A stretch of DNA of 64,000 nucleotides from Actinoplanes sichuanensis (GTDB lineage Bacteria > Actinomycetota > Actinomycetes > Mycobacteriales > Micromonosporaceae): the NCBI RefSeq assembly GCF_033097365.1, contig NZ_AP028461.1:5580001-5644000 (forward strand), in the 5' to 3' direction. Of the stretch, positions 1 to 64,000 are shown one piece after another. The notes under the pieces are model-generated. The model had not been told where the DNA came from and searched no databases. It saw nothing but the letters and a program-made list of their open reading frames with translations. Every line of letters begins with the position of its first letter. The first letter of the stretch is position 1. The position numbers were made by a program, and so were the translations under genes.

Positions 1-888
1 CGCTGGCTCGGCTACCTGCGAAGCGCCCGCCTGACCGGCGTGATGCTCGGCGGCTTCGCCGCATCGGCGGTCCTGACCCTGGACCGCCACCACGGCCTGA
101 TCATCATGCTGGCCGTCGACACCGCGACCTACGCCCTGGCCGGCGTCCTCACCGCCGTCGCCACCGCCCCACTCCGTCACACCGCCCCGCTCGATCCCAC
201 CGCCCCACTCGATCCCACCGCCCCGCTCGATCCCGCCGAGCCGCTCGATCCCGCCGCGCCGCCACCCGCCCCGGCCTCCTACCGCGCCGTGCTGCGTGAC
301 CGCGCGCTCCTGCGGCTCACCGTGCTCAACACCGCATGCACGCTGCTCGTCTCGGCGCCGATCATCGCCATGCCGGTCTACCTGATCGACTCGGTGCGGG
401 GCCCGGCGTGGCTACCCGGCCTCGCCGCCGGCCTGCTCACCGGCCTCGTGGCCCTGGCCATGACCCGCACACCCCACCTGACCCGGGGCACCGGCCGCCT
501 GCGTGTGCTCGCCCTGGCCTGCCTGCTCTGGGCGGCCGGCTGCCTGGTCCTCATCGCGGCCGGGCTGAGCCCGATCCCGGCCGCCCTGACCGCGACCGTG
601 GTCCTGGCACTGGCCCAGGCCTTCTACGAACCGACCGCCGACGCCGTACCCCTGGCTCTGGCCCCGCCACACCTGACCGGCCGCTACACCGCCGTCTACC
701 AGCTGGCCTGGGGCGTTTCGAGCGCGCTGGCCCCGCTGCTGGTGGGCACCCTGCTGTCGATCGACCCGACCGCCCTGTGGCTGACCCTGGCCGCGACCGC
801 CGCCGTCACCGCAGCCGCCTACCGCCTCTCCGGCACCCACCTGACCCAGCGGGTCGGCCACTCCGGCACCGCCCTGACCTTCACCTGA
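1..888 (+). CDS. MFS transporter, C-terminal part (cut by window edge)
   Basis: The frame is open from base 1, so the true start lies outside the window; 295 residues are visible. They contain about eight hydrophobic helices, an arrangement typical of the second half and central loop of a major facilitator exporter (for example near residues 115-140, 160-200 and 240-275). The cytoplasmic loop between the halves holds five 18-bp tandem units encoding APLDPT-like repeats. Substrate cannot be read from the sequence. A strong hairpin follows the stop codon, so this is the last gene of its unit. Confidence 0.8.
   Translation, partial: RWLGYLRSARLTGVMLGGFAASAVLTLDRHHGLIIMLAVDTATYALAGVLTAVATAPLRHTAPLDPTAPLDPTAPLDPAEPLDPAAPPPAPASYRAVLRDRALLRLTVLNTACTLLVSAPIIAMPVYLIDSVRGPAWLPGLAAGLLTGLVALAMTRTPHLTRGTGRLRVLALACLLWAAGCLVLIAAGLSPIPAALTATVVLALAQAFYEPTADAVPLALAPPHLTGRYTAVYQLAWGVSSALAPLLVGTLLSIDPTALWLTLAATAAVTAAAYRLSGTHLTQRVGHSGTALTFT
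163..252 (+). repeat. 18-bp tandem repeat, 5 units, in MFS loop
   Basis: Units accgccccgctcgatccc and close variants follow one another at 163, 181, 199, 217 and 235. They encode six-residue APLDPT-like repeats in the cytoplasmic loop. Units 2-4 differ at a single position, which points to recent expansion by slippage. Confidence 0.9.
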
Positions 889-903
889 CGAGCTTCCGCA
901 ATC

Positions 904-973
904 GGGGCGGGCGCAGCCGGTAGATCGGCATCAGCCGATCCGCAACCCCGCCGGTGCCGGCTCGCCCGCCCCG
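904..973 (+). terminator. branched hairpin terminator after MFS gene
   Basis: GGGGCGGGCGcAGCCGG (904-920) pairs with 957-972 through 16 bp and one bulged C. Inside the loop a second perfect hairpin has arms gatcggc (923-929) and gccgatc (934-940). There is no T tract, as is usual in high-GC actinobacteria. It lies 13 nt after the MFS stop. Confidence 0.65.
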
Positions 974-1007
974 GAAAAGCACTGGCGGCCGGCCCGGGGA
1001 GGTCGCC

Positions 1008-1013
1008 TAGGAT
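1008..1013 (+). promoter_or_regulatory. -10 element, leaderless start of GNAT gene
   Basis: TAGGAT ends 6 nt before the GTG at 1020 and no Shine-Dalgarno sequence is present. Transcription would start at or next to the GTG. This decides for GTG 1020 over the out-of-frame ATG at 1012. Confidence 0.5.
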
Positions 1014-1019
1014 GGCCGC

Positions 1020-1499
1020 GTGTTCGAGCTTCAGCGGGTCCGGGATGATCATGCGGCGGCGCTGCTGGAGTTCGAGCTGGCCAATCGGGAGTTCTTCGCC
1101 CGCAGCATCGACGACCGGGGCGACGAATACTTCGCTCGTTTCGATGAACGGCACGCCGCCCTGCTCGCCGAGCAGGAGACCGGGACCTGCCACTTCCACG
1201 TGCTGGTCGACGAACACGGCGCCGTGGTGGGCCGGTTCAACCTGTTCGACGTCGCGGACGGCAGCGCCGAGCTCGGCTACCGGGTCGCGGCGCGGGTGAC
1301 CGGTCGCGGGGTGGCCAAGCTCGGGGTGCGTCAGGTGATCGACCGGGCCCGCGACGACTACGGCCTGACCCGGCTGACCGCGGGCGCCGGCCGGGCCAAT
1401 CTCGCGTCGCTGGCGGTACTGCGAGCCACCGGTTTCGAGGCGGTCGGCGACTCGGACCGAGGCGGCATCCGGCACGTCCGTGACCTGACGACGCCCTGA
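1020..1499 (+). CDS. GNAT family N-acetyltransferase (RimJ/RimL-like)
   Basis: This 159-residue protein has the layout of RimJ/RimL-type acetyl-CoA-dependent acetyltransferases. An N-terminal segment is followed by a strand carrying HVLVDEHGAVVGRFNLFDV, then AELGYRV. A helix starting VTGRGVAKLGVRQVID is in the place of the acetyl-CoA pyrophosphate loop, and the end reads LASLAVLRATGFE, the usual motif B. Such enzymes acetylate protein N termini, antibiotics or small amines; the substrate here is unknown. The GTG start is set by the -10 hexamer 6 nt upstream. Confidence 0.8.
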   Translation: MFELQRVRDDHAAALLEFELANREFFARSIDDRGDEYFARFDERHAALLAEQETGTCHFHVLVDEHGAVVGRFNLFDVADGSAELGYRVAARVTGRGVAKLGVRQVIDRARDDYGLTRLTAGAGRANLASLAVLRATGFEAVGDSDRGGIRHVRDLTTP

Positions 1500-1504
1500 C
1501 CGCC

Positions 1505-1604
1505 GCGATCCGAAAACACCCGCACAGTCGCGGTCCGAAAACACCCCGACTCTCACGATCCGATGACGCCCCGACGGTCGCGGTCCGAAGCGACCACCAC
1601 AGTT
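1505..1604 (+). repeat. 25-bp tandem repeat, 4 units, between GNAT gene and rtcB
   Basis: Four consecutive imperfect 25-bp units start at 1505, 1530, 1555 and 1580, with consensus core GCGGTCCGAAAACACCCCGAC. They begin 5 bp after the GNAT stop codon and fill nearly all of the gap before rtcB. There are no spacers, so this is not a CRISPR array. Confidence 0.8.
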
Positions 1605-1621
1605 CGCGGGCGCCCCGACCG

Positions 1622-1627
1622 TACGGT
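1622..1627 (+). promoter_or_regulatory. -10 element, leaderless start of rtcB
   Basis: TACGGT is followed by 6 nt and the ATG at 1634. No purine-rich ribosome site is present, so a leaderless transcript is likely. Confidence 0.5.
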
Positions 1628-1633
1628 GGACAA

Positions 1634-2803
1634 ATGATGCGCAAGATCAATGACCGGCTGATCAGCTGGGCCAGCATCCTCGAAGAGGAGACGCTGCGGC
1701 AGGCCGAGAAGGCGTCCCTATTGCCGTTCATCCACCCGCACATCGCGCTCATGCCCGACGCGCACCTCGGCAAGGGCGCCACGGTCGGGTCGGTGATCCC
1801 GACCCTGGGGGCGATCATCCCGGCCGCCGTCGGCGTCGACATCGGCTGCGGGATGGCCGCCGTCCGCACCCAGTACCACCGGGACGATCTGCGCGGCGAC
1901 CTGAGCCGGTTACGAACGTCGATCGAGCGCGCGGTGCCGTTGTCGGCGGGCGCGTACAACTCGAAGCTGACCGACTCGGCGAAGCAACGGGTGGAGCGGC
2001 TGACCGCGGAGGCCGAGGCGGCCGGGTTCGACCCGGCCCAGTACGCCCGGAACTGGACCCTGCAACTCGGCTCCCTGGGCAGCGGAAACCACTTCATCGA
2101 GGTCTGCCACGACGAGAAGGGCGCGGTCTGGCTGTTCCTGCACTCGGGTTCGCGGGGCGTCGGCAACAAGATCGCGAGCCATCACATCCGGGTGGCGCAG
2201 ACCCTGATCACCGAACGCGGCGTCACCCTGCCCGACCGCGACCTCGCCTACCTGGAGGAGGGCACCGAGCAGTTCGACGCCTACCTGCGGGAGCTGCGAT
2301 GGGCACAGAACTTCGCACTGCTCAACCGGGACGAGATGATGGACCGGGTGATCGCCTGCTTCGGTGAGTTCGTCGGCGGGCCGGTCGAGCAGCGCGAACG
2401 GGTCCAGTGCCACCACAACTACACCGAGCAGGAGACCCACTACGGCGAGACGGTGTGGTTGTCCCGCAAGGGCGCCATCAACGCGGCGAGGGGTGTGCCC
2501 GGCCTGATCCCCGGTTCGATGGGCGACGCGTCGTACGTGGTGGTCGGCAAGGGCGACGCCACCGCCCTGAATTCGTCGCCGCACGGGGCGGGCCGGGCGT
2601 ACTCCCGTACCCGGGCCCGGAAGACCTTCACCCGCGACCAGTTGCGCACCGCCATGAAGGGCATCGAGTTCCGCGACACCGACGCGTTCCTGGACGAGAT
2701 TCCGCAGGCGTACAAGCCGATCGACGTCGTCATGCGCGACGCGGACGATCTGGTGGAGATCCGGCACACGCTGCGCCAGATCGTCAACGTCAAGGGCGAC
2801 TGA
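1634..2803 (+). CDS. rtcB: RNA-splicing ligase RtcB
   Basis: RtcB joins RNA 2',3'-cyclic-phosphate or 3'-phosphate ends to 5'-OH ends, using GTP and Mn2+. All family landmarks are present in 389 residues: PDAHLGKG (41-48), DIGCGM (69-74, with Cys72 a metal ligand), GSLGSGNHFIE, HSGSRG, QCHHN, and SPHGAGR with the His near 317 that is guanylated in this family. The length is somewhat below the roughly 400-480 of long RtcB forms. No archease, RtcA or RtcR gene is adjacent, so it appears to act alone. A second ATG directly follows the first (1637). Confidence 0.95.
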   Translation: MMRKINDRLISWASILEEETLRQAEKASLLPFIHPHIALMPDAHLGKGATVGSVIPTLGAIIPAAVGVDIGCGMAAVRTQYHRDDLRGDLSRLRTSIERAVPLSAGAYNSKLTDSAKQRVERLTAEAEAAGFDPAQYARNWTLQLGSLGSGNHFIEVCHDEKGAVWLFLHSGSRGVGNKIASHHIRVAQTLITERGVTLPDRDLAYLEEGTEQFDAYLRELRWAQNFALLNRDEMMDRVIACFGEFVGGPVEQRERVQCHHNYTEQETHYGETVWLSRKGAINAARGVPGLIPGSMGDASYVVVGKGDATALNSSPHGAGRAYSRTRARKTFTRDQLRTAMKGIEFRDTDAFLDEIPQAYKPIDVVMRDADDLVEIRHTLRQIVNVKGD

Positions 2804-2899
2804 CGAGGTGAGATCTGCCCCGAACTCCTTCGCCCCGAGCCCGACCGGCCGAATGGACTGGTGGAACGGCTGATCGGCGGAGACGGAGGGGAACAACGG

Positions 2900-3490
2900 A
2901 TGGAGGAGCGGTACCGGGGCGTACACACCCGCCGCGCGCTGCACCGACGCCGGAGGTCCCGCCGTACCCGTGCGGCCGTGGTGGTGCTCGCGCTGGCCGG
3001 CGCCGTCGCCGCCGGGGTCACCCAGACCGGGGTGCTCCGACAGCCGGCCCAGCCGGTGACCGCACCCGCCGGATATTCGGCGCCGGCCGGACCGGTGGTC
3101 AGCGAGCCGGTCGCCGAGGCCCTCTACGACGCCGACGGCTACCGGAAGGCTCTCGAGGGCCAGATCGGTCATCATCTGTCGGACACCGGTTTCGCCGAGA
3201 TCGAAGAGGTCGCCGAGCAGGTCTGCGGCTGGGACCGGGAGGAGTTCGCGGGCTGGGTGGCGGTCAACACGGACGACGGAACCCTGGCCGACGTGCACCT
3301 GGACGTGGAATACCGCTGCCCGCAGCGGGAGACCGAGATCGCCGAGGCGCTGCGGGTGATCACCGAGGCGCGGAAGTCCTGCAGGATGCCGAAGACCGAC
3401 GACCCGGAGATCCGCGAGATGATCGCCGGGAAACCCGCCCAGGCGGCGTTGACCTGCGTCTATCTGACAAAGCCGATAACCGACGGCTGA
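2900..3490 (+). CDS. hypothetical membrane-anchored protein
   Basis: I do not recognise the family. The 196-residue protein starts with a strongly basic stretch rich in Arg (about residues 5-22), then one transmembrane helix (AAVVVLALAGAVAAGVTQ), a Pro/Ala-rich linker and an acidic extracytoplasmic domain with three Cys (CGWDREEF, YRCPQRE, SCRMP) plus a fourth near the end (LTCVY). Two disulfides are possible. ATG 2900 is preferred because GGAGG lies about 10 nt upstream; an in-frame GTG at 2861 has no such site. Confidence 0.6.
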   Translation: MEERYRGVHTRRALHRRRRSRRTRAAVVVLALAGAVAAGVTQTGVLRQPAQPVTAPAGYSAPAGPVVSEPVAEALYDADGYRKALEGQIGHHLSDTGFAEIEEVAEQVCGWDREEFAGWVAVNTDDGTLADVHLDVEYRCPQRETEIAEALRVITEARKSCRMPKTDDPEIREMIAGKPAQAALTCVYLTKPITDG

Positions 3491-3495
3491 GGCGG

Positions 3496-3501
3496 TACGG
3501 T
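3496..3501 (+). promoter_or_regulatory. -10 element, leaderless start of APH-like gene
   Basis: TACGGT lies 7 nt before the GTG at 3509, in the 18-bp gap after the preceding stop. No Shine-Dalgarno sequence is present. Confidence 0.45.
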
Positions 3502-3508
3502 CGTCCGC

Positions 3509-4234
3509 GTGGAAGAGGCCACCGAAGAGGCACTGTCGGGCGGGTTCGTGGCGGCCGCGGTCCGGGTCGGTGACACCGTGCGGAAACGGCCACCGCGCGA
3601 TCCGGAGTTCGTGCACGGGTTGCTGCTGTTCTTCGAGCGGTCCGGCTGGCGTGGCGCGCCGCGGTTCCTCGGCAGTGACGACAGCGGGCGCGACGTGCTG
3701 GAGTTCCTGGACGGAACGGTGCCGTGGCAGCGTGCACCCGATTCCGGGCTGGCGGCGGTGGGCCGGCTGATCCGGGAGTTCCACGACCTGACCGCCGGCA
3801 CTCCGTCGGCCGGTGACCAGGAGGTGGTCTGCCATCACGATCTGTCCCCGAAGAACACCGTCTACCGGGGCACCGAACCCGTCGCGTTCATCGACTGGGA
3901 CGACGCGGCGCCCGGCCGTCGGGTGCAGGACGTGGCGCACGCCTGCTGGCAGTTCGCGAGGCTGGGCCCGGACGCGACCGACGCCGGACCGAAGATACGG
4001 GCGATCGCCGACGGCTACGAGCTGAACGCCGCCGACCGGGCCGTGCTGGTCGACACCATCCTGTGGTGGCAGGACGCCACCTGGCGCGGGATCCTGGCCG
4101 GTGCGGACGCCGGTGATCCGGCCATGGTCCGGCTGCGCGACGACGGGATCGTCGACCAGATCCGGGCCGCGTACGAGTGGACATCACGGCACCGCGCGGA
4201 GCTGGAGCCGGGGTCACCGAAAGTCCTCTCCTGA
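3509..4234 (+). CDS. aminoglycoside phosphotransferase-family kinase
   Basis: This is a 241-residue member of the APH/choline kinase fold. The catalytic loop is VCHHDLSPKNTVY (about 109-121), with the Asp base and Asn metal ligand, and the Mg-binding motif is FIDWDDAAPGRRVQDVAHACW (about 128-148). The N lobe is short and carries KRPPRDPEFVH as the probable ATP-binding Lys region. These proteins transfer a phosphate to an aminoglycoside, sugar or other hydroxyl. With no resistance context, a small-molecule kinase of unknown substrate is the safe reading. Confidence 0.8.
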   Translation: MEEATEEALSGGFVAAAVRVGDTVRKRPPRDPEFVHGLLLFFERSGWRGAPRFLGSDDSGRDVLEFLDGTVPWQRAPDSGLAAVGRLIREFHDLTAGTPSAGDQEVVCHHDLSPKNTVYRGTEPVAFIDWDDAAPGRRVQDVAHACWQFARLGPDATDAGPKIRAIADGYELNAADRAVLVDTILWWQDATWRGILAGADAGDPAMVRLRDDGIVDQIRAAYEWTSRHRAELEPGSPKVLS

Positions 4235-4261
4235 GCGGCCGGACGGGCCGACCATGGACGT

Positions 4262-4432
4262 ATGGGAGAGACACACGTACCGGAAGCGCCCAAGAAGATC
4301 CACGGCGACAAGCTGGCCGAGGCGTTCCGGGAGCCGAAGCCCGACATCAGCCGGCTGCCCAGGCATCCGGCGAGCACGGCGGCCCCCACCGAGGCGGAGG
4401 CCGCCGGCACGGTCAGGCGTCGTACTCCCTGA
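4262..4432 (+). CDS. small hypothetical protein, 56 aa
   Basis: An ATG frame runs 57 codons from 4262 to the TGA at 4430-4432. The product is charged, rich in Pro and Ala and has no membrane helix: it starts [20 protein letters not shown] and ends with TVRRRTP. Third positions are strongly GC-biased, as expected of coding sequence. It starts 27 nt after the APH-like gene and overlaps the end of the convergent hydrolase gene by 20 bp. Function unknown. Confidence 0.55.
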
Positions 4433-5246
4433 GGAAGGCCAGCAGATCGTCGCCGAGCTGCTGCTTGTGCGTGTCGGTGATGCCGTGCGGAGCGCCCGGG
4501 TAGACGATCAGCCGGGCGTCCTTGACCAGCTCGGCCGACGCCTTGCCACCCACCTCGAACGGCACCACCTGGTCGTCGTCGCCGTGGATGACGAGCGTCG
4601 GCACGTCGAACTTCGCCAGGTCGTCGCGGAAGTCGGTGGCTGAGAACGCGGCGATGCTCTCGTAGGCGTTGCGGTGCCCGGCGGCCATCGACTGCAGCCA
4701 GAACGCCTGCCGGATGCCCTCGGACACGTCCGCGCCGGGCCGGTTGTTGCCGAAGAACGGGCCGTCGGCGAGGTTCCGGTACAGCTGGGAACGGTCGGCG
4801 GCGGACCCGGCCCGGATGCCGTCGAACACCTCGATCGGCACCCCGCCGGGGTTGTCGTCCTGACGGACCATCAACGGTGGCACCGCCGAGACCAGGACCG
4901 CCTGCGCGACCCGGGCGCTCCCGTGCCGCCCGATGTAGCGGGTGATCTCGCCACCACCGGTGGAGAAACCGACCAGGGTCACCTCGGTCAGGTCCAGGTG
5001 GTCGATCACCGCGGCGAGATCGTCGGCGTACGTGTCCATCTCGTTGCCGTGCCACGTCTGGCTGGACCGGCCGTGTCCGCGACGGTCGTGGGCGATCACC
5101 CGGTAGCCGTTGTCGGCCAGGAACAGCTGCTGCGCCTCCCAGCTGTCCGAGTTCAGCGGCCAGCCGTGGCTGAGCACGACCGGACGGCCGGCACCCCAGT
5201 CCTTGTAGAAGATGTGCGTACCGTCGGCGGTGGTCACGAAACTCAT
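4413..5246 (-). CDS. alpha/beta hydrolase, non-haem chloroperoxidase/esterase type
   Basis: This 277-residue protein matches the cofactor-free chloroperoxidase/aryl esterase group. The oxyanion region is [12 protein letters not shown], the nucleophile elbow GFSTGG (Ser near 98), the acid lies in [11 protein letters not shown] and the base in APHGITDTH. The start at ATG 5246 gives the usual [19 protein letters not shown] terminus; a longer open frame upstream belongs to the neighbouring gene's antisense. The start overlaps the upstream hydrolase stop by 4 bp (ATGA), so the two are translationally coupled. Confidence 0.88.
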
Positions 5247-6031
5247 CGGGCGGCCCTCTCGATCAGGTCGGCGACTGCTTTGGGCTGAGAGACGAGAGCG
5301 ACATGCGAAGAGCGGACCTCGACGGTACGGGCACCCGCGCGCTGAGCCATGAAACGCTGCACGGCCGCCGGGATCAGCCGGTCGTCCCGGGCGACCAGGA
5401 AGTACGACGGAATCGTCTTCCACGCCGGCTCCCCGGACGGGGTCTGCAGGGTGCTGGTGTCGCCGGGCCGCTGAGTGGCCCACAGCAGATCGGCGTCGGC
5501 GGGTGACAGGTCACCGGCGAACACCCGGTGGAAGAACTCCCGCTTGACGTAGCCGTCGAGTCCGCCGGGATGCGGGCGGAAGTCCAGGGCGTCCAGGGTC
5601 AGCTCGGTGCCCGGGAAGTGGTTCTGCAGGTGGGCCAGGTCCTCACCGGATTCCGGCGCGAACGCGGCCACGTAGACCAGCGCCTTGACGTTCGGGTTGC
5701 CGGTCGCCGCGTTGGTGATGACGAAACCGCCGTACGAGTGCCCGACCAGCACGATCGGTCCACTGATGGTGGCCAGCACACTGGCCAGGTAGGCGCTGTC
5801 GGAGACCACGCCGCGCAGCGGGTTCGCCGGAGCGAGGACCGGGTAGCCGGCGCGGATCAGTCGCTTGACGACACCGGACCAGCCGGCGGAGTCGGCGAAC
5901 GCGCCGTGCACGAGCACGATGGTGGGTTTGACCTGGTGGCCGCCCGCGGCGGCCGGGGCGCCGGTGGCGGCGACGGCCACGGCAGCCGCCGCGGTGCCGG
6001 CCAGAACGGTACGACGGGAAACGGAACTCAT
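5243..6031 (-). CDS. secreted alpha/beta hydrolase with Tat signal
   Basis: The 262-residue protein opens with [20 protein letters not shown], a twin-arginine signal ending near residue 28. The mature part has [12 protein letters not shown], nucleophile elbow VGHSYGG (Ser near 100), acid ARDDRLIP and base SSHVALVS, as in esterase EstC-like hydrolases. It is probably exported folded. It is the first gene of a two-gene unit with the cytoplasmic hydrolase downstream. Substrate unknown. Confidence 0.88.
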
Positions 6032-6100
6032 ACCGTTGAGCCAACCGTCCCGCGGCCACCCGGACCATGCGGAACGACCGGCAGAAACCGGTCCGCCGCC

Positions 6101-7372
6101 TCAAGCCGCCTGGTCCAGCAGCCACCTGTTCATCCGCTGCCGGGTGGCGACACGGGCACCCTCGGGTTCCTCGACGCGCAGTCGTTCCGCGGCGAACAGG
6201 CGGATCAGGTCGTGGAAGCGGTACCTGTCGGCGCCCTCGGCCTGCAGCAGGCCCAGCTCGACCAGTTCGTCGAGACGGTCCTCGGCGTCGTGCGGATCGG
6301 AACCGGTCAGGACCGCGACGATCGGAGCGGCGAAGTCGGGGCCGGGCACGTGAGCGAGCCGCCGGAACAGGGCCCGCCCCTCACCGGAGAGCTGGGCGTG
6401 CGACAGCGCGAACGCGGCCGCCACACCGGTGTCGCCGGTGCTCAGGACGGCCAGGCGGCGGTCCGTGTCGGCGAGCCGGTCCAGCAGGTTGCCGACGGTC
6501 CAGGCGGTACGGGTGGCCAGTCGCGTGCCGGCGATCCGCAGCGCCAGCGGCAGATGGCCGCAGAGCCGGGCCACCTCGCCGACCTGCCCGGCCACGGACG
6601 GGTCACCGGCCTGCCCGGCGATCGAGCGGAGCAGGCCCGCCGACTCGTCCGGGGCCAGCGGGTCCAGGCCGATCCGCAGCACCCCCTCCAGACCACCGAG
6701 CATGCGGCGGCTGGTGATCAGGACGGTGCTGCCGCCGGGGCCGGGTAACAGCGGGCGCAGCTGCGCCTCGTCGGCGGCGTTGTCGAGGATCAGCAGGCAG
6801 CGTCGTCCGCCGAGCTCGGCGCGGATCTGGCTGCACCGCTCGTCGGGGTCGTCGGCGATCCGGCGCGGGCTGATCTCCAGGGCGCGTAGCAGCTGGCGGG
6901 CCGCCTCGCCCGGTTCGAGGGGTTCCGGGTCGACGCCGCGAAGATCGAGATACAGCGACCCGTCGGGATGTCCGGGCATCCCCGCCTTCGCCGCGTGCAC
7001 CACCAACGCGGTCTTCCCGACGCCCGGCTGACCGTGCACCACGACAATCCTATCGGCGCTTCTCGATATCTTCCCGATTTCTGCGACGCGGCCGATGAAG
7101 TCGTCGACCGGCCGCGGCGGCTCACACAGGCGCGGCCGGACCGTCTTCATCCGCTGCGCGCGCGCCGACCCGGCGAGCAGATCGTGCTCCTTTTCGGTCA
7201 CTCCCAGAGCAGAGGCGAGAGCAGCGAGGGTACGGGGCTGAGGCGCGCGACTGTGCCCGCGTTCCATGTCGCTGATCGCCCGAACACTGACCCCGGACGC
7301 CTCGGCCAGTTGCTCCATGGTCAACCCGGCCCCGCGACGCAACGAACGCAACCGCCCCCCGAACCCCGTCAC
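6101..7372 (-). CDS. XRE-type HTH / NB-ARC regulator
   Basis: Residues 1-65 form a Cro/CI helix-turn-helix (TMEQLAEASGVSVRAISDME). An NB-ARC ATPase follows, with Walker A HGQPGVGKTALV (about 112-124), Walker B CLLILDNA, sensor LITSRR and GHLPLALRIAG. The protein ends at 423 residues with a winged-helix-like FHDLIRLFAAERLR segment and lacks the TPR array usual in AfsR/SARP-like or STAND regulators. It probably works as an ATP-dependent switch in transcription. It is coupled by a 4-bp overlap to the epimerase gene upstream. Confidence 0.85.
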   Translation of the reverse strand: MTGFGGRLRSLRRGAGLTMEQLAEASGVSVRAISDMERGHSRAPQPRTLAALASALGVTEKEHDLLAGSARAQRMKTVRPRLCEPPRPVDDFIGRVAEIGKISRSADRIVVVHGQPGVGKTALVVHAAKAGMPGHPDGSLYLDLRGVDPEPLEPGEAARQLLRALEISPRRIADDPDERCSQIRAELGGRRCLLILDNAADEAQLRPLLPGPGGSTVLITSRRMLGGLEGVLRIGLDPLAPDESAGLLRSIAGQAGDPSVAGQVGEVARLCGHLPLALRIAGTRLATRTAWTVGNLLDRLADTDRRLAVLSTGDTGVAAAFALSHAQLSGEGRALFRRLAHVPGPDFAAPIVAVLTGSDPHDAEDRLDELVELGLLQAEGADRYRFHDLIRLFAAERLRVEEPEGARVATRQRMNRWLLDQAA

Positions 7373-8325
7373 GTATCCAATCTAGATCCCGTCCGGACCC
7401 GTGCGTCCTCGGCCGGATAGTCGAACCAGCCCTCGGGGTCCTCCGGACGGTTGCGCAGCAGCCAGTCGATCTCCTCGGTGACGGTGGCCGCGAAGTCACC
7501 GACCGGCCGGTAGCCGAGGTCGGCGGCCGCGGTCATGTCCAGCACGATCGGCGGGATCCGGTGCCACGGGTGCCATCCGGTCTGGTCGTCGATCTCCGTC
7601 CAGGTGTGTCCGGCCCGGGCGGCGATCACCCGGGAGATGGTGCGGCCGTCCGGGGCATCCGGGTCGGCGGCGTTCAGGATCCGGCGGCCCGGCTTGTCCG
7701 CCACGCACGCGACCAGCGCGGCGATGTTCGCGGCGGCCGACGTGTGGTCGACACCCCGGCCACCGTCGGCGAGCAGCACGAACGGGCGGCGGTCGAGGGC
7801 GCGCTTCAGGAACCACCAGGTACGTGCCGGGTTCGAACCGGCGCCGTGCACCTTCGACGGGCGCAGCACGGTCACCGGGGCGCCACTGTCCAGCAGCAAC
7901 CGTTCGGCGGCGACCTTGTTCGGCCCGTAGCCCTCGGCCGAGTCGTAGTCCATGTCGCCGGGCGGCAGAGTCGCCTGCTCCTCCGTGATCGGACCGTCGA
8001 AACGCGGCGGCTCCGGCGAGTTCACATGGTTGCCGGCGTCGTCCACGTAGACGGCCTTACTGGAGATCATCACCGCCGAACCGGCGTCGCGCATCAACGG
8101 CAGGACCTGCGCGGCGTGCGCGGCGGTGTAGCAGGCACAGTCGACGACAAGGTCGTACTGGCCGGTGGGCAGGGTGTCGTGATCGGCCAGGAGCAGGGTG
8201 GCGCCGGGCGGGACCGGACGCGGACCACGGCCGGTGGCGGTGACCCGCCAGCCCGCTTCGATCAGGTGGCGGCTGACCGCCCCGCCGATCATCCCGGTGC
8301 CGCCGATGACTAGAGCATGTCGCAT
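7369..8325 (-). CDS. NAD-dependent epimerase/dehydratase family protein
   Basis: A Rossmann fold begins at residue 4 with VIGGTGMIGGAV (GxxGxxG). The short-chain SDR-extended features follow, including MISSKAVYVD and a YGPNK motif holding the catalytic Tyr and Lys (about 139-143). Length 318 is normal for atypical SDRs. The substrate is likely a nucleotide sugar or similar metabolite but cannot be named. It is transcribed first in a unit with the HTH/NB-ARC gene and is divergent from the isochorismatase-like gene with only 17 bp between starts. Confidence 0.82.
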   Translation of the reverse strand: MRHALVIGGTGMIGGAVSRHLIEAGWRVTATGRGPRPVPPGATLLLADHDTLPTGQYDLVVDCACYTAAHAAQVLPLMRDAGSAVMISSKAVYVDDAGNHVNSPEPPRFDGPITEEQATLPPGDMDYDSAEGYGPNKVAAERLLLDSGAPVTVLRPSKVHGAGSNPARTWWFLKRALDRRPFVLLADGGRGVDHTSAAANIAALVACVADKPGRRILNAADPDAPDGRTISRVIAARAGHTWTEIDDQTGWHPWHRIPPIVLDMTAAADLGYRPVGDFAATVTEEIDWLLRNRPEDPEGWFDYPAEDARVRTGSRLDT

Positions 8326-8329
8326 TGGA

Positions 8330-8335
8330 TAGATT
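8330..8335 (+). promoter_or_regulatory. -10 element, leaderless start of isochorismatase-like gene
   Basis: TAGATT lies 7 nt before the GTG at 8343. This favours GTG 8343 over the in-frame TTG at 8325, which would overlap the divergent epimerase start. Confidence 0.45.
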
Positions 8336-8342
8336 CAAACAG

Positions 8343-8951
8343 GTGAGCGATCACCTGGCACCGCATTGGGACTCCGCGGCCCTCGTCGTCATCGACATGC
8401 AGGCCGACTTCACCGGCATCGAGGGCACGGTCGAGGTGATCCCGCAGGTCGGTGCGCTGGCGTCGGCGTTCCGTGCGGCGGGACGGCCGATCGTGCACAT
8501 CGTGCGGCTCTATGCGCCGGGCAGTGACGACATCGACCTTCCCCGGCGAGCCCTCGACAATCCTCCGGTGGCACCCGGCAGTCCCGGGTCGGAGATCATC
8601 GCCGGGTTGCCCGGGCCGGTCCCGCTCGATCCCGCGCTGCTGCTGTCCGGGCGGCCGCAGACTGTCGGCGACGACGAGATCGTGCTGTTCAAACCACGGT
8701 GGGGTGCGTTCTACCGGACCGATCTGGAGGCCTGGCTGCGCGAGCGCGGCGTGGACACGGTCGTGGTGGCGGGCTGCAACCTTCCGAACTGTCCGCGTGC
8801 CACCCTCTTCGAAGCCAGTGAGCGCGATTTCCGTACCGTCATCGTGTCTGACGCAGTCTCGCAGACCAGCGGTGAGCGACTCGCCGACCTGGCCTCCATC
8901 GGTGTTCAGGTTCTTTCGGTCGGGGCCGTCGCCGATAGTCTGCCCGGGTGA
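8343..8951 (+). CDS. isochorismatase-family cysteine hydrolase
   Basis: The 202-residue protein has the isochorismatase-like triad: Asp in VVIDMQADF (about 20), Lys in LFKPRWGAFYRTDL, and Cys in VVVAGCNLPNCPRATLFEASER (about 138). The GCNLPNCPRAT segment is the usual cis-peptide and nucleophile loop. Members hydrolyse isochorismate, nicotinamide, ureido or carbamoyl compounds; the triad gives a cysteine amidohydrolase but not the substrate. The next gene starts inside its stop codon (GTGA). Confidence 0.85.
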   Translation: MSDHLAPHWDSAALVVIDMQADFTGIEGTVEVIPQVGALASAFRAAGRPIVHIVRLYAPGSDDIDLPRRALDNPPVAPGSPGSEIIAGLPGPVPLDPALLLSGRPQTVGDDEIVLFKPRWGAFYRTDLEAWLRERGVDTVVVAGCNLPNCPRATLFEASERDFRTVIVSDAVSQTSGERLADLASIGVQVLSVGAVADSLPG

Positions 8952-9844
8952 CCACACGCGCCGAGGCCGTCGAACTCTGCCTGGAGGCGCTGGCCACCGG
9001 CCGCGTCCACGGCGTCTCCCCCAATCACGATCCCGCGCACGCCCCGTTCTTCCAGACCGTTCTCGGCGACCACGGCATGGTCCGCGACTTCGGCCTGTAC
9101 GAGGCCCACTACACCCGCTGGACGGTGGACCAGCCGTGGCAGTGCCAGTTCATCGTGGTCCAGGCCCACCGGATGCGGAAGCCACCGAAATGGCGACGCC
9201 TGCTCCGCGAGCTCGGCGACTTCGACCTGGTGCCGGGCGATCTCGCGGTGCCCGGTTCGGAGTACATCCGGGTGGTCGCCTCGGACAGCGAGGCGTGCAT
9301 CGACGCGGACACCGGGCGCCTTCAGAAGATCAGCATTCCGGCCGCGCCGCCGCTCACCCGTCCCGCCGCGGCTCCCGCCCACCTGCGCCGCCGGGTCCGT
9401 GCGGCGGCGGCCGGACCGTCGAGCGAGTGGCCGGGGATTCCGCCGGCCGCCTGGCCACACGTCATCGCCACCGTCCACAACCTGCATCGTGACGAGCCCG
9501 CGCGGAGTCCGGTCTGGACCGCCTACGGTCTCCGGGTGCTGGAACGGGCCGCCGAGGTGTGGCCGGCCGACGAATGGGCGTGGCGGTGGTCCCGGTTCGT
9601 CCTGGAACGGCCGGGCACGGTTCCGGTCGGCGAGGTCACCCGGGTGTGCCTGGCCGCCCTGCCGATGACCGCCGACGAGGCGGCGGCGCTACCTCGCGAC
9701 TGGCGCACCCGGTCACCGGACGTGGTCCGCCGCTCCCGGATGACGCTGGCCCTCCTCCGTTGCGCCGCCGACGACGTTCCGCCACCACCGCCACCGGCCC
9801 CGGAGATGGCCACGTGGCGGCCCCTGTTACGCCACATCGGCTGA
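8948..9844 (+). CDS. hypothetical protein, 298 aa
   Basis: I do not recognise it. Its GTG overlaps the stop of the isochorismatase-like gene by 4 bp, so the two are probably co-translated. The protein is soluble and rich in Trp, with an N-terminal globular part (1-125), a Pro/Ala/Arg linker and a helical second half containing repeated WPxDEWAWRWSR-like segments. It ends with a run of about eight Pro interrupted by Ala, then MATWRPLLRHIG. Confidence 0.6.
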   Translation: MTTRAEAVELCLEALATGRVHGVSPNHDPAHAPFFQTVLGDHGMVRDFGLYEAHYTRWTVDQPWQCQFIVVQAHRMRKPPKWRRLLRELGDFDLVPGDLAVPGSEYIRVVASDSEACIDADTGRLQKISIPAAPPLTRPAAAPAHLRRRVRAAAAGPSSEWPGIPPAAWPHVIATVHNLHRDEPARSPVWTAYGLRVLERAAEVWPADEWAWRWSRFVLERPGTVPVGEVTRVCLAALPMTADEAAALPRDWRTRSPDVVRRSRMTLALLRCAADDVPPPPPPAPEMATWRPLLRHIG

Positions 9845-9938
9845 CCGCGATCCGGGCTGATCGCCCGACGGCGCTCGGCGGCTGCCTCCGGGCCCGATTC
9901 TGCGACCGTGGCGCGCCGCCGAGGTCGCTGGGGCGTTG

Positions 9939-9955
9939 ATGTCGGCTCCCGACAT
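9939..9955. promoter_or_regulatory. inverted repeat upstream of HEAT-like gene
   Basis: ATGTCGG (9939-9945), spacer CTC, then CCGACAT (9949-9955) form a perfect 7-bp palindrome about 80 bp before the HEAT-like gene. It could be an operator. The 9845-10035 gap also holds a longer CTCGGCGG/CCGCCGAG pairing and nothing else that I recognise. Confidence 0.3.
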
Positions 9956-10035
9956 TCCGGTGGGACGTGATCGGCCGCCGGAACGGTGTAGTGGGTGGGT
10001 GATCGATGGCTACCGCCGACCGGGAAGGTTCGGGG

Positions 10036-10500
10036 ATGGCGAAGAATGTCGCCATGAGCAATCCGGCGAGGCGGGCTGTGACGATCGCACTGATCGAGCT
10101 GGCGACAAGTCGCGACGTCAGCGATCGGGCGGATGCCGGTCGGAGTCTGGCCGGGTTCGTGGCGGACCCGGACGCCCGCGCGGCCCTGGTGGATCTCCTT
10201 CTCGATGCCGCGGACACGTTCGTGACGCGAGTGACGGCGGAGGCGCTACTCCGTCGTCAGGACACCGCCGGGCTGGCGGTGGTGGCGACGGCTCTGGCCG
10301 GGGCCGACTCCAACCACGCCGATTGGATTCAGACCGCGGTGCTCGACGTGTTCGGGGTGTTCGGGGACGAGCGGGATGCCGTGCTGCTGCTGTGTGAAGC
10401 TTTGCCCCTGGATCCGGATGACCGCGTTCGCGCCGGAGCGCCTCAGCTCATCGCGATGCTCACCGATATCGATCCGATGCTCCTTCCCTCCCGCGAATAG
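10036..10500 (+). CDS. HEAT-repeat-like helical protein
   Basis: The 154-residue protein is almost wholly alpha-helical with repeated segments of 30-35 residues (ALIELATSRDVSDRADAGRSL, LVDLLLDAADTFVTRVTAEALL, VVATALAGADSNHADW, LLCEALPLDPDDRVRAGAPQL), as in short HEAT-type scaffolds. It would act by protein binding. ATG 10036 is favoured by GGAAGG about 8 nt upstream; in-frame ATGs at 10006 and 10054 are alternatives. Confidence 0.6.
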   Translation: MAKNVAMSNPARRAVTIALIELATSRDVSDRADAGRSLAGFVADPDARAALVDLLLDAADTFVTRVTAEALLRRQDTAGLAVVATALAGADSNHADWIQTAVLDVFGVFGDERDAVLLLCEALPLDPDDRVRAGAPQLIAMLTDIDPMLLPSRE

Positions 10501-10584
10501 TCCGATCCCCCTCCCCAACCGCGGACAATCCGATCCCCCTCCCCAACCGCGGACAATCCGATCTGCCTCCCCAACCGCGAATAG
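10501..10584 (+). repeat. 28-bp tandem repeat, 3 units, after HEAT-like gene
   Basis: Units start at 10501, 10529 and 10557. The first two are identical (tccgatccccctccccaacc then gcggacaa) and the third has four changes. The array begins on the base after the stop codon, and the gene's own last bases (cgcgaatag) match the end of unit 3. That suggests the array grew from the 3' end of the gene. Confidence 0.85.
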
Positions 10585-10608
10585 GGCTCGGGCGAGTTTC
10601 GTGGGGGC

Positions 10609-10641
10609 GGTTCGGGCCCGGGCGAAACCCGGGCCCGAACC
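10609..10641. terminator. bidirectional hairpin terminator
   Basis: A perfect 14-bp stem, ggttcgggcccggg (10609-10622) with cccgggcccgaacc (10628-10641), closes a CGAAA loop. It sits between the convergent HEAT-like and MFS genes and has no T tract. Confidence 0.75.
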
Positions 10642-10705
10642 GAAAGCGGCCATGTCGTCAGGGGTGTTCGGGCAGCGGGTGGGTGGTGGGGCGAGGGTTG
10701 GTCGG

Positions 10706-11866
10706 CTAGCGGGTCGTGGCCAGCAGGAAGGTTGCGGCGGTGGCGAACAACGCGGCGACGGCGAAGATCAGGGGCGGGTGGCCGTACCCGATGAGGGAAC
10801 TGAAAAGGACGCCTGCGACGACCGGGACGCAGGCCTCGGCGATCGCGCTGACGCTGGTCAGCGCGCCCTGGACGGTGCCCTGTTCGGCGGCGCCGATGGT
10901 GCGGGAGATCCAGGATTGGGCGGCGGCGCCGGCGAACGAACCGGCCACTCCGACCGCCTGCCAGGTGTAGAGCATCCATGGTGTCGCCGCGAACGCGATT
11001 CCGGCCAGGGAGACGACGCCGATCAGGCTGCCGACGACCGCGGCCCGCCGATCACCGAGCACTCGGACGATCGGGCCGGTCGCCCACGACTGGAAGGCGG
11101 CGCCGGCCAGTGCGCTGACGGCCATGACTACGCCGACGTGGGTGGTGTTCCAGGCGAACTGGACGGTCAGGAAGAACGTCCACACCGACTGGTGGATCAT
11201 GCGGGCGATGTCGGCGCACAGGCGGGCGTAGGTGAGGCGGCCCAGCACCGGACGGCGCAGGACGACCCGGACGGCCCCGATCGGGTCGGCGGTCCGCAGC
11301 GTGATCGGTGTGCTGCGGTCACCGGGGCGTGACTCCGGCAGGACCAGCCAGCCGTACGCCACGTTGACGAAGCAGAGCAACCCGGCGACGAGGAACGGCA
11401 GGCGCACGTCGACCGCACCGAGCAGCCCGCCCGACACCGGTCCCGCGACGAAACCAAGACCGAAGGCGGCACCGATCAGACCGTACGCCCGGGCCCTCCC
11501 GTCCGGCTCGGTGACGTCCGCGACATACGCATTGACCACGGTGTTCGTGCCAGCGCAGGCCCCGGCGACGGCGTGGAACGCCAAAAGTGTCCAGGGCCCG
11601 GACGCCGACGCGTGGGCGAGCCAGTCGACACCCAGACAGGTCAGCGACACGAGCAGGACAGGCCGCCGGCCATACCGGTCGGAGATCCGGCCGAGCAGCG
11701 GCGACGCCCCGAACTGCAACGCGCCGTAGGTCGAACCGAGCACTCCGGACCAGAGGACCGCGGTGGCCGGATCGGCGGTGACCTCGGTCATCAGTGCGGG
11801 CAGGATCGGCACGATCAGACCGAGCCCGAGCATGTCGAGGAAGACGGTGACGAGCAGGAATTTCAA
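10706..11866 (-). CDS. MFS drug/H+ antiporter, TetA-like
   Basis: The 386-residue protein has 12 predicted helices. Motif A is LLGRISDRYGRRPVLL (about 61-76), the N terminus is FLDMLGLGLIVPILPAL as in TetA/DHA1 pumps, and motif C is AFGLGFVAGPVSGGLLG. It should export a drug or metabolite in exchange for protons; tetracycline is not implied. Translation most likely starts at TTG 11866 with GGAG 7 nt upstream, since no ATG is available at the family start point. Confidence 0.87.
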   Translation of the reverse strand: MKFLLVTVFLDMLGLGLIVPILPALMTEVTADPATAVLWSGVLGSTYGALQFGASPLLGRISDRYGRRPVLLVSLTCLGVDWLAHASASGPWTLLAFHAVAGACAGTNTVVNAYVADVTEPDGRARAYGLIGAAFGLGFVAGPVSGGLLGAVDVRLPFLVAGLLCFVNVAYGWLVLPESRPGDRSTPITLRTADPIGAVRVVLRRPVLGRLTYARLCADIARMIHQSVWTFFLTVQFAWNTTHVGVVMAVSALAGAAFQSWATGPIVRVLGDRRAAVVGSLIGVVSLAGIAFAATPWMLYTWQAVGVAGSFAGAAAQSWISRTIGAAEQGTVQGALTSVSAIAEACVPVVAGVLFSSLIGYGHPPLIFAVAALFATAATFLLATTR

Positions 11867-11883
11867 CGTCGGCTCCGTGAGTC

Positions 11884-11905
11884 GAGGTGGGCGAAAGCCC
11901 CCCTC
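11884..11905 (-). terminator. hairpin terminator after methyltransferase gene
   Basis: gaggtgggc and gcccccctc pair with one mismatch around a GAAA tetraloop. The hairpin lies 31 nt beyond the stop of the minus-strand methyltransferase gene and before the MFS gene. Confidence 0.5.
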
Positions 11906-11936
11906 GCAGGCACGGAGGATCAGATTATCGGTGCCG

Positions 11937-12572
11937 TCAAACGATTTTCTCCTGACGTTCGTAATACGAGGTCACCGCCGGTTGACCGGTGTAGTTGGGC
12001 CCGGCCCGGTCGTCGGCGCCGAGGTAGCGGTAGGGCAGATCGAGCTCCCGTGGCCCGGTGCAGGTGATCTGTTTGCGCCGCCCGTCATACCTGATCCCGG
12101 CCGCCCGCAGCCGGGCGGTCAGTGGTCGCCCGCCCGGCCGGACGGACGCGAGATCCAGGTCGGCGACGAACATCCCACCGGGCGTCAGCCACTTCAGGAT
12201 CCGGGCGAGGACCCCCAGTTTGTCCCCCACGTAATGCAGCCCGTGCACGCACGTGATCAGGTCGAACTCGCGGCCCGGCACCCATGTCTCGAGCGGCGCC
12301 GCCACCAGGGTCACCCCGGGTGGGGCGGGCCGGAACGCGTCGACCAGATCCACCCCGGTCAGCGTCACGCCGTCGGTCTGCTCAGCGGCCTGGATCAGGG
12401 CGCGCCCGCTGCCGCAGCACAGATCCAGCCATGCCGTTCCGGCCCGGGTCAGCGGATCGAACCCGAGCACCTTCGCATAGCTGTTGACCCCGCGCAGCTG
12501 CCGTTCCCGGTTCATCGCGTTGTTGGCGACCACCGACGAGGCGTGCAGGGTCTGATCATCGAGAAGATCCAC
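11937..12572 (-). CDS. class I SAM-dependent methyltransferase
   Basis: In 211 residues the Rossmann methyltransferase core is clear: motif I WLDLCCGSGRALIQAA (about 49-64), acidic motif II LTGVDLVDAF, motif IV FDLITCVHGLHYV and post-motif WLTPGGMFVADLDL. It methylates a small molecule or protein that cannot be named. GTG 12572 is chosen because GGAAGG lies 8 nt upstream; the minus-strand frame stays open far beyond it, but that part is antisense to the AraC gene. It is divergent from the AraC-type regulator, which may control it. Confidence 0.82.
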   Translation of the reverse strand: MDLLDDQTLHASSVVANNAMNRERQLRGVNSYAKVLGFDPLTRAGTAWLDLCCGSGRALIQAAEQTDGVTLTGVDLVDAFRPAPPGVTLVAAPLETWVPGREFDLITCVHGLHYVGDKLGVLARILKWLTPGGMFVADLDLASVRPGGRPLTARLRAAGIRYDGRRKQITCTGPRELDLPYRYLGADDRAGPNYTGQPAVTSYYERQEKIV

Positions 12573-12665
12573 CTCGACACCCTTCCAGGAATGATCGGAT
12601 CGGGCCAGAACGATCGGGCGCCGGCCTGGCCCCGCGGACGAGAGTGGAAGCCGAAGGGAGACCTC

Positions 12666-13550
12666 ATGATCTCGGCACTCAACCGGCTCATCGACATGGT
12701 CGAGGCGCATCTCAGCGTCGACGGCCGCGGCGCGGAGCTGGACCTCGGCGTGGTGGCGAAGACACTCGGCACCACCGAATACCACCTGCGGCGGATGTTC
12801 TCGTCGCTGGCCGGGATGCCGCTGTCGGAATACGTCAGGCGGCGCCGGATGACGGTGGCCGCCGGTGACGTCGTCCGCGGTGAGGACGATCTGCTCAGCA
12901 TCGCGGTCCGCTACGGATACGGCTCGACCGAGGCGTTCGGACGAGCCTTCCGGGCGGTGCACGGCGCCGGGCCCGGTGAGGTGCGCCGGGACGGAGGTCC
13001 CCTTCGGACCCAACCACAACTCAGGTTCCGCCTGACCGTCGAAGGGAGCACCCCCATGGACACCCGAATCGCCGAACAGCCCGCTTTCCGGCTCGCCGGC
13101 CACGCCGCGAGGGTTCCGCTGATCTACGAAGGCGTCAACCCGCACATCCAGCAGCACATCGCCTCGCTGCCACCGGAGGCGCATCAGCGGCTGAAGGCGC
13201 TCGGCAACACCGAACCGGCCGGACTGCTCCAGGTCACCGACGGCGTCGAGCCGGACGCCCCGGAGGGCAGCGAGCTGACCTATCTCCACGGGGTCGCCGT
13301 CACCGGGCAGACACCGCTGCCGGACGATCTCGACGCCATCGAGGTGGCCGCCGGGAAGTGGGCGGTGTTCCGCGCCAGCGGCCCCTTCCCGGACGTGCTG
13401 CAGGCGACGTGGGCGGCGACGGCGACCGAATGGTTCCCGTCCAACCCGTGGCGGCTGCGGCCGGGACCGTCGATCGTCACGATCCTGGAACGGGCCGACG
13501 ATTTCAGCACCGCCACCACCGAGCTGTGGCTTCCTGTCGAACCGGCCTGA
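12666..13550 (+). CDS. AraC-type regulator with GyrI-like effector domain
   Basis: Residues 1-105 carry a double AraC helix-turn-helix (VVAKTLGTTEYHLRRMFSSLAGMPLSEYVRRRRM and LLSIAVRYGYGSTEAFGRAFRAVHG). Residues from about 135 form a GyrI/Rob-type small-molecule binding domain (IAEQPAFRLAGHAARVPL ... ATWAATATEWFPSNPWRL). This HTH-first order is like SoxS/Rob-type activators such as BltR/TipA relatives. It probably senses a hydrophobic compound and controls itself and the divergent methyltransferase 93 bp away. AGGGAGA precedes the ATG. Confidence 0.87.
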   Translation: MISALNRLIDMVEAHLSVDGRGAELDLGVVAKTLGTTEYHLRRMFSSLAGMPLSEYVRRRRMTVAAGDVVRGEDDLLSIAVRYGYGSTEAFGRAFRAVHGAGPGEVRRDGGPLRTQPQLRFRLTVEGSTPMDTRIAEQPAFRLAGHAARVPLIYEGVNPHIQQHIASLPPEAHQRLKALGNTEPAGLLQVTDGVEPDAPEGSELTYLHGVAVTGQTPLPDDLDAIEVAAGKWAVFRASGPFPDVLQATWAATATEWFPSNPWRLRPGPSIVTILERADDFSTATTELWLPVEPA

Positions 13551-13559
13551 CGGTGTTTG

Positions 13560-14285
13560 ATGGAGTCCATGCGACTCCATCGGGTTGATCTGAACGAGGT
13601 GGATTACGGCACGGCCGTCACGTGGATGGCGGGGTGGGCCGAGGAACGCCGGGCGGGCACCGCACCGGATCGCCTCTTCCTGCTCAGCCATCCACCGGTC
13701 ATCACCTACGGCCGCCGGACCCCACCCGGTGACCTGCCGGAGGACCTGTCGGCGATCCCGGTCGTCGAGGTGGACCGGGGCGGCAACGCCACCTATCACG
13801 GGCCGGGACAGCTTGTCGGATATCTGGTGATGGACCTGCGTGAGTGGGGACCTGTCGACGTGATCCGCTGGCTGGAGAACGGCCTGATCGACGCGCTGGC
13901 CGGGCTGGGCTTCACCACCGAGCGCCGGGACACGCCCCCGGGCTCGCCCAGCCTGGTCGGTGTGTGGACACCCGACGGACGGAAACTCGTCTCGATCGGC
14001 ATGCGCATCCGAGGTGGGGTGACGACTCACGGATTCGCCCTCAACATCGACCCTGACCTCTCTGTCTTCGACCGATTCGTGGCGTGCAGCCTGGACGACG
14101 TGGCGATGACCTCGCTGCGCAGGCTCGCCGACGAACAGGGCCTGCGGATGCCGACCGAGGCCGAGATCCGTGACGCGATCACGGCCGAGCTGACGGCGGG
14201 CGCCGCAGCCCGCGAACAGCGCTCACCCGCCCACGAACAACGCTCACCCGTCGGCGAGCAACGCTCACCCGCCCGCGCGCAGTGA
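13560..14285 (+). CDS. lipB: octanoyltransferase LipB
   Basis: LipB moves octanoyl groups from acyl carrier protein to lipoyl domains. Conserved parts are RGGNATYHGPGQLVGY (about 76-91), the catalytic Lys in GRKLVSIGMRIRGGVTTHGFALN (about 140-162), and a Cys in VACSLDD at the catalytic position. A C-terminal tail of three RSP-containing heptads is an addition to the family. No lipA is adjacent, so this may be a second, non-linked copy. ATG 13560 and ATG 13569 are both possible starts. The 3' end overlaps the convergent ArsR gene by 21 bp. Confidence 0.9.
   Translation: MESMRLHRVDLNEVDYGTAVTWMAGWAEERRAGTAPDRLFLLSHPPVITYGRRTPPGDLPEDLSAIPVVEVDRGGNATYHGPGQLVGYLVMDLREWGPVDVIRWLENGLIDALAGLGFTTERRDTPPGSPSLVGVWTPDGRKLVSIGMRIRGGVTTHGFALNIDPDLSVFDRFVACSLDDVAMTSLRRLADEQGLRMPTEAEIRDAITAELTAGAAAREQRSPAHEQRSPVGEQRSPARAQ
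14208..14270 (+). repeat. 21-bp tandem repeat, 3 units, in lipB tail
   Basis: Three 21-bp units at 14208, 14229 and 14250 encode AREQRSP, AHEQRSP and VGEQRSP at the very end of LipB. Part of the third unit overlaps the stop of the convergent gene. Confidence 0.9.
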
Positions 14286-15041
14286 GGCGTGCATCTCCCA
14301 TGGAGCCTGTGGCAGGACGTGGCCGGTCTCCAGCAGTGACTTGAGGTTGGCCATCACGGCCGGCCAGCCGTGTGAGACGGCCTCCACGTCGGCGTCGGTC
14401 GCCAGCCGCACATGGGTGACGGTCAGCCGGACGATCTCCTGATGCGGCTCGATCAGGAAGGTGACCGTCGACGCATCGGGCCCGGCGCCGGAGCCCGGCT
14501 CGCCGAACGTCATGACGAGCCGGGTCGGCGGGTCGACCTCGAGGACCACGCCACCACCGTCGGCGATGCCGGACCCGTCGGTCCGCCGATGCTCCCATGG
14601 CGAGCCCGGCCGCCAGTCGGAGACGTTGCTGTGCCCCCAGAACTCGCCGGTCAGGTCGGCTGAAGTCAGCGCCTCCCAGACCCGCTCGGGGGTGGCGTGG
14701 ATATACGTCACATACACGAAATCAGGTTTCACCCTGTGCTCCTCCGCGTGCCGCCGGACGTCGTAGAGGATCCGCAGCCGCGACTCCTCGAACGGGGCCA
14801 TCCAGCGCATCTGCAAGTCGTAGATCGGGACCGGATTGAGGTAGTGCAGCTTCTCCCGCCCGCGCCGGACGGTGCTGATCAGATTCGCCTCCTCCAGCAC
14901 GGTCAGGTGCTGGGTGACGGACTGCCGGGTCATGTCCAGGCTCTCGCAGAGCCGGCCCAGCGTCTGCCCGGTCTCCTCGCGGAGCCGGTCGAGCAGTCGG
15001 CGGCGGGTCGGATCGGCGAGCGCCCGGAAAACCAAGTCCAT
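14265..15041 (-). CDS. ArsR HTH fused to SRPBCC (AHSA1) domain
   Basis: Residues 1-90 are an ArsR winged helix (ALADPTRRRLLDRLREETGQTLGRL; recognition helix MTRQSVTQHLTVLEEANLI). From about residue 108 an AHSA1-type SRPBCC domain follows (VYVTYIHATPERVWEALTSADLTGEFWG ... HGWPAVMANLKSLLETG). In many bacteria these are two adjacent genes; here they are one 258-residue protein, so ligand binding and DNA binding are probably coupled. ATG 15041 is preferred because the core promoter leaves room only for a leaderless start there; ATG 15050 is the alternative. Confidence 0.88.
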   Translation of the reverse strand: MDLVFRALADPTRRRLLDRLREETGQTLGRLCESLDMTRQSVTQHLTVLEEANLISTVRRGREKLHYLNPVPIYDLQMRWMAPFEESRLRILYDVRRHAEEHRVKPDFVYVTYIHATPERVWEALTSADLTGEFWGHSNVSDWRPGSPWEHRRTDGSGIADGGGVVLEVDPPTRLVMTFGEPGSGAGPDASTVTFLIEPHQEIVRLTVTHVRLATDADVEAVSHGWPAVMANLKSLLETGHVLPQAPWEMHASLRAGG

Positions 15042-15047
15042 GACGTG

Positions 15048-15079
15048 CATTATGCAGTCCGCAGACTGCATAATGTCAA
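15048..15079 (-). promoter_or_regulatory. ArsR core promoter covered by palindromic operator
   Basis: CATTATGCAGTC (15048-15059) and GACTGCATAATG (15064-15075) form a perfect 12-bp inverted repeat with 4 nt between. On the minus strand an exact TTGACA (15079-15074) is followed 19 nt on by CATAAT (15054-15049), which ends 7 nt before ATG 15041. The operator covers the spacer and the -10 box, as expected for autorepression. The arrangement implies a leaderless mRNA. Confidence 0.75.
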
Positions 15080-15540
15080 ACATGCCTCCCGCCGACGTTC
15101 GCGATCATCCGATGCAGCACCTTGAGGGCCGTCACGTAGTCCGCGTCCGGGATGCCCTCGTGGATCCGGGCTCGGATGGCCGGGCCGGCCTTCTTCATCT
15201 CCAGGCGGGCCGTCTCACCGGCTCCGGTGATCGACAGCCGATCGCCGTCGCGGGTGAGCCAGCCGCGCTCCACCAGCGCCTCGGCCTCGACGACCAGGTC
15301 GTCCTCGGCCCGCAGATAGCTGCTCATCGCCGCTTCGAGTTGGGCGATGGTGCGCCCTGCCCCGTCCGGCGAGAGGTCGTTCGGAGACAGGTTGCGCAGC
15401 AGCCAGAATTGCGGCTGCCGGAAGCCCGCCTCCTCCTGCCGGGCCCGGGTGAAGGCGATCAGCGCTTCGTAGGCGACCCCGGTCCAGTAGGCGGCGGGCT
15501 GCCCGGCCAGTTCGTCGTCGGATAGCTGGTGAACGGTCAT
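15076..15540 (-). CDS. MarR-like transcriptional regulator
   Basis: The 154-residue protein is helical with a winged-helix centre (TIAQLEAAMSSYLRAEDDLVVEAEALVERGWLTRDGDRLSITGAG) and terminal dimerisation helices. The recognition helix is weakly conserved, so the MarR assignment rests on layout. Its stop lies inside the ArsR promoter. A perfect palindrome stands over its own promoter. Confidence 0.65.
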   Translation of the reverse strand: MTVHQLSDDELAGQPAAYWTGVAYEALIAFTRARQEEAGFRQPQFWLLRNLSPNDLSPDGAGRTIAQLEAAMSSYLRAEDDLVVEAEALVERGWLTRDGDRLSITGAGETARLEMKKAGPAIRARIHEGIPDADYVTALKVLHRMIANVGGRHV

Positions 15541-15547
15541 GCGGCGA

Positions 15548-15553
15548 ACGGTA
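15548..15553 (-). promoter_or_regulatory. -10 element, leaderless start of MarR-like gene
   Basis: On the minus strand TACCGT ends 7 nt before ATG 15540. TTGATC within the neighbouring palindrome is a possible -35 box at 19 nt spacing. Confidence 0.5.
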
Positions 15554-15563
15554 GGACGTCAAC

Positions 15564-15583
15564 CGGGCTTGAGATCAAGCCCG
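15564..15583. promoter_or_regulatory. MarR-type operator palindrome
   Basis: CGGGCTTGA (15564-15572), GA, TCAAGCCCG (15575-15583) is a perfect 9-bp inverted repeat with the TTGA-N2-TCAA core typical of MarR sites. It stands between the divergent MarR-like and PH-domain genes and could regulate both. Confidence 0.6.
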
Positions 15584-15602
15584 ACGGCTGGCGGGCGCGG
15601 GC

Positions 15603-15608
15603 TACCGT
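15603..15608 (+). promoter_or_regulatory. -10 element, leaderless start of PH-domain gene
   Basis: TACCGT is followed by 6 nt and GTG 15615; no ribosome site is present. The same hexamer drives the divergent MarR-like gene. Confidence 0.5.
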
Positions 15609-15614
15609 GGTCCC

Positions 15615-15989
15615 GTGATCGATTTCTCCAGCCCGTCGGTATTCAAGCTCACCCAGGTCGACCCCGGGGCGGTGTATTCACAGGTGGCGCCGCTGCTCAT
15701 CCAGGGCGAGCAGCTGATCTACGCGTTCAAGACGACCCGCGACTTCGTGGCGTTCACGAACAAGCGGTTGATCGCCGTGAACGTGCAGGGGATGACCGGC
15801 AAGAAGGTCGACTTCACCTCCCTGCCGTACAACAAGATCCAGGCCTTCTCGATCGAGACGGCCGGCAATTTCGACCGGGACGCCGAGCTGGAGCTGTATT
15901 TCAGCGGCCTCGGCAAGGTGCGGCTGGAGTTCAAGTCCAGTTCGGACATCCGCGCCCTGGGCCAGATGATCGCCGCTTTCATCCTCTGA
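15615..15989 (+). CDS. PH domain-like protein (bPH type)
   Basis: The whole 124-residue protein is one bacterial pleckstrin-homology fold: a series of beta strands (GEQLIYAFKTTRDFVAFTNKRLIAVNVQG, KKVDFTSLPYNKIQAFSIET, DAELELYFSGLGKVRLEFKS) closed by one C-terminal helix (DIRALGQMIAAFIL). The TNKRLI-V and LPY-KI-F-IE signatures are characteristic of the bPH_1 group. The biochemical role of the group is unknown. Confidence 0.8.
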   Translation: MIDFSSPSVFKLTQVDPGAVYSQVAPLLIQGEQLIYAFKTTRDFVAFTNKRLIAVNVQGMTGKKVDFTSLPYNKIQAFSIETAGNFDRDAELELYFSGLGKVRLEFKSSSDIRALGQMIAAFIL

Positions 15990-15990
15990 C

Positions 15991-16052
15991 GGCACCCGAG
16001 AGGCCGGTACCCGAGAGGCCGGCACCCCCGGGGCCCCGGCACCCGGGACGCC
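15991..16052 (+). repeat. 15-bp GC-rich repeat, about 4 units
   Basis: ggcacccgagaggcc (15991), ggtacccgagaggcc (16006), ggcacccccggggcc (16021) and a shifted ggcacccgggacgcc (16038) follow the PH-domain stop codon. The units can also fold into GC-rich hairpins, so they may serve as a terminator. Confidence 0.65.
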
Positions 16053-16086
16053 GGCAACGGAGACATCGACGGACGGGCCGCGGCGG

Positions 16087-16092
16087 TACCCT
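16087..16092 (+). promoter_or_regulatory. -10 element, leaderless start of HAD gene
   Basis: TACCCT lies 6 nt before ATG 16099, with no Shine-Dalgarno sequence. Confidence 0.45.
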
Positions 16093-16098
16093 CGCGGG

Positions 16099-16767
16099 AT
16101 GATCAAGGCAGTCGTGATCGACGTCGACGACACCCTGTGCATGACCGAGGCGGCGTCGTTCGAACTGGAGAACGAGGTGCTGGCCGCGATGGGCCGGCCG
16201 GCGATGCCGCGGAGCCTGCACCTGGCGACGTGGGGCGAGCCGCTGCTGGAGGCGATGCCGCACCGTTCGCCGGGTATCGATCTGGCCGTGTTCGCACCGC
16301 TGTTCCAGACGATGATGGACCGCTACCTGGAGCAGGGTCGGCTCGACGTGATCCCGCCGGAAAACCTGGCCGCCCTCGACGAGCTGGTCCTCTCCGGCCG
16401 CAGCGTGATGCTGCTGACCTCCCGCGAGGGCCACGAGGTCCGGCACATGCTGGAGCCGGACCATGTGCTGGCGACGCGGATCAGCGGCATCTGGCATCGC
16501 GGCAACACCAGGCATGGAAAGCCCGACCCACGGGCCTTCGACGAGTTGCTGGCGCACACCGGGTTGTCGCCGGCGCAATGTGTCTACGTCGGCGACTCGC
16601 CAGGTGACGCGGTCGCGGCCGGTGGGGCGGGTCTCGCGTTCATCGCGTGCATGCAGAGCGGGGTGCGGCGTCCCGACGACTTCGAGAGCCGTTACGTGAC
16701 GGCGTCGGTCGCCGCGTTCCCCGAGGTGGTGGCGGTGGTGGAGGCGCTCGGCACAGGTCGGCGGTGA
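16099..16767 (+). CDS. HAD-superfamily phosphatase
   Basis: This 222-residue protein has all HAD loops: motif I VIDVDDTLC (Asp8 nucleophile and Asp10), motif II VMLLTSREG, a Lys in RHGKPDPRAF (motif III) and motif IV YVGDSPGDAVAAGGAGLAFI. A helical cap lies between motifs I and II. It is probably a sugar-phosphate or phosphoglycolate-type phosphatase; the substrate is unknown. It ends 11 bp before the convergent lipase. Confidence 0.88.
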   Translation: MIKAVVIDVDDTLCMTEAASFELENEVLAAMGRPAMPRSLHLATWGEPLLEAMPHRSPGIDLAVFAPLFQTMMDRYLEQGRLDVIPPENLAALDELVLSGRSVMLLTSREGHEVRHMLEPDHVLATRISGIWHRGNTRHGKPDPRAFDELLAHTGLSPAQCVYVGDSPGDAVAAGGAGLAFIACMQSGVRRPDDFESRYVTASVAAFPEVVAVVEALGTGRR

Positions 16768-16777
16768 CCTGGCCGGT

Positions 16778-18032
16778 TCAGCCGAATTCGACGCTGATCC
16801 GATGCCCGCTGGACGGCCAGGCCGGTACCGGCAACCGGGTCAGGCCGCCGCCGCGTTCCTGCGCCACGATCGACACCGTTCCCCGGGCCGAGGCCGGGAT
16901 GAACAGGTCGACCCCGGAGATGAACGTCTGCGCGATGAACTCGGGCAGCGGCGCGGTCAGGTCGCTCACCCCGTCGCTGCCGTCGTCGAACGCGAACACG
17001 CCGATCACCCGGCGGTTGTGCGGGGCGGTCGCCGGGTTCAGGATGTCCTGCCCGTTGATCCACAGATGGTCGCCCTCGCCACCCCACCACTCCTTCTGCC
17101 GCTGGAACGTCAGCGCCGTGTGCCGGTCACTGGTGTCGACCAGTCCGCCGAGGCCTTCGCCGGGACGGCTGGTCAGCAGTCGCACGAACGAATCCGAGCG
17201 CCGGAACGGCTGGAAGTAGAAGTGGTGGGTGGACTGCCCGGCGCGGAGCAGCGCGAACTCGTACCTCTCATGGGGTGAGAGCGCCACCGGCCCGAAGCGG
17301 CCGTCGGCACCGACGGCGGCCGGTCCGACCGTCGACCCGGAAGATCTCCAGCGACGCCTCGGTCACGCCGGCGTTGCTGGGGAACAGCACGGCCCGGCCG
17401 GAGACGTGCGCGACCCCTTCCCAGCGGACGTCGGTGGTGTGCGGCCGGTGCCCGCGCAGGAATCGGAAGACCTCCCGGAACGACTCGGTCGACGACACGG
17501 TCTGCGTGTGGGACTGATCGGAAAGGTACACGTTTGATGCGCCGACCACGGTTCGTGACGGGTCGCCCTCGCCCCAGATCGCGAGCGTCGGCACACCGCC
17601 GGGCAGCGCAGTGGCGGGTCGCCCGTCCAGGTTGACGTAGTGGGCGACCCGGGCCGCGCGCTCCGGCGAGCTGTTGAGGTAGCCCTGGGTGACGAAGGTG
17701 CCGAGCGAGTGCGCGGCCAGGTCGACCTGATCAGATCCGGTCAGCGCCAGGAGGCGAGTGATCCGCTCGTCGAGGCTCGCCCAGACCTGTTGGACGATCG
17801 TGGCGATGTTCGGCGAGTCGTACTCGTGGGCCTCGATGATCTTCGCTGGATAGCCGTTGCTCGCGAAGCGTTTCGCCTGGACCCGGAACTGCATAGCCGA
17901 CCCTGCGCTGCCGTGGATGAAGATCAGCGGGCGTGGTGGCCGACCTCCGCCCGCCAGTGCCGGTGCGCCCGTTCCGGCGGCGAGTGCCACGCCGGCCGGG
18001 ACCACCATCAGACTTCGGCGAGTAATCCCCAT
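16778..18032 (-). pseudogene. secreted lipase/esterase with C-terminal beta domain, frameshifted
   Basis: Two overlapping frames make up one enzyme. From ATG 18032 (after GGGAGGG) comes a Tat-like signal (ITRRSLMVVPAGVALAAG), then FIHGSAGSAMQF, nucleophile AAHSLGTFV, acid WGEGDPSR and base EGVAHVSG. The frame then runs into RRRCRRPLRAGG and stops near 17268. The +1 frame, entered near 17315, continues the expected GADGRFGPVALSPHERYEFALLR and a 165-residue domain with HHFYFQPF, GLGGLVDTSDRHTALTF and NGQDILNPATAPHNRR. One surplus C in a GGCCGCC run explains the break. Genuine decay and a sequencing error are both possible. Confidence 0.75.
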
Positions 18033-18061
18033 CGACCCTCCCGATAGACAGCCGTGATTTC

Positions 18062-18076
18062 TGCACGGTCTGTGCA
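18062..18076. promoter_or_regulatory. small inverted repeat upstream of lipase
   Basis: TGCAC-ggtct-GTGCA lies 30 bp upstream of the lipase ATG, between it and the kinase stop. It may be an operator for the lipase gene. Confidence 0.3.
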
Positions 18077-18091
18077 AGTATTACGGGCGGG

Positions 18092-19719
18092 TCAGGGCTG
18101 GGCAATATCCGCGGCCGGAATCCCATCGACACACGTCACCGTCATGGTGATCACGTCGTTGCCGTGCTTGAACGCGACGCTGGTGGAAGTCGACGGGCCC
18201 GGGTCGACCGACTGCACGCGGTAGGACCGGGCCGGCGTCCAAGACAGCAACCGGGCGGTCGCCGGGTCGGTGCACGTGGCGACGACGGTCCCGCCGTCGG
18301 AGGAGAGCGTGCGCTCCACCGTGGGGGTGGGCGACGGCGAGGCGGTGGTCGCGGTCGGCGCCACGGTGCCCGGCGACGGAATCTGCTGCCGGGACGGCGC
18401 CTGCTCGACCACTGCCGGACGGGATCGCTGCTCAGGCTTCGTTCCCGGGGCCTGGCCGGCGGTCGCGGTCGTCGCGCCGGCAGTCGCTCCGGGCGGGACG
18501 GGCGGGACCGGCGCCGAGGAGCCCGCCGCGACGGTCCGGTCGTCGGCTTGGGAGGCCTCGTCGATCGGCCGGTCGGCGAGCAGCCAGACACCGACACCGA
18601 CTGCCGCGATCACGGCGAATGCGGCGGCGATCCACCAGATCGCCGCGATTCGCCGACGCGACGGCGACAATTCGGACACCGAACCGGACGGCGCACCCGA
18701 AGAGACAACAGACGACGCCACCGGCGGCGCCCCCGAAGAAACAACAGACGACGCTACAGGCGGCGTCGCGGAAGAAACAGCGGACGACGCCACAGGCGGC
18801 GTTGCGGAAAGCAGGGGAAGCGCCGCGGAGGGCGATTCGGAATTCGGAGGCGCCGGAGCGGCATCAGCGACGACGCGGATCCCCGCCCCATGCGCGAGAA
18901 CCGAAGCGGCTTCCTCAGCGCTGGGCCGTTGCCCCGGATTCTTGGCCAGGCACCGATCGGCGAGCCGCACCACATACTCCGGAACCCCGTGGACGGACGG
19001 CAGCGGCGCCGGCGGAATGTAAAGATGCGCCCGGACCATCTGCCGGGTGTCCTCACTGCTCCACGGCGAACGCCCGGAAAGCATCCGATAAAGCACGACG
19101 CCGAGCGCATACACATCGGAGGCGGGCACCACCGAATCCCCGACGAGCCGTTCCGGCGCGAGATAGGCGGGTGTGCCGAGCACCTCCTCCGGATCATCGG
19201 GAAGCCCGGACCCGTCGGGTGCGACGGCGGCCGCGATCCCGAAGTCGACGACCTTCGCCCCGGTCGGAGCGAGCATCACGTTGCCCGGCTTGATGTCCCG
19301 ATGCACCAGCCCCTCAGCGTGCGCGGCGGCGAGCGCGGCCGCGATTTCGGCCCCGATCCGCATCGCGAACTGAGGTGCCAGCGCACCCGCCCGAAGCCGG
19401 GCCGAAAGGGTCCCGCCCGGAACGACTCCATCACCACATACGGGAAGACCTGCCCGGCCAGACCGGTCTCCCCGTAGTCGTGAACCTGCGCGATATTCGG
19501 ATGTGACAATGCCGCGGCGGCTCGGGCCTCACGCCGAATCCGCTCTCGGGAACGCGCATCGCCGGTGTGCGCCGGAGCCAGCAGTTTCACCGCCACAGCC
19601 CGCCCGAGCACCTCGTCGCGCGCCTGCCACACGACGGCCATCCCCCCGACCCCGACCGGTGCGACCAGCCGATAACGCCCGCCGAGAAGCAGCCCTTCGT
19701 ATGCACCGGGATCTTTCAT
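18092..19719 (-). pseudogene. membrane Ser/Thr protein kinase, frameshifted
   Basis: From ATG 19719 the kinase N lobe is intact: GRYRLVAPVGVGGMAVVW (Gly loop), AVAVKLLAP (ATP Lys), PYVVME hinge. The frame then turns into Arg-rich nonsense from about 19424. The other frame resumes there with VPGGTLSARLRAGALAPQFAMRIG, HRDIKPGN, VVDFG, TPAYLAPERL and the rest of the C lobe. A 12-residue repeat linker, one transmembrane helix (IAAIWWIAAAFAVIAAVGVGVWLL) and an external domain ending CVDGIPAADIAQP follow. Restoring one G near 19424 joins the halves. It should phosphorylate cytoplasmic targets if the break is an artefact. Confidence 0.8.
18690..18797 (-). repeat. 36-bp tandem repeat, 3 units, in kinase linker
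   Basis: Three 36-bp units (18690, 18726, 18762) encode 12-residue repeats of the type SATPPVASSVVS in the juxtamembrane linker, with partial units on each side. They form a flexible, Ser/Pro/Ala-rich spacer. Confidence 0.85.
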
Positions 19720-19941
19720 CCCCGCCAGTCTGCCGCCAATGTCGACCATTCGCAGCCCCAGGAAACCCCGATTCCGAACAACCCTCATCCGGTACGGCCA
19801 CCCAGCCCCGCCGAACCCGGGCCGTCCCGAACTACGACGCGACGCAGGCGTCTCCTCCTGCCCACCAGGGCGCCTCTCGGGCGGAGGCGGCCCCTCACCG
19901 AAGATCCGGCTGGTCGCCGGGGGCGGGTAGCCGTACCGGAA

Positions 19942-21621
19942 TCAGGTCTTGATCTTGGATTTGAAGGTCTTGGTGTTTCCGGCGCGGTCGGTGACGGTGA
20001 GGGTCAGCGGGTTGGTTCCGTGGCGGGTGCCGGGCTTCCATTTCAGGGTCCACGGGGACTTCGCGGACGCCTGGGTGATCTTCTTGGAACCGGCCGTGAT
20101 CACCGCTTTCACCTGGTGGAGACCGATGTTGTCCCGGATCGACGGGGTGATCGTCACGGTCCGCGAGGAGCGGGTGATCTTGACTTTCGAGATCGTCGGG
20201 GCGGTGTTGTCGAAGAGGAACGTCCGGTTCGCGGTTCGGGTGTTGCCGGCCCGGTCCGTCGCGCGCAGCGTCAGCGTGTGCGTTCCGTCGAGGCCGGCAC
20301 TGTCAAAGGTGAACGTCCACGGCGCCGTCGTGTCGGTGGCGACGACGCGCCCGGCGCGGAGCAGTTCGACGCAGGCGATTCCTGACGTATCGGTGGCGGA
20401 GGCGGTGACGCCCATCTTCCCGCGACGCGGGGTGCTGCTCGCGGAGGGTGATGACCAGCCCACCGCGGGCGCGGTGACATCGGGTGGGAGCAGGGCGTGC
20501 ACCGTGCCGGAAGCGTTGACCCGCCCCCTGTCCACCCACGAGCCGACCGGATCCGCGGTCGTCTCGATCGCCGTCCGTAACTGCGCCGCGGTCGCCGAGG
20601 GACGCGCCGCGAGACCGAGCGCGGCCACCCCGGCGACCATCGGCGCGGCCGACGAGGTGCCGGAGAACCAGTAGTAGGCGCCGTCCCGCCCCTGCGCCAC
20701 GTTGACCCCCGGCGCGGCCACGTCGACCCAGTCGGAACCGTAGTTGGACCAGTCCTGCCGGGCGTCGGCAGCGGTGGATCCGGCGACCGCGACGACGCTC
20801 GGATAGGCCGCCGGATACGACCGGGTGGTCACTCCGTCGTTCCCGGCCGACGCGATCACGAGCACCCCGCGCTCGGCCGCGTAGTCGACCGCGTCGGACA
20901 GGATCTGCGACGCCCCGGGCCCGCCGAGCGACATGTTGATCACGTCGGCGCCCTGGTCGACGGCGTAGACGACGCCCTTCGCGATGAGGTCGTGCCCGCC
21001 CGAGCCGCTCGCGTCCATCACCTTGACCGGCAGGATCCGGCAGGTCCAGCAGAGACCGGCGAGGCCCGCGCCGTTGTCGCCGGCCGCCGCGATCACCGAG
21101 GCGGCCATCGTGCCGTGCCCGTTGTCGTCGGCCGGGTCGGCGTCGTCGTTGACGAAGTCGTATCCGGGCAGCACCCGGCCCGCGAGTTCGCTGACCGCGG
21201 TGACGCCCGTATCGAGGACCGCCACGGTGACATCGGCCGACCCGGTCGTGACATCCCAGGCCGCGGTGCCTTCGGTCACCAGGTTGCCCCACTGCTGCGA
21301 TTGCAGCGGATCATCCGGGGTACGGGTGACCCGCGCCACCGGCACCGGTTCCACATAGCTCACCTCCGGACGACCGGCCAGTGCCGTGGCCACATCGCCG
21401 GTGACGTTCACCGTGACCGCGTCCAGTTGCGGGGACACATCGCTGTCCAGGACCCGGACCGTCGGGTCCGCGTCGAGGGCCGCGACCGTGCCGGCGGCGG
21501 ACGCACCGGTCCGCAGGCCGATGGTCACGGTCGTGCTCGTCGCGGCTGCTTCGGCGGGGGTGACGCCGGTCAGGGAGGCCGCGGTCAGAGCCGCCGCGAC
21601 CGTCAGGGTTCGATACCGCAT
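19942..21621 (-). CDS. secreted subtilisin-like serine protease (S8)
   Basis: A Sec signal (TLTVAAALTAASLTGVTPAEAAA) is followed by an I9-like propeptide region ending near residue 105. The catalytic domain then has Asp in VAVLDTGV (about 132), His in DDNGHGTMAAS (about 168) and Ser in SGTSSAAPMVAG (about 330), with the oxyanion Asn in ASAGNDG. Two bacterial Ig-like modules fill the C terminus (VTASATDTSGIACVELL ... LRATDRAGN and SIRDNIGLHQVKAVI ... LTVTDRAGN), probably for binding or stability. It has no sorting signal, so it should be released. Confidence 0.93.
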   Translation of the reverse strand: MRYRTLTVAAALTAASLTGVTPAEAAATSTTVTIGLRTGASAAGTVAALDADPTVRVLDSDVSPQLDAVTVNVTGDVATALAGRPEVSYVEPVPVARVTRTPDDPLQSQQWGNLVTEGTAAWDVTTGSADVTVAVLDTGVTAVSELAGRVLPGYDFVNDDADPADDNGHGTMAASVIAAAGDNGAGLAGLCWTCRILPVKVMDASGSGGHDLIAKGVVYAVDQGADVINMSLGGPGASQILSDAVDYAAERGVLVIASAGNDGVTTRSYPAAYPSVVAVAGSTAADARQDWSNYGSDWVDVAAPGVNVAQGRDGAYYWFSGTSSAAPMVAGVAALGLAARPSATAAQLRTAIETTADPVGSWVDRGRVNASGTVHALLPPDVTAPAVGWSSPSASSTPRRGKMGVTASATDTSGIACVELLRAGRVVATDTTAPWTFTFDSAGLDGTHTLTLRATDRAGNTRTANRTFLFDNTAPTISKVKITRSSRTVTITPSIRDNIGLHQVKAVITAGSKKITQASAKSPWTLKWKPGTRHGTNPLTLTVTDRAGNTKTFKSKIKT

Positions 21622-21681
21622 GGTTCGAAAAATTACGGAGGCCTGAGTGCAACAGCCGTGCGGATCGGTTGCCGTCAGGTA

Positions 21682-22317
21682 TCAGTCGGACATTACCGGC
21701 ACGCTCCCCCGAACCTTCTCGGAGCGGACCGCCCACCAGGCCAGCAACAGCACCGTGACCACCTCGGCCAGGCCGAGCAGCCGCTCCACGGTGCCCAGCG
21801 GAATGGCCCGCCACCAGCGCTCCCCGGTCCACGGCTCGGCCAGCACCGCCCACAGGATCGGCGTGAGGCAGAGCAGCGACACCACCCCGCCGGCGGCCAC
21901 CCAGCGAGCCGCCCCGGCTTTGCGCCCCGCGGCCAGTAACGCGCCGATCGGCAGGCTGAGGAACGCGACCACGCTCGCCGCCCGGTGCACGGTGCCGCTC
22001 GACGACGGGCCGGCCTGCCAGTTGTGTTTCTCGAACCAGACCACCCCGACCAGGCCGACCACCCACAGGGCGAGCACCGTCAGTGCGGCCCGGGTCAGCC
22101 GGCCGGTCCGTTGGAGAGCCACCAGGATCGCCGCCGAGCCGGCCGCCAGCAGCAGGGTCGCGGCGTCGAACACCCAGCCGTCCGGCATCAGCGCGTACTG
22201 GCTGATGGTGCGGCGGGTCCAGTCCAGTTCGGCCGAGGGCGGCAGCACGTGCAGCGACGCGTACAGGCCGAGCGAGACGAGGACACCGAGGACACCGAGG
22301 CCGGCGAGGGCTTTCAT
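21682..22317 (-). CDS. DUF998 family integral membrane protein
   Basis: This 211-residue protein has six predicted helices. Between helices 1 and 2 it has LDWTRRTISQYALMPDGWVFD, the typical DUF998 loop (SxY followed by G). Later it has WFEKHNWQAGPSSSGTVHRAASVVAF, again typical. Function unknown. The start codon at 22317 is 24 bp from the divergent gene, so the two promoters must overlap. Confidence 0.8.
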   Translation of the reverse strand: MKALAGLGVLGVLVSLGLYASLHVLPPSAELDWTRRTISQYALMPDGWVFDAATLLLAAGSAAILVALQRTGRLTRAALTVLALWVVGLVGVVWFEKHNWQAGPSSSGTVHRAASVVAFLSLPIGALLAAGRKAGAARWVAAGGVVSLLCLTPILWAVLAEPWTGERWWRAIPLGTVERLLGLAEVVTVLLLAWWAVRSEKVRGSVPVMSD

Positions 22318-22341
22318 CCGCCAAGGGTGCAGGATCTTCCT

Positions 22342-22941
22342 GTGAGTGTTCTTGAGGTGGTGCGGGCCCTGCCCGGTGCCGAGGAGCTGCGGCGACGGTC
22401 GCAGGCGCTGGCCATGTGCGAGGCGATCATCAGTCCCGACTGGGAGAGTCGCTACTACTCGTACGACTCCAGGTGGAGCATCGAGCGCGGCGAGCACCTG
22501 GCGTCGATGCGAAACGGGTCGGGTGACGAGTACTCGATCGTGTTCTCCCCCGCCGGAGTCTGGATCCGTGGGCTCGACCACGAGGCGCACCAGGATCCGG
22601 GGCTGTTCGACGACGTGCCGGCGGTGTTCGCGGGCCAGGTCGGCGAACCGGCGTTCAGTGGTGGCGCCAACATCTGCCTGTGGCGGGAGACCGGCGACGA
22701 GCAATGGCACGGCCGCGGGCTCGACGACGTGTCGTGGGTGTTCGAGATGCTCGTCGACGGCACCCCGGAGGCGTACCGGGAGTTCGCCGAGGACTACTAC
22801 GAGGAGGACGTCGACCTGGAGGCGGTCACCGCGGTCTTCGGGTTGCGGCCACTGACCGACGAGCTGGTGCGGCGGCTCAACCCGGACGTGACGGTGGAGT
22901 ACCTCGACGACGACATCGCGGAGATCGACTATCCCCGGTGA
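22342..22941 (+). CDS. hypothetical acidic protein
   Basis: Unrecognised 199-residue soluble protein with high Asp/Glu content, especially in the last third (EDYYEEDVDLEAV, EYLDDDIAEIDYP). The middle has WESRYYSYDSRWSIERGEHLASMRNGSGDEYSIVF, reminiscent of small SMI1/KNR4-type or DUF proteins but too weak to name. The GTG at 22342 has CAGGAT 6 nt upstream. Its last 13 bp overlap the convergent gene. Confidence 0.6.
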   Translation: MSVLEVVRALPGAEELRRRSQALAMCEAIISPDWESRYYSYDSRWSIERGEHLASMRNGSGDEYSIVFSPAGVWIRGLDHEAHQDPGLFDDVPAVFAGQVGEPAFSGGANICLWRETGDEQWHGRGLDDVSWVFEMLVDGTPEAYREFAEDYYEEDVDLEAVTAVFGLRPLTDELVRRLNPDVTVEYLDDDIAEIDYPR

Positions 22942-23798
22942 TGGCGTTTGACGAAGGTGTAACCCGGCTCCAGCGTGAAGCCGTCTATCTGCTCCTTCTC
23001 GATCGCCTTCTGATGCAGGCTCTGCTGTTTCTTCGACGCGTGGGCGCCGGCCGGCAGGCGCCGCACGAACCCGTTCACCCAGTGGTCACGGCGATCGCCG
23101 GCGTCGCCGTGACCGTCCCCGCCGCCCTCGCCGGGTAGCGGCGCCTCCTCCACGAGCGGGGCGTAGAACAGCAGGTCGATCGGGTCCTCGCCGTCGACCG
23201 CCGGATAGTTCAGCTCGCCCTCCGGCCCGGTGCTGCCGGTGACCCGGGTGACATAGCCCTCGCGCAGCAGCTGGTCGACGGCGTTGCGCAGCAGGAACGT
23301 GCCCTTCTTGCCGCGGCCCAGACCGCAGTGGGCGGGTAGCTCCGCCTCCGGGAACACCGCCGAGCCGTCGTCGAAGACCCGGCCCAGCCGGCGGACCGCT
23401 TTCAGCACCTGCCCCCGATTGGAAAGCCCCGGATCGAACTCTCGGGTGATCACCTTCGGGTCGTAGTCGTGGAAGTAGTCGACGCCGTCGACCCGCAGCG
23501 GCTCGTCCAGAGGCGTGGTCTTGACCACCACATACTCCTCCGACGGGCGCCAGGCCACGGTGACCAGCACACCCGGGCGCACGTCGGCCGGCCAGGCGAT
23601 CCCGGTCAGGTGCAGCCCCGGGTCCGGTGCGATCGCCGACTCGAACGACTCGCGGACCGGGGTGACGCCCAGCTCCCGGTGCTCCAGCACGACGGTGACC
23701 GACTCACGGCCGGCGACCGTCGCGGCCAGATCATCCGGCAGAGGGCAGACCGTATCCTCCAGATCCGCCCGGACCAGCGCGAACCTACGACTTCTCAC
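22929..23798 (-). CDS. hypothetical protein, 289 aa
   Basis: I do not recognise this protein. It appears to have an N-terminal beta-rich part (1-140), a middle winged-helix-like segment (KGTFLLRNAVDQLLREGYVTRVTGS, about 180-205), a Gly/Asp/His-rich linker and a basic tail (KKQQSLHQKAIEKEQIDG). The wing-like segment allows a regulatory role, but that is a guess. GTG 23798 is set by TAATCT 6 nt upstream. Confidence 0.55.
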   Translation of the reverse strand: MRSRRFALVRADLEDTVCPLPDDLAATVAGRESVTVVLEHRELGVTPVRESFESAIAPDPGLHLTGIAWPADVRPGVLVTVAWRPSEEYVVVKTTPLDEPLRVDGVDYFHDYDPKVITREFDPGLSNRGQVLKAVRRLGRVFDDGSAVFPEAELPAHCGLGRGKKGTFLLRNAVDQLLREGYVTRVTGSTGPEGELNYPAVDGEDPIDLLFYAPLVEEAPLPGEGGGDGHGDAGDRRDHWVNGFVRRLPAGAHASKKQQSLHQKAIEKEQIDGFTLEPGYTFVKRHHRG

Positions 23799-23804
23799 CA
23801 GGAG

Positions 23805-23810
23805 AGATTA
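23805..23810 (-). promoter_or_regulatory. -10 element, leaderless start of 289-aa gene
   Basis: On the minus strand TAATCT ends 6 nt before GTG 23798. No usual ribosome site is present. Confidence 0.45.
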
Positions 23811-23863
23811 CCCGGCCGACGGAGGGTTGACCTGAACCCGACTTCAGGCTGGAGGCTGGGCGG

Positions 23864-24274
23864 ATGCGTGTTCACGGAATCTCCTGGGTCGGGGTGAAGA
23901 CCGATTCGTATCGGGCGATGCGAAACTTCCTCGCCGAGGTCGCCGGGTTGCGGCTCGACGGTGAGCGGGGTGAATTCGCCGTGTTCGGGCTGCCCGACGG
24001 TGGCAAGGTGGAGATCTTCGGGTCCGGCGCGGATGATCCGCCGGAGCAGTTCGCCCGGGAGAAGGTCGTCGCCGGACTACTCGTCGACGATGTCGCCGCG
24101 GCCGCCGCCGAACTCCGGGAGGCCGGAATCGAGCTGATCGGGCCGGTGGAGGACGGCGGCGACGGATATCGGTGGCAGCACTTCCGGGCGCCGGACGGCA
24201 AGGTCTTCGAGCTGGTGCAGAATCCGGTGGCGCTACGACGGTTCCATCAGCCGAGCCCGGAGGCGCTGCAGTAG
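23864..24274 (+). CDS. VOC family (glyoxalase/dioxygenase fold) protein
   Basis: A 136-residue protein made of two beta-alpha-beta-beta-beta modules: ISWVGVKTDSYRAMRNFLAEVAGL ... FAVFGLPDGGKVEIFG and AGLLVDDVAAAAAELREAGIELIGP ... WQHFRAPDGKVFELVQN. The Glu in KVFELVQ is at a usual metal-ligand place, while the first module has Glu in KVEIFG. It may be a lyase or a ligand-binding protein. GGAGG lies about 9 nt before the ATG. The end overlaps the convergent small membrane protein by 42 bp. Confidence 0.82.
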   Translation: MRVHGISWVGVKTDSYRAMRNFLAEVAGLRLDGERGEFAVFGLPDGGKVEIFGSGADDPPEQFAREKVVAGLLVDDVAAAAAELREAGIELIGPVEDGGDGYRWQHFRAPDGKVFELVQNPVALRRFHQPSPEALQ

Positions 24275-24451
24275 GGGCAGCAGCCCGTACACCACGATCG
24301 GCACCGCGATGGTGGCGGTGATCAGGGTGCGGACCACCATCGGGGCGTCCCGCAGCAGGTCACCGAGGAGCAGTTGCAGGACGATCAGGGTCGGTGCGAC
24401 GGCGAGCCAGATCATGACGGCCGTCTGGTGGCGGCTCGATTTATTCGGCAT
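24233..24451 (-). CDS. small membrane protein, 72 aa
   Basis: Two hydrophobic helices (VMIWLAVAPTLIVLQLLLGDLL and TLITATIAVPIVVYGLLPLL) stand between a basic N terminus and an Arg-rich C terminus (QRLRARLMEPS). AGGAGA precedes the ATG. It lies 15 bp downstream of the flavoprotein gene and is probably co-transcribed with it. Function unknown. Confidence 0.7.
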   Translation of the reverse strand: MPNKSSRHQTAVMIWLAVAPTLIVLQLLLGDLLRDAPMVVRTLITATIAVPIVVYGLLPLLQRLRARLMEPS

Positions 24452-24466
24452 GGCGATTTCTCCTGG

Positions 24467-25411
24467 TCAGTGCGTGTTGGCGAGGATGGCGGCGACCCGG
24501 CGTTCCTGGGCGGCCGAGAACGGCAGGGCGGCGCGGACGTCCTCGTCGACGAGGTCGGCGTTCAGGTCGATGGCGGCTGCCGAACCAGCCCCGGCCGCGG
24601 TGATCACCTGGGCTCGGGGGTCGACGGCGTTCCCGGCCGCCCACACGCCGGCGACGCTGGTCCGGCCGGTACGGACGTCGATGACCTCGGCGCCCAGGGC
24701 GGCGAGCAGGCCGTCGGCGGGGACGAGCCGGGGCCGGACGAAGAGGGCGTGCGGGGCGACCACGCTCGCCCAGTCGAGCTCGATGCCGGCCAGCCGGTCA
24801 CCGTCGATGACGATCCTGCTCACCGCCCCGTCGACGATGCGGATGTCACGGGCGGCGAGGCGCTGCCGTTCGTCGGCGGTCGATTCATAGCCGTTCGAGA
24901 AGAAGGTCACGTCGTCCGACCACTGCCTGATCAGCAGGGCGTGCCCCACGGTCTCGGGGCTGCCGCCGAGTACCCCGAGCGGACGGTCACGGACCTCGTA
25001 GCCGTGGCAGTACGGGCAGTGCAGCACGTCGCGGCCCCACCGCCCGGCCAGGCCGGGGATGTCCGGGATCTCGTCGCGCAGCCCGGTGGCGACGACGATC
25101 CGGCGGGCGAAGAGGAGACGACCCTCGGCGGTACGGACCCGGAAGCCCTCGGCGCCGGTCGGAAGGAGCTCGCGGACCGTACCGCTGATCAGCTCGCCGC
25201 CGTATCCGGTGACCTCGGCCCGGCCCGCGGCCAGTAACTCGGCCGGGGGCATGCCGTCCCGGGACAGGAACCCCTGCATGTGCGCGGCCGGAGCGTTCCG
25301 GGGCCGGCCCGCGTCGAGCACCGCGACCCGGCGCCGGGCCCGGGTCAGGACCAGGGCGGCGCTCAGTCCGGCGGCGCCGCCACCCACCACTACCACGTCG
25401 TATTCGTTCAT
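24467..25411 (-). CDS. thioredoxin reductase-like FAD oxidoreductase
   Basis: The 314-residue protein has an FAD Rossmann motif VVVGGGAAGLSAAL (5-18), ATGLRDEIPDIPG, and CPYCHGYE (about 133-140) at the redox-active CxxC position of thioredoxin reductases. An NAD(P) motif is degenerate (LGVLGGSPETVGHA) and an FAD closing motif reads GVWAAGNAVDP. It belongs to the low-molecular-weight group often found with XRE regulators in actinobacteria. The natural partner is unknown. It is divergent from the XRE-cupin gene, 140 bp away. Confidence 0.88.
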   Translation of the reverse strand: MNEYDVVVVGGGAAGLSAALVLTRARRRVAVLDAGRPRNAPAAHMQGFLSRDGMPPAELLAAGRAEVTGYGGELISGTVRELLPTGAEGFRVRTAEGRLLFARRIVVATGLRDEIPDIPGLAGRWGRDVLHCPYCHGYEVRDRPLGVLGGSPETVGHALLIRQWSDDVTFFSNGYESTADERQRLAARDIRIVDGAVSRIVIDGDRLAGIELDWASVVAPHALFVRPRLVPADGLLAALGAEVIDVRTGRTSVAGVWAAGNAVDPRAQVITAAGAGSAAAIDLNADLVDEDVRAALPFSAAQERRVAAILANTH

Positions 25412-25551
25412 GCGGCCAAGCGTCGGGTGGGCCGCCGGATCCGGCAATCATTGTTGCCGTTTCCGGGAAATCACTGCCGCAGGCGTGTCGCGCGTCGCAG
25501 ATTCAGCAACCCGGGTTGCCGATTCCGGGACGGCGAGGGTGCAATGGCCGG

Positions 25552-26142
25552 GTGGAAGAAGCGATCACCGCCGCACTGGCCCAGGTGGGGCCGAGACTCC
25601 GGCGGCTGCGCACCCAGCGCAACATCACCCTGACCGCGCTCGCCGAGACCACCGGGATCTCCAAGAGCACCCTGTCCCGGTTGGAGAGCGGCCAGCGCAG
25701 ACCCAGCCTGGAGCTCCTGCTGCCGATCGCCCAGGCGCACCGGGTGCCGATCGACGAGCTGATCGGGGCGCCGCAGATCGCCGACCCACGGGTCCGGCCG
25801 GCGCCACGGCGGGTCAACGGGCGGATCGTGCTGCCGTTGACCCCGCACGCCGGCTCGCTGCAGGCCTGGAAGGTGATCATCCCGGCCGACCAGACCGAGC
25901 CGGAACCGAAGACCCATGAGGGCTACGAATGGCTGTACGTGCTGTCCGGACGGCTACGGCTGGTCCTCGGCGACCACGACTTCGTGATCGGTGCCGGGGA
26001 GGCGGCCGAGTTCGACACCCGGCTGCCGCACTGGTTCGGTAGCACCGGCGAGAACGCCGTCGAGATCATCAGCATCCTGGGTCGGCAGGGCGAACGGATG
26101 CACGTCCGGGCCAGATCGACTACGCAGCGGGAAGACTCTTGA
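25552..26142 (+). CDS. XRE-cupin transcriptional regulator
   Basis: Residues 10-65 form a Cro-type HTH (LRRLRTQRNITLTALAETTGISKSTLSRLESGQRRPSLELL) and the C-terminal half is a cupin (EGYEWLYVLSGRLRLVLGDHDFVIGAGEAAEFDTRLPHWFG). The cupin should bind a small effector. The GTG start gives the common V/MEEAITAAL N terminus. The divergent flavoprotein is the most likely target. The end overlaps the convergent M20 peptidase by 23 bp. Confidence 0.9.
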   Translation: MEEAITAALAQVGPRLRRLRTQRNITLTALAETTGISKSTLSRLESGQRRPSLELLLPIAQAHRVPIDELIGAPQIADPRVRPAPRRVNGRIVLPLTPHAGSLQAWKVIIPADQTEPEPKTHEGYEWLYVLSGRLRLVLGDHDFVIGAGEAAEFDTRLPHWFGSTGENAVEIISILGRQGERMHVRARSTTQREDS

Positions 26143-27424
26143 TGAGGCTGCCGTACCAGGCGACGCCCTTCAGGTAGGCGTCGACCGTGATGTGCTCGTC
26201 GTTGGTGTGGATCGACTCGCGCTGCCTCTTGGTCATCTCGAACGGGGTGAATCGGTAGACCCGCTCGCTGATCTTCGTGAAGTGGCGGGCGTCGGTCGCC
26301 GCCATCATCACGTACGGCGAGGTCAGCGCCTCCGGGAAATGTGCCGAGGTGACGTCGGCGAGCAGGTCGAACGCATCGTCCAGCGGTGACGACGGGGACG
26401 GCTCGCCCTCGTCGATCACGGTGATCCGCACCTGCGGGTCCTTGATCACCCGGCGGACGTGCCTGATCACCCCGGCCATCGTGTCGCCGACCAGGATGCG
26501 GATGTTCACCCCGGCGGTGGCGGTCGCGGCGACCACGTTCATCGCCGGGGAACCGCTGAGCGTGGTCACCGCGAAGGTGCTGCGGGCCATCGCCGCCGAC
26601 TCGGGACCGGCCGCCAACAGCAGCCGGGTCAGCAGGGCACGGCTGCGGACGGCGGTCGTCAACGCGTACCGCATCGGAGGTTTGGCGTGTGGGGCCGCCC
26701 GCCGGAAGAGTTCGACGGTGGCGTCCGGCGCCGATGCCCGCATCGGCGACCGGTCGAGGCGGGTGATGGCCCGCGCGAGACGAGCGGTCGGGCCGAGCGG
26801 CGCCGGGGTGGACGCGTGCCCGCCGCGGCCGTCGACACGCAACTCGAGGGAGGTGATGCCCTTCTCGGTGACGCCGATGACCGCGATCGGTTTCTCCACA
26901 CCGGGGAACGCGTCATAGGCGACCGCGCCACCCTCGTCGAGCACGAACCACGGGGTCACACCACGTCGCCGCAACTCCTCGACGGCGAGCGGTGCCGCGT
27001 CACCGGCGACCTCCTCGTCACAGCCGAACGACAGCCACACGTCCTGCGTGGGGGTGTGCCCGGCGGCCAGCAGGTCCTCGACGGCCTGGCAGATCGCGAC
27101 GAGGCTGCCCTTGCAGTCGAGGGTGCCGCGGCCCCAGACGATCCCGTCCTCGACGACCGCGTCGAACGGCGGATGGGTCCACTCCCCCTCGACCGGCACG
27201 ACGTCGCTGTGGGCCATCAACACGATCGGTTTCGCACTCGACGTGCCCGCCCAATGGAACAGCAGACCGTGCCGGCCGACCCGGGTCAGCGGCAATTCGT
27301 GCAGCCGCGGGAAATGCCGCTTCAACGCCTCCAGGAAGGCGTCGAAGGCGGCATGATCCCAGGCAGCGGCATCCCTGGTGGAAACCGTCGGAATGCGGAG
27401 CAGGTCACGGAACGCCTCGATCAT
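26120..27424 (-). CDS. M20-family metallopeptidase
   Basis: Dinuclear zinc landmarks are present in 434 residues: VLMAHSDVVPV (His/Asp near 74-76), GRGTLDCKGSLVA (bridging Asp), SFGCDEEVAGD (Glu-Glu, general base and ligand), FVLDEGG and, near the end, TDARHF. The central lid domain contains LELRVDGRGGHASTP. Such enzymes cleave dipeptides, acylated amino acids or carboxypeptidase substrates. Its ATG overlaps the stop of the radical SAM gene by 4 bp, so the two are translated together. Confidence 0.9.
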   Translation of the reverse strand: MIEAFRDLLRIPTVSTRDAAAWDHAAFDAFLEALKRHFPRLHELPLTRVGRHGLLFHWAGTSSAKPIVLMAHSDVVPVEGEWTHPPFDAVVEDGIVWGRGTLDCKGSLVAICQAVEDLLAAGHTPTQDVWLSFGCDEEVAGDAAPLAVEELRRRGVTPWFVLDEGGAVAYDAFPGVEKPIAVIGVTEKGITSLELRVDGRGGHASTPAPLGPTARLARAITRLDRSPMRASAPDATVELFRRAAPHAKPPMRYALTTAVRSRALLTRLLLAAGPESAAMARSTFAVTTLSGSPAMNVVAATATAGVNIRILVGDTMAGVIRHVRRVIKDPQVRITVIDEGEPSPSSPLDDAFDLLADVTSAHFPEALTSPYVMMAATDARHFTKISERVYRFTPFEMTKRQRESIHTNDEHITVDAYLKGVAWYGSLIKSLPAA

Positions 27425-28728
27425 TCAGCGGCCGGCAGCGTGTCCATGAACGAGCTGACCGAGAAGACCGCGTTACCGGCGCCGGGCGGGCCGTAACCGG
27501 GCGGACTGCTCAGTCCGTTGGCCTCCATGGTCGCGCGGTACGCCTCCAGGAGCCGGATGTGGTACTCCAGGGGAGCGCCCTCGGGGTTCATCTTGCCCAG
27601 CGGGGTGGTCGGCTCCGGGCACCAGGTGGTGAACCGCGGAGTGATCCCCCGGGACATGAAATATTGCAGGCCCTCGGTGGTCGACGCGATCGCCTCGTCG
27701 ACGGTGGTGAATCCGAACGGCGCGGCCATCTCGATGCCGGCCACGAAGTTCGGGATGACGTTACGCGGCCCGAACACCTCGGCCGACGTAAGGATGCGGC
27801 GGTGCCATTCCTCCCGGCCGACGTAGCGTTCCTTACCGGGACAGTAACGTTCGAAAAGATACTTGTCCCACACCTCGTAATTGGGGTGGTAGATCCGGAT
27901 GCCGTAATCGTAGAAGCGCTGCACGTCCTCTTTCGGGAGCGCCTGCGCGACGACCTTGCCGATCCACCGGCCCGGGAACCGCTCCTCGATGGCCTGGGCG
28001 TACCGCCCGTAGAAGTCGGCCTCGGCCAGCCCGTCGACCTTGCTGGTGACACTGCCGCCGGTCAGCGTGTAGGCGTGCGACGTCTTGGCGGTGTCGTACT
28101 TGTCGATGATCGCGAGCGCCTCGAGCACCTCGTCGACCGGTTTCACACCGGTGTAGGGCCGCCCGGCCGCCTTGTGCTGACGCCAGTTGTGGTTGATGTC
28201 GCAGTACTGGCATTCCTCTTTGGCGCCGAAATACTGGCAGACCCGGAAAACGGTGAGATAGACGAGATAGCCCCACTGAATGGTGGGCGCGACCTCCATC
28301 ACCTGCTTGCCGTTGGCCAGCGTGTGCCGGTAGTAATCCGGCATCGGCGGCAACCCGACGTCGGCGATCGGCCGGTCGTCGAGGTGCAGCATCAGCTTGC
28401 CGTCGTCGGTCGGTTTGACCCGATAGGGCGACGACGGGTTGATCCGCACCGACACGACCGTGCGGCGCAGGTCATACGGCCCGCCGGTGAGCACGATCTC
28501 CTCCGGCGGCCGCCGCAGGGCCGCCTCACCCAGCTCGGGCAGTGTCCGGTGGTCGAACGAGAAGATGAAGTAGGACTTCGGCTTCACGTCGCCGTTCTCG
28601 TTGTCGGTGAGCGCCGAGTCGTCGAACGCCAGCCCGCCCCGCAGCAGGTCTTCCTTGATCACCGCCTCACGCGGGATGTGCGGGAACCGTCCCATCAGAT
28701 CTTCGATGAGATCCGTGCGCCTTTGCAT
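27421..28728 (-). CDS. radical SAM protein with atypical Cys motif
   Basis: The 435-residue protein has a TIM-barrel-like core. The only plausible [4Fe-4S] motif is CQYFGAKEECQYC (about 162-174), spaced CX8CX2C instead of the canonical CX3CX2C. The following YTLTGGSVTSK looks like the SAM-binding GGE-type strand, and later HPNYEVWDKYLFERYCPGKERYVGREEWHRRI and VIPNFVAGIE resemble biotin-synthase-like barrels. The N-terminal 150 residues hold a beta-rich extra domain. GGGGAGGA precedes the ATG. It is coupled to the M20 peptidase, which suggests that a peptide or amino-acid conjugate is made or trimmed by the pair. Function unknown. Confidence 0.75.
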   Translation of the reverse strand: MQRRTDLIEDLMGRFPHIPREAVIKEDLLRGGLAFDDSALTDNENGDVKPKSYFIFSFDHRTLPELGEAALRRPPEEIVLTGGPYDLRRTVVSVRINPSSPYRVKPTDDGKLMLHLDDRPIADVGLPPMPDYYRHTLANGKQVMEVAPTIQWGYLVYLTVFRVCQYFGAKEECQYCDINHNWRQHKAAGRPYTGVKPVDEVLEALAIIDKYDTAKTSHAYTLTGGSVTSKVDGLAEADFYGRYAQAIEERFPGRWIGKVVAQALPKEDVQRFYDYGIRIYHPNYEVWDKYLFERYCPGKERYVGREEWHRRILTSAEVFGPRNVIPNFVAGIEMAAPFGFTTVDEAIASTTEGLQYFMSRGITPRFTTWCPEPTTPLGKMNPEGAPLEYHIRLLEAYRATMEANGLSSPPGYGPPGAGNAVFSVSSFMDTLPAAE

Positions 28729-28841
28729 GCGTCCTCCCCGACGGACCGTAGCACGCCCAGGTCCTTACACCCGGAGCCAGGCACCCGTGTCACAAATCAC
28801 CAAACCCCAGGTCAGCGGCATGGTCACCACTTCCGGGCAGG

Positions 28842-29534
28842 TCACGATCGGTCCGGGGCCTGGTCGGGTGTCAGGCCGAGCAGCTCGACGACACGCAGGG
28901 CGCGGCGGACGATCCCGTCGACCACGGACGGGTGGATCCACGCCTTCGGTACCTCGATCGTGAACAGCGTGCGGCCCCGGGCGGTCCACGGCGGGATGTC
29001 GTCGTTCAGCAGCGCGAGCCGCAACGCGGAACTGTCCAGCATCGGTGAGTCGCCGACCCGGTCGAACCTGTTGCGCATCGCCATCGACGGCACCTCGGTG
29101 GGCAGGTGGACGATCACGAACACGCCCTTGCCCCGCTCCGGGACGACCGCGCCGGCGAGGGCGTTACCCGTCCATTTGATCTCGCCCGCGGTGATCGGGA
29201 AGCCGCTCGTCTCGAACGACCACGCCCGCAGCACCCGGATCGTGCCGCGCAGCCGCAGGTCGGTCCACGGCCACTCCCGGCCCACCGGATCGATCGGCTG
29301 CCAGTCGGACTCCTCGATGTGCCGGTCCATGGCCAGCACGGCGCCGGTGCGGTTGATCAGCCGGACCAGGAACGGGATGGCGATGATCAGCAGCAACCCG
29401 CCCCAGGTCGGTCCCGGGTAGCTGTAGAAGAGCGTCCGCAACCCCCAATCGACGTACGACATCACGTACCCGACCAGCAGAGTGCCGAACAAGATCACGG
29501 CGACCACGCCCAGGAAACGGCCCACGGCGCGCAA
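28842..29534 (-). CDS. two-helix membrane protein, paralogue A
   Basis: About 230 residues: two transmembrane helices (FLGVVAVILFGTLLVGYVM; GGLLLIIAIPFLVRLI) then a cytoplasmic-type domain with WPWTDLRLRGTIRVLRAWSF, GFPITAGEIKWTGNALAG, VHLPTEVPSMAM, GDSPMLDSSALRLALL and IPPWTARGRTLFTIE. The same motifs recur in the upstream gene. The start is uncertain: TTG 29534, GTG 29525 and CTG 29540 all lie around the upstream stop codon. Family not recognised. Confidence 0.65.
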   Translation of the reverse strand: MRAVGRFLGVVAVILFGTLLVGYVMSYVDWGLRTLFYSYPGPTWGGLLLIIAIPFLVRLINRTGAVLAMDRHIEESDWQPIDPVGREWPWTDLRLRGTIRVLRAWSFETSGFPITAGEIKWTGNALAGAVVPERGKGVFVIVHLPTEVPSMAMRNRFDRVGDSPMLDSSALRLALLNDDIPPWTARGRTLFTIEVPKAWIHPSVVDGIVRRALRVVELLGLTPDQAPDRS

Positions 29535-29536
29535 GG

Positions 29537-30259
29537 TCAGGCCGCCACACCGGCCCGGCCGTTGGATCTGACCTCGGTGGTCAGATCCAGCAGCGAGGCG
29601 ACCAGCCGGGCCCGCCGGACCGCCGAGCCGATCAGGGCCGGGGTGATCCCCTCGTGGGCCGGCTCGACGGTGAACAGGCACTGCTCGCGGATCGTCCACG
29701 GTGGGATCCGCCGAGTCAGGAACGCCTTGCGCAGCTCGACCCGGTCGAGCAACGGCGAGTCACCGATCCGCTCGAACGGCACGTGATAGGCCATCGACGG
29801 CACCGGCGTGGACAGGTGCACCACCACGACCACACCCCGACCGTCGGCGTCGTCGGTGGCCCCGCCGAAGGCCCGGCCGGTCCAGCGCACCTCGCCCGCC
29901 GTGACCGGGAAGCCGCCGGCCGTGAACGACCACGCCTGACGCACCCGGATCGTGCCGCCGACCGGCTCGGCCCACGGCCACTTCCGCCGATCGGTGTCGG
30001 CCTGTTCCCAGCCGGCCGATTCCGCGTGCCGGGCCAGCACCCCGCCGGGCCGGGTGCGGTCGGCCAGCAGGGTCAGGAAACAGGCGGCGACCAGGAGCAG
30101 CCACACCGCCCACATCCGGCCCGGCGTGGTGTCGCTGAGCGCGCCGGTGCCGGTCATGAAGATCAGCCCCAGCCCGCACACGGCGCCGAACCAGGTCACC
30201 GCGGCCAGGACGGTCAGTGCCCAGCGTCCCAACAGCCGGGTCCAGCGACGCAACGACAT
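29537..30259 (-). CDS. two-helix membrane protein, paralogue B
   Basis: This 240-residue protein is a tandem duplicate of the downstream one: helices WALTVLAAVTWFGAVCGLGLIFM and MWAVWLLLVAACFLTLLA, then WPWAEPVGGTIRVRQAWSF, GFPVTAGEVRWTGRAFGG, VHLSTPVPSMAY, GDSPLLDRVELRKAFL and IPPWTIREQCLFTVE. ATG 30259 has GGGGAA 5 nt upstream. The paired genes may act as a heteromer in the membrane. Function unknown. Confidence 0.7.
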   Translation of the reverse strand: MSLRRWTRLLGRWALTVLAAVTWFGAVCGLGLIFMTGTGALSDTTPGRMWAVWLLLVAACFLTLLADRTRPGGVLARHAESAGWEQADTDRRKWPWAEPVGGTIRVRQAWSFTAGGFPVTAGEVRWTGRAFGGATDDADGRGVVVVVHLSTPVPSMAYHVPFERIGDSPLLDRVELRKAFLTRRIPPWTIREQCLFTVEPAHEGITPALIGSAVRRARLVASLLDLTTEVRSNGRAGVAA

Positions 30260-30360
30260 CGGCATTCCCCATGATCGAACCAGCGGGCGCCGCACACGAT
30301 AGCGACGCTCGTCACCACGATCGAGCCCAGGGCCGTACGCCGCAAGACCCGGCCGCCACA

Positions 30361-30732
30361 TCAGGGCAACAGGATCAGCGCCGCCCGGGCCAGAATCCGC
30401 ACCCGGTCCCATTCCGGACGGGTGGCCAGCGCCTCCGCGGTCCACAGCACACGCTGATGATCGCCGCCCATGTCGGCCAGCTGCCTGTCGAGTTCGGCCA
30501 GTGCCGGCACCGCCCCGGCGTCGATCCAGTCGCGGTCCACGAAGGTGGACAGCAGCCGGAACCCCTGGTCGAACTCCAGCACCAACTCGTCGACGACCGC
30601 GTGCACCCGGCTCAGCCAGGCCACCTGCACCTCGGCGTCGGAGGCGAGGACGGCAACGGCACGCACGAACCCGAGCGCGGCCCGGGCACCCGGTTCTCCC
30701 ACCCGATCAGCCTCGCGCAGGTCGGTCACCAT
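30361..30732 (-). CDS. hypothetical helical protein, 123 aa
   Basis: An all-alpha soluble protein (VGEPGARAALGFVRAVAVLAS, LSRVHAVVDELVLEFDQGFRLLSTFVDRD, VPALAELDRQLADMGGDHQRVLW) with no motif I can name. GAGGGG precedes ATG 30732 by about 6 nt. It lies between the membrane paralogues and the beta-lactamase-fold gene, all on the minus strand. Confidence 0.55.
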   Translation of the reverse strand: MVTDLREADRVGEPGARAALGFVRAVAVLASDAEVQVAWLSRVHAVVDELVLEFDQGFRLLSTFVDRDWIDAGAVPALAELDRQLADMGGDHQRVLWTAEALATRPEWDRVRILARAALILLP

Positions 30733-30788
30733 CGGCAACCCCTCGACCCCGACCGGTATCCGCCGGTCGTCGTCAGTATCGGTCGCCG

Positions 30789-31727
30789 TCAGTAGGCCAG
30801 GTGCTTGCGGGTCAGCTTGGCGACCTTCTCGACCAGGGTGACGCCCGCGCTCATGTTCTTGTTGCGGCGGGTCAGGACGGCCACCGACACGTCGACGGTG
30901 CCGTTCTTCGCGGTGATCCGGCCGATGGTGTTGACCGCCCACAGGCCGCCGTCGGCCGTACGCGTGTCCCATCCGTTCTTGACCGTGAAGACCTCACCGG
31001 TGCGGGCCAGCACCGGGACGCCCCAGTCCTGCGCCGTGGAGACCGTGTTCATCAGGGTGAACGCCGTCTTGCGGGAACTCGCCGACAGCGGCCCCCGGGT
31101 GTCGACCAGTTCGGACAGTAGGACGACCTGATCGGCGGCGGTGGTCCGGGTCAGGCCCCACCGGCTGTTGACGACGGTTTGCGTCAGGCCGAGCCGCTTG
31201 TTGCATCTGGTGACCGCGGTCTTGCCACCGATCCGCTGGTAGAGCGACGTGGTGGCGGTGTTGTCGCTGAGCCGGATCATCGGCCGGGCCAGCTTCATCT
31301 CGGCGGCGGTCGGTGCGCGGCCGGCGTCCTGGGCCTTGAGCAGCATGCAGGTCAGGATCTGCACCTTCACGATGCTGGCGGTGTCGTATTGAACGGAGCC
31401 GCGATACACGTACCGCTGACCGGTCTTGCGATCGAGAACCGCGACCGCGAAATCGCCCTTGACCGCTTTCAATGCCGCGTTGAGATTCTTCACCCGGGTG
31501 GCCCGGTCGATCGCCGCGGAGGAGGCGACCGGAGAGCCGGCCGACGAGGCGACCGGAGCGGCCGAGGACGGCGCGGGTGTCGCGGGCCGGACCACCGCCG
31601 CGGCGACCACCGGACCGTCGTTACCCCGCTGGGCCGCCTGCGGTGCGTCGTCCGTCAGACCGGCCACGATCAGGCCACCTCCACCGAGCGTGACGACCGT
31701 TGCCACCGCGAGAATCCAGACCTTCAT
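30789..31727 (-). CDS. class A beta-lactamase-fold serine hydrolase
   Basis: A 312-residue exported protein: signal/anchor helix (WILAVATVVTLGGGGLIVAGL), an Ala/Ser/Pro linker, then SIVK as the SxxK nucleophile motif, LSDNTATT as the SDN motif and VKNGW in place of KTG. The region that normally holds the deacylating Glu (ExxxN omega loop) is short and lacks it (SRWGLTRTTAADQ). It is therefore better read as a transpeptidase, carboxypeptidase or binding protein of the penicillin-recognising group than as a resistance enzyme. A TAGAGT hexamer lies 8 nt upstream of the ATG. Confidence 0.8.
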   Translation of the reverse strand: MKVWILAVATVVTLGGGGLIVAGLTDDAPQAAQRGNDGPVVAAAVVRPATPAPSSAAPVASSAGSPVASSAAIDRATRVKNLNAALKAVKGDFAVAVLDRKTGQRYVYRGSVQYDTASIVKVQILTCMLLKAQDAGRAPTAAEMKLARPMIRLSDNTATTSLYQRIGGKTAVTRCNKRLGLTQTVVNSRWGLTRTTAADQVVLLSELVDTRGPLSASSRKTAFTLMNTVSTAQDWGVPVLARTGEVFTVKNGWDTRTADGGLWAVNTIGRITAKNGTVDVSVAVLTRRNKNMSAGVTLVEKVAKLTRKHLAY

Positions 31728-31738
31728 GGCGGCCCACT

Positions 31739-32629
31739 CTATGGCACCGGCAGGAAATCCGCGGTCAGGGCGATCAGGGCACGCGCGGCGGCGCCCGGCG
31801 GACGATCCGCCGGAACCGCCAGCGACAACGGCCACCGCAGATCGGCGCCGGTCACCGGAATCGTCGCCAGTCCCTTTCCACCGGCCAGCAGAAAACGCGG
31901 CAGAAGAGCAACACCGAGACCATTTCGTACGTAATCCGCACTCGTTCCGATGTCGGTTATCTCAATCGTCACGTGCCGGCGCACACTCGCCGCCGTGAAC
32001 GCCCGGTCGGCGACGTCCCGGTTGCCGTAACCGGCGGGCAGATCGATGAAGTCGAGCCCGGCCAGTTCCTCGATCGGCACCGAGGCCCGCCCGGCCAGCG
32101 GGTGATCGGGCGGCACGGCCAGATCCATCACCGAACTGGTCAGCTCGACCAACTGCACCCCGGCCGGCCGCGGCCCGGGCACCGACACGAACGCCAGGTC
32201 GAGCCGGTGCTCGGCGAGCAGGCCGACCAGCCCGCGCGAGCCCATCGGCGACACCGCGGTCTGGATCAGCACCCCCGGATGCCGGCGGTGGTACTCGCCG
32301 AGCAGCGCGGGCAGATCGATGACCCGGATCGAGGTGAGCGTGCCGATCCGCAGCGTGCCACGCAGGCCGCCGCGCACCTCGGCGACCGCGTCCCGGGCGT
32401 CGCGGGCCGCGTCCAGGGCGACCCGGGCCCGAGGCAGCAGGGCGTGGCCGGCGTCGGTGAGCCGGACCCGTTTGGCGTTGCGGTCCAGCAGCGGTGCGCC
32501 GAGCTCCCGTTCCAGCGACTTGATCGCGGCCGACACCGCGGACTGGACCACGTGCAGGCGGGCGGCCGCGCGGGTGAAGTGCTGCTCCTCGGCGACCGCG
32601 ACGAAGTATTCGAGCTGGCGGAGTTCCAC
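31739..32629 (-). CDS. LysR-type transcriptional regulator
   Basis: The N-terminal HTH is classic (VELRQLEYFVAVAEEQHFTRAAARLHVVQSAVSAAIKSLERELGAPLL). A two-lobed periplasmic-binding-like effector domain follows (LRIGTLTSIRVIDLPALL ... GVALLPRFLL). GTG 32629 gives the usual V/MELRQLxYF start, with GATACT 7 nt upstream. It is divergent from the MFS transporter, which is the likely target. Confidence 0.92.
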   Translation of the reverse strand: MELRQLEYFVAVAEEQHFTRAAARLHVVQSAVSAAIKSLERELGAPLLDRNAKRVRLTDAGHALLPRARVALDAARDARDAVAEVRGGLRGTLRIGTLTSIRVIDLPALLGEYHRRHPGVLIQTAVSPMGSRGLVGLLAEHRLDLAFVSVPGPRPAGVQLVELTSSVMDLAVPPDHPLAGRASVPIEELAGLDFIDLPAGYGNRDVADRAFTAASVRRHVTIEITDIGTSADYVRNGLGVALLPRFLLAGGKGLATIPVTGADLRWPLSLAVPADRPPGAAARALIALTADFLPVP

Positions 32630-32644
32630 GCATCGAAGTATCAA

Positions 32645-32656
32645 CGATCGCGATCG
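32645..32656. promoter_or_regulatory. palindrome in the LysR/MFS divergent region
   Basis: CGATCGCGATCG is a perfect 12-bp palindrome 16 bp upstream of the LysR start and 55 bp before the MFS start. It is a candidate LysR-type binding site. Confidence 0.35.
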
Positions 32657-32711
32657 GTACGGTCATCGACTTTCGTTGGCGGTGATGATCGGTGCGGCGC
32701 ACAGTCGGCGC

Positions 32712-33878
32712 ATGGCACTTCTGGAAGCCCGGGTCCCGACCCGGAACGCAGGATTCTGGCCGGTCGCGTTCGCGTTCACCGTGGCGATGGCGTTCTCGAC
32801 GGTCCCGGCGCCGCTCTACCCGCTCTACGGCTACTCGACGTTCACCGTCACCGTCGTGTTCGCGGCCTACGCGGTGGGGGTGGTGGTCAGCCTGCTGCTC
32901 GCGGGGCACGTCTCCGATCAGATCGGGCGGCGGCGGATCCTGATCCCGGCACTCGGTCTCGAACTCGTGGCGGCGCTGCTGTTCCTCTCCGGGACGTCAC
33001 TGCCCGTGTTGCTCGCGGCTCGGTTGATCACCGGGCTCGGGGTCGGGATGATCACCGCCACGGCCACCGCGCATCTGCTCGAACTCAACGGAGCCTCGCC
33101 CGCGCGCTTCGAGATCGTGTCGACGGCGGCCAACATCGGGGGCCTGGGGCTCGGTACGCTCGTCGCCGGCCTGATCGCCTCTCTCGTGGCCACGCCGCTG
33201 CGTACGCCGTACCTCCTGTTTGTGTTTCTGCTGATGGCAGCCATCGCGGCAGTCGCGTCGGCACCGGAGACCGTGCGTCCGAATCCCGCCTACCGGTACC
33301 GGCCGCAGCGGGTGAGCACCGGCCACGGCCCCGCCTATCTCGCCGCCGCGACAGGTGCCTTCGCGGCGTTCTCGGTGTTCGGCTTCTTCACCTCGGTCGC
33401 GCCCGGTTTCGTCGCCGGCACCCTGCACCACGAGTCACGCGCGGTAGCCGGCCTGATCGTCTTCGCCGTCTTCGGCGGCTCGGCGGCCGCGCAGACCCTC
33501 ACCACCCGGCTCGGCGCGCGACGCCGCACGACGCTCGGCCTGGCCGCCCAGGCGGTCGGCACGATCACCCTGGTGACCGGAATGCATCAGGCGAGCCTGC
33601 CGACCTTCCTGCTCGGCGGCCTGCTCGCCGCCGCGGGCGCCGGCGTCCTCTTCAAAGCGAGCATCGGTACGGTCGCCGCCCTCGCCACCGCACCGGAGCG
33701 AGGCGCGGCACTCGCCGGGATCTTCCTGATCGCCTACGTGGCCCTGGCCGTCTCCGCCCTGGCCATCGGCATCGCCGCCGTGACCACCCCGGTGATCACG
33801 GTGATGACCTGGTTCGCGGGCGTCCTGCTGAGCATGCTGGCGGCGGTCGCCGCGCTGACCCGTCAGTCGGCCGCCTGA
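32712..33878 (+). CDS. MFS transporter (sugar/drug exporter type)
   Basis: A 388-residue protein with 12 helices. Motif A reads GHVSDQIGRRRILI (about 65-78), and the TGLGVGMITATATAHLLEL segment is typical of DHA1-like exporters such as SetA/YdhP relatives. ATG 32712 gives a normal N terminus. The gene is divergent from the LysR gene and ends by overlapping the convergent GNAT by 16 bp. The cargo is unknown. Confidence 0.88.
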   Translation: MALLEARVPTRNAGFWPVAFAFTVAMAFSTVPAPLYPLYGYSTFTVTVVFAAYAVGVVVSLLLAGHVSDQIGRRRILIPALGLELVAALLFLSGTSLPVLLAARLITGLGVGMITATATAHLLELNGASPARFEIVSTAANIGGLGLGTLVAGLIASLVATPLRTPYLLFVFLLMAAIAAVASAPETVRPNPAYRYRPQRVSTGHGPAYLAAATGAFAAFSVFGFFTSVAPGFVAGTLHHESRAVAGLIVFAVFGGSAAAQTLTTRLGARRRTTLGLAAQAVGTITLVTGMHQASLPTFLLGGLLAAAGAGVLFKASIGTVAALATAPERGAALAGIFLIAYVALAVSALAIGIAAVTTPVITVMTWFAGVLLSMLAAVAALTRQSAA

Positions 33879-34351
33879 CCGTCCAGCCGCATGATCGTCT
33901 CCTCGATCTCGGCCCCACGTCCGTTCGCGTAGGAGACCTCGGTGCCGATCACCTCGAACCCGGCCCTCCGCAGAACCCGCAGCGAACCGGCGTTGTCACC
34001 GGCCACCCGGGCGAACAGCGGCCGCTCCGGAACCGCCGCCAGCAGCAGCGCGAGCGCCCGGCCCGCGATGCCCTGCCCCCAGCGGGAGCGATCGATCCAG
34101 TACGTCACCTCGGTGTCGCCCTCGATCACGAAGGCGGCGACGGTGCCGACCAGCGTCCCGTCGGCGGTGACCGCCCGGTGGGTGACCCCGGGTGACGTAC
34201 GGACCCGCGCCATCTGCGCGTCGAAGGCGGCCCGATCGTCCGGATCGGCCGCGGTGAAGGCGGCCATCCGGACCGACTCCGGGTCACGCATCTGCTCGAA
34301 CAGCGCGTCGAGGTCGGCGTCCTCGACCGGCCGCAGTGCCACTTCAGTCAC
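33863..34351 (-). CDS. GNAT family N-acetyltransferase
   Basis: A 162-residue RimJ/RimL-like enzyme: VALRPVEDADLDALFEQMRDPESVRMAAF at the N terminus, THRAVTADGTLVGTVAAF, TYWIDRSRWGQGIAGRALALLL (acetyl-CoA loop with R-x-x-G-x-A-type spacing) and AGSLRVLRRAGFEVIG. GTG 34351 follows an AAGGGGAA site. It acetylates an amine on a protein or small molecule that cannot be named. Confidence 0.87.
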   Translation of the reverse strand: MTEVALRPVEDADLDALFEQMRDPESVRMAAFTAADPDDRAAFDAQMARVRTSPGVTHRAVTADGTLVGTVAAFVIEGDTEVTYWIDRSRWGQGIAGRALALLLAAVPERPLFARVAGDNAGSLRVLRRAGFEVIGTEVSYANGRGAEIEETIMRLDGQAAD

Positions 34352-34417
34352 CGGTTCCCCTTGCCCTGGCTTGAGATAGCGTTCTACCGCAGATGCGCAC
34401 GGATCGGGGGGCAGATC

Positions 34418-35089
34418 GTGGCCGAGACGACGGTGACCGGACTGATGGCGGAGCTCGCAGCCCTGGACGATCCGAAGGCGCGAGCCGTCAACGAACGGCA
34501 CGGCGACGACCACGGGGTGAACCTGGGCGCGCTGCGGGCCATCGCGAAACGCCTCAAGACCCAGCCGGAGCTGGCCCGCGAGCTGTGGGCCACCGGGGAC
34601 GGCGCGGCCCGTCTGCTGGCTCTGCTGATCTGCCGTCCGCGGGCCTTCGAGCGCAACGAGCTGGACACCATGCTGCGGGAGTCGCGCACCCCCAAGGTGC
34701 AGGACTGGCTGGTCAACTACGTGGTCAAGAAGAGCCCGCACGCCGAGGCGCTGCGTGTCACGTGGACCGCCGACCCGGACCCGGTGGTGGCGAGCGCCGG
34801 TTGGGCCCTGACCGTCGAACGGGTCGCGAAGAAGCCCGACGGCCTCGACCTGGACGGCCTACTCGACGTGATCGACGCGCAGATGAAGGACGCCCCGGAC
34901 CGCCTCCAGTGGGCGATGAACCACTGCCTGGCCCAGATCGGCATCTCCCACCCGTCGCAGCGGGCCCGCGCCCTGGAGATCGGCGAGCGGCTGGAGGTCC
35001 TGAAGGACTACCCGACCCCGCCGAACTGCACCTCCCCCTACGCCCCGATCTGGATCACCGAGATGGTCCGCCGCGGGCAACCGGCCTGA
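34418..35089 (+). CDS. DNA alkylation repair protein, AlkD-like
   Basis: The 223-residue protein is built of HEAT-like helices in the AlkD pattern: NLGALRAIAKRLKTQPELARELWATGDGAARLLALLICRP and VQDWLVNYVVKKSPHAEALRVTWTADPDPVVASAGWALT, ending in IGISHPSQRARALEIGERLEVLKDYPTPPNCTSPYAPIWI. AlkD enzymes remove N3/N7-alkylated bases; this subgroup is often annotated only by fold. GTG 34418 has a G-rich site 6 nt upstream. Confidence 0.8.
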   Translation: MAETTVTGLMAELAALDDPKARAVNERHGDDHGVNLGALRAIAKRLKTQPELARELWATGDGAARLLALLICRPRAFERNELDTMLRESRTPKVQDWLVNYVVKKSPHAEALRVTWTADPDPVVASAGWALTVERVAKKPDGLDLDGLLDVIDAQMKDAPDRLQWAMNHCLAQIGISHPSQRARALEIGERLEVLKDYPTPPNCTSPYAPIWITEMVRRGQPA

Positions 35090-35117
35090 AACCCTCCTTT
35101 TCGGCCACGATCGGCCG

Positions 35118-36326
35118 ATGCACCGGGTCATGACGACGCCACGCAAGCCGCCACGCCGGGTATGGCGGGTGGCCCTGATCGCCGCGACGGGCGTTGCCGT
35201 GGCCGGAGCAGCCGCGGTGTACGTCGACCGACGCTTGCGGGCCGCGGCGCCCCCTGACCCGCCGCTCCCGCCTGGCCTGCCGCTCCCGCCTGGCCTGCCG
35301 CTCCCGCCTGGCCCATCCGCCCTGGAACCGCGGTCCGCGCCGCGGCGGACGAGGACACCGGTCCGGATCGTCACCGGGGCGGCGGCTCTGACGGTAGTGG
35401 CGGTCGCCGCTGCGGTCGGCGTCGCCGCGATTCCCGAGGACGCGCCGACCGCCGTCGTGCCGTCGCCGCAGACGACGCCCCTGTCCCTGGCACGTTGCCA
35501 GGCCGAGCTCCTCAAGCAGTGGACCAGCCGCTCCGGGCCGGATTGCGGTTACCCCACGACCGGCGCACGTCACCCGAATTACCAGCCGGCCGCGGACTTC
35601 TCCGATCTCCGGTACTTCGGGGCGGCATTGCCGACCGACCTGGCCTCCGACGGCGCCATCTGCGCGACAGGTCCGAACCGGCCCGTGCTGGAGACTGTCT
35701 CCCCCAAACTCACTGCCTCCTTCACCGAGGTGCCCGGCCTGACCACGGTCTATCCGACATTTCAGGTCAGGGGGCTCGGCCGGGCCATCACCGTCGACCT
35801 GCTCACCTCGGGACAGCCCACCGCCTCCGGGCTCACCGCCCAACTCGACTTCCACCTGATCCGGCCACTCGAGCACGGCGAGACGTACCGGTGGCGGATT
35901 CGTGGTACTCCGCAGCAGATCGCCGGCGACGACTGGTCGCCGTGGTGCGAGTTCACCGTCGCCGAGAAGACGCGCGACGATCTGGGATTGACGAATGATC
36001 AGGAATACTCGGTCGAACTGCCCACTGAAGACTGGCGGACCGTCCTGGAAGCGATGGGACCGGTCATCAACCATGTCGGCGACGGGGCGTCGGTTCACGT
36101 GCCGATCGAGAACGCGGTGAAGAAGGCCAAGCGGAAGACCAAACGGATCACGGTGACGCTGACCGGCGGGGACTGGCATGAGATCGTCCACGATCTGGCC
36201 GCGAAGGCATGGGACAGGAACAAGGAGGAGTACTGGACGGTGGTCGACGCGATCTCCTCGGCGCTGGGCTCCCACCCCCACCCGACGATGGGCTTCGCCC
36301 GCCCCGCGATTGATCAACCGGCTTGA
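35118..36326 (+). CDS. membrane-anchored protein with proline repeat linker
   Basis: 402 residues: an N-terminal helix (WRVALIAATGVAVAGAAAVYV), a cytoplasm-sized Pro-rich loop with three LPLPPG-type units, a second helix (IVTGAAALTVVAVAAAVGVAAI) and a large C-terminal domain. That domain includes LTASFTEVPGLTTVYPTFQV and HGETYRWRIRGTPQQIAGDDWSPWCEFTV, which resembles fibronectin-like or DNRLRE-type beta modules of actinobacterial cell-surface proteins. A Lys-rich segment (NAVKKAKRKTKRITVTL) follows. Function unknown. Confidence 0.6.
   Translation: MHRVMTTPRKPPRRVWRVALIAATGVAVAGAAAVYVDRRLRAAAPPDPPLPPGLPLPPGLPLPPGPSALEPRSAPRRTRTPVRIVTGAAALTVVAVAAAVGVAAIPEDAPTAVVPSPQTTPLSLARCQAELLKQWTSRSGPDCGYPTTGARHPNYQPAADFSDLRYFGAALPTDLASDGAICATGPNRPVLETVSPKLTASFTEVPGLTTVYPTFQVRGLGRAITVDLLTSGQPTASGLTAQLDFHLIRPLEHGETYRWRIRGTPQQIAGDDWSPWCEFTVAEKTRDDLGLTNDQEYSVELPTEDWRTVLEAMGPVINHVGDGASVHVPIENAVKKAKRKTKRITVTLTGGDWHEIVHDLAAKAWDRNKEEYWTVVDAISSALGSHPHPTMGFARPAIDQPA
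35262..35315 (+). repeat. 18-bp tandem repeat, 3 units, in Pro-rich linker
   Basis: Three units of ccgctcccgcctggcctg start at 35262, 35280 and 35298. The first two are identical. They encode LPLPPG-like hexapeptides between the two membrane helices. Confidence 0.9.
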
Positions 36327-36413
36327 TCGCCACAGAGATCACCAGCCGCTCAGCGTCAACGGCGTGCTGGCCCGCCAGGCCGTGACGCACGCCGCCGAAT
36401 ACGGGTAGGTCGA

Positions 36414-36550
36414 GGCCGGCCATTGACCGTCGGCATAACCGGTGCCGGAGCGCAGCGCCATCAGGACATGCTCACCGTCGGTGAGCAGGAGCAGCACGTC
36501 GACCGGATGCGTCGGGCGGCCCGGACGGCGGGGATGCGGTGCGTCGGCAT
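36414..36550 (-). pseudogene. Nudix hydrolase remnant
   Basis: On the minus strand ATG 36550 begins MPTHRIPAVRAARR, typical of small Nudix proteins, but the expected continuation VDVLLLLTDGEHVLMALRSG-TGYADGQW is in a different frame. The match ends after GQW where a Nudix box (GxxxxxExxxRE) should follow; none is present. The remnant therefore holds the first third of the gene only. It fills part of the 350-bp gap 36327-36676, whose remainder shows nothing clear. Confidence 0.55.
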
Positions 36551-36676
36551 GCCCGGATTCCACCACGGGGGTACGACAGAAACCCGGCGCCGGTGGCGTT
36601 GACGGGACGCGTTCATCCTGTCGAGACTCTTCATCATGGGCTGCCGGTCGCGCACCATCGGGACGGGGAACCGACC

Positions 36677-39676
36677 GTGCCGGTGACCCCGCTGCTGGCC
36701 GGCGACCCGGAGCGGCTCGGGGAGCACGTGCTCGCCGGACGGCTCGGCTCCGGCGGGATGGGCACCGTCTACCTGGGCCGGTCACCCGACGGGCGGCGGG
36801 TCGCGATCAAGGTGGTCCGTCCGGAGCAGGCCGCCGATCCGAGGTTCCTGGCCCGGTTCCACAGTGAGGTGCGTCGGGCCCGGCAGGTGCCGCCGTTCTG
36901 CACCGCGGCCGTGCTGCACGACGACCTGGAGCACGATCCGCCATACCTGGTCGTGGAGTATGTCGACGGGCCGAGCCTGGCCGAGGTGATCCGGGAGAAC
37001 GGGCCGCTGCCCCCGTCCGAGGCGTACGCGGTGTCGGTCGGCGTGGCCACGGCGCTGGTCGCCATCCACGGGGCGGGTGTCGTGCACCGGGACCTGAAAC
37101 CGGCGAACGTGCTGCTCGCGGTCGGCCTGCCGAAGGTGATCGACTTCGGGATCGCCCGGGGCACCGATCTGAGCGCCGAACTGACCGGCCCGGACCACGT
37201 GGTGGGCACGATCGGCTACCTGGCGCCGGAGTGCCTGGACACCGACCGGCGCGGGCGGGTCGGCCCACCGGCCGACGTGTTCGCGTGGGGTGTCCTGGTC
37301 GGGTTCGCGGCGACCGGCCGTACCCCGTTCGGTGGGGAGTCCCCGCTGGCGACGATCGGCCGGATCCTGACCCAGCCGCCCGATCTGGACGGTGTTCCAG
37401 AGCCGCTGCGCCGACTGGCCGCGGCCGCCCTGGAGAAGGACCCGGTCCGGCGCCCGACCGCGAACGAGCTGCTGGACGCCCTGCTCTCGGCCGGTCGCCC
37501 GGACATGACCCCGGAACTGCGTCGGGTGGCCCTGGCCGCGCAAGCCGGGAACCGCCGGACCCGCCGCTGGCTGGGCCGGGCCGCGGCCGTACTGGTGGCC
37601 GGTCTGCTGGTGGCGGCCGGTGTCGCGGTGGCCCGTTCGTCGGACGAGGTGGTCCGCCAGGACCGGGCGCTGGTCCAGCGGGATCTGCTGGACCGGTCGG
37701 CGAAGGCTCTGGAGACCGATCCGGGGCTGGCGTTACGCCTGGCGGTCAGCGCGGAGACGGTCAGCCCGTCGGACCGGGGGCGGGCCGCGATCGACGCCGC
37801 CCTGGCCACCGGCTACGAGGGTGAACTGAACCCGGACGAGGCCGTCTACACCACCGAGTTCCGCCCGGACGGGGCGATGGTGGCCGCCGCCGGAGCCGGT
37901 GACGTGGGGCTGTGGTCGGTCCAGGGCACCCGCTTCACCCGGGTCGGCACGTTGGCGACGGCCGGTCAGGAGACGACCGATCTGTCGTTCAGCCCGGACG
38001 GACGGACCATCGCCACGGCCGGGGCCCGGCTGCAGCTGTGGGACACCGCCGGGGCGTATCCGCTGGCCGAGCTGACCGGGCAGGCGTGGGACGGAGTGCA
38101 GTTCAGCGGTGATCGGCTGCTCACCGTGGCGGATCGGCTCGAGTTGTGGGACGTCCGGGACCGGGCGCACCCGAGATCGGTCTGGAGCGCCCCGGCCGGC
38201 ACCGCGACCCGGGGTGGCGCGCGGCTCAGCGCGGACGGTCGGCTACTCGCCGGAGTGGCCGAGGGTGAGCTGCTCACGGTGTGGGCGGTGGACGGCACTC
38301 CGCGGCGGCTCGCGGTGATCAACGACGCCGACGCGGTGATCAACCTGGCGTTCAGCCCCGACGGGAAACGGCTCGCGGCGGCGACGGTCAGCGACGGGGT
38401 ACGCCTCTACGACCTCGCCGATCCGGCCCGGCCACGGCTGCTGTCGACGTTCGCGGCCGACGGCGGTACGGCGACGACGGTGGCGTTCGACCGGACCGGG
38501 ACACTGCTGGCGGTCGGCAGTGAGCAGCGCACCGTCGGCCTGTGGAGTGTCGCCGAACCGGCCCGTCCCCAGCCGCTGCGGACACTGCGCCGCGACGGCG
38601 GCTGGATCTCCTCGATCGACTTCACCCCGGACGGGCACCGACTGCTGATCGCGGGCCGGCAGGGCACCGCCCGGTCGGCGGCACTGTGGCGGGTGACCCC
38701 GTTCGCCCCGGTCCAGCGGTCCCGGATCGACGCCGCACCGGACCCGATCCGGCTGGTCGGCGTCTCCAGCACGGACGTGCTGGCGGTGGCGGCCCCGGAC
38801 GGCGGGCGGGTCGAGTTCTGGGATCTGCGTGACCCGTCCCGTCCGGTCCCGGCCCGGCCGGGGTTCACGTCGTCGTCCGGCGCGTCCCGGGTCCGCCCGT
38901 CGACGGGGCTGCTCTTCGCCAACGGCTCGGTCTACGACCTGTCCGGAAACGATCCCCGGAGACTGCTGGCCGGGGTGGTCGACGCCGACCCGGACCGGGG
39001 CCTGGCCGCGGTGCTGCGCGACGGCGAACGGGTGCTGATCTACCGGCTGGCGGCCGGTGCCGAGCCGATACCGCTGGCCGAGATCCCCGCCGCGTACCTG
39101 GCCGCGGTCGTGTTCGACCAGGTCACCGGCCAGGTGGTGATCGCCGACGACAACGGTGGCGCGGAGTCGGCGCTGACCGTCTGGGACCTGACCGCCCCCG
39201 TCCCACGCCGGGTCGCGGTCCTCGCCGCTCAGGGCGGGGTGCAGGCGCTCGAGGCCCGCGCCGGCACGGTCGTCACCGTCGACCGCAACGTGGTCACGTG
39301 GGCCGCCGGCACGGTCCGGTCCGCGCCTCGGCCGGGCAACCGGGTGGCCGGGGTCGGCGCGGTCACCCTGTCCGCCGACGGCACGCTGCTGGCGATCACC
39401 GGCCGGTCCGGCACCGAGCTGTGGAGCCTGCCGCCGGGTGCCGACCCGCTGCTGGTGGCGGTGCTGCCGGGGGAGCCGACGTCGGCCGCGTTCAGCCCGC
39501 GCGGGCCGCTGCTGGCGGTCGGCGATCCGGGTGGCACCACGGTCTGGGACGTGAGTGCCCTGCAGATGACGCTGAGCGATCCGCACTCCGAGGCCTGCCT
39601 GCGGCAGGGCGGTCTCACCTCGAGCGAATGGGCCGGTCAGGTGCCCACACTGCGCTACGAACCGGCCTGCTCCTGA
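36677..39676 (+). CDS. Ser/Thr kinase with C-terminal WD40-like beta-propeller
   Basis: A 999-residue protein. Residues 10-265 are a PknB-type kinase: LGSGGMGTVYLG, VAIKVV, HRDLKPANVLL, VIDFGIARG, GTIGYLAPE. One helix (AAAVLVAGLLVAAGVAVA, about 295-312) is followed by a conserved STAND-like segment (QRDLLDRSAKALETDPGLALRLAVSAE). Thereafter about 600 residues form many WD40-like blades (for example LSFSPDGRTIATAG, LAFSPDGKRLAAA, AFSPRGPLLAVGDPGGTTVWDV). The propeller is presumably extracytoplasmic and would sense a ligand or partner. GTG 36677 follows GGGGAA. The next gene, Hsp70-like, is probably functionally linked. Confidence 0.92.
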   Translation: MPVTPLLAGDPERLGEHVLAGRLGSGGMGTVYLGRSPDGRRVAIKVVRPEQAADPRFLARFHSEVRRARQVPPFCTAAVLHDDLEHDPPYLVVEYVDGPSLAEVIRENGPLPPSEAYAVSVGVATALVAIHGAGVVHRDLKPANVLLAVGLPKVIDFGIARGTDLSAELTGPDHVVGTIGYLAPECLDTDRRGRVGPPADVFAWGVLVGFAATGRTPFGGESPLATIGRILTQPPDLDGVPEPLRRLAAAALEKDPVRRPTANELLDALLSAGRPDMTPELRRVALAAQAGNRRTRRWLGRAAAVLVAGLLVAAGVAVARSSDEVVRQDRALVQRDLLDRSAKALETDPGLALRLAVSAETVSPSDRGRAAIDAALATGYEGELNPDEAVYTTEFRPDGAMVAAAGAGDVGLWSVQGTRFTRVGTLATAGQETTDLSFSPDGRTIATAGARLQLWDTAGAYPLAELTGQAWDGVQFSGDRLLTVADRLELWDVRDRAHPRSVWSAPAGTATRGGARLSADGRLLAGVAEGELLTVWAVDGTPRRLAVINDADAVINLAFSPDGKRLAAATVSDGVRLYDLADPARPRLLSTFAADGGTATTVAFDRTGTLLAVGSEQRTVGLWSVAEPARPQPLRTLRRDGGWISSIDFTPDGHRLLIAGRQGTARSAALWRVTPFAPVQRSRIDAAPDPIRLVGVSSTDVLAVAAPDGGRVEFWDLRDPSRPVPARPGFTSSSGASRVRPSTGLLFANGSVYDLSGNDPRRLLAGVVDADPDRGLAAVLRDGERVLIYRLAAGAEPIPLAEIPAAYLAAVVFDQVTGQVVIADDNGGAESALTVWDLTAPVPRRVAVLAAQGGVQALEARAGTVVTVDRNVVTWAAGTVRSAPRPGNRVAGVGAVTLSADGTLLAITGRSGTELWSLPPGADPLLVAVLPGEPTSAAFSPRGPLLAVGDPGGTTVWDVSALQMTLSDPHSEACLRQGGLTSSEWAGQVPTLRYEPACS

Positions 39677-39702
39677 ACCGATCCGGCCAGACTAACGTAG
39701 TG

Positions 39703-39731
39703 TTGACGATCTATCACTATGCGTGGAAAAT
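39703..39731 (+). promoter_or_regulatory. promoter upstream of Hsp70-like gene
   Basis: TTGACG (39703-39708), 17 nt, GAAAAT (39726-39731) lies in an unusually AT-rich patch between the kinase stop and the Hsp70-like gene. It predicts a start near 39738 and a leader of about 43 nt. Confidence 0.5.
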
Positions 39732-39780
39732 TCCGGACAAGGAGTGCCAGAAGATTCGTCCATTTGAGACACTGCCGGAC

Positions 39781-40728
39781 ATGCCAGCGACGGATCTTGT
39801 GGTCGTCGACATCGCCGCATGGTGGGTCACCGCGGTGTTCGAGTCCGAGGGTTTCGACCGTCCCGTCCTCTTCGACGGGCGGGCCCGCGCACCCAGCGGG
39901 GTCTTCCAGGGATCCGGTGTCTACACCGCCGGTGCCACCGCCCTCCGCGCCGGCCTCGCCAACCCCGAGGCATATCGACCTGATCCGATGACACTGCTCC
40001 GGCACGGCGGCCCACCGGCGGCCGTCGCCGCGGTCCTCTCCCACGTCACCGAACGCACCGGACGGCCGGCCGCCCTCACCGTCGTCACCGCCCAGGAATG
40101 GGACCGCCCGGCCCGCGCCCGCCTCGAACAGGCCGCCGGCACCGCCGGGCTCCCCCGCCCCCGCATCGTCTCCACCGCCGCCGCGGCCGCCGCGCCGGCC
40201 GGGTCCGGGCCGGTGCTGGTGTGCGTGGCCGGCTCGGCCTGGCCGGAGATCACCGTGCTGGACGGTCAGCGGCAACTCGCCACCTCAGCCGTGCGGGCGC
40301 CCGGCGCACCGGCCATCGACGAGGCCCTGCTACGGGTGGCGGCGACCCGCGGCGGCGCCGAGGCCGACCCGGACGACTGGCGGCTGACCCGCGAGATCGA
40401 ACGCGCCCGGGCCACCCTGGGCCTGCAGCGCCGAGCCGCGATGCTGCTGCCCGAACCGCACCAGGCGGTCGTCCTGACCCGCGACGACCTGGCCGCGACG
40501 AAGGCGGTCCACCTGGACCGCCTGCCGGACGCGGTCAAGCTGCTGCTCGCCGACGCGGGCGTCGACCGGGTCGGCGCGGTCGTCCAGGTCGGCGAGGACG
40601 CCCAGGTCAGCACGGCCCTGTCGGATCTGGGCCTGGCGCCGGAGCGGACCGTCCGCGACCCGCACGCGCTGCTGCGCGGGCTGGCCCGGACCCAGCCGCC
40701 GGCCAGGCGCCTCTGGTGGCGCCGCTGA
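39781..40728 (+). CDS. degenerate Hsp70/actin-fold protein
   Basis: The 315-residue protein resembles the N-terminal ATPase lobe region of Hsp70 proteins of actinobacteria, but motifs are eroded: phosphate 1 reads VVVDIAAWWVTAVF where DnaK has GIDLGTT, and phosphate 2 reads PVLVCVAGSAWPEITVLDG. Motifs such as ALTVVTAQEWDRPARARLEQAAGTAGLPRPRIVSTAAAA and LTREIERARATLG correspond to PVTVPA-x-F-x-x-x-QR and K-x-x-LS regions. It has no substrate-binding half. ATP hydrolysis is doubtful. It follows the kinase-propeller gene with its own promoter. Confidence 0.65.
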   Translation: MPATDLVVVDIAAWWVTAVFESEGFDRPVLFDGRARAPSGVFQGSGVYTAGATALRAGLANPEAYRPDPMTLLRHGGPPAAVAAVLSHVTERTGRPAALTVVTAQEWDRPARARLEQAAGTAGLPRPRIVSTAAAAAAPAGSGPVLVCVAGSAWPEITVLDGQRQLATSAVRAPGAPAIDEALLRVAATRGGAEADPDDWRLTREIERARATLGLQRRAAMLLPEPHQAVVLTRDDLAATKAVHLDRLPDAVKLLLADAGVDRVGAVVQVGEDAQVSTALSDLGLAPERTVRDPHALLRGLARTQPPARRLWWRR

Positions 40729-40731
40729 CCT

Positions 40732-41673
40732 CTACTGGAAGACGATGGTGTGGTTGCCGTGGCGGATGACCCGGTCCTCGGCGTGCCACAGCACCGCCCG
40801 GGACAGGACCGCCCGTTCCACGTCGGCGCCCCGGCGGCGCAGCTCGGCAACCGTGTGCGCGTGGTTCACCCGGACCACGTCCTGCTCGATGATCGGGCCC
40901 TCGTCCAGGTCCTCGGTCACGTAGTGGGCGGTCGCCCCGACCAGCTTCACGCCGCGGTGCTGGGCCTTCGCATACGGGTCGGCGCCGATGAACGCCGGCA
41001 GGAAACTGTGGTGGATGTTGATGATCGGCACGCCGACCTTCTCGATGAAGTCGGCGGAGAGGATCTGCATGTAGCGGGCCAGCACGATGAAGTCCACGTT
41101 CCCGGTCAGCAGCTGCAGGTGCTGAGCCTCGGCGGCGGTCTTGTCCGGCCCCTGCGACGGCACGTGGAAGAACGGGATCCCGAACGAGCGCACCTCGTCG
41201 GCGGTGTGCGCGTGGTTCGAGATGACCATGCTGATGTTGATCGGCAGTTCACCACGACGGTTACGCCACAGCAGGTCGAGCAGGCAGTGATCGGCCTTGG
41301 ACGCGAAGATCGCCACCCGCTTCGGGACCGACAGGTCCCGCAGGGTGTACTCCAGCTCGAACCCGTTCGCCAGCTCCCGCCGCAGGTCCTCCTCGATCGC
41401 CGGGAGTGCCGCCTTCAGGTCCGGACGGCCGAAGACGGTCCGCTGGAAGAACGCCCCACCCTGCGGGTTGTCCGAGTACTGGTCGAGCGACACGATGTTC
41501 GCCCCGTGCCGCCCGAGCACCGCACTGAGGGCCGCCACGATCCCGGTCCGGTCGCGCCCGTGCACGATGAGCACGGCCTGGTCACCGGGGCTCGGCTGCG
41601 TCTCGTGCGAGGCGGGGGCGTGCTGGGTCAGGGTCACGTCGAGGCGTCCTTCCGCGATTCGTCCATCGGCCAC
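40732..41673 (-). CDS. purU: formyltetrahydrofolate deformylase PurU
   Basis: PurU releases formate from 10-formyl-THF to balance the one-carbon pool. Residues 30-115 form an ACT domain (VLIVHGRDRTGIVAALSAVLGRHGANIVSLDQYSD). The C-terminal formyltransferase fold has ARYMQILS, NIHHSFLPAF and GATAHYVTEDLDEGPIIEQ, with the catalytic Asn/His/Asp. 313 residues from ATG 41673; a GTG at 41637 is an alternative that removes a non-conserved extension. Confidence 0.94.
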   Translation of the reverse strand: MADGRIAEGRLDVTLTQHAPASHETQPSPGDQAVLIVHGRDRTGIVAALSAVLGRHGANIVSLDQYSDNPQGGAFFQRTVFGRPDLKAALPAIEEDLRRELANGFELEYTLRDLSVPKRVAIFASKADHCLLDLLWRNRRGELPINISMVISNHAHTADEVRSFGIPFFHVPSQGPDKTAAEAQHLQLLTGNVDFIVLARYMQILSADFIEKVGVPIINIHHSFLPAFIGADPYAKAQHRGVKLVGATAHYVTEDLDEGPIIEQDVVRVNHAHTVAELRRRGADVERAVLSRAVLWHAEDRVIRHGNHTIVFQ

Positions 41674-41753
41674 CGAAGTCTAGAAACCTAACCCGCCCGC
41701 CCGGCGGAAGGTCACCCCGCGAGGCAAGCATCACCCCGAGATCAAACCCGTGC

Positions 41754-41777
41754 GGCGGTACGGCCGGCCGTACCGCC
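41754..41777 (-). terminator. perfect palindrome terminator after MazG-like gene
   Basis: A 24-nt perfect palindrome with half-site GGCGGTACGGCC directly follows the TAG stop of the minus-strand MazG-like gene (its last base is the first of the stop codon). It is a strong hairpin without a T tract and separates this gene from purU. Confidence 0.65.
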
Positions 41778-42091
41778 TAGGGGGTCGGGAGGTAGCCGTT
41801 CGCCTTGGTCACCACGTCTCGGATCGCCTGCCGAGGGTCGGCACCCAGGCTCGCGATGGCGACCAGCGCGGTGAAGACCACGTCGGCCAGTTCGCCCACC
41901 ACGTCGTCCCTGGTGTGCGTCACGCCCTTGCGCGGGTTCTGGCCGAGCATGCCGATCCAGGCCTGGGTCGCCTCACCGGCCTCCTCGGTGACCTTCATGA
42001 TCCGGCAGGCGATCTCCAACGGGTCGTCGCCGTTCTGGTCGTCGAGGAACCGCTGCCAGCGGCGGGCGGCGTCCCAGATCATGTCGTCCAT
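41777..42091 (-). CDS. MazG-like nucleotide pyrophosphohydrolase
   Basis: 104 residues with the all-alpha NTP-PPase signature: EEAGEATQAW (first Glu pair) and DDVVGELADVVFTAL (ExxD), which bind Mg2+. This group, near the MazG/HisE family, removes pyrophosphate from (d)NTPs. ATG 42091 (MDDMIWDAARRWQRF) is favoured by GAGGAC upstream. It is divergent from the pentapeptide gene with 23 bp between starts. Confidence 0.85.
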   Translation of the reverse strand: MDDMIWDAARRWQRFLDDQNGDDPLEIACRIMKVTEEAGEATQAWIGMLGQNPRKGVTHTRDDVVGELADVVFTALVAIASLGADPRQAIRDVVTKANGYLPTP

Positions 42092-42102
42092 GCGTGTCCT
42101 CG

Positions 42103-42108
42103 TAGAGT
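42103..42108 (+). promoter_or_regulatory. -10 element, leaderless start of pentapeptide gene
   Basis: TAGAGT lies 6 nt before ATG 42115, overlapping the divergent MazG-like ribosome site region. Confidence 0.5.
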
Positions 42109-42114
42109 GGCCTG

Positions 42115-42774
42115 ATGTCACGGTTCGGGGCTTCCACTGCCTCGCCTCGGGCGCCCATCGTGCCCGACGCGCTTCCGGAGGTTCTCTTCGACCTCGAGTC
42201 CGAGGATCTGCACGAGAAGGTGATGTTCGCCGACGCCGACCTGTCGGGGGTGTTCGCGCAGTCGGTCGAGTTCGGTCAGGTCCGATTCCGATCAGCGCGA
42301 CTGGCCGGGGCGACGCTGCCGAAGGTGCGGCTCACCGACTGTGTGGTCGAGCGTTGCGACTGGTCGAACCTGCGCGCCGAGAACGCGACGATGGAACGGG
42401 TCGCGCTGACCGGCTGCCGGATGACCGGCCTGGCCTGGAACGGCGGGCTGCTCCGCGACGTGACGGCCACCGACAGCAAGATCGACCTGACGAACTGGCG
42501 GATGGCCCGCTTCGACGCGGTCACGCTGACCGGCTGCAACCTGACCGGCGCCGACTTCACCAACGCGGACCTGCGCGGCGCCCGGTTCACCGACTGTGAC
42601 CTGACCGGCGCCCAGTTCAGCGGCGCCACCATGCAGGGCGCCCGGTTCGAACGTTGCGAACTGGCCGGGATCGGCGGCATCACCAGCTGGACCGGCGCGA
42701 TCGTCCACCCGGACGACCTGATCGGCCTGTCGTATGTGCTGGCCGGGGCGCTGGGCATCGTCGTCCGGAGTTAG
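42115..42774 (+). CDS. pentapeptide repeat protein
   Basis: Residues 35-190 of 219 consist of A(D/N)LxX-type pentapeptides, for example ADLSGVFAQS, ANLRAENATMERV, CNLTGADFTNADLRGARFTDCDLTGAQFSGATMQGARFERC, giving a right-handed quadrilateral beta helix. Some relatives mimic DNA and shield gyrase, but most have no known role. The end overlaps the convergent response regulator by 4 bp. Confidence 0.9.
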   Translation: MSRFGASTASPRAPIVPDALPEVLFDLESEDLHEKVMFADADLSGVFAQSVEFGQVRFRSARLAGATLPKVRLTDCVVERCDWSNLRAENATMERVALTGCRMTGLAWNGGLLRDVTATDSKIDLTNWRMARFDAVTLTGCNLTGADFTNADLRGARFTDCDLTGAQFSGATMQGARFERCELAGIGGITSWTGAIVHPDDLIGLSYVLAGALGIVVRS

Positions 42775-43412
42775 GCCAGGCCGGCCTCGCGGGCCAGGAT
42801 GGCGGCCTGGACCCGGGAGGTGCAGCCCAGTTTGGCCAGCACCCGGGAGACGTGGGTCTTCGCGGTGGCCTCGGTGATGGACAGGGCGGCGGCCAGGTCG
42901 GCGTTGGAGAGGCCACGGCCCAGACCGGCCAGGACGTCGCGTTCGCGGCCGGTCAGCCCGCTCAACTCCGCGGGCGCCCGGGTCGGGCGCGGTGTCGCGC
43001 CGACGAACGCGCTGAGCAGACGGCGGGTCACCTCCGGCGCGAGGAAACCGTCCCCGGCGGCGACCCGGCGAACCGCCTCGACCAGCGCGGCCGGCTCGAC
43101 CGACTTGAGCAGGAACCCGGCCGCGCCGGCCCGCAACGCACCGAACAGATAGTCGTCCAGGTCGAACGTGGTCAGGATCAACACGTCGGCCAGCCCGGCC
43201 GCGGTGATCTCCCGCGTGGCCTGGATGCCGTCGGTGCCGGGCATCCGGATGTCCATCAGCACGACGTCCGGCCGCAGCGCGTTCGCCTGCCGGATCGCGA
43301 CCGCGCCGTCGGCGGCCTCCCCGACCACCTCGATGTCGTCGGCCTGCTCCAGCATCAGCCGCATCCCGGCCCGGATCGCGGCGTGATCGTCGGCGACCAG
43401 GACCCGGATCAT
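42771..43412 (-). CDS. NarL/LuxR-type response regulator
   Basis: 213 residues: receiver domain with acidic pocket (VLVADDH), phospho-Asp in VVLMDIRMPGTDG (about 54), Thr/Lys in LTTF and FLLKS; then a LuxR HTH (LTGRERDVLAGLGRGLSNADLAAALSITEATAKTHVSRVLAKLG). ATG 43412 overlaps the stop of the sensor kinase gene by 4 bp, so the pair is coupled. It should bind DNA after phosphorylation. Confidence 0.93.
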   Translation of the reverse strand: MIRVLVADDHAAIRAGMRLMLEQADDIEVVGEAADGAVAIRQANALRPDVVLMDIRMPGTDGIQATREITAAGLADVLILTTFDLDDYLFGALRAGAAGFLLKSVEPAALVEAVRRVAAGDGFLAPEVTRRLLSAFVGATPRPTRAPAELSGLTGRERDVLAGLGRGLSNADLAAALSITEATAKTHVSRVLAKLGCTSRVQAAILAREAGLA

Positions 43413-44569
43413 GCGGCGGCCGTCGGCAACGAGGCGTGGACCCGCCAACGGTCGCCGGAGCGGCCGGCGGTGAGTTCGCCGCCGAGCAGGGCGGCCCGCT
43501 CGCGGATGGACCACAGGCCGGTGCCCGCACTCAGCGCCTGATGGTCGAGACCGGCCCTGGTCAGGGTGTTCGTGACGGTGACCGTGACCCGACCGCCGGC
43601 ACGTCGCACGTCCAGATCGACCTCGGAACCGGGGGCGTGCTTACCCGCGTTGGTGAGCGCCTCCCGCACGATGCCGTAGACGGTGTGCGCCACCACCACC
43701 GGGATGTCCGGGACGTCACCGGTGCGCACGTCGACCCGCAGTCCACCGGCGGTCGCGGCGGCCACCAGGTCGGGCAGCCGGTCCAGGCCGCCGGGCAGCA
43801 CCGCGTCCCGGTCCGCGGACGAGGCGGCGGACGTGGCGGCGGCACGTAGCAGCAGGATCATGGATCGCATCTCCTCCAGGGCGGCGAGGCTGCTGGTCCG
43901 GACCGCCTGCAGGGCGGCGCGGTCCCGGCCGGTGTCCGGGGGCATGGCCAGCGCCGCGCCGGAGTGCATGGCCGTGGTGGCCAGGTGGGCGGCGATCACG
44001 TCGTGCAGGTCGCGGGCCATCGCGGCACGCTCGGCGACGACGGCCTCCCCGGCGATGCGTTCCGCGTCGAGCGCGCCGATCTGCTGCTGCTGACGGATGT
44101 TGGCGGCCCACCACAGCGGCACGAACAGCACCGACGTCAGCTGCAGGACGAGGAACACGGCGATCCGTATCTGACCGGTGGCCAGCCCGCCGACCACGCT
44201 GACCGTACCGACCAGGACGAACACCGCGGTGGTCACGGCAGCCCGGGCCCGGGGCGACGCGAACCGGCCCACCGAGAACAGCAGATCGAAGATCACCAGG
44301 ATGAACGCGATGCTGCCGCCGAGCACCAGGTCGGCGGCGAACGCGCAGGTCCCGGCGGCGAGCGCGAGCATCGGGTGGCGGCGGGCGCCGAGCATCGCGA
44401 GGCATCCGGCGGCCAGCGGAACCAGATGCCAACTCTCCGGGGCCTCGATGTGCGGGACGTCCCAGACGTCGGTCAGGCCGACGATGTCGAGCAGCACCCC
44501 GGCCGCGAACGTGCCGAGCGCCGGGACGTAGTCCTTCCGCAGCAACTCCCGCACGTTCACGACGACCAT
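43409..44569 (-). CDS. HisKA_3 sensor histidine kinase
   Basis: 386 residues: five to six N-terminal helices form a membrane sensor without a large outer domain (residues 1-150), then the dimerisation/phosphorylation motif ERAAMARDLHDVIAAHLATTAMHSG (His near 200) and an ATPase domain with VREALTNAGKHAPGS and GTGLWSIRERAALLGG. It is the partner of the LuxR regulator. The stimulus is unknown, but sensors of this kind often read membrane state. ATG 44569 was chosen over an in-frame GTG at 44587. Confidence 0.9.
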   Translation of the reverse strand: MVVVNVRELLRKDYVPALGTFAAGVLLDIVGLTDVWDVPHIEAPESWHLVPLAAGCLAMLGARRHPMLALAAGTCAFAADLVLGGSIAFILVIFDLLFSVGRFASPRARAAVTTAVFVLVGTVSVVGGLATGQIRIAVFLVLQLTSVLFVPLWWAANIRQQQQIGALDAERIAGEAVVAERAAMARDLHDVIAAHLATTAMHSGAALAMPPDTGRDRAALQAVRTSSLAALEEMRSMILLLRAAATSAASSADRDAVLPGGLDRLPDLVAAATAGGLRVDVRTGDVPDIPVVVAHTVYGIVREALTNAGKHAPGSEVDLDVRRAGGRVTVTVTNTLTRAGLDHQALSAGTGLWSIRERAALLGGELTAGRSGDRWRVHASLPTAAA

Positions 44570-44670
44570 CCCATCACGCCCGGTCACGTGCGGCGTCCAT
44601 CGAAAGATGTATTCCGCCGCGCATCCTTCGGCGGACGCGCCCGGCCGCCGGGACGGCCATCGTGACAGCC

Positions 44671-45366
44671 ATGGATGCCACCCTGCCGGCCTCGCTGGCC
44701 GTCCTCGCGCTGATCGACTCGACGAGCTTCGGGACCCTGCTCATCCCGATCTGGCTGCTGCTGCATCCGGGCCGGGTGCGTTCCGGCCGCATTCTGATCT
44801 TCCTGGGTACGGTCGCCGCCTTCTACTTCGCACTGGGCCTGATCGTCACGCTCAGCGCCGGCGCCCTGCTCCCCCAGATCAGTTCCCTGCTGGCGACCCG
44901 GCCGGTGCAGTGGGCACAACTGGTGCTCGGGGTGGCGCTGTTCTTCTGGAGTTTCGTGATGGGCCGCAACAAGAAACCGGCCGGGCAGGGGCGGATGCAC
45001 AGGTGGCGGGAGCGGGCGCTGAACGACGAGGGTGGCGCGCTGCCGCTGGCCGGGCTGGCGCTGACCGCGGCCGCCGTGGAGGTGGGTTCGATGCTGCCGT
45101 ACATCGCCGCGATCGGTCTGATCACGACGGCGGCGCTGCCAACGGCCACGGTGGCTCTGACGCTCGCCGGCTACTGCCTGGTGATGATCACGCCGGCCCT
45201 CCTGCTGCTGGCCGGGCGGCTGCTCGCCGGCAAGCGCCTGGACCCGCTGCTGACCCGGATCGGTGACTGGATGTCCAACAGCGAGACGATCGCCTGGATC
45301 GTCGGGATCGTCGGTTTCCTCCTGGCCCGGGACGCCGCCGCCAAACTGATGCTCATCGGTCGCTGA
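44671..45366 (+). CDS. GAP-family membrane protein
   Basis: 231 residues with six helices in the LysE-like GAP (sulfolipid-addressing) pattern: LAVLALIDSTSFGTLLIPIWLLL at the start, VRSGRILIFLGTVAAFYFALGLIVTL, QLVLGVALFFWSFVMGR, ALAAVEVGSMLPYIAAIGLI-type middle and a C-terminal helix after MSNSETIAWIVGIVGFLLA. Mycobacterial relatives (Gap/Sap) help export glycolipids. GTG 44662 is an alternative start. It is divergent from the two-component system that may regulate it. Confidence 0.82.
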   Translation: MDATLPASLAVLALIDSTSFGTLLIPIWLLLHPGRVRSGRILIFLGTVAAFYFALGLIVTLSAGALLPQISSLLATRPVQWAQLVLGVALFFWSFVMGRNKKPAGQGRMHRWRERALNDEGGALPLAGLALTAAAVEVGSMLPYIAAIGLITTAALPTATVALTLAGYCLVMITPALLLLAGRLLAGKRLDPLLTRIGDWMSNSETIAWIVGIVGFLLARDAAAKLMLIGR

Positions 45367-45408
45367 AATTGTAGCGAAGTAATCACTCAAAGGCGTCGAC
45401 AGTCCATT

Positions 45409-45442
45409 TTGTAAATGACGATCATGACCGTTAGCATGATCG
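45409..45442 (+). promoter_or_regulatory. promoter with inverted-repeat operator
   Basis: TTGTAA (45409-45414), 17 nt, TAGCAT (45432-45437) is a plausible core promoter in an AT-rich stretch. CGATCATG (45419-45426) and CATGATCG (45435-45442) form a perfect 8-bp inverted repeat with 8 nt between that straddles the -10 box. It predicts a leader of about 95 nt before GTG 45538. Confidence 0.55.
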
Positions 45443-45464
45443 CGTCGTCACGGCTCCCGGACGC

Positions 45465-45517
45465 GGGAAACCGTTGCCGCACCGCCTTCGCATGCGGGCG
45501 TCAAGGTGCGGTTTCCC
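45465..45517 (+). other. leader hairpin before HhH-OmpA operon
   Basis: GGTGCGGTTTCCC (45505-45517) pairs with CGCACC (45478-45483) and GGGAAAC (45465-45471), leaving a 6-nt bulge and a 21-nt loop. The stem ends before the GGAGG ribosome site, so it could modulate transcription or mRNA stability. Confidence 0.4.
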
Positions 45518-45537
45518 ACGCGTTTCCGGAGGTCATC

Positions 45538-46125
45538 GTGGCCTGGTTCATCGGCCAGTCGCTCGTCTTCATCCTGCTCGCATTCGTTCTCGGCGTCATT
45601 ACCGGACGCCTTTCCCGATGGTCCGCCAAAAAGGCACCGGAACCGGCGGTGACAATTGACGACGAATTGGAGCGGATCGAAGGCGTCGGGCCGGCCATGG
45701 CGAATGCACTGCGCGCCGCCGGGATCCGCACTTTCGAACAGCTCGCCGAATCCGGAGACGACACCAAGCGGGACGCCATCCGGGTCGCCGGGCTCAGCTT
45801 CGCGCCGAGCCTGACCACGTGGAGCCGGCAGGCACGGCTGCTCGCCGACGGAGACGAGGTGGCGTTCGCGGAACTCACCGCCCGACTGATCGCGGGCCGT
45901 GACACGACCCGGGCCGGCACGACCCAGGCGGCGGGCAAACCCCGGCCGAGGCCGAGGCCCCAACCGGCCGGCACCGAGGAGAAAGCCGACGCCCACGAGA
46001 AAGCCGACCCCCACGACGAGGCCGACGCCTCCGAGAAGGCCGACGCCCACGACAAGGCCGGCACTCACGAGAAAGCCGACGCCCACGACAAGGCCGGCGC
46101 CGACGAGAAGGCCGCCATCCGATGA
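45538..46125 (+). CDS. membrane protein with helix-hairpin-helix domain and repeat tail
   Basis: 195 residues. A single N-terminal helix (AWFIGQSLVFILLAFVLGVITG) is followed by a helix-hairpin-helix/DUF4332-like domain (LERIEGVGPAMANALRAAGIRTFEQLAESG ... TTWSRQARLLADGDEVAF), which elsewhere binds DNA or proteins. The last 48 residues are eight hexapeptides of EKADAH type. The GTG start has GGAGG 5 nt upstream, so the ATG at 45415 (upstream of the predicted transcription start) is rejected. Its stop overlaps the next start (ATGA). Confidence 0.82.
   Translation: MAWFIGQSLVFILLAFVLGVITGRLSRWSAKKAPEPAVTIDDELERIEGVGPAMANALRAAGIRTFEQLAESGDDTKRDAIRVAGLSFAPSLTTWSRQARLLADGDEVAFAELTARLIAGRDTTRAGTTQAAGKPRPRPRPQPAGTEEKADAHEKADPHDEADASEKADAHDKAGTHEKADAHDKAGADEKAAIR
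45979..46122 (+). repeat. 18-bp tandem repeat, 8 units, in protein tail
   Basis: Eight in-frame 18-bp units (gagaaagccgacgcccac and variants) run from 45979 to the last sense codon. They encode EKADAH, EKADPH, DEADAS, EKADAH, DKAGTH, EKADAH, DKAGAD and EKAAIR. The product is a charged Lys/Asp/Glu/His tail. Confidence 0.9.
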
Positions 46126-46829
46126 GCCGGGCCGTCAGCCGCTGGATCGCGGGCCTGGCCGTCCTGCTCGGACTCGCCGCGATCATCACCGTCCAGCTCG
46201 GCCCGAACCGCCACCACATCGAGGACGAACTGACCCGCCGCGCGACCGCCGCCCTGACCGCCGCCGGCCAGACCGGCACCCGGGTCGAGTTCACCGGCCG
46301 GGACGCTCTGATCACCGCGTCCGAGGCCGACGCCGCTCAGGCCCGGACGGTCGTCGAGGCGGTGTCCGGGGTGCGCGCGGTCGACACCCGCCTGGTCCCG
46401 ACCGCGGTGGTGGTGACCCATGCCGCCCCGCGACAGGTACTGGCCATGACCGAGAACGTCAAGGCCACACTTGACCTCTTCGTGCTCCGCGAGCGGCTTT
46501 CCGCCGTACCCCCGCTGCGGTTTAGAACCGGTGGTGACGAACTGACCGCCGAGTCGCGCGCCGCCCTCGGCAAGGTCGCGGCCGCGCTCGCGGACCATCC
46601 GGAGGCCCGGATCAGGATCGACGGGCACACCGACGCTCGGGGTTCGAAGGAGCCGAACCTGCAGCTCAGCCGGGATCGGGCGGATGCGGTCCGGTCGGCG
46701 TTGCGGGAATTCGGGGTGACCGCCGACCGGATGGTCGCGACCGGCCACGGCGAGGCCCGCCCGGTGGTGCCGAACGACACCGCCGAGCACCGAGCCGCCA
46801 ACCGCCGCGTCGAACTGTCCGTGGCGTGA
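46122..46829 (+). CDS. BON-OmpA domain protein (ArfA/OmpATb-like)
   Basis: 235 residues: one membrane anchor (WIAGLAVLLGLAAIITVQLG), a BON-like domain (about 28-95, LTRRATAALTAAGQTGTRVEFTGRDALITASEADAAQARTVVEAVSGV) and a C-terminal OmpA peptidoglycan-binding domain with IRIDGHTDARGSKEPNLQLSRDRADAVRSAL. The order matches mycobacterial ArfA/OmpATb, an envelope protein linked to acid stress. It is translationally coupled to the HhH membrane protein. Confidence 0.88.
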   Translation: MSRAVSRWIAGLAVLLGLAAIITVQLGPNRHHIEDELTRRATAALTAAGQTGTRVEFTGRDALITASEADAAQARTVVEAVSGVRAVDTRLVPTAVVVTHAAPRQVLAMTENVKATLDLFVLRERLSAVPPLRFRTGGDELTAESRAALGKVAAALADHPEARIRIDGHTDARGSKEPNLQLSRDRADAVRSALREFGVTADRMVATGHGEARPVVPNDTAEHRAANRRVELSVA

Positions 46830-46836
46830 GGGAACC

Positions 46837-46889
46837 GGCCGGTTGTCAGTGCCGTCCCGGCCCGGCTGGGACAGCACCGACGACCGGCC
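46837..46889. terminator. long bidirectional hairpin terminator
   Basis: GGCCGGTTGTC (46837-46847) pairs with GACGACCGGCC (46879-46889) including one G-T wobble; inside, GTGC/GCAC and GTCCC/GGGAC extend the stem with two single mismatches and a 9-nt loop. It lies exactly between the convergent OmpA-like and GMC genes. Confidence 0.8.
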
Positions 46890-48797
46890 TCAGGAGGACG
46901 TGATGTGGGACGCCGTCCGCGAGGCCAGCGCCATGATGGTGATCATCGGGTTGGTGCCGGACGGTGTCGGGAACGCCGACGCGTCGCCGATCCACACGCC
47001 GGGCGTGTCGTGCAGCTCCCCGCGCGGGTCGGCGACACTCGTGGCCGGGTCGGTTCCCATCCGGCAGCTGCCCATCTGGTGCGCCGAGAACAGCGTCATC
47101 CCGCCCGCCCGCAACGGCACCCGCTTGACCTGCGCGATGTAGGCGTCGAGGTCGTCACCCTCGGTCCACGGGCCGAGTCCGCGCCCGAACGCCTGGATCC
47201 GCCGCGCCCCACCGGCCCGGTGCAGGTGGATCTGCGCCTCCAGCGCCCGGTGGGTGTTGCCGATGTCGCGTTCGTCGGTGAGGTCGTACCAGGCGACGGT
47301 GTTGCCGGCCGGGTCGAGGGTGACCCGGCCGTGCCCGTGATCGCGGATCAGCCCGATGTACGACCCGTTGTCGCGGTACCCGGCCATCGCCTCCTTGTGC
47401 TCGGCGGGCGAGGTGAACGGCACCGACGACGCGCCGAGCCCGGTCGCGTACTGGACGCTCTCCATCAGGAAGCCGTAGCCGTCGTCGACCTCGGCGAACT
47501 CGTTGACCAGCCCGGCCTGCGGTGGTCCCCACCAGCCGCGCATGTCCTCGCCGTAGTCACCCATGGTGACCGTGCACGGGTGCAGTCGCAGGTACCGCCC
47601 GACGGCCGGGCCACCGATCCCGGACCGCAGCAGCACCCCTGGTGATTCGAGGGCGCCGGCCGCGACGACGACGATCGGGGCACGGACCGTGACTGTCGCA
47701 TTCTGGGAGCCGGTCCGCCCGACGACCCCGGCGGCCCGCCCGCCCTCGACGAGGATCCGTTCCACCCGGCAGTCGTCGATCAGCCGGGCGCCGTGGTCGA
47801 GGATCGCCGGCTCCAGGTAGACCTTGAGCGTCGACTGCTTCGCCCCGGACGGATCACCGAACCCGAGATGCCCGGCCACCCGCGCGTCATGGCGTTTCTC
47901 GTCCCAGTTGCGGAAGATCGTGGCGAACGACCAGCCGAGCTTCTCCGCGCCCCGCGCCATCGCCTCGTGGATCCGGTTGAACTCCGAGCACCTGTCGTTG
48001 ACCGACAGCTCCCGCCACACCGCGTCCAGGTGCCTGTCGAAATCGCTCGTCGCGACATCGGTCAGACCGTGCTCGGTGGCCCACTGTCGCCGTACCCCCG
48101 CCCTGGTCTTCAGGCAGTTGGTCCAGTTGATCACCGTGCCGCCGCCGACGCCCGCGCCGGCCACCAGGTTGATGTTGCCGTCGGCGGTCGGCACCGGTCC
48201 GCCGCGCCAGTAGGACGCCTGGTACGCGGCGAGTTCCAGCTGGTGGAAGTCGGCCGCGGTGCGGTGCCGGCCGGCCTCCAGGACGACGACGCGCAGGCCG
48301 GCGGCGGCGAGCCGCCCGGCGATCAACCCGCCTCCGGCGCCGGATCCGATCACCACGGCGTCCGCGTCCAGGTCCTGGTCCCCGTCGATTCTCAAAACCT
48401 CGGCGGTACGGCCACCCGGCGCCGTGACAGGCGCCGGGCCCGGATAGCCGAACCGGGTCCAGTTCGGGTTGCGCCCGTCCGGCCCGGCCAGGCCGTACGT
48501 CATCAGCAGGATCATGCTGACCAGCGGGCCGGTCTCCGGGATCGCCGCCAGCATCTGCTCTCGGGCGGCCTGCGGGCCGGTGGTGAAGCCGTTGGCGGCG
48601 AGTGCGTCGAAAAGGGCGGCCAGGCCCTGCCGGTGTTCGGCCGGCAGGCCGCCGATCAGGGCGAGGACTCCCTGGTCGGCGCCGGTGTCGGTGGCTTTAC
48701 GGGCCCAGAACCCGTCGTGGTCGTCAGGATGGTCGAGAGCGGGAACCACGGTGTCGCAGAGCAGTCGCAAGACGTCGGTCTGTTCCGGAGTGAGCAC
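46890..48797 (-). CDS. GMC-family FAD oxidoreductase, long-chain alcohol oxidase-like
   Basis: 635 residues. The N-terminal 110 residues resemble gluconate-2-dehydrogenase subunit 3 (LTPEQTDVLRLLCDTVVPALDH). A GMC core follows with VVIGSGAGGGLIAGRLAAAGLRVVVLEAG (dinucleotide motif), GGGTVINWTNCL, VVAAGALESPGVLLRSG and HQMGSCRMG; it ends GTNPMITIMALASRTA. This fusion is seen in fatty-alcohol oxidases and related dehydrogenases. GTG 48797 follows AGGAGG at 8 nt; an in-frame ATG at 48833 lacks a site. Confidence 0.88.
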   Translation of the reverse strand: MLTPEQTDVLRLLCDTVVPALDHPDDHDGFWARKATDTGADQGVLALIGGLPAEHRQGLAALFDALAANGFTTGPQAAREQMLAAIPETGPLVSMILLMTYGLAGPDGRNPNWTRFGYPGPAPVTAPGGRTAEVLRIDGDQDLDADAVVIGSGAGGGLIAGRLAAAGLRVVVLEAGRHRTAADFHQLELAAYQASYWRGGPVPTADGNINLVAGAGVGGGTVINWTNCLKTRAGVRRQWATEHGLTDVATSDFDRHLDAVWRELSVNDRCSEFNRIHEAMARGAEKLGWSFATIFRNWDEKRHDARVAGHLGFGDPSGAKQSTLKVYLEPAILDHGARLIDDCRVERILVEGGRAAGVVGRTGSQNATVTVRAPIVVVAAGALESPGVLLRSGIGGPAVGRYLRLHPCTVTMGDYGEDMRGWWGPPQAGLVNEFAEVDDGYGFLMESVQYATGLGASSVPFTSPAEHKEAMAGYRDNGSYIGLIRDHGHGRVTLDPAGNTVAWYDLTDERDIGNTHRALEAQIHLHRAGGARRIQAFGRGLGPWTEGDDLDAYIAQVKRVPLRAGGMTLFSAHQMGSCRMGTDPATSVADPRGELHDTPGVWIGDASAFPTPSGTNPMITIMALASRTASHITSS

Positions 48798-48903
48798 GTG
48801 TCGGTCCTCCTGCTTCGGTGGAGAAGTGCCCACAATGTAAATCGAGAATCACACTTTGCGGTACGGTCCGCCCTGCTGATCATGCACGTGCGACGATGGG
48901 AAC

Positions 48904-49665
48904 GTGGATCTCTCCGTCTCGGTCTCCGATGGTGTGGCGCTGCTCGAGATGCGGCGTCCGCCGGCCAACCACTTCGACGAGACGCTGATCGGCCAGGTCG
49001 TCGACGCGGCGACGGGCCTCGATGACGACCCGGCCTGCCGGGTGATCGTGCTGGCGTCCGAGGGCCGGCATTTCTGCGCCGGCGCGGACTTCGGCGGCGG
49101 CGACTTCGCCGACGATCACGTGGCGGCGGCGGAGCGCCTCTACCGGCGGGCGGCGGAGCTGTTCGACGTGCGTACCCCGATGGTCGCCGCCGTGCAGGGC
49201 ACCGCCGTCGGTGGTGGGCTGGGGCTGGCCTGCGCCACCGACTTCCGGGTCGCCGAGCCGTCCACCCGCTTCGTGGCGAACTTCGCCCGCCTCGGCTTCC
49301 ATCAGGGTTTCGGCACCAGTGTGACCCTGCCGGAGATCGTCGGCCGGCAGGCCGCGGCCGACATGCTGCTGACCGGCCGCCGGATCACCGGCGAGGAGGC
49401 CCTGCGGATCGGCCTGGCCGACCGCCTGGCCGCTCCCGGCACGTTACGGGAGACGGCGTTCGCCCTGGCCACCGAGATCGCGGCGGCGGCCCCACTGGCG
49501 GTCCGCTCGATCCGGGCGACGCTACGGGCGGGCCTGGCCGCCCGGGTCCGCGAGGCCCTGGCCCACGAACTGGCCGAGCAGAAGATCCATTGGGCCACCG
49601 AGGACAGCGCCGAGGGCATCGCCGCAAGCCTGGCCCGTCGCCCCCCGATCTTCCGAGGCGTGTGA
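48904..49665 (+). CDS. enoyl-CoA hydratase/isomerase family protein
   Basis: 253 residues with the crotonase fold: MRRPPANHFDETLIGQV at the N terminus, EGRHFCAGADFGG (oxyanion strand, about 57-69), VAAVQGTAVGGGLGLACATDFRVAE (second oxyanion Gly) and a helix-rich end. The usual catalytic Glu-Glu pair of hydratase 1 cannot be confirmed (position replaced by FHQGFGTSVTLPEIVG), so isomerase or another crotonase reaction is possible. A GACGAT hexamer 6 nt before GTG 48904 suggests a leaderless start. Confidence 0.87.
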   Translation: MDLSVSVSDGVALLEMRRPPANHFDETLIGQVVDAATGLDDDPACRVIVLASEGRHFCAGADFGGGDFADDHVAAAERLYRRAAELFDVRTPMVAAVQGTAVGGGLGLACATDFRVAEPSTRFVANFARLGFHQGFGTSVTLPEIVGRQAAADMLLTGRRITGEEALRIGLADRLAAPGTLRETAFALATEIAAAAPLAVRSIRATLRAGLAARVREALAHELAEQKIHWATEDSAEGIAASLARRPPIFRGV

Positions 49666-49736
49666 CCGCCCGCCCCTCGCCGCGGCGTCGATGACACGGC
49701 CGCGAACCACAGCTTACGAAACAAAGACGCAATGGG

Positions 49737-49773
49737 TGCAAGAACTTGCAAACCCATCGACCTTCACTAAGCT
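49737..49773 (+). promoter_or_regulatory. promoter with LacI-type operator
   Basis: TTGCAA (49746-49751), 16 nt, TAAGCT (49768-49773) is a good core promoter. TGCAAGAACTTGCA (49737-49750), a palindrome of two 6-bp arms with 2 nt between, overlaps the -35 box. It resembles the CTTGCAAG-type sites of actinobacterial LacI-family sugar repressors. No such repressor gene is in the window. Confidence 0.6.
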
Positions 49774-49784
49774 GACACCGCCCC

Positions 49785-49827
49785 CTCCACTGAGGAGGCT
49801 CCGGCTGATTCACGCTGTTCAGCCGGA
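49785..49827 (+). other. structured 5' leader with two hairpins
   Basis: CCTCC-actga-GGAGG (49785-49799) and TCCGGCTGA (49800-49808) with TCAGCCGGA (49819-49827, 10-nt loop) are adjacent stems between the promoter and the GGGAGAG ribosome site at 49841. The first stem hides a Shine-Dalgarno-like GGAGG. The leader may control translation or stability. Confidence 0.45.
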
Positions 49828-49849
49828 CCATCGTCATTTCGGGAGAGCT

Positions 49850-50407
49850 ATGCGCTCTGTCAGCAAGTTCTTGCTCGCCCTGCTCGTCGGGCTGGCCGGC
49901 GTTCTGGCGGTCGCCGGACCGGCCTCGGCGTCCCCGCCTCCGCCCACCGACCTCGGTGGGCTCGACCTCGGCGCCTACTGCCGGTCGATCGGGTACTCGG
50001 ACGCCACCCTGACCGGGTCGACGGCGTACGACTGGCACTGTGTCAGCGGCAGCGGGCAGCAGGGTTCCCTCGCCTTCGACGCGGCGTGCCGGTGGACGTA
50101 CTCCTCCGACTACGCGGTCGACCGGATCGGCGACTTCTACGACCCGACCTCGGTGCGCTGCTGGCTGGTGCAGCGGGACGTGGTCACCCCGGTCTTCGCC
50201 GACTACTGCACCGGCAAGGGCTACAGCGACGCCGCCCTGCTGGGCACCACCGTCTACGACTGGCACTGCGTCCAGTACAGCCGGGCCGGCCCGACCTACT
50301 ACGACATCGACATCGCCGCGGCGTGCAACACCCTCACCCACGGTTACGCCAAGCTGGACCGGTTCGTGAACTTCTACGACGCGTCCACCTGGCAGTGCCG
50401 GGTCTGA
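49850..50407 (+). CDS. secreted protein with two Cys-rich repeats
   Basis: 185 residues: Sec signal (KFLLALLVGLAGVLAVAGPASA, cleavage near 27), a Pro-rich spacer, then two homologous units of about 65 residues. Each begins YC-x2-x-GYSDA-x-L-x-GT/ST-x-YDWHC, then AAC, and ends with D/NFYD-x-S/T-x-x-CW/QCR; each keeps four Cys, suggesting two disulfides per unit. The family is unrecognised and the protein is probably a secreted binding or structural module. ATG 49850 has GGGAGAG just upstream. Confidence 0.75.
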   Translation: MRSVSKFLLALLVGLAGVLAVAGPASASPPPPTDLGGLDLGAYCRSIGYSDATLTGSTAYDWHCVSGSGQQGSLAFDAACRWTYSSDYAVDRIGDFYDPTSVRCWLVQRDVVTPVFADYCTGKGYSDAALLGTTVYDWHCVQYSRAGPTYYDIDIAAACNTLTHGYAKLDRFVNFYDASTWQCRV

Positions 50408-50416
50408 CCCGGTGAA

Positions 50417-50444
50417 AGGCCGGCGCCGCGACCGGCGCCGGCCT
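50417..50444. terminator. bidirectional hairpin terminator
   Basis: A perfect 12-bp stem, aggccggcgccg (50417-50428) with cggcgccggcct (50433-50444), closes a CGAC loop between the convergent secreted-protein gene and modC. Confidence 0.8.
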
Positions 50445-51490
50445 CAGCCGTCTCCGGGGTAGGCGCGGGTCTCGGCGGCCTTGACCGCCACCCACAGCTC
50501 ACGGCCCGGTTCGAGATGCAGGTGGGCGGCCGCGGCCGGGGTGATGTCGGCGGACACGCTGATCGGACCGTCCAGCCGGACCCGCAGGTTGTCCCCGTGC
50601 CGCTGCACGTCGGCCAGGACCGCCGGCCAGGTGTTGCGCGGGCTGCCGTCCGGGCGGCTCGGGTGCAACGCCACGGCCGCCGGCGGGAAGGCCACAAAGG
50701 CATCCCCGTCGACCCGGTCGGTACTGGTCAGCGCGAAGTCGTCGGTGATCGTGACGGTGTGGCCGTCGCCGCGGCCCCGGTAGAGGTTGAGGCCGACGAG
50801 CCGCGCCACGTAGTCGGTCCGCGGCCGGGCGGTGATCGTCGCCGCGTCACCCTCCTGCACGACCCGGCCCTGTTCGACGATGACGAGCCGGTCGGCGAGC
50901 ACCAGGGCGTCGAGTGGATCGTGGGTGACCAGCAGAGTCGCGCCGGGATGGGCGGACAGGTGCCGCCGCAGCTCACCGCGGGTCTCCAGACGGGTCCGGG
51001 CGTCCAGGGCGGCGAGCGGCTCGTCGAGCAGCAGCAGGACCGGGTCGACGGCCAACGCCCGGGCCAGCGCGACCCGCTGCGCCTGCCCGCCGGACAGGTG
51101 CCGGGGCTTGCGGCGGCCGTGCTCGGCGAGTCCGACGCGGTCGAGCCAGCGGTCGGCCACGGCGTACGCCTGCTTGCGATCCTGACCCTGCCGTCGTGGG
51201 CCGAAGGCCACGTTGTCGCGGGCGGTGAGGTGCGGAAACAGCAGGTAGTCCTGGAAGACGACGCCGATCGGCCGTCGTTCCGGCGGGTCGTCGCGGATGT
51301 CGCGGCCGTCGAGGGTGAGGTGGCCGTCGTCGAGCGGCGCGAGCCCGGCGAGGGCACGCAGCGCGGTGGTCTTCCCGGCGCCGTTCGGCCCGAGCAACGC
51401 CACCGTCTCGCCGGGAGCGATCCGCAGCTCGATGTCCAGGAGGAACGTGCCCCGGCGGACCACCAGGTGGGCGTCCAGCAGGGCACTCAC
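50444..51490 (-). CDS. modC: molybdate ABC transporter ATP-binding protein ModC
   Basis: 348 residues. Walker A GPNGAGKTTALRAL (about 34-47), Q loop VFQDYLLFPHL, signature HLSGGQAQRVALARAL, Walker B VLLLLDEPLAALD and switch His LLVTHD give an ABC ATPase. A C-terminal TOBE/Mop domain (residues about 270-340) senses oxyanion. It energises uptake of molybdate with ModA and ModB. The start overlaps the modB stop by 4 bp. Confidence 0.9.
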   Translation of the reverse strand: MSALLDAHLVVRRGTFLLDIELRIAPGETVALLGPNGAGKTTALRALAGLAPLDDGHLTLDGRDIRDDPPERRPIGVVFQDYLLFPHLTARDNVAFGPRRQGQDRKQAYAVADRWLDRVGLAEHGRRKPRHLSGGQAQRVALARALAVDPVLLLLDEPLAALDARTRLETRGELRRHLSAHPGATLLVTHDPLDALVLADRLVIVEQGRVVQEGDAATITARPRTDYVARLVGLNLYRGRGDGHTVTITDDFALTSTDRVDGDAFVAFPPAAVALHPSRPDGSPRNTWPAVLADVQRHGDNLRVRLDGPISVSADITPAAAAHLHLEPGRELWVAVKAAETRAYPGDG

Positions 51491-52275
51491 GGCGCGGTCA
51501 GCCAGCGGTCGCGCAGCCCGGCCAGGATGGCGACCGAGACGATCAGCAGGATCAGGCTGAGCACGACCGCTCCCTCCAGGTCACCGCTCTCCATCGTCTG
51601 GTAGACCGCGAGCGGCATCGTCTGGGTGATGCCCGGATAGTTTCCCGCGAACGTGATCGTCGCCCCGAACTCCCCCAACGCCCGCGCCCAGCACAGCACC
51701 GCACCGGCCGCGATCCCGGGCGCCACCAGCGGCAACGTCACATGGGTGAAGGTCGTCCAGCGGGTCGACCCGAGGGTGGCGGCGGCCTCCTCGTATCTGC
51801 TGTCGGCGCCGCGCAGCGCCCCCTCGACCGCGATCACCAGGAACGGCAGCGCCACGAACGACTCGGCGATCACCACCCCGGTCGTGGTGAACGGCAGCGT
51901 GATCCCGAACGTCGAGTCCAGCCACTGCCCGACCAGGCCGCGCCGGCCCAGCGCCAGCAGCAGCGCGATGCCCCCGACCACGGGCGGCAGCACCAGCGGC
52001 ACGGTGATCAGCGCCCGGACCAGACGCCGCCCCGGAAACGTCACCCGGGCCAGCATCCACGCCAACGGCACCCCCAACACCAGACACAGCACCGTCGCCA
52101 TCGTCGAGGTGAGCAGCGACAACTTCAGCGCCTCGACCACCTGCGGCTCGGCCAGCCGAGCCGGCAGGGTCGACCACGGCGTGCGCGCCAGCAACCCCAC
52201 CAACGGCAGGATCAGGAACAACAGACCCAAAACCGCAGGCACCAGCAGGGGTACGGGTACACGTGCCGTCTTCAT
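51487..52275 (-). CDS. modB: molybdate ABC transporter permease ModB
   Basis: 262 residues with five to six helices and the permease EAA loop (EEAAATLGSTRWTTFTHVTLPLVAPGIAAGAVLCWARALGEFG), typical of ModB/CysTW-type subunits. ATG 52275 starts 5 bp after the modA stop; the longer open frame upstream is antisense-frame read-through of modA and is not coding. It forms the channel for molybdate. Confidence 0.9.
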   Translation of the reverse strand: MKTARVPVPLLVPAVLGLLFLILPLVGLLARTPWSTLPARLAEPQVVEALKLSLLTSTMATVLCLVLGVPLAWMLARVTFPGRRLVRALITVPLVLPPVVGGIALLLALGRRGLVGQWLDSTFGITLPFTTTGVVIAESFVALPFLVIAVEGALRGADSRYEEAAATLGSTRWTTFTHVTLPLVAPGIAAGAVLCWARALGEFGATITFAGNYPGITQTMPLAVYQTMESGDLEGAVVLSLILLIVSVAILAGLRDRWLTAP

Positions 52276-52280
52276 GGTGA

Positions 52281-53057
52281 TCAGGGTGCCTGGAACCCGG
52301 CCTCGGTGAGGACCCGGCCGGCTTCGGCGGACAGCACGTACCGGATGAACGCCTGCGCCCCGGCCGCGTTCTTCGCGTCCTTCAGAGCCACGATCGGGTA
52401 GTCGTTGATCGCCTTGGCCGACTCGGGGAACTCGACCGCGTCGACGTCGGCCGCGGCCGCCCTGGCATCGGTCCGGTAGACCAGTGCCGCGTCCACCTCG
52501 CCCAGTTTCACCTTGGACAGCGCCGCTTTCACGTCCTGCTCCAACGTCACCGGGGTGACCTTGACGCCGGCCGCCTCGATCGCCGTCTTCGCGGCCGCAC
52601 CGCACGGCACGGCCTCGGCGCAGAGCGCGACCTTGAGGTCCGGCCTGGTGAGGTCGGCCGGCCCGGCGATCCCTTTCGGGTTGCCCTTGGCGACCGCGAT
52701 GACCAGCTGGTTCTTCACGAATGTGGTGGGCGTGCCCTCGCTGTTGCCGGCGTCGACGACGACCTTCAGGTTCTTCGGGGAGGCCGAGGCGAACACGTCC
52801 GCCGGGGCGCCCTCGTTGATCTGGGTGGCCAGGGCCGAACTGCCGGCGAAGTTGAACACCACGGTGGTGCCCGGGTGGGCGGTCTCGAACTGTTTGCCGA
52901 TGGTGGTGAACGACTCGGTCAGCGACGCCGCCGCGAAGACGTTCACCGAGCCGGTCACCGCGCTGCCGGAGCTCGTCGTGCCCGGCTCGTCGGTGCCGCT
53001 GTCGCCGCATCCGGCGAGCGCGATCAGGGCCGCCAGGCCGATGGCCACGATCCTCAA
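52281..53057 (-). CDS. modA: molybdate-binding lipoprotein ModA
   Basis: 258 residues. A lipoprotein signal ends LIALAGCGDSG with the lipobox Cys near 17. The mature part is a periplasmic-binding fold with VFAAASLTESF, NFAGSSALATQINEGAPADVFASAS and LVIAVAKGNP, the usual ModA anion-binding strands (Ser in AASL and GSS). It captures molybdate or tungstate outside the membrane. The start overlaps the regulator stop by 4 bp. Confidence 0.92.
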   Translation of the reverse strand: MRIVAIGLAALIALAGCGDSGTDEPGTTSSGSAVTGSVNVFAAASLTESFTTIGKQFETAHPGTTVVFNFAGSSALATQINEGAPADVFASASPKNLKVVVDAGNSEGTPTTFVKNQLVIAVAKGNPKGIAGPADLTRPDLKVALCAEAVPCGAAAKTAIEAAGVKVTPVTLEQDVKAALSKVKLGEVDAALVYRTDARAAAADVDAVEFPESAKAINDYPIVALKDAKNAAGAQAFIRYVLSAEAGRVLTEAGFQAP

Positions 53058-53476
53058 CTGGGCCTCCCCTTGTGGGCCACCGTCGGGTGCGAACGCTCCA
53101 CCACGACAGTGGTCGATTTGATCACTGCCACGGCGACCGAGCCGACCTGCAGGTCCAGCTCGTCGACGGCTTCCCGGCTCATCAGCGACACCAGCCGGAA
53201 CGGCCCGGCCTGAATGTCCACCTGAGCCATGACGGTGTCCTTGACGACCGCGGTGACGATCCCCCGGAGCCGGTTGCGGGCCGACGACTCGTCGGCCCGA
53301 TCGTCCGGATCGTTGCCCTTGGCCCGGACGAACCCGGCCAGCTCCACCCCGTCGATCACCCGATGACCGGCCTCGTCACGTCCCGCGGGCAGCCGACCGG
53401 CGTCGATCCACCGGCGCACGGTATCCGCGCTGACCCCGAGCAGCTCTGCCGCCTCACCGATCCGAAACTCCGTCAC
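53054..53476 (-). CDS. HTH-TOBE (Mop) molybdate-responsive regulator
   Basis: 140 residues: an excisionase/MerR-like HTH (FRIGEAAELLGVSADTVRRWIDAGRLPAGRDEAGHRVIDG, residues 4-43) and one Mop/TOBE domain (SARNRLRGIVTAVVKDTVMAQVDIQAGPFRLVSLMSREAVDELDL). This architecture binds oxyanion and is common at the head of actinobacterial mod operons. It probably senses molybdate and represses the operon it heads. GTG 53476 is set by TAGAGT 7 nt upstream. Confidence 0.88.
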   Translation of the reverse strand: MTEFRIGEAAELLGVSADTVRRWIDAGRLPAGRDEAGHRVIDGVELAGFVRAKGNDPDDRADESSARNRLRGIVTAVVKDTVMAQVDIQAGPFRLVSLMSREAVDELDLQVGSVAVAVIKSTTVVVERSHPTVAHKGRPS

Positions 53477-53483
53477 GGACGGC

Positions 53484-53489
53484 ACTCTA
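53484..53489 (-). promoter_or_regulatory. -10 element, leaderless start of mod operon
   Basis: On the minus strand TAGAGT ends 7 nt before GTG 53476 with no ribosome site, so the mod operon mRNA probably begins at the regulator's start codon. Confidence 0.5.
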
Positions 53490-53576
53490 TCGGTTTCGCA
53501 CTTGCAACCATAGGCGGCCTTGATCACTGGCAGATTCGGCCCTCACCGCATCTCTATCATCGCACCTGCGAGGTGG

Positions 53577-55052
53577 CTATCGAGCCGGGGCAGGCTGCGG
53601 GAGGGCCGCCACCAGGCGTTCGATCTGGGATCTGATCTCCGGAACGGCGGTGGACTCCCAGGAGCGGCCGCGCCGAAGCGGACCGACCAACCACAGGCCG
53701 GTGCGGATCCGGCCGTCCGGGTCGGACTCCAGGCCCAGGCCGTGCGGACCGGTTTCGACCAGGCCCGCGGCGAGCAGGTCGGAGAGCAGCGGTCCGGCCG
53801 AGGACGGCAGCGGGGCCGGGCCGGTGCAGGAGATCACGGCGGCGTAGCGGCGCGGTGCCTCGCCCTCGATGTGAACCAGGAGGCCGCCGCGCGGGTCCGG
53901 TTCGATCGAGAGCAGGCGACCGGAGCGGATCCGCAGGGTGCCCTGTTCGCGGAGGCGGGTGATCCGGGCGGCGATCGGCGGGGCCATCCGGTGCCGGTGC
54001 ACCTCCCAGTACCGCTGGACGTGCCGCAGGAACCGCTCCTGAGCGTCCGGATTCAGGCCGTTCCACAACCGGTCGGCGTGGTGCCTGACGTACTCGACGA
54101 CCGCGGTCCAATCGGCGCCTTCGGCGACGGCGGCCCGGACGCGGCGCAACAGTGGGCCGAGCTCGGCTGCCTCCGGCAGCGCGAGATCGACGGCGGGCGC
54201 GGGTCGCTGCGGGTGGGTCCGCGGCAGCAGTCCGCGGCGAGAAAGAGCCTCCAGCTGTACGCCGCGCACCTGCTCGTTGATCGTCAGCGCCACGTCGATC
54301 GCGGTCAGCCCGGTGCCGAGCAGCAGCACCGACGCCGGACGGCCCGTACCCGGCGTGGCGTCGGACGTCGCCTCGGAGACGGCATCGGCGACGATCCCGG
54401 CCGAGACAGCGCCGGTGCCGCTCGGGACGGCGGCGGCCCCGGCCGAAGCGGCGGCCAGGGCCCGGGTCAGGGCGCCGGGGATCCATGGGTCGGCTACGAA
54501 GGCGGGGCTTCGGCGGGCGGTTGCCGAGACCGCGGACGGCGGGCTGGGCGGCGGGTTGCCGAGAGCGAGGATCACCTGGTCGGCGTGGATCCGGCAACCG
54601 TTGGCGTCGGTGATGGTGTAACCGGAGTGCTCTGGCCGTACCTCCACTGCGGTTGATCGGTGATGGACGAGCCGGGAGCCGGCCGCGGACGCCGCGGCAG
54701 CGAGATGGTCGGAGAGGTAGTCGCCGTACCAGGCACGCGGGAGGAAGGTCGCCGCGTCGGCCGGAAGGCCGCGGGTCCGGCACCAGCGCAGCAGGTGCTT
54801 GGGGTCGGCCGGATCGGCGGACATCGTGGCGACGCGGGAGTTGAGGAGGTGCCAGGGTTCGGCGGCGCCGTAGGCGACACCCCGGCCGGGACGCTCCTCA
54901 GGTGAAATCAGAACTGTCCGCCATGCGGGATTTCGCGTGATCGCCGCCGCGGCGAGAGCCCCACTGAACCCACCGCCGATGATCGCGACGGTATTCCGAT
55001 GCCGTCCGGTTGCTGCGGCCGTGACCGTATTGCGGGCAACGACACTGGTCAT
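53577..55052 (-). CDS. FAD/NAD(P)-binding protein
   Basis: 491 residues. An N-terminal FAD motif VAIIGGGFSGALAAAAI (about 20-36) is followed by GVAYGAAEPWHLLNSRVATMSADP, QVILALGNPPP, an inserted Ala/Ser-rich stretch, a second dinucleotide motif SVLLLGTGLTAIDVAL and GLWLVGPLRRGRSWESTAVPEIR near the end. This is the family often annotated as FAD/NAD(P)-binding or FAD-dependent urate hydroxylase-like; the reaction is unknown. ATG 55052 overlaps the stop of a polycysteine leader ORF, which suggests control by cysteine or sulfur supply. Confidence 0.85.
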   Translation of the reverse strand: MTSVVARNTVTAAATGRHRNTVAIIGGGFSGALAAAAITRNPAWRTVLISPEERPGRGVAYGAAEPWHLLNSRVATMSADPADPKHLLRWCRTRGLPADAATFLPRAWYGDYLSDHLAAAASAAGSRLVHHRSTAVEVRPEHSGYTITDANGCRIHADQVILALGNPPPSPPSAVSATARRSPAFVADPWIPGALTRALAAASAGAAAVPSGTGAVSAGIVADAVSEATSDATPGTGRPASVLLLGTGLTAIDVALTINEQVRGVQLEALSRRGLLPRTHPQRPAPAVDLALPEAAELGPLLRRVRAAVAEGADWTAVVEYVRHHADRLWNGLNPDAQERFLRHVQRYWEVHRHRMAPPIAARITRLREQGTLRIRSGRLLSIEPDPRGGLLVHIEGEAPRRYAAVISCTGPAPLPSSAGPLLSDLLAAGLVETGPHGLGLESDPDGRIRTGLWLVGPLRRGRSWESTAVPEIRSQIERLVAALPQPAPAR

Positions 55053-55099
55053 CGCGCTGCCACCTCGATCGCCGGCCGCTCGGTACAGCAACAGTGCAT
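55049..55099 (-). CDS. polycysteine leader peptide (uORF)
   Basis: AGGAGG stands 5 nt before ATG 55099. The frame encodes MHCCCTERPAIEVAAR and stops in an ATGA overlap with the FAD/NAD(P) gene start. Three Cys codons in a row directly after the start are typical of actinobacterial cysteine-responsive uORFs, in which slow translation at low Cys alters expression of the downstream gene. The main gene has no separate ribosome site of its own. Confidence 0.75.
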   Translation of the reverse strand: MHCCCTERPAIEVAAR

Positions 55100-55152
55100 T
55101 GGTTCCTCCTGCGGTTCGCTCCCGCCCCAAGCAAACCACATAACCCGTCGGC

Positions 55153-55158
55153 TTTATA
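55153..55158 (-). promoter_or_regulatory. -10 element for leader/FAD operon
   Basis: On the minus strand TATAAA lies about 55 nt upstream of the leader ATG in an AT-rich stretch. No good -35 box at usual spacing is seen; TTAACA lies too far upstream at 22 nt. Confidence 0.4.
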
Positions 55159-55310
55159 GGCTATCTGGAGCGAATTCAGTTGTTAACATTTACGGCCTTC
55201 CCTGTCCAGTCCAACGTGGATATGGTGATCACCGCCTTTGGCACTACGGGGGGTAACCGAAGCGCAACAAACTGATACCCCCTTCCCTCATTCCGGAAGG
55301 ACATTTCGTC

Positions 55311-55952
55311 TTGTCTGAGACTCCGTTGTGGCTGCAGGGCCGGTCGGCCGTCATCGAAGCCGCTGACCCGTCGGAATTCCGGCACGGCACGCCCGACTAC
55401 CACCTGTCACACACGGTCATGCCCGGGCAGCGCACCACCGACCACGCGCCCGGTTCCCTGGAGGCGATCGTCGAGTCGATCGTGCAGGTCTTCGAGATGG
55501 AGGTCTCGCACAAGCACGACCCGGCGACCTGGGTCTCGATGGTCTCCGAGAAGTTCCGCACCAACATCAACGGTGGCGGCTGGGCCTCCGCGCAGGACAT
55601 CGCCGACCAGGGCAGCTACAACGTGCTCATCGGTGACAGCCCGTTCTACCGGGTCGGCAAGGAGTCGTTCGACAGCCAGCACGACATCTTCCACGGGGCG
55701 TTCCCGGGCGGCTTCTACTGGGAGGTCCTCCAGGTTCTCAGCCCGCCGCCGGTGGTCGCCTTCAAGTGGCGGCACTGGGGCGCCTTCGAAGGCGAGTACC
55801 ACGGCTTCCAGCCGAACGGTAAGACCATCGAGATGTTCGGCATGAGCGTCGCCAAGGTCGACGACGACCTGAAACTCCTCGAGGTCGAGCACTACTACGA
55901 CCCGAACGCGTTCCTCGGCTCGCTCACCGGCGGCTGCCCGGTCGCGCACTGA
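55311..55952 (+). CDS. SnoaL-like polyketide-cyclase-fold protein
   Basis: 213 residues. An N-terminal tail precedes an NTF2/SnoaL-type alpha+beta barrel: LEAIVESIVQVFEMEVSHKHDPATWVSMV, FYWEVLQVLSPPPVVAFKWRHWGAFEGEYHGFQPNGKTIEMFGMSVAKVDD and LEVEHYYDPNAFLGSL. Such proteins are cyclases, isomerases or ligand binders; the reaction is unknown. TTG 55311 follows GGAAGGA. It is divergent from the FAD/NAD(P) operon with a shared 211-bp regulatory region. Confidence 0.75.
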   Translation: MSETPLWLQGRSAVIEAADPSEFRHGTPDYHLSHTVMPGQRTTDHAPGSLEAIVESIVQVFEMEVSHKHDPATWVSMVSEKFRTNINGGGWASAQDIADQGSYNVLIGDSPFYRVGKESFDSQHDIFHGAFPGGFYWEVLQVLSPPPVVAFKWRHWGAFEGEYHGFQPNGKTIEMFGMSVAKVDDDLKLLEVEHYYDPNAFLGSLTGGCPVAH

Positions 55953-55961
55953 CGTCCCGTT

Positions 55962-55989
55962 CCCGGGCCGGCCTCCCCGCCGGCCCGGG
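55962..55989 (+). terminator. hairpin terminator after SnoaL-like gene
   Basis: A perfect 11-bp stem, cccgggccggc (55962-55972) with gccggcccggg (55979-55989), is followed by ccgtttcatt. It is one of the few hairpins here with a short T run. Confidence 0.75.
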
Positions 55990-56011
55990 CCGTTTCATTG
56001 ACCGGCCCGGT

Positions 56012-56017
56012 TACCGT
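56012..56017 (+). promoter_or_regulatory. -10 element, leaderless start of small membrane protein
   Basis: TACCGT lies 7 nt before ATG 56025, with no ribosome site. Confidence 0.45.
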
Positions 56018-56024
56018 CCGAAGA

Positions 56025-56255
56025 ATGACCGGCTACCTCATCGGCGGGATCGGCGCGGCACTCCTGGTCATCCTGCTCGTCACCACCCTCCTGGTCCGGC
56101 GCACCCGGGCGAACCGTCACCCCGCGGACCGCGACGAACTGCTGCGTCGCGCCCGCCAGGCCTCCGGCCAGATCACCCGCGACAACAAGCGCCTGCAGAA
56201 GGGCTCCCTACGAGGCGGCGGCCTCGGCGGAGGCTCCTCCTCCCCCACCGACTGA
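56025..56255 (+). CDS. small membrane protein, 76 aa
   Basis: One N-terminal helix (YLIGGIGAALLVILLVTTLLV) is followed by a basic, Arg/Lys-rich segment and a Gly/Ser tail (GGGLGGGSSSPTD). It is probably anchored with its tail in the cytoplasm. Function unknown. The 56256-56438 gap beyond it shows no further gene. Confidence 0.65.
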   Translation: MTGYLIGGIGAALLVILLVTTLLVRRTRANRHPADRDELLRRARQASGQITRDNKRLQKGSLRGGGLGGGSSSPTD

Positions 56256-56438
56256 GGCGTATTCCATGAGGCGGTCAGCGCCACCAAATCGCGCGAGGGT
56301 GCGTTCCCTGACGGCGCGGTCGCTCGACGGCACGGTGCGTGATGCATCTGTAGGCAACCTGGAGGCACGCTTGAGCGCAGCTTGAGGTCGCGGCCGATGG
56401 TTCCCTGAGTCAGCACGAAGACTCGAAGGGAAGTCCTC

Positions 56439-57191
56439 ATGAAGATGTCGCGCCTCGTCGCCGCGCTCGGTGTGGCCCTGGCCGGCACCACCCTGGTCGC
56501 CCCGCAGTCCGCTTACGCCGCAACGGCGTCAGCTCCGGGCGCACTGAAGGGAATCGCGGCCGTTCGGGGAACCCAGGCCCCGAACAATGCCGCCCTGCTG
56601 GGCGAGAAGACGTACGTGCAGTGGCGTTCGCAGGCGGACGCGACCCGTTACCGGGTCTCGGTCGTGGAGGGCACCAAGACGACAGAGTCCGTCGTGCCCG
56701 CGGACGTGGCCGCCGGGCAGATGATGGGCCTCACCATCGCCACCCCGGACAAGTGTGCTTCCTACCGCATCACGGTGACGCCGGAGAACGCGAACGGCGC
56801 CGGCAAGCCGCAGAGCTCCTGGATCGGGTCGCTGATGCCCTCCATGGTCGTCAAGGCGAAGGCGGTCCGCGGCACCGACCCCGCCACCGCGACCTTCTCC
56901 TACGACTGGCCGCAGTGGCGGGGTATGTCCGGCAGCCCCAAGATCGGGATTCGCTGGCCGGACCACATCATGCCGGTGTCGGTCGCGATGACCCCGACGC
57001 TGATCCGGATGGCCGACAACAGAGTCGTCACCTCGACTCCGACCGCCACCTACACCGCGAACGGTCGCAGCTTGAAATACACGGGTCTGGACCCGAAGAG
57101 TGCCTACGTGCTGAAGGTCAGCACCGCCAACGACCGGTGGGGCGGGTGCACGCGCTCGGACGGCAAGATCCTGTTGAAGGCCGGCAAGTAA
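56439..57191 (+). CDS. secreted fibronectin-like domain protein
   Basis: 250 residues: Sec signal (MSRLVAALGVALAGTTLVAPQSAYA, cleavage near 27) then two beta-sandwich segments (YVQWRSQADATRYRVSVVEG ... CASYRITVTPENANGAG; and ATFSYDWPQWRGMSGSPKIGIRWP ... LKYTGLDPKSAYVLKVSTANDRWGGC). They resemble fibronectin III modules. No catalytic motif is seen, so it is probably a surface or binding protein. AAGGGAAG precedes the ATG. Confidence 0.75.
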   Translation: MKMSRLVAALGVALAGTTLVAPQSAYAATASAPGALKGIAAVRGTQAPNNAALLGEKTYVQWRSQADATRYRVSVVEGTKTTESVVPADVAAGQMMGLTIATPDKCASYRITVTPENANGAGKPQSSWIGSLMPSMVVKAKAVRGTDPATATFSYDWPQWRGMSGSPKIGIRWPDHIMPVSVAMTPTLIRMADNRVVTSTPTATYTANGRSLKYTGLDPKSAYVLKVSTANDRWGGCTRSDGKILLKAGK

Positions 57192-57217
57192 CGGCTGTCG
57201 CTCGGACGATGGGCCGG

Positions 57218-57688
57218 CTACCGGGTGGGTAGGGGCAGTGGGGCGGAGGGTTTCGTCACCCCGAAGGCGAAGGTCGTCTGGATCGAGGCCAGGGCCGGGA
57301 TGGTGCGCAGGCGGGTGCGGACGAAGGTCTCGTACGAGGCGAACGAGTCGATCGTCACCTTGAGCAGGTAGTCCTGGTCGCCGGCCAGCAGGTAGGCCTC
57401 GACGATCTCGGGGACCTGGCGGATCTCCGATTCGACACGTTCGACCGCGTCGCGGCCGTGGGTCTCCAGGGTGATCCGGACGAACGCGGTGATCGGCAGG
57501 CCGACCGCCGCCTGGTCGACGACCGCCCGGTAGCCGGCGATCACCCCGGCCTCCTCCAGCAGGCGGACCCGGCGCAGGCACGGTGACGGGGACAGGCCGA
57601 CCCGGTCGGCGAGGTCCTGGTTGCTGATCCGGCCGTCGCGCTGCAATTCGAGCAGAATCCGGCGGTCGATCTCGTCCAAGGCTTTCAC
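57218..57688 (-). CDS. Lrp/AsnC-family transcriptional regulator
   Basis: 156 residues: AsnC-type HTH (LDEIDRRILLELQRDGRISNQDLADRVGLSPSPCLRRVRLLEEAGVI) and a RAM ligand domain (AFVRITLETHGRDAVERVESEIRQVPEIVEAYLLAGDQDYLLKVTIDSF). It should bind an amino acid. It is divergent from the amino-acid exporter-like gene, and a palindrome lies across the gap. GTG 57688 is used. Confidence 0.93.
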   Translation of the reverse strand: MKALDEIDRRILLELQRDGRISNQDLADRVGLSPSPCLRRVRLLEEAGVIAGYRAVVDQAAVGLPITAFVRITLETHGRDAVERVESEIRQVPEIVEAYLLAGDQDYLLKVTIDSFASYETFVRTRLRTIPALASIQTTFAFGVTKPSAPLPLPTR

Positions 57689-57689
57689 G

Positions 57690-57704
57690 TGGCAGATTCT
57701 GCCA
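57690..57704. promoter_or_regulatory. Lrp-box palindrome
   Basis: TGGCAGATTCTGCCA is a perfect 15-bp palindrome 1 nt upstream of the Lrp start. A degenerate second copy (TGGCAATCGTCTGCC, from 57730) sits before the EamA promoter. They are good candidate sites for autoregulation and divergent control. Confidence 0.65.
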
Positions 57705-57771
57705 AAGCCGGGCCGCTGCGAGCACGAATTGGCAATCGTCTGCCCCGACCGAAAGCCTAGCGTTTCAACCC

Positions 57772-58665
57772 ATGGGTAGAGGGCTGATCGCGATGGCGAT
57801 GACCGTCGTGGTGTGGGCGGGATTCGCGCTGAGTGTGCGCGGAATCGGGGCGTCCAGCCTGACCACGATGGACGCGGCGCTGATCCGGTTCACGGTTCCG
57901 CTGCTGATCCTCGCACCGTGGATTCCGCAGACCGTGAGGGCAGTGCGGCGGGAACGGCCGATCGTCCTCATCGGGCTGTTCGTCGGCGCGGGGCTGCCCT
58001 ACTTCCTGGTGGCCGCGGCCGGTGGGCGAATGACCAGCGCGGCCCTGGTCGGCCTGATCATCCCGGGGACCGTCCCGATCTTCGTCACGCTTCTCACGTA
58101 CCGACAGAAGATCAGTCTGCCGCAGCTGGCCGCACTCGGCGGGATCGTCGCGGGTGTCGCCGTCGCGGGCGGCGGGCCGCCCGACGCCGGCACCGCGGTC
58201 CTTCTCCTGGCGGGCTCCATCTGGGCGGTCTACACCCTGTCGCTGGGGGCCGGCGTTCTCGACCCCAGGGGTACGGCCATCGTGCTCTGCCTGCCGTCGT
58301 CCCTGCTGACCGCCCTGCTCATCACGACCGGAACCGTCGATTCGAACCTGGTCCACGCGAACCCGGCCGACCTGACGCTCTACCTGATCGTGCAGGGCGC
58401 GGGTGTCGGCGTGCTGGCCGGGATCTGCTACCCGATCGCGATCAGGCGCCTCGGTAGTCGCACCGCCGCGACGCTGGGCGCGCTGAGCCCGGTGGTGACC
58501 GCGCTCGCCGCCGTCCCGCTGCTGGGCGAACCGCTGACCGGTCTTCCGGCGCTGGCCGTCGTGGTCGCCGGTGTCATCCTCTTCAACCTGCTGAAACGAG
58601 AACCGCATGCTGTCGACGACCGCCCCCGACCCGCTCTGGCAGTTGACGGCGGACTGCGCCGCTGA
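57772..58665 (+). CDS. EamA/DMT-family exporter
   Basis: 297 residues with ten helices in two EamA repeats (first: MAMTVVVWAGFALSVRGIGASSLTTMDAALIRFTVPLLIL; second: IWAVYTLSLGAGVL ... ALSPVVTALAAVPLLGEPLTG). DMT members often export amino acids or metabolites. TAGCGT lies 8 nt before the ATG. Its 3' end overlaps the aminotransferase gene by 59 bp, so they are co-transcribed. Confidence 0.88.
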   Translation: MGRGLIAMAMTVVVWAGFALSVRGIGASSLTTMDAALIRFTVPLLILAPWIPQTVRAVRRERPIVLIGLFVGAGLPYFLVAAAGGRMTSAALVGLIIPGTVPIFVTLLTYRQKISLPQLAALGGIVAGVAVAGGGPPDAGTAVLLLAGSIWAVYTLSLGAGVLDPRGTAIVLCLPSSLLTALLITTGTVDSNLVHANPADLTLYLIVQGAGVGVLAGICYPIAIRRLGSRTAATLGALSPVVTALAAVPLLGEPLTGLPALAVVVAGVILFNLLKREPHAVDDRPRPALAVDGGLRR

Positions 58666-59764
58666 CCCCCGCCCGGACCGGTTGGACCTGCTCGTCGGTG
58701 TCTACCGGGACGACTCGGGTGCCGCCCCGGTGCCGGCCGCGGTCCATGCCGCCGAACTGCGGCTGGCCGATCGTGCCCGGTCCAAGGAGTACGTGGGCCC
58801 GTCCGGCAACATTCGCTTCCGGCACGAGATGACCAGGCTGCTCCTGGCCGACCCGGCATTGGAGGCCCGGGCCGACGGTCTCCAGACGGTCGCCGGCACC
58901 GGCGCGTTGCGGCTGCTCGCCGAGCTGCTGGCGGCGACCGGCCCGGACCGCACGGTACTGCTGGGCACACCCGCCTACGTGAACCATCCGGCCATCCTGG
59001 CCGCCGCCCGCCTGCGCACCACGCGGTATCCGGTGACCGCCGACGGTGCCGCGATGCTGGCCGCGGTCGACGCCGCGCAGCCCGGTGACGTGCTGCTACT
59101 GCAGGGCTGCTGCCACAACCCGACCGGTCTGGGCATGTCGCTCGCGCTGTGGGACGAGCTGGCCGCGGCCCTGAGCCGACGCGGTGTGGTGCCCTTCATC
59201 GACCAGGCCTATTTCGGTCTCGGCGACGGCCTCGACGAGGACCTGGCCGGTATGCGGCGACTGCTGCGGGTCGTGCCGGAAGCGGTCGTCGCGGTGAGCG
59301 CGTCGAAGGCGTGGGGCCTGTACAGCGAACGCACCGGCTGCGCGCTCGTGCTGAGTGCCGACGCGGGGCGGCGACAGCGGGCGCGGACCATGCTGGAGAC
59401 GATCGCCCGGATCTCCTATTCGCAGCCACCGGCGCACGGCGCGGCGATCGTCGAGGAGATCCTGACCGATCCGATCCTCTCTGTGAGCTGGCGCGACGAG
59501 CTCGAGGGCATGCGCCGTCGGCTCGGCCGCCTGCGTGACGGTCTGGCCACCGGCACCGGCTTCGCCGGGCTCGGAAATCAGCGCGGCATGTTCCTCACCC
59601 TCCCCCTGGACGCTGCGGCGATGCTTCGCCTACGGCAGATCCATGGGGTGTACGGGCTGCCGTCCGGCCGGATCAACCTGGCCGGCATCCCGTCCTCCCG
59701 AATCGAGGCGGTCGCCTCAGCCATCAGGTCGGTTGGCGTACGAAACCACGAAATGTCGGCCTAA
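58607..59764 (+). CDS. aromatic/aspartate-type aminotransferase
   Basis: 385 residues of the class I PLP fold: NIRFRHEMTRLLLADPAL, LLGTPAYVNH, LLLQGCCHNPTGLGM (Asn binding PLP), FIDQAYFGLG and the PLP-Lys in VVAVSASKAWGLYSERTG; the substrate Arg is likely in LPSGRINLAG. The layout is that of AspC/TyrB aromatic aminotransferases. Joined to the Lrp/EamA genes it suggests amino-acid catabolism or turnover coupled to export. Confidence 0.9.
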   Translation: MLSTTAPDPLWQLTADCAADPRPDRLDLLVGVYRDDSGAAPVPAAVHAAELRLADRARSKEYVGPSGNIRFRHEMTRLLLADPALEARADGLQTVAGTGALRLLAELLAATGPDRTVLLGTPAYVNHPAILAAARLRTTRYPVTADGAAMLAAVDAAQPGDVLLLQGCCHNPTGLGMSLALWDELAAALSRRGVVPFIDQAYFGLGDGLDEDLAGMRRLLRVVPEAVVAVSASKAWGLYSERTGCALVLSADAGRRQRARTMLETIARISYSQPPAHGAAIVEEILTDPILSVSWRDELEGMRRRLGRLRDGLATGTGFAGLGNQRGMFLTLPLDAAAMLRLRQIHGVYGLPSGRINLAGIPSSRIEAVASAIRSVGVRNHEMSA

Positions 59765-59807
59765 GCGGGTTACCGTTCGCGTTATTCGGCGAAACGGGAA
59801 GGTGGTC

Positions 59808-61445
59808 ATGCTTCCGAGAGTCAGCGCCCTGGCCGCCGCGACCGCGGCCGGAGCCGGGCTGCTCGGCTGGCTCACCGGCCGCTACCTGCGCGGACCCGCC
59901 GCCGGCTACACCCAGGAGCGGGAGATGCTGGCCGCCGTCGCCGACCAGTCCGCCGACGCGATCATCGCGTGCACCCTGGACGGCACGCTCACCGTGTGGA
60001 ACAGCGGCGCCGAGGCCATGTACGGCTGGCTCGCCGAGGAGGTGTTGGGCACCCCGTTCCGCGGAATACTGCCACCCGGTGCCGGTCCCGCTCTCGACCA
60101 GGCGCTCGCCGTGCTGGCCGCGGGCGGGCACATCCACCTGGAGGAGAGTCGCCGGGTCCGGCGGGACGGCAGCACCCTGCTGGTGTCGGTGACCGTCTCG
60201 CCGATCCGCAACGAGCAGGGTGTCGTCGTCGCGGCGGCCGCCACCGAACGCGACATCACCGAGAAGCGCCGGTTCGAGGCCGAGGAGAGACAGGCCATGG
60301 AGCGGTCGGTACGGGCGGCCCGGCTGGAGAGCCTCGGGCAGCTCGCCGGCGGGGTCGCCCACGACTTCAACAACCTGCTCGCGATCATCCTGAACTACGC
60401 GGACTTCCTGGCCGACGAGGTCACCGGGGACGGTGCGGCCGACCTGTCCAGGATCCGCGACGCCGCCGACCGGGCCCGCTCCCTGACCGGGCAGTTGCTG
60501 CTCTTCGCGAAACGCGAACCCACCCAGGTCGAGGTGGTCGACCTCAACGAGGTGGTGACCGGCTCCGGGGAGTTGCCGGCCCGGACCATCGGCGCCGACA
60601 TCCGGCTGGTGTGCAGGCCGTGCGGGGAGACGGTTCCGGTCCGGGCCAACCGGGGACGGCTCGATCAGATCCTGCTCAACCTGGTGATCAACGCCCGGGA
60701 CGCGATGCCGGACGGCGGGGTCGTGGTGGTGGAGACCGACCTCGTCGAGCTTCGGGGCGGGTCGGGCGTACCGCTGCCGCAGGGTCGTTATGCCCGGCTG
60801 ACGGTGAGTGACACCGGAACCGGGATGACCGCGGAGGTCCGTGATCGGCTCTTCGAGCCGTTCTTCACCACGAAACCCGCCGATCGCGGCACCGGACTGG
60901 GTCTGTCCACGGTCTACGGGATCGTCGGTGACGCCGGAGGGCACATCGGCGTCGACTCGACACCCGGGGTGGGCACCACGTTCCGGATTCTGCTGCCGCA
61001 CGCCGCCGGGCGGGCGGACCGGGCCGACGGGCAGCCGCTGCGGGCCTGTCCGAGCGGCGACGGGCGACGGGTGCTGGTGATCGAGGACGAGGATTACGTC
61101 CGCGACCTGGTGGTCCGGATCCTCCAGGAGAACGGCTACCGCACCACGGCGATCAGCGAGGACGCCGTGGGCGCCGCCGATCTGACCGACGTCGCCCTGC
61201 TGATCACCGACGTGGTGCTGCCCGGCCGCTCCGGCCCGACCGTCGCCGCCCAGTTGCGAACCCGATGCCCCGCCCTACGGGTGCTGTTCATGTCCGGCTA
61301 CAGCGACACCGAGCTGCGCCGCCGCTACGACATCCCACCCGCGACCCGCATAGTCCAGAAACCCTTCACCGCCGTAGAACTACTGGCCACCGTCGGCGAG
61401 GCGCTAGCCCCACACCTCGTCGGCGGTCTCGGCGATCAGTCTTAG
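59808..61445 (+). CDS. PAS hybrid histidine kinase with C-terminal receiver
   Basis: 545 residues: one N-terminal helix (SALAAATAAGAGLLGWLTG), PAS (AAVADQSADAIIACTLDGTLTVWNSGAEAMYGW, about 45-160), HisKA with AGGVAHDFNNLLAIILNYADFL (His near 186), HATPase with LDQILLNLVINARDAMPDGG and GTGLGLSTVYGIV, and a C-terminal receiver (VLVIEDEDYVRD, phospho-Asp in LLITDVVLPG, Lys in IVQKPF). The GGVAHDFNNLL form is typical of hybrid kinases. GGGAAGGTGG precedes the ATG. No dedicated output regulator is adjacent; the receiver may act through protein contacts. Confidence 0.93.
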   Translation: MLPRVSALAAATAAGAGLLGWLTGRYLRGPAAGYTQEREMLAAVADQSADAIIACTLDGTLTVWNSGAEAMYGWLAEEVLGTPFRGILPPGAGPALDQALAVLAAGGHIHLEESRRVRRDGSTLLVSVTVSPIRNEQGVVVAAAATERDITEKRRFEAEERQAMERSVRAARLESLGQLAGGVAHDFNNLLAIILNYADFLADEVTGDGAADLSRIRDAADRARSLTGQLLLFAKREPTQVEVVDLNEVVTGSGELPARTIGADIRLVCRPCGETVPVRANRGRLDQILLNLVINARDAMPDGGVVVVETDLVELRGGSGVPLPQGRYARLTVSDTGTGMTAEVRDRLFEPFFTTKPADRGTGLGLSTVYGIVGDAGGHIGVDSTPGVGTTFRILLPHAAGRADRADGQPLRACPSGDGRRVLVIEDEDYVRDLVVRILQENGYRTTAISEDAVGAADLTDVALLITDVVLPGRSGPTVAAQLRTRCPALRVLFMSGYSDTELRRRYDIPPATRIVQKPFTAVELLATVGEALAPHLVGGLGDQS

Positions 61446-62525
61446 CTTGGCGACCTGCTCGTCGTAGGTGAGGACGTTGCCCTCGACGGTGGAGGAGAAG
61501 CCGCACTGCGGGGACAGGCACAGTTGCTCCAGCGGCACGTAGCGGGCGGCCTCGTCGATGCGGCGTTTCAGGTCGTCCTTGGACTCCAGCGTGCCCCGTT
61601 TCGTGGTGACCAGGCCGAGCACCACCATCTTGCCGGGCGGCACGAAGCGCAGCGGGGCGAAACCTCCGGAGCGGTCGTCGTCGTACTCCAGGAAGAACCC
61701 GTCGACGGCCAGTTCGCTGAAGAGCGCCTCGGCCACGAAGTCGTAGCCGCCCTCGGCCGCCCACGACGACCGGAAGTTGCCGCGGCACATGTGGGTGGTG
61801 ACGTTCAGCCCGGCCGGGCGGTCGGCGATCGCCGCGTTGATCTGCCTGATGTAGCGCAGGTGCTGGTGTTCGGCGTCGTCGCCGCGGTCGGTCAGCAGCC
61901 GCCGCTGGGCCGGGTCGTTGAGGTAGGCCAGGCTGGTGTCGTCGAGTTGCAGGTAGCGGCAGCCGAGGGCGGCGACCCGGCGGATCTGCTCGGCGTAGGC
62001 TTCGCTCAGGTCGGCCCAGAACTCCTCCTCGTCCGGGTAGACCGCCGGATCGATGGCGGCCCGACCGCCCCGGTAGTGGACCATGCTCGGTGACGGGATC
62101 GTAAGTTTCGCGGTCACCCCGTCGGCGGTCTCCGCGTTCAGGAAGGCGAAGTCGTCGCCGAAGATCGTCTCGGTGAGTTCGATCGGGGCGTCGACGGCCA
62201 GGGCGGCTGATTCGAAGTCGAGTTCGCCGGTCGCGTTGCGGAAGTGGACCTGGATCTTCTCGTCGGTCGGGCGGATCCCGCCCAGCCGGTAGATGAAGTC
62301 CATGTGCCAGGACGTTCTCCGGAACTCGCCGTCGGTGGCCGAACGCAGGCCGACGTCGCGCTGCATCCGGACCACCTCGCGGATCGCGTCGTCCTCGACG
62401 AAACGCAACTGCTCGGCGCTGATCTCACCGAGAGCGCGCTGCTCACGGGCCCGCAACAGCTGCGGTGGCCGGAGCAGGCTGCCCACGTGGTCGGCCCGGA
62501 ACGGAGGTTTGTCACGGAGCGTCAT
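61404..62525 (-). CDS. MetE-like cobalamin-independent methyltransferase (YxjG/YxjH type)
   Basis: 373 residues of the MetE C-terminal barrel: FRADHVGSLLRP, TDGEFRRTSWHMDFIYRLGG, LQLDDTSLAYL, HMCRGNF, FLEYDD and LCLSPQCGFSSTVEGN, with the zinc ligands His/Cys in HMC and CGF. YxjG/YxjH-like proteins methylate homocysteine or a related thiol. GAGGAGG precedes ATG. Its 3' end overlaps the convergent kinase gene by 42 bp. The 136-bp upstream region holds an imperfect palindrome at 62571-62587 that may be an operator. Confidence 0.88.
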   Translation of the reverse strand: MTLRDKPPFRADHVGSLLRPPQLLRAREQRALGEISAEQLRFVEDDAIREVVRMQRDVGLRSATDGEFRRTSWHMDFIYRLGGIRPTDEKIQVHFRNATGELDFESAALAVDAPIELTETIFGDDFAFLNAETADGVTAKLTIPSPSMVHYRGGRAAIDPAVYPDEEEFWADLSEAYAEQIRRVAALGCRYLQLDDTSLAYLNDPAQRRLLTDRGDDAEHQHLRYIRQINAAIADRPAGLNVTTHMCRGNFRSSWAAEGGYDFVAEALFSELAVDGFFLEYDDDRSGGFAPLRFVPPGKMVVLGLVTTKRGTLESKDDLKRRIDEAARYVPLEQLCLSPQCGFSSTVEGNVLTYDEQVAKLRLIAETADEVWG

Positions 62526-62661
62526 CGGCTGGCCTCCTCAGTAAGGTTCCGATGTCAACCTACGCCGGAGGATGATCAATGACCATCGATGTCGCAACGT
62601 TCCGCGTGTCGATTCCCCGAGCCCCTCTCGACCAGGCGCGGCGACCGCGAGGCGGTGGTCG

Positions 62662-64000
62662 TCAGGCCGGGTGGGCGGGCAGTGGAGTGAGCCGGCCCGG
62701 GCTTGTCGTCCGGCGGTGGGCGGTGGCCAGCAGGTAGCCGACCGCTCCGGCGGCCAGCCAGGCCAGGGTGTGCGCGACTCCGGTGGGGCCGAGGCCGGCG
62801 TCGGCGGTGATCGCGCGGATCGCCAGCACCGGGCCGTGGCCGGGAAGCAGGCCGTCGAGGGCGGTCACCCACGGGGGCACGCTGGAGACCACGGCGGCGG
62901 CGAGGGTCAGCACCGGGACGATGATCGCCAGTAGGCGGCCGCCGCTGCTGAAGGCCACCGCGATCGCCTGGTTGATCAGCAGGAACGTGACGGCGACGAG
63001 GATGTCGACCAGCAGTAGGGCGAGCAGCTCGACCGGGCCGGGCGTGAGCAGCGCCCCGGCGACGGCGGTGACCAGGACGGCCTGGCCGGCGGCGAGCAGC
63101 AGGGGGCGGCGGGCGTTGCGGAGGGCGAGCCGTGCCGTGCTGCCGTGCCAGGCCAGCGGATCGTGGGCGGCGGCCGGGAGGAGCTGGAAGATCAGCATGG
63201 AGCCGATCCACAGTGCGATGGCGATGACCGCGCCGGCGATCAGGTCGCCGATCCCGGCGTCGTCGCCGGTGACCGCGGCGACCGGGGTGGCGGCGACGGT
63301 CTTGAGGTGGTCACGGTCGGCGTCGGTGTAGGTGGGGACCTGGTCACGCCCGTCGCCGAGCGCCCCGGCGAGGCTGCCCGCACCTTCGGCGAGCTTGCCC
63401 GATCCGTCGGAGATCTTCTGCCCGGCGGCGCCCGCCTCGTGGGCGCCGCCGGTGAGCCGTCCGGCCCCGGTGGCCGCCGAGGCGGTGCCGTCGGCGAGCT
63501 GCTGTGCCCCGGAGGCGGCGTCACCGGTGCCGGAGGCGAGCCGGCCCGCGCCTTGGGACAGCGTGTCCGCGCCGGTGGACAGTCGCCGGGCGCCGCGGTC
63601 CACGGAGGCGGCGCCGGTGGCGGCTCGGCGGGCGCCACGCTCCAGCGAGTCGGCGCCGGTCGCGGCCTGGCCGATGGCGGTGACCAGGCGTGGAGTCTGT
63701 CCAGCGAGGGTGGCGGTCCCGTCGGCCACCTTCTGCGACCCGTCGGCCAGGGCGGTGATGCCGTCGCGGACCTCGGTGACCTGACCCCGTACCCCCGCTT
63801 TGGCGTTTTCGGCGTCACCCGCCCGGGCGACGATCCGGTCGGCCAGGGCCCGCAGCCGGGTGCACAGGTCGGCGGGGGTCTCGCACTGCTCGGCGAGCTG
63901 CCGGATGCGGGCCGCCTCGGCGGTCAGGTCGGGTAGCGCGTCGATGCCGTCGACGGCCCGGTCGGCGAGCGGGACGACGGTGTCGGCGAGTCTCCGGTTG
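62662..64000 (-). CDS. YhgE/Pip-type membrane protein, C-terminal part (cut by window edge)
   Basis: The minus-strand frame is open to base 64000, so the N terminus is outside. The visible 446 residues start with a long coiled-coil-like region of repeated (A/S)xGAxxLxxG units (for example ADGTATLAG, ARRLSTGADTLSQGAGRLASG), then about six helices (AGAVIAIALWIGSMLIFQLL, LLLAAGQAVLVTAVAGALL, LLALLLVDILVAVTFLLINQAIAVAF, LLAIIVPVLTLAAAVVSSV). This is the layout of YhgE/Pip phage-infection-type and ABC-2-like membrane proteins. In other bacteria these help assemble secreted or cell-wall products. Confidence 0.8.
   Translation of the reverse strand, partial: NRRLADTVVPLADRAVDGIDALPDLTAEAARIRQLAEQCETPADLCTRLRALADRIVARAGDAENAKAGVRGQVTEVRDGITALADGSQKVADGTATLAGQTPRLVTAIGQAATGADSLERGARRAATGAASVDRGARRLSTGADTLSQGAGRLASGTGDAASGAQQLADGTASAATGAGRLTGGAHEAGAAGQKISDGSGKLAEGAGSLAGALGDGRDQVPTYTDADRDHLKTVAATPVAAVTGDDAGIGDLIAGAVIAIALWIGSMLIFQLLPAAAHDPLAWHGSTARLALRNARRPLLLAAGQAVLVTAVAGALLTPGPVELLALLLVDILVAVTFLLINQAIAVAFSSGGRLLAIIVPVLTLAAAVVSSVPPWVTALDGLLPGHGPVLAIRAITADAGLGPTGVAHTLAWLAAGAVGYLLATAHRRTTSPGRLTPLPAHPA

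Follow-up and report, generated by a model that had tools for sequence, protein, structure and literature searches.

Polycysteine attenuators of mycobacteria are reportedly leaderless short open reading frames (ORFs) that rely on a run of Cys codons, as far as a partial view of their description goes. Leader peptides with Cys runs were also described in 2005 for cys operons in Mycobacterium and in P. acnes and for cbs in B. longum (PMC1262725, in its available part). In Rhodobacterales the uORFC-8-2 precedes cysS; its Cys residues are mostly those of codons 14-15, and it has two stems and a terminator with a U-run (PMC8632094, likewise in part). For mycobacterial small ORFs coupled to the next gene through an RTGA overlap, the available part of Shell et al. 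2015 (PMC4633059) states that the coupling is under greater selection than the peptide. The accessible part of PMC11133741 held nothing bearing on such leaders, and in the open-licence part of the literature (titles and beginnings of abstracts) neither the leader, nor the link between flavoprotein and cysteine dioxygenase (CDO), nor the operator described herein was found named. The account that we favour for the Actinoplanes locus, with some reserve, is that of a mini-cistron led by its own Shine-Dalgarno (SD) sequence and coupled by termination-reinitiation to the gene for a cysteine-linked flavoprotein, probably under the control of a CDO-type operator.

The leader ORF, MHCCCTERPAIEVAAR, is located at 55049..55099 on the minus strand of the window (herein the whole stretch of 64,000 nucleotides analysed), and consists of 16 codons from the ATG at 55099-55097 to the stop TGA at 55051-55049. 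The SD sequence AGGAGG (55105..55110, minus) is placed 5 nt upstream of this ATG, and the stop codon overlaps the start of the FAD gene as ATGA (55049..55052, minus). The FAD gene itself (53577..55052, minus) encodes an FAD/NAD(P)-binding protein of 491 amino acids that matches PF13454 NAD_binding_9 (E 1e-36), and gave no phmmer match among PDB chains at E 0.01. The original prediction of an MHCCC ORF with this length, spacing and overlap was confirmed in the sequence; the strand, which it had not given, is minus for the leader, AGGAGG, the overlap and the FAD gene. Its statement that the FAD gene has no ribosome site was slightly too strong, because GAGG is present inside the leader 10 nt before the FAD ATG; in most other leader-bearing orthologues no comparable site was seen by eye. 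Among the leader-bearing loci the FAD start codon is ATG or GTG, mostly without SD (by eye), and comparable sites precede it as GAGG in L082 and GAGGGAG in L083. Initiation at the FAD gene might to some extent proceed on its own from the weak GAGG, a possibility that counts against the favoured explanation. The leader frame stays open upstream to an ATG at 55141 within the operator flank (55049-55141, minus; 30 codons, no SD), and a 14-codon upstream extension of this frame, equal in length, recurs in several orthologues.

The Cys run alone is not beyond chance, because ATG-NNN-(TGY)3 occurs 10 times in the host genome (12.1 Mb, one contig) against 11 times for the reversed control. Three of these ten MxCCC ORFs (the window leader, L114 and L115) end with an RTGA that opens a frame of at least 200 codons, and among the three only the window leader carries an SD at the usual spacing, none being present in L115. 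L114 (1500 +) is a 32-codon MxCCC ORF with GGGGAGG 11 nt before the ATG, and its GTGA opens a frame of 210 codons. The idea of further polycysteine leaders across the genome was rejected, since TGY runs (131 against 156 in the reversed control) and TGY runs near a stop (34 against 30) both showed no clear excess. Of the 34 near-stop loci 30 were inspected; L310 was the best-looking among them, but it lacks an SD, and the ORF that follows after 36 nt we take to be a NUDIX hydrolase gene, so that L310 was put down to chance.

Homologues of the flavoprotein were detected in 65 of 67 Actinoplanes genomes, and the nine best orthologues among the matches listed all belong to Actinoplanes. We compared the start regions of one best match per each of the 65 genomes (L001, L082-L110 and L121-L155), together with that of L002. 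In 13 of the 65 genomes the best match has in front of it a leader of exactly 16 codons with an SD and the RTGA overlap; a GGAG-containing SD was recognized by eye in every case, the RTGA overlap is present in all 13, and the 51-nt leader alignment contains no gap. Judged from this alignment, the leader ORF as such is beyond chance, since 13 Actinoplanes species share its length, frame and overlap without any indel. The leader expected before FAD orthologues was thus found in 13 of 65 genomes, but its CCC in just three of these 13 (L001, L082 and L083), the others carrying CC (two) or a single Cys (eight). What is kept, as far as the compared sequences tell, is the frame, the length, the overlap and a short core, and not the polycysteine run. 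In a tree built from 22 proteins out of the 65, including those of all 13 leader loci, L096, L104 and seven leaderless outgroup members, the leader loci fall within one clade of 15 members, in which the remaining two, L096 and L104, form a leaderless, nested and long-branched pair. Both of these carry an SD directly before the FAD ATG, and the appearance of such a site where the leader seems to have been lost counts for the coupling. Under midpoint rooting, the history of the leader fits one gain and one loss. Five leaderless loci (L091, L097, L101, L103 and L105) contain a 12-codon ORF, [MV]VC..RPAGE, extending from the operator flank to just before the FAD ATG; this may be a by-product, because other leaderless relatives have an early stop or none there.

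Upstream of the leader, an element resembling the CDO-type operator was identified at 55134..55164 (minus), with the best PWM matches in the 64 kb in both orientations, and its core, CCTATAAAGCCGACGGG (55144-55160, minus), is two bases off the palindrome CCTAT-N7-ATAGG. The PWM was trained on CDO promoters only (20 distinct sites, 5 loci without a site being left out), and its top scores in the window, 19.2, 18.6 and 6.6, are all located at 55131-55170, the best elsewhere being 3.7. The window site stays below all of the training sites, which score 41-59, and is therefore a weak, diverged copy. At the other leader promoters the score ranges from 12.9 (L088) to 33.9 (L090), and at the leaderless L096 and L104 it is 9.8 and 13.5, respectively. 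A loose palindrome is present within 240 nt in 48 of the 87 FAD loci scanned (17 of them strict, a few species being counted twice), and was not found in seven leader loci, L001 and L082-L087. The apparent degeneration of the window operator and the lack of a palindrome at these seven loci count against the favoured explanation. By eye, we take TAGCCT (55158..55163, minus) to be a candidate -10 that overlaps the operator-like element, and TTAACA (55181..55186, minus), at a 17-nt spacer, to be a candidate -35; the consensus promoter scanner reported no promoter at these hexamers. The putative -10 is separated by 58 nt from the leader ATG, and this spacing, together with AGGAGG 5 nt upstream, would argue against a leaderless leader.

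The same palindrome marks other genes. A CDO match was obtained in 66 of the 67 Actinoplanes genomes, and the slightly relaxed palindrome is present upstream of CDO in 25 of the 30 best CDO loci, with no further occurrence in the 102,447 nt of the 30 loci. CCTAT-N7-ATAGG was found six times in the own genome, against none for the reversed pattern, and at least once in 63 of the 67 genomes, in many of which the reversed controls are non-zero. The genes at the six palindromes (L195-L200) are those for CDO, GCS2, a winged-helix regulator, AhpC/TSA, an SBP_bac_5 lipoprotein and COX1; the palindrome at COX1, with a PWM score of -0.1, is perhaps a chance occurrence, and the winged-helix regulator, an orphan (L200:1557-2102), has a divergent FMN reductase beside it. 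In at least 24 Actinoplanes genomes the FAD match is preceded on its own strand by a winged-helix match at no more than 140 nt, and in at least 20 at no more than 40 nt. Together with the window element, the palindrome genes other than COX1 are candidates for a cysteine/thiol regulon, of which the regulator is perhaps the winged-helix protein.

An association with CDO is also found among relatives of the flavoprotein. Among the 110 loci searched, 10 carry CDO either fused to the PF13454 relative (five loci) or at most 1.2 kb away from it, and none of these comes from Actinoplanes; this count, made by single-query tblastn, is a lower bound, with flank lengths varying among the 79 loci that hold all ten. 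The single-ORF CDO-FAD fusions recognized by Pfam (L043, L052, L064, L073 at 5176-7377 + and L074) originate from metagenome-assembled Planctomycetes, Myxococcota and another lineage, and suggest that the flavoprotein acts with CDO. A count with an iterated HMM was set aside, because through the fusion ORFs the model came to recognize the FAD protein as well, so that every one of the 79 loci matched. The flavoprotein does look cysteine- or sulfur-linked, as originally proposed, on the grounds of the CDO-type promoter motif, the CDO adjacency and fusion and the genes sharing the palindrome, and not of the Cys run. For the divergent SnoaL-like gene (55311..55952, plus; a marginal SnoaL match of 28.7 bits against the cut-off 28.4), to which a part in the same sulfur response had tentatively been ascribed, the sole indication is its position opposite the flavoprotein gene, across the intergenic region that both share.

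On the downstream side, all on the minus strand, the FAD gene is followed after 49 nt by the gene for an HTH-TOBE (molbindin-like) regulator (53054..53527), and then by modA for the molybdate-binding protein (52281..53057; TIGR01256 139.6 bits, cut-off 62.5), the modB permease gene (51487..52200, these being the limits of the match within an open frame that is longer; both TIGR02141 and TIGR01581 exceed their cut-offs) and a gene for a modC-like ABC ATPase with a TOBE domain (50444..51490; modC model below cut-off). In each of the 13 leader species, mod genes follow on the same strand at a downstream distance of up to about 3 kb, the context of L082, L087 and L093 being taken from the same-species records L003, L006 and L008, and none was found in the leader-losing contexts L201 and L202 or in five leaderless contexts (L156-L160). 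L201 and L202 represent the same two Actinoplanes species that are without leader and without mod genes, and their FAD protein is long-branched. Control of the molybdate genes by the leader is not claimed, because, in L006 and L008 at least, the FAD and mod genes are separated by long opposite-strand ORFs with a coding-like composition, and because the association stands on a single gain and a single loss.

The ORF, its SD, the overlap, their conservation, the likeness to the operator and the association with CDO in relatives are read from the sequences themselves; for the favoured mini-cistron we infer, in addition, binding at the operator, translation of the leader and reinitiation, in the following way. 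Transcription would start at the promoter overlapped by the diverged operator of the CCTAT-N7-ATAGG family, and ribosomes would load at the leader SD and translate the 16 codons. Reinitiation at the RTGA overlap would then serve the FAD gene, which has little or no SD of its own and of which the start is predicted to be mostly paired in structure (unpaired probability 0.11-0.49 in 12 of the 13 loci; 0.77 in L093). The probable CDO-type operator would place the flavoprotein in a cysteine-oxidation/thiol gene set. The early Cys codons may in addition confer cysteine sensitivity, in which case cysteine shortage would silence the gene, because the SD would be occluded by the very ribosome that stalls at codons 3-5, and translation would not proceed to the overlap. 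Counted by codon position, the parsimony changes (27/34/25) gave permutation P values of 0.64, 0.20 and 0.76, no frame being significant, and this apparent absence of a coding signature counts against the favoured explanation.

The last of these steps can be raised to the main function of the leader, i.e. a gate for cysteine sufficiency, at which scarce charged tRNA-Cys stalls the ribosome over the SD and leaves the FAD gene silent, while ample cysteine lets ribosomes pass and the flavoprotein be made, with the sign opposite to that of the mycobacterial attenuators. We consider this possible, on the unlikely side. Such a gate is in line with the coupling architecture, with Cys5 in all 13 leaders, extended to CC or CCC in five, and with the link to CDO, since silencing on shortage suits a cysteine-oxidation gene; the modelled stall, without opening of the FAD start in the window, is also as expected. 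The peptides are MHCCCTERP.. (three), MPTCCTKRP.. (two), MPSVCTKRP (two), and one each of MPEHCTKRP, MPEHCTERP, MPDHCTERP, MPSVCTRRP, VPSLCTKPS and MSSVCTRRP, and a single Cys codon in eight of the 13 makes a weak sensor. Against the gate also stand the equal conservation of Thr6, with Arg8 and Pro9 nearly as well kept, and the operator-bearing CDO genes, before which no such leader was seen by eye in the 75 nt examined. The orthologue comparison ruled out the polycysteine run as a conserved sensor: the run is, on the present sequences, a local oddity, and presumably not the main sensor. The more specific proposal, that within the genus the sensor of the gate began with one Cys codon and was extended to three, working in the opposite sense to the known cysteine attenuators, is fairly doubtful.

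The conserved core may alternatively act independently of cysteine supply, the sequence Cys-Thr-[Glu/Lys/Arg]-Arg-Pro being a nascent-chain or codon-specific pause, or an RNA or DNA site. Cys5 and Thr6 are kept in all 13 leaders and Arg8 and Pro9 in 12, with codons 2-4 and 10-16 varying, and the codons themselves are nearly constant, TGT for Cys5 and ACC for Thr6 each in 12 of 13. Since Cys codons in 12 ORFs of the window are TGC 32 times against TGT 5 times, the rare TGT at Cys5 hints at selection at the nucleotide or codon level beyond plain coupling. On the other side, the RNA structure is weak (consensus fold -5.1 kcal/mol, covariation term -0.05), although four of the 11 pairs show two-sided change, and no Rfam family matched the leader region. 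We regard this reading as unlikely.

A mycobacterial-type polycysteine attenuator, to which the original prediction had pointed, would require that a stall at the Cys codons frees a sequestered FAD start, so that starvation induces the gene. The Cys run within the clade, and the window minimum-energy fold, in which Cys codons 3-5 pair with FAD codons 13-15, are as this model would have it, but the same pairing was not found in the minimum-energy folds of L082 and L083. The duplex energy between leader codons 2-9 and FAD nucleotides 4-44, compared with 300 mononucleotide shuffles, is low in the three CCC species (11, 13 and 4 of 300 shuffles as low for L001, L082 and L083, respectively); among the other ten loci just L102 (18 of 300) comes near, the remaining nine giving 53 to 264 of 300. 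When the stall was modelled by holding leader codons 1-9 and the 6 nt before them single-stranded, the unpaired probability of the FAD start rose clearly in L102 alone (0.27 to 0.47), the gain not exceeding 0.01 in the other 12 of the 13, with a fall in several. In the window the values are 0.21 for the free and 0.20 for the stalled state, so that no unmasking of the FAD start by stalling at the Cys codons is predicted there. In addition, the run is not conserved and lies close to the start of an SD-led ORF, 8 of the 13 leaders have a single Cys, neither an intrinsic terminator (in 54950-55350, between leader and gene) nor an Rfam element was found, and a cysteine-oxidation gene should not be induced by starvation. 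The attenuator model is therefore not supported for this locus, and we hold it very improbable.

Hardly credible, finally, is a reading in which the leader frame goes unused and the segment is left over from an N-terminal extension that was read in the FAD frame (LYxAAx[D/E]...). Codons 10-16 do change most at the third position of that frame (13/17/25), but over the leader as a whole this signal lacks significance; stops interrupt the FAD frame in L083, L095 and L102, and no such extension is present in the outgroups.

The mini-cistron that we favour offers a natural series of leaders with one, two or three Cys codons, or with no leader, before one gene, and thereby allows a direct test of what Cys codons do in such coupled leaders. 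The analysis also connects the PF13454 flavoproteins, an uncharacterised family, with CDO by way of a promoter motif that both have and of fusions occurring in nature. For Actinoplanes, a set of cysteine/thiol genes with a candidate regulator is proposed.

In comparison with the mycobacterial polycysteine attenuators, as far as their partial description allows, the Actinoplanes leader likewise carries adjacent Cys codons in a short ORF that precedes a gene linked to cysteine, but it is SD-led and its run, at codons 3-5, is not conserved; the mycobacterial attenuators precede biosynthesis genes, whereas the Actinoplanes gene is tied to cysteine oxidation and no unmasking is predicted in the window. 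With uORFC-8-2 (PMC8632094, in its available part) it shares tandem Cys codons in an upstream ORF, in contrast to which uORFC-8-2 is alphaproteobacterial, with stems and a terminator and with Cys at codons 14-15. The leaders described in the available part of PMC1262725 are similar in being actinobacterial, in carrying Cys codons and in that a terminator was not found, but have the run near the stop codon and precede biosynthetic genes. The mycobacterial RTGA-coupled small ORFs (PMC4633059, also in part) resemble the Actinoplanes leader in that the TGA of the small ORF overlaps the RTG of the next gene; unlike those ORFs, which stand on leaderless transcripts, the Actinoplanes leader has an SD, a probable 5′ UTR and a kept core of five residues.
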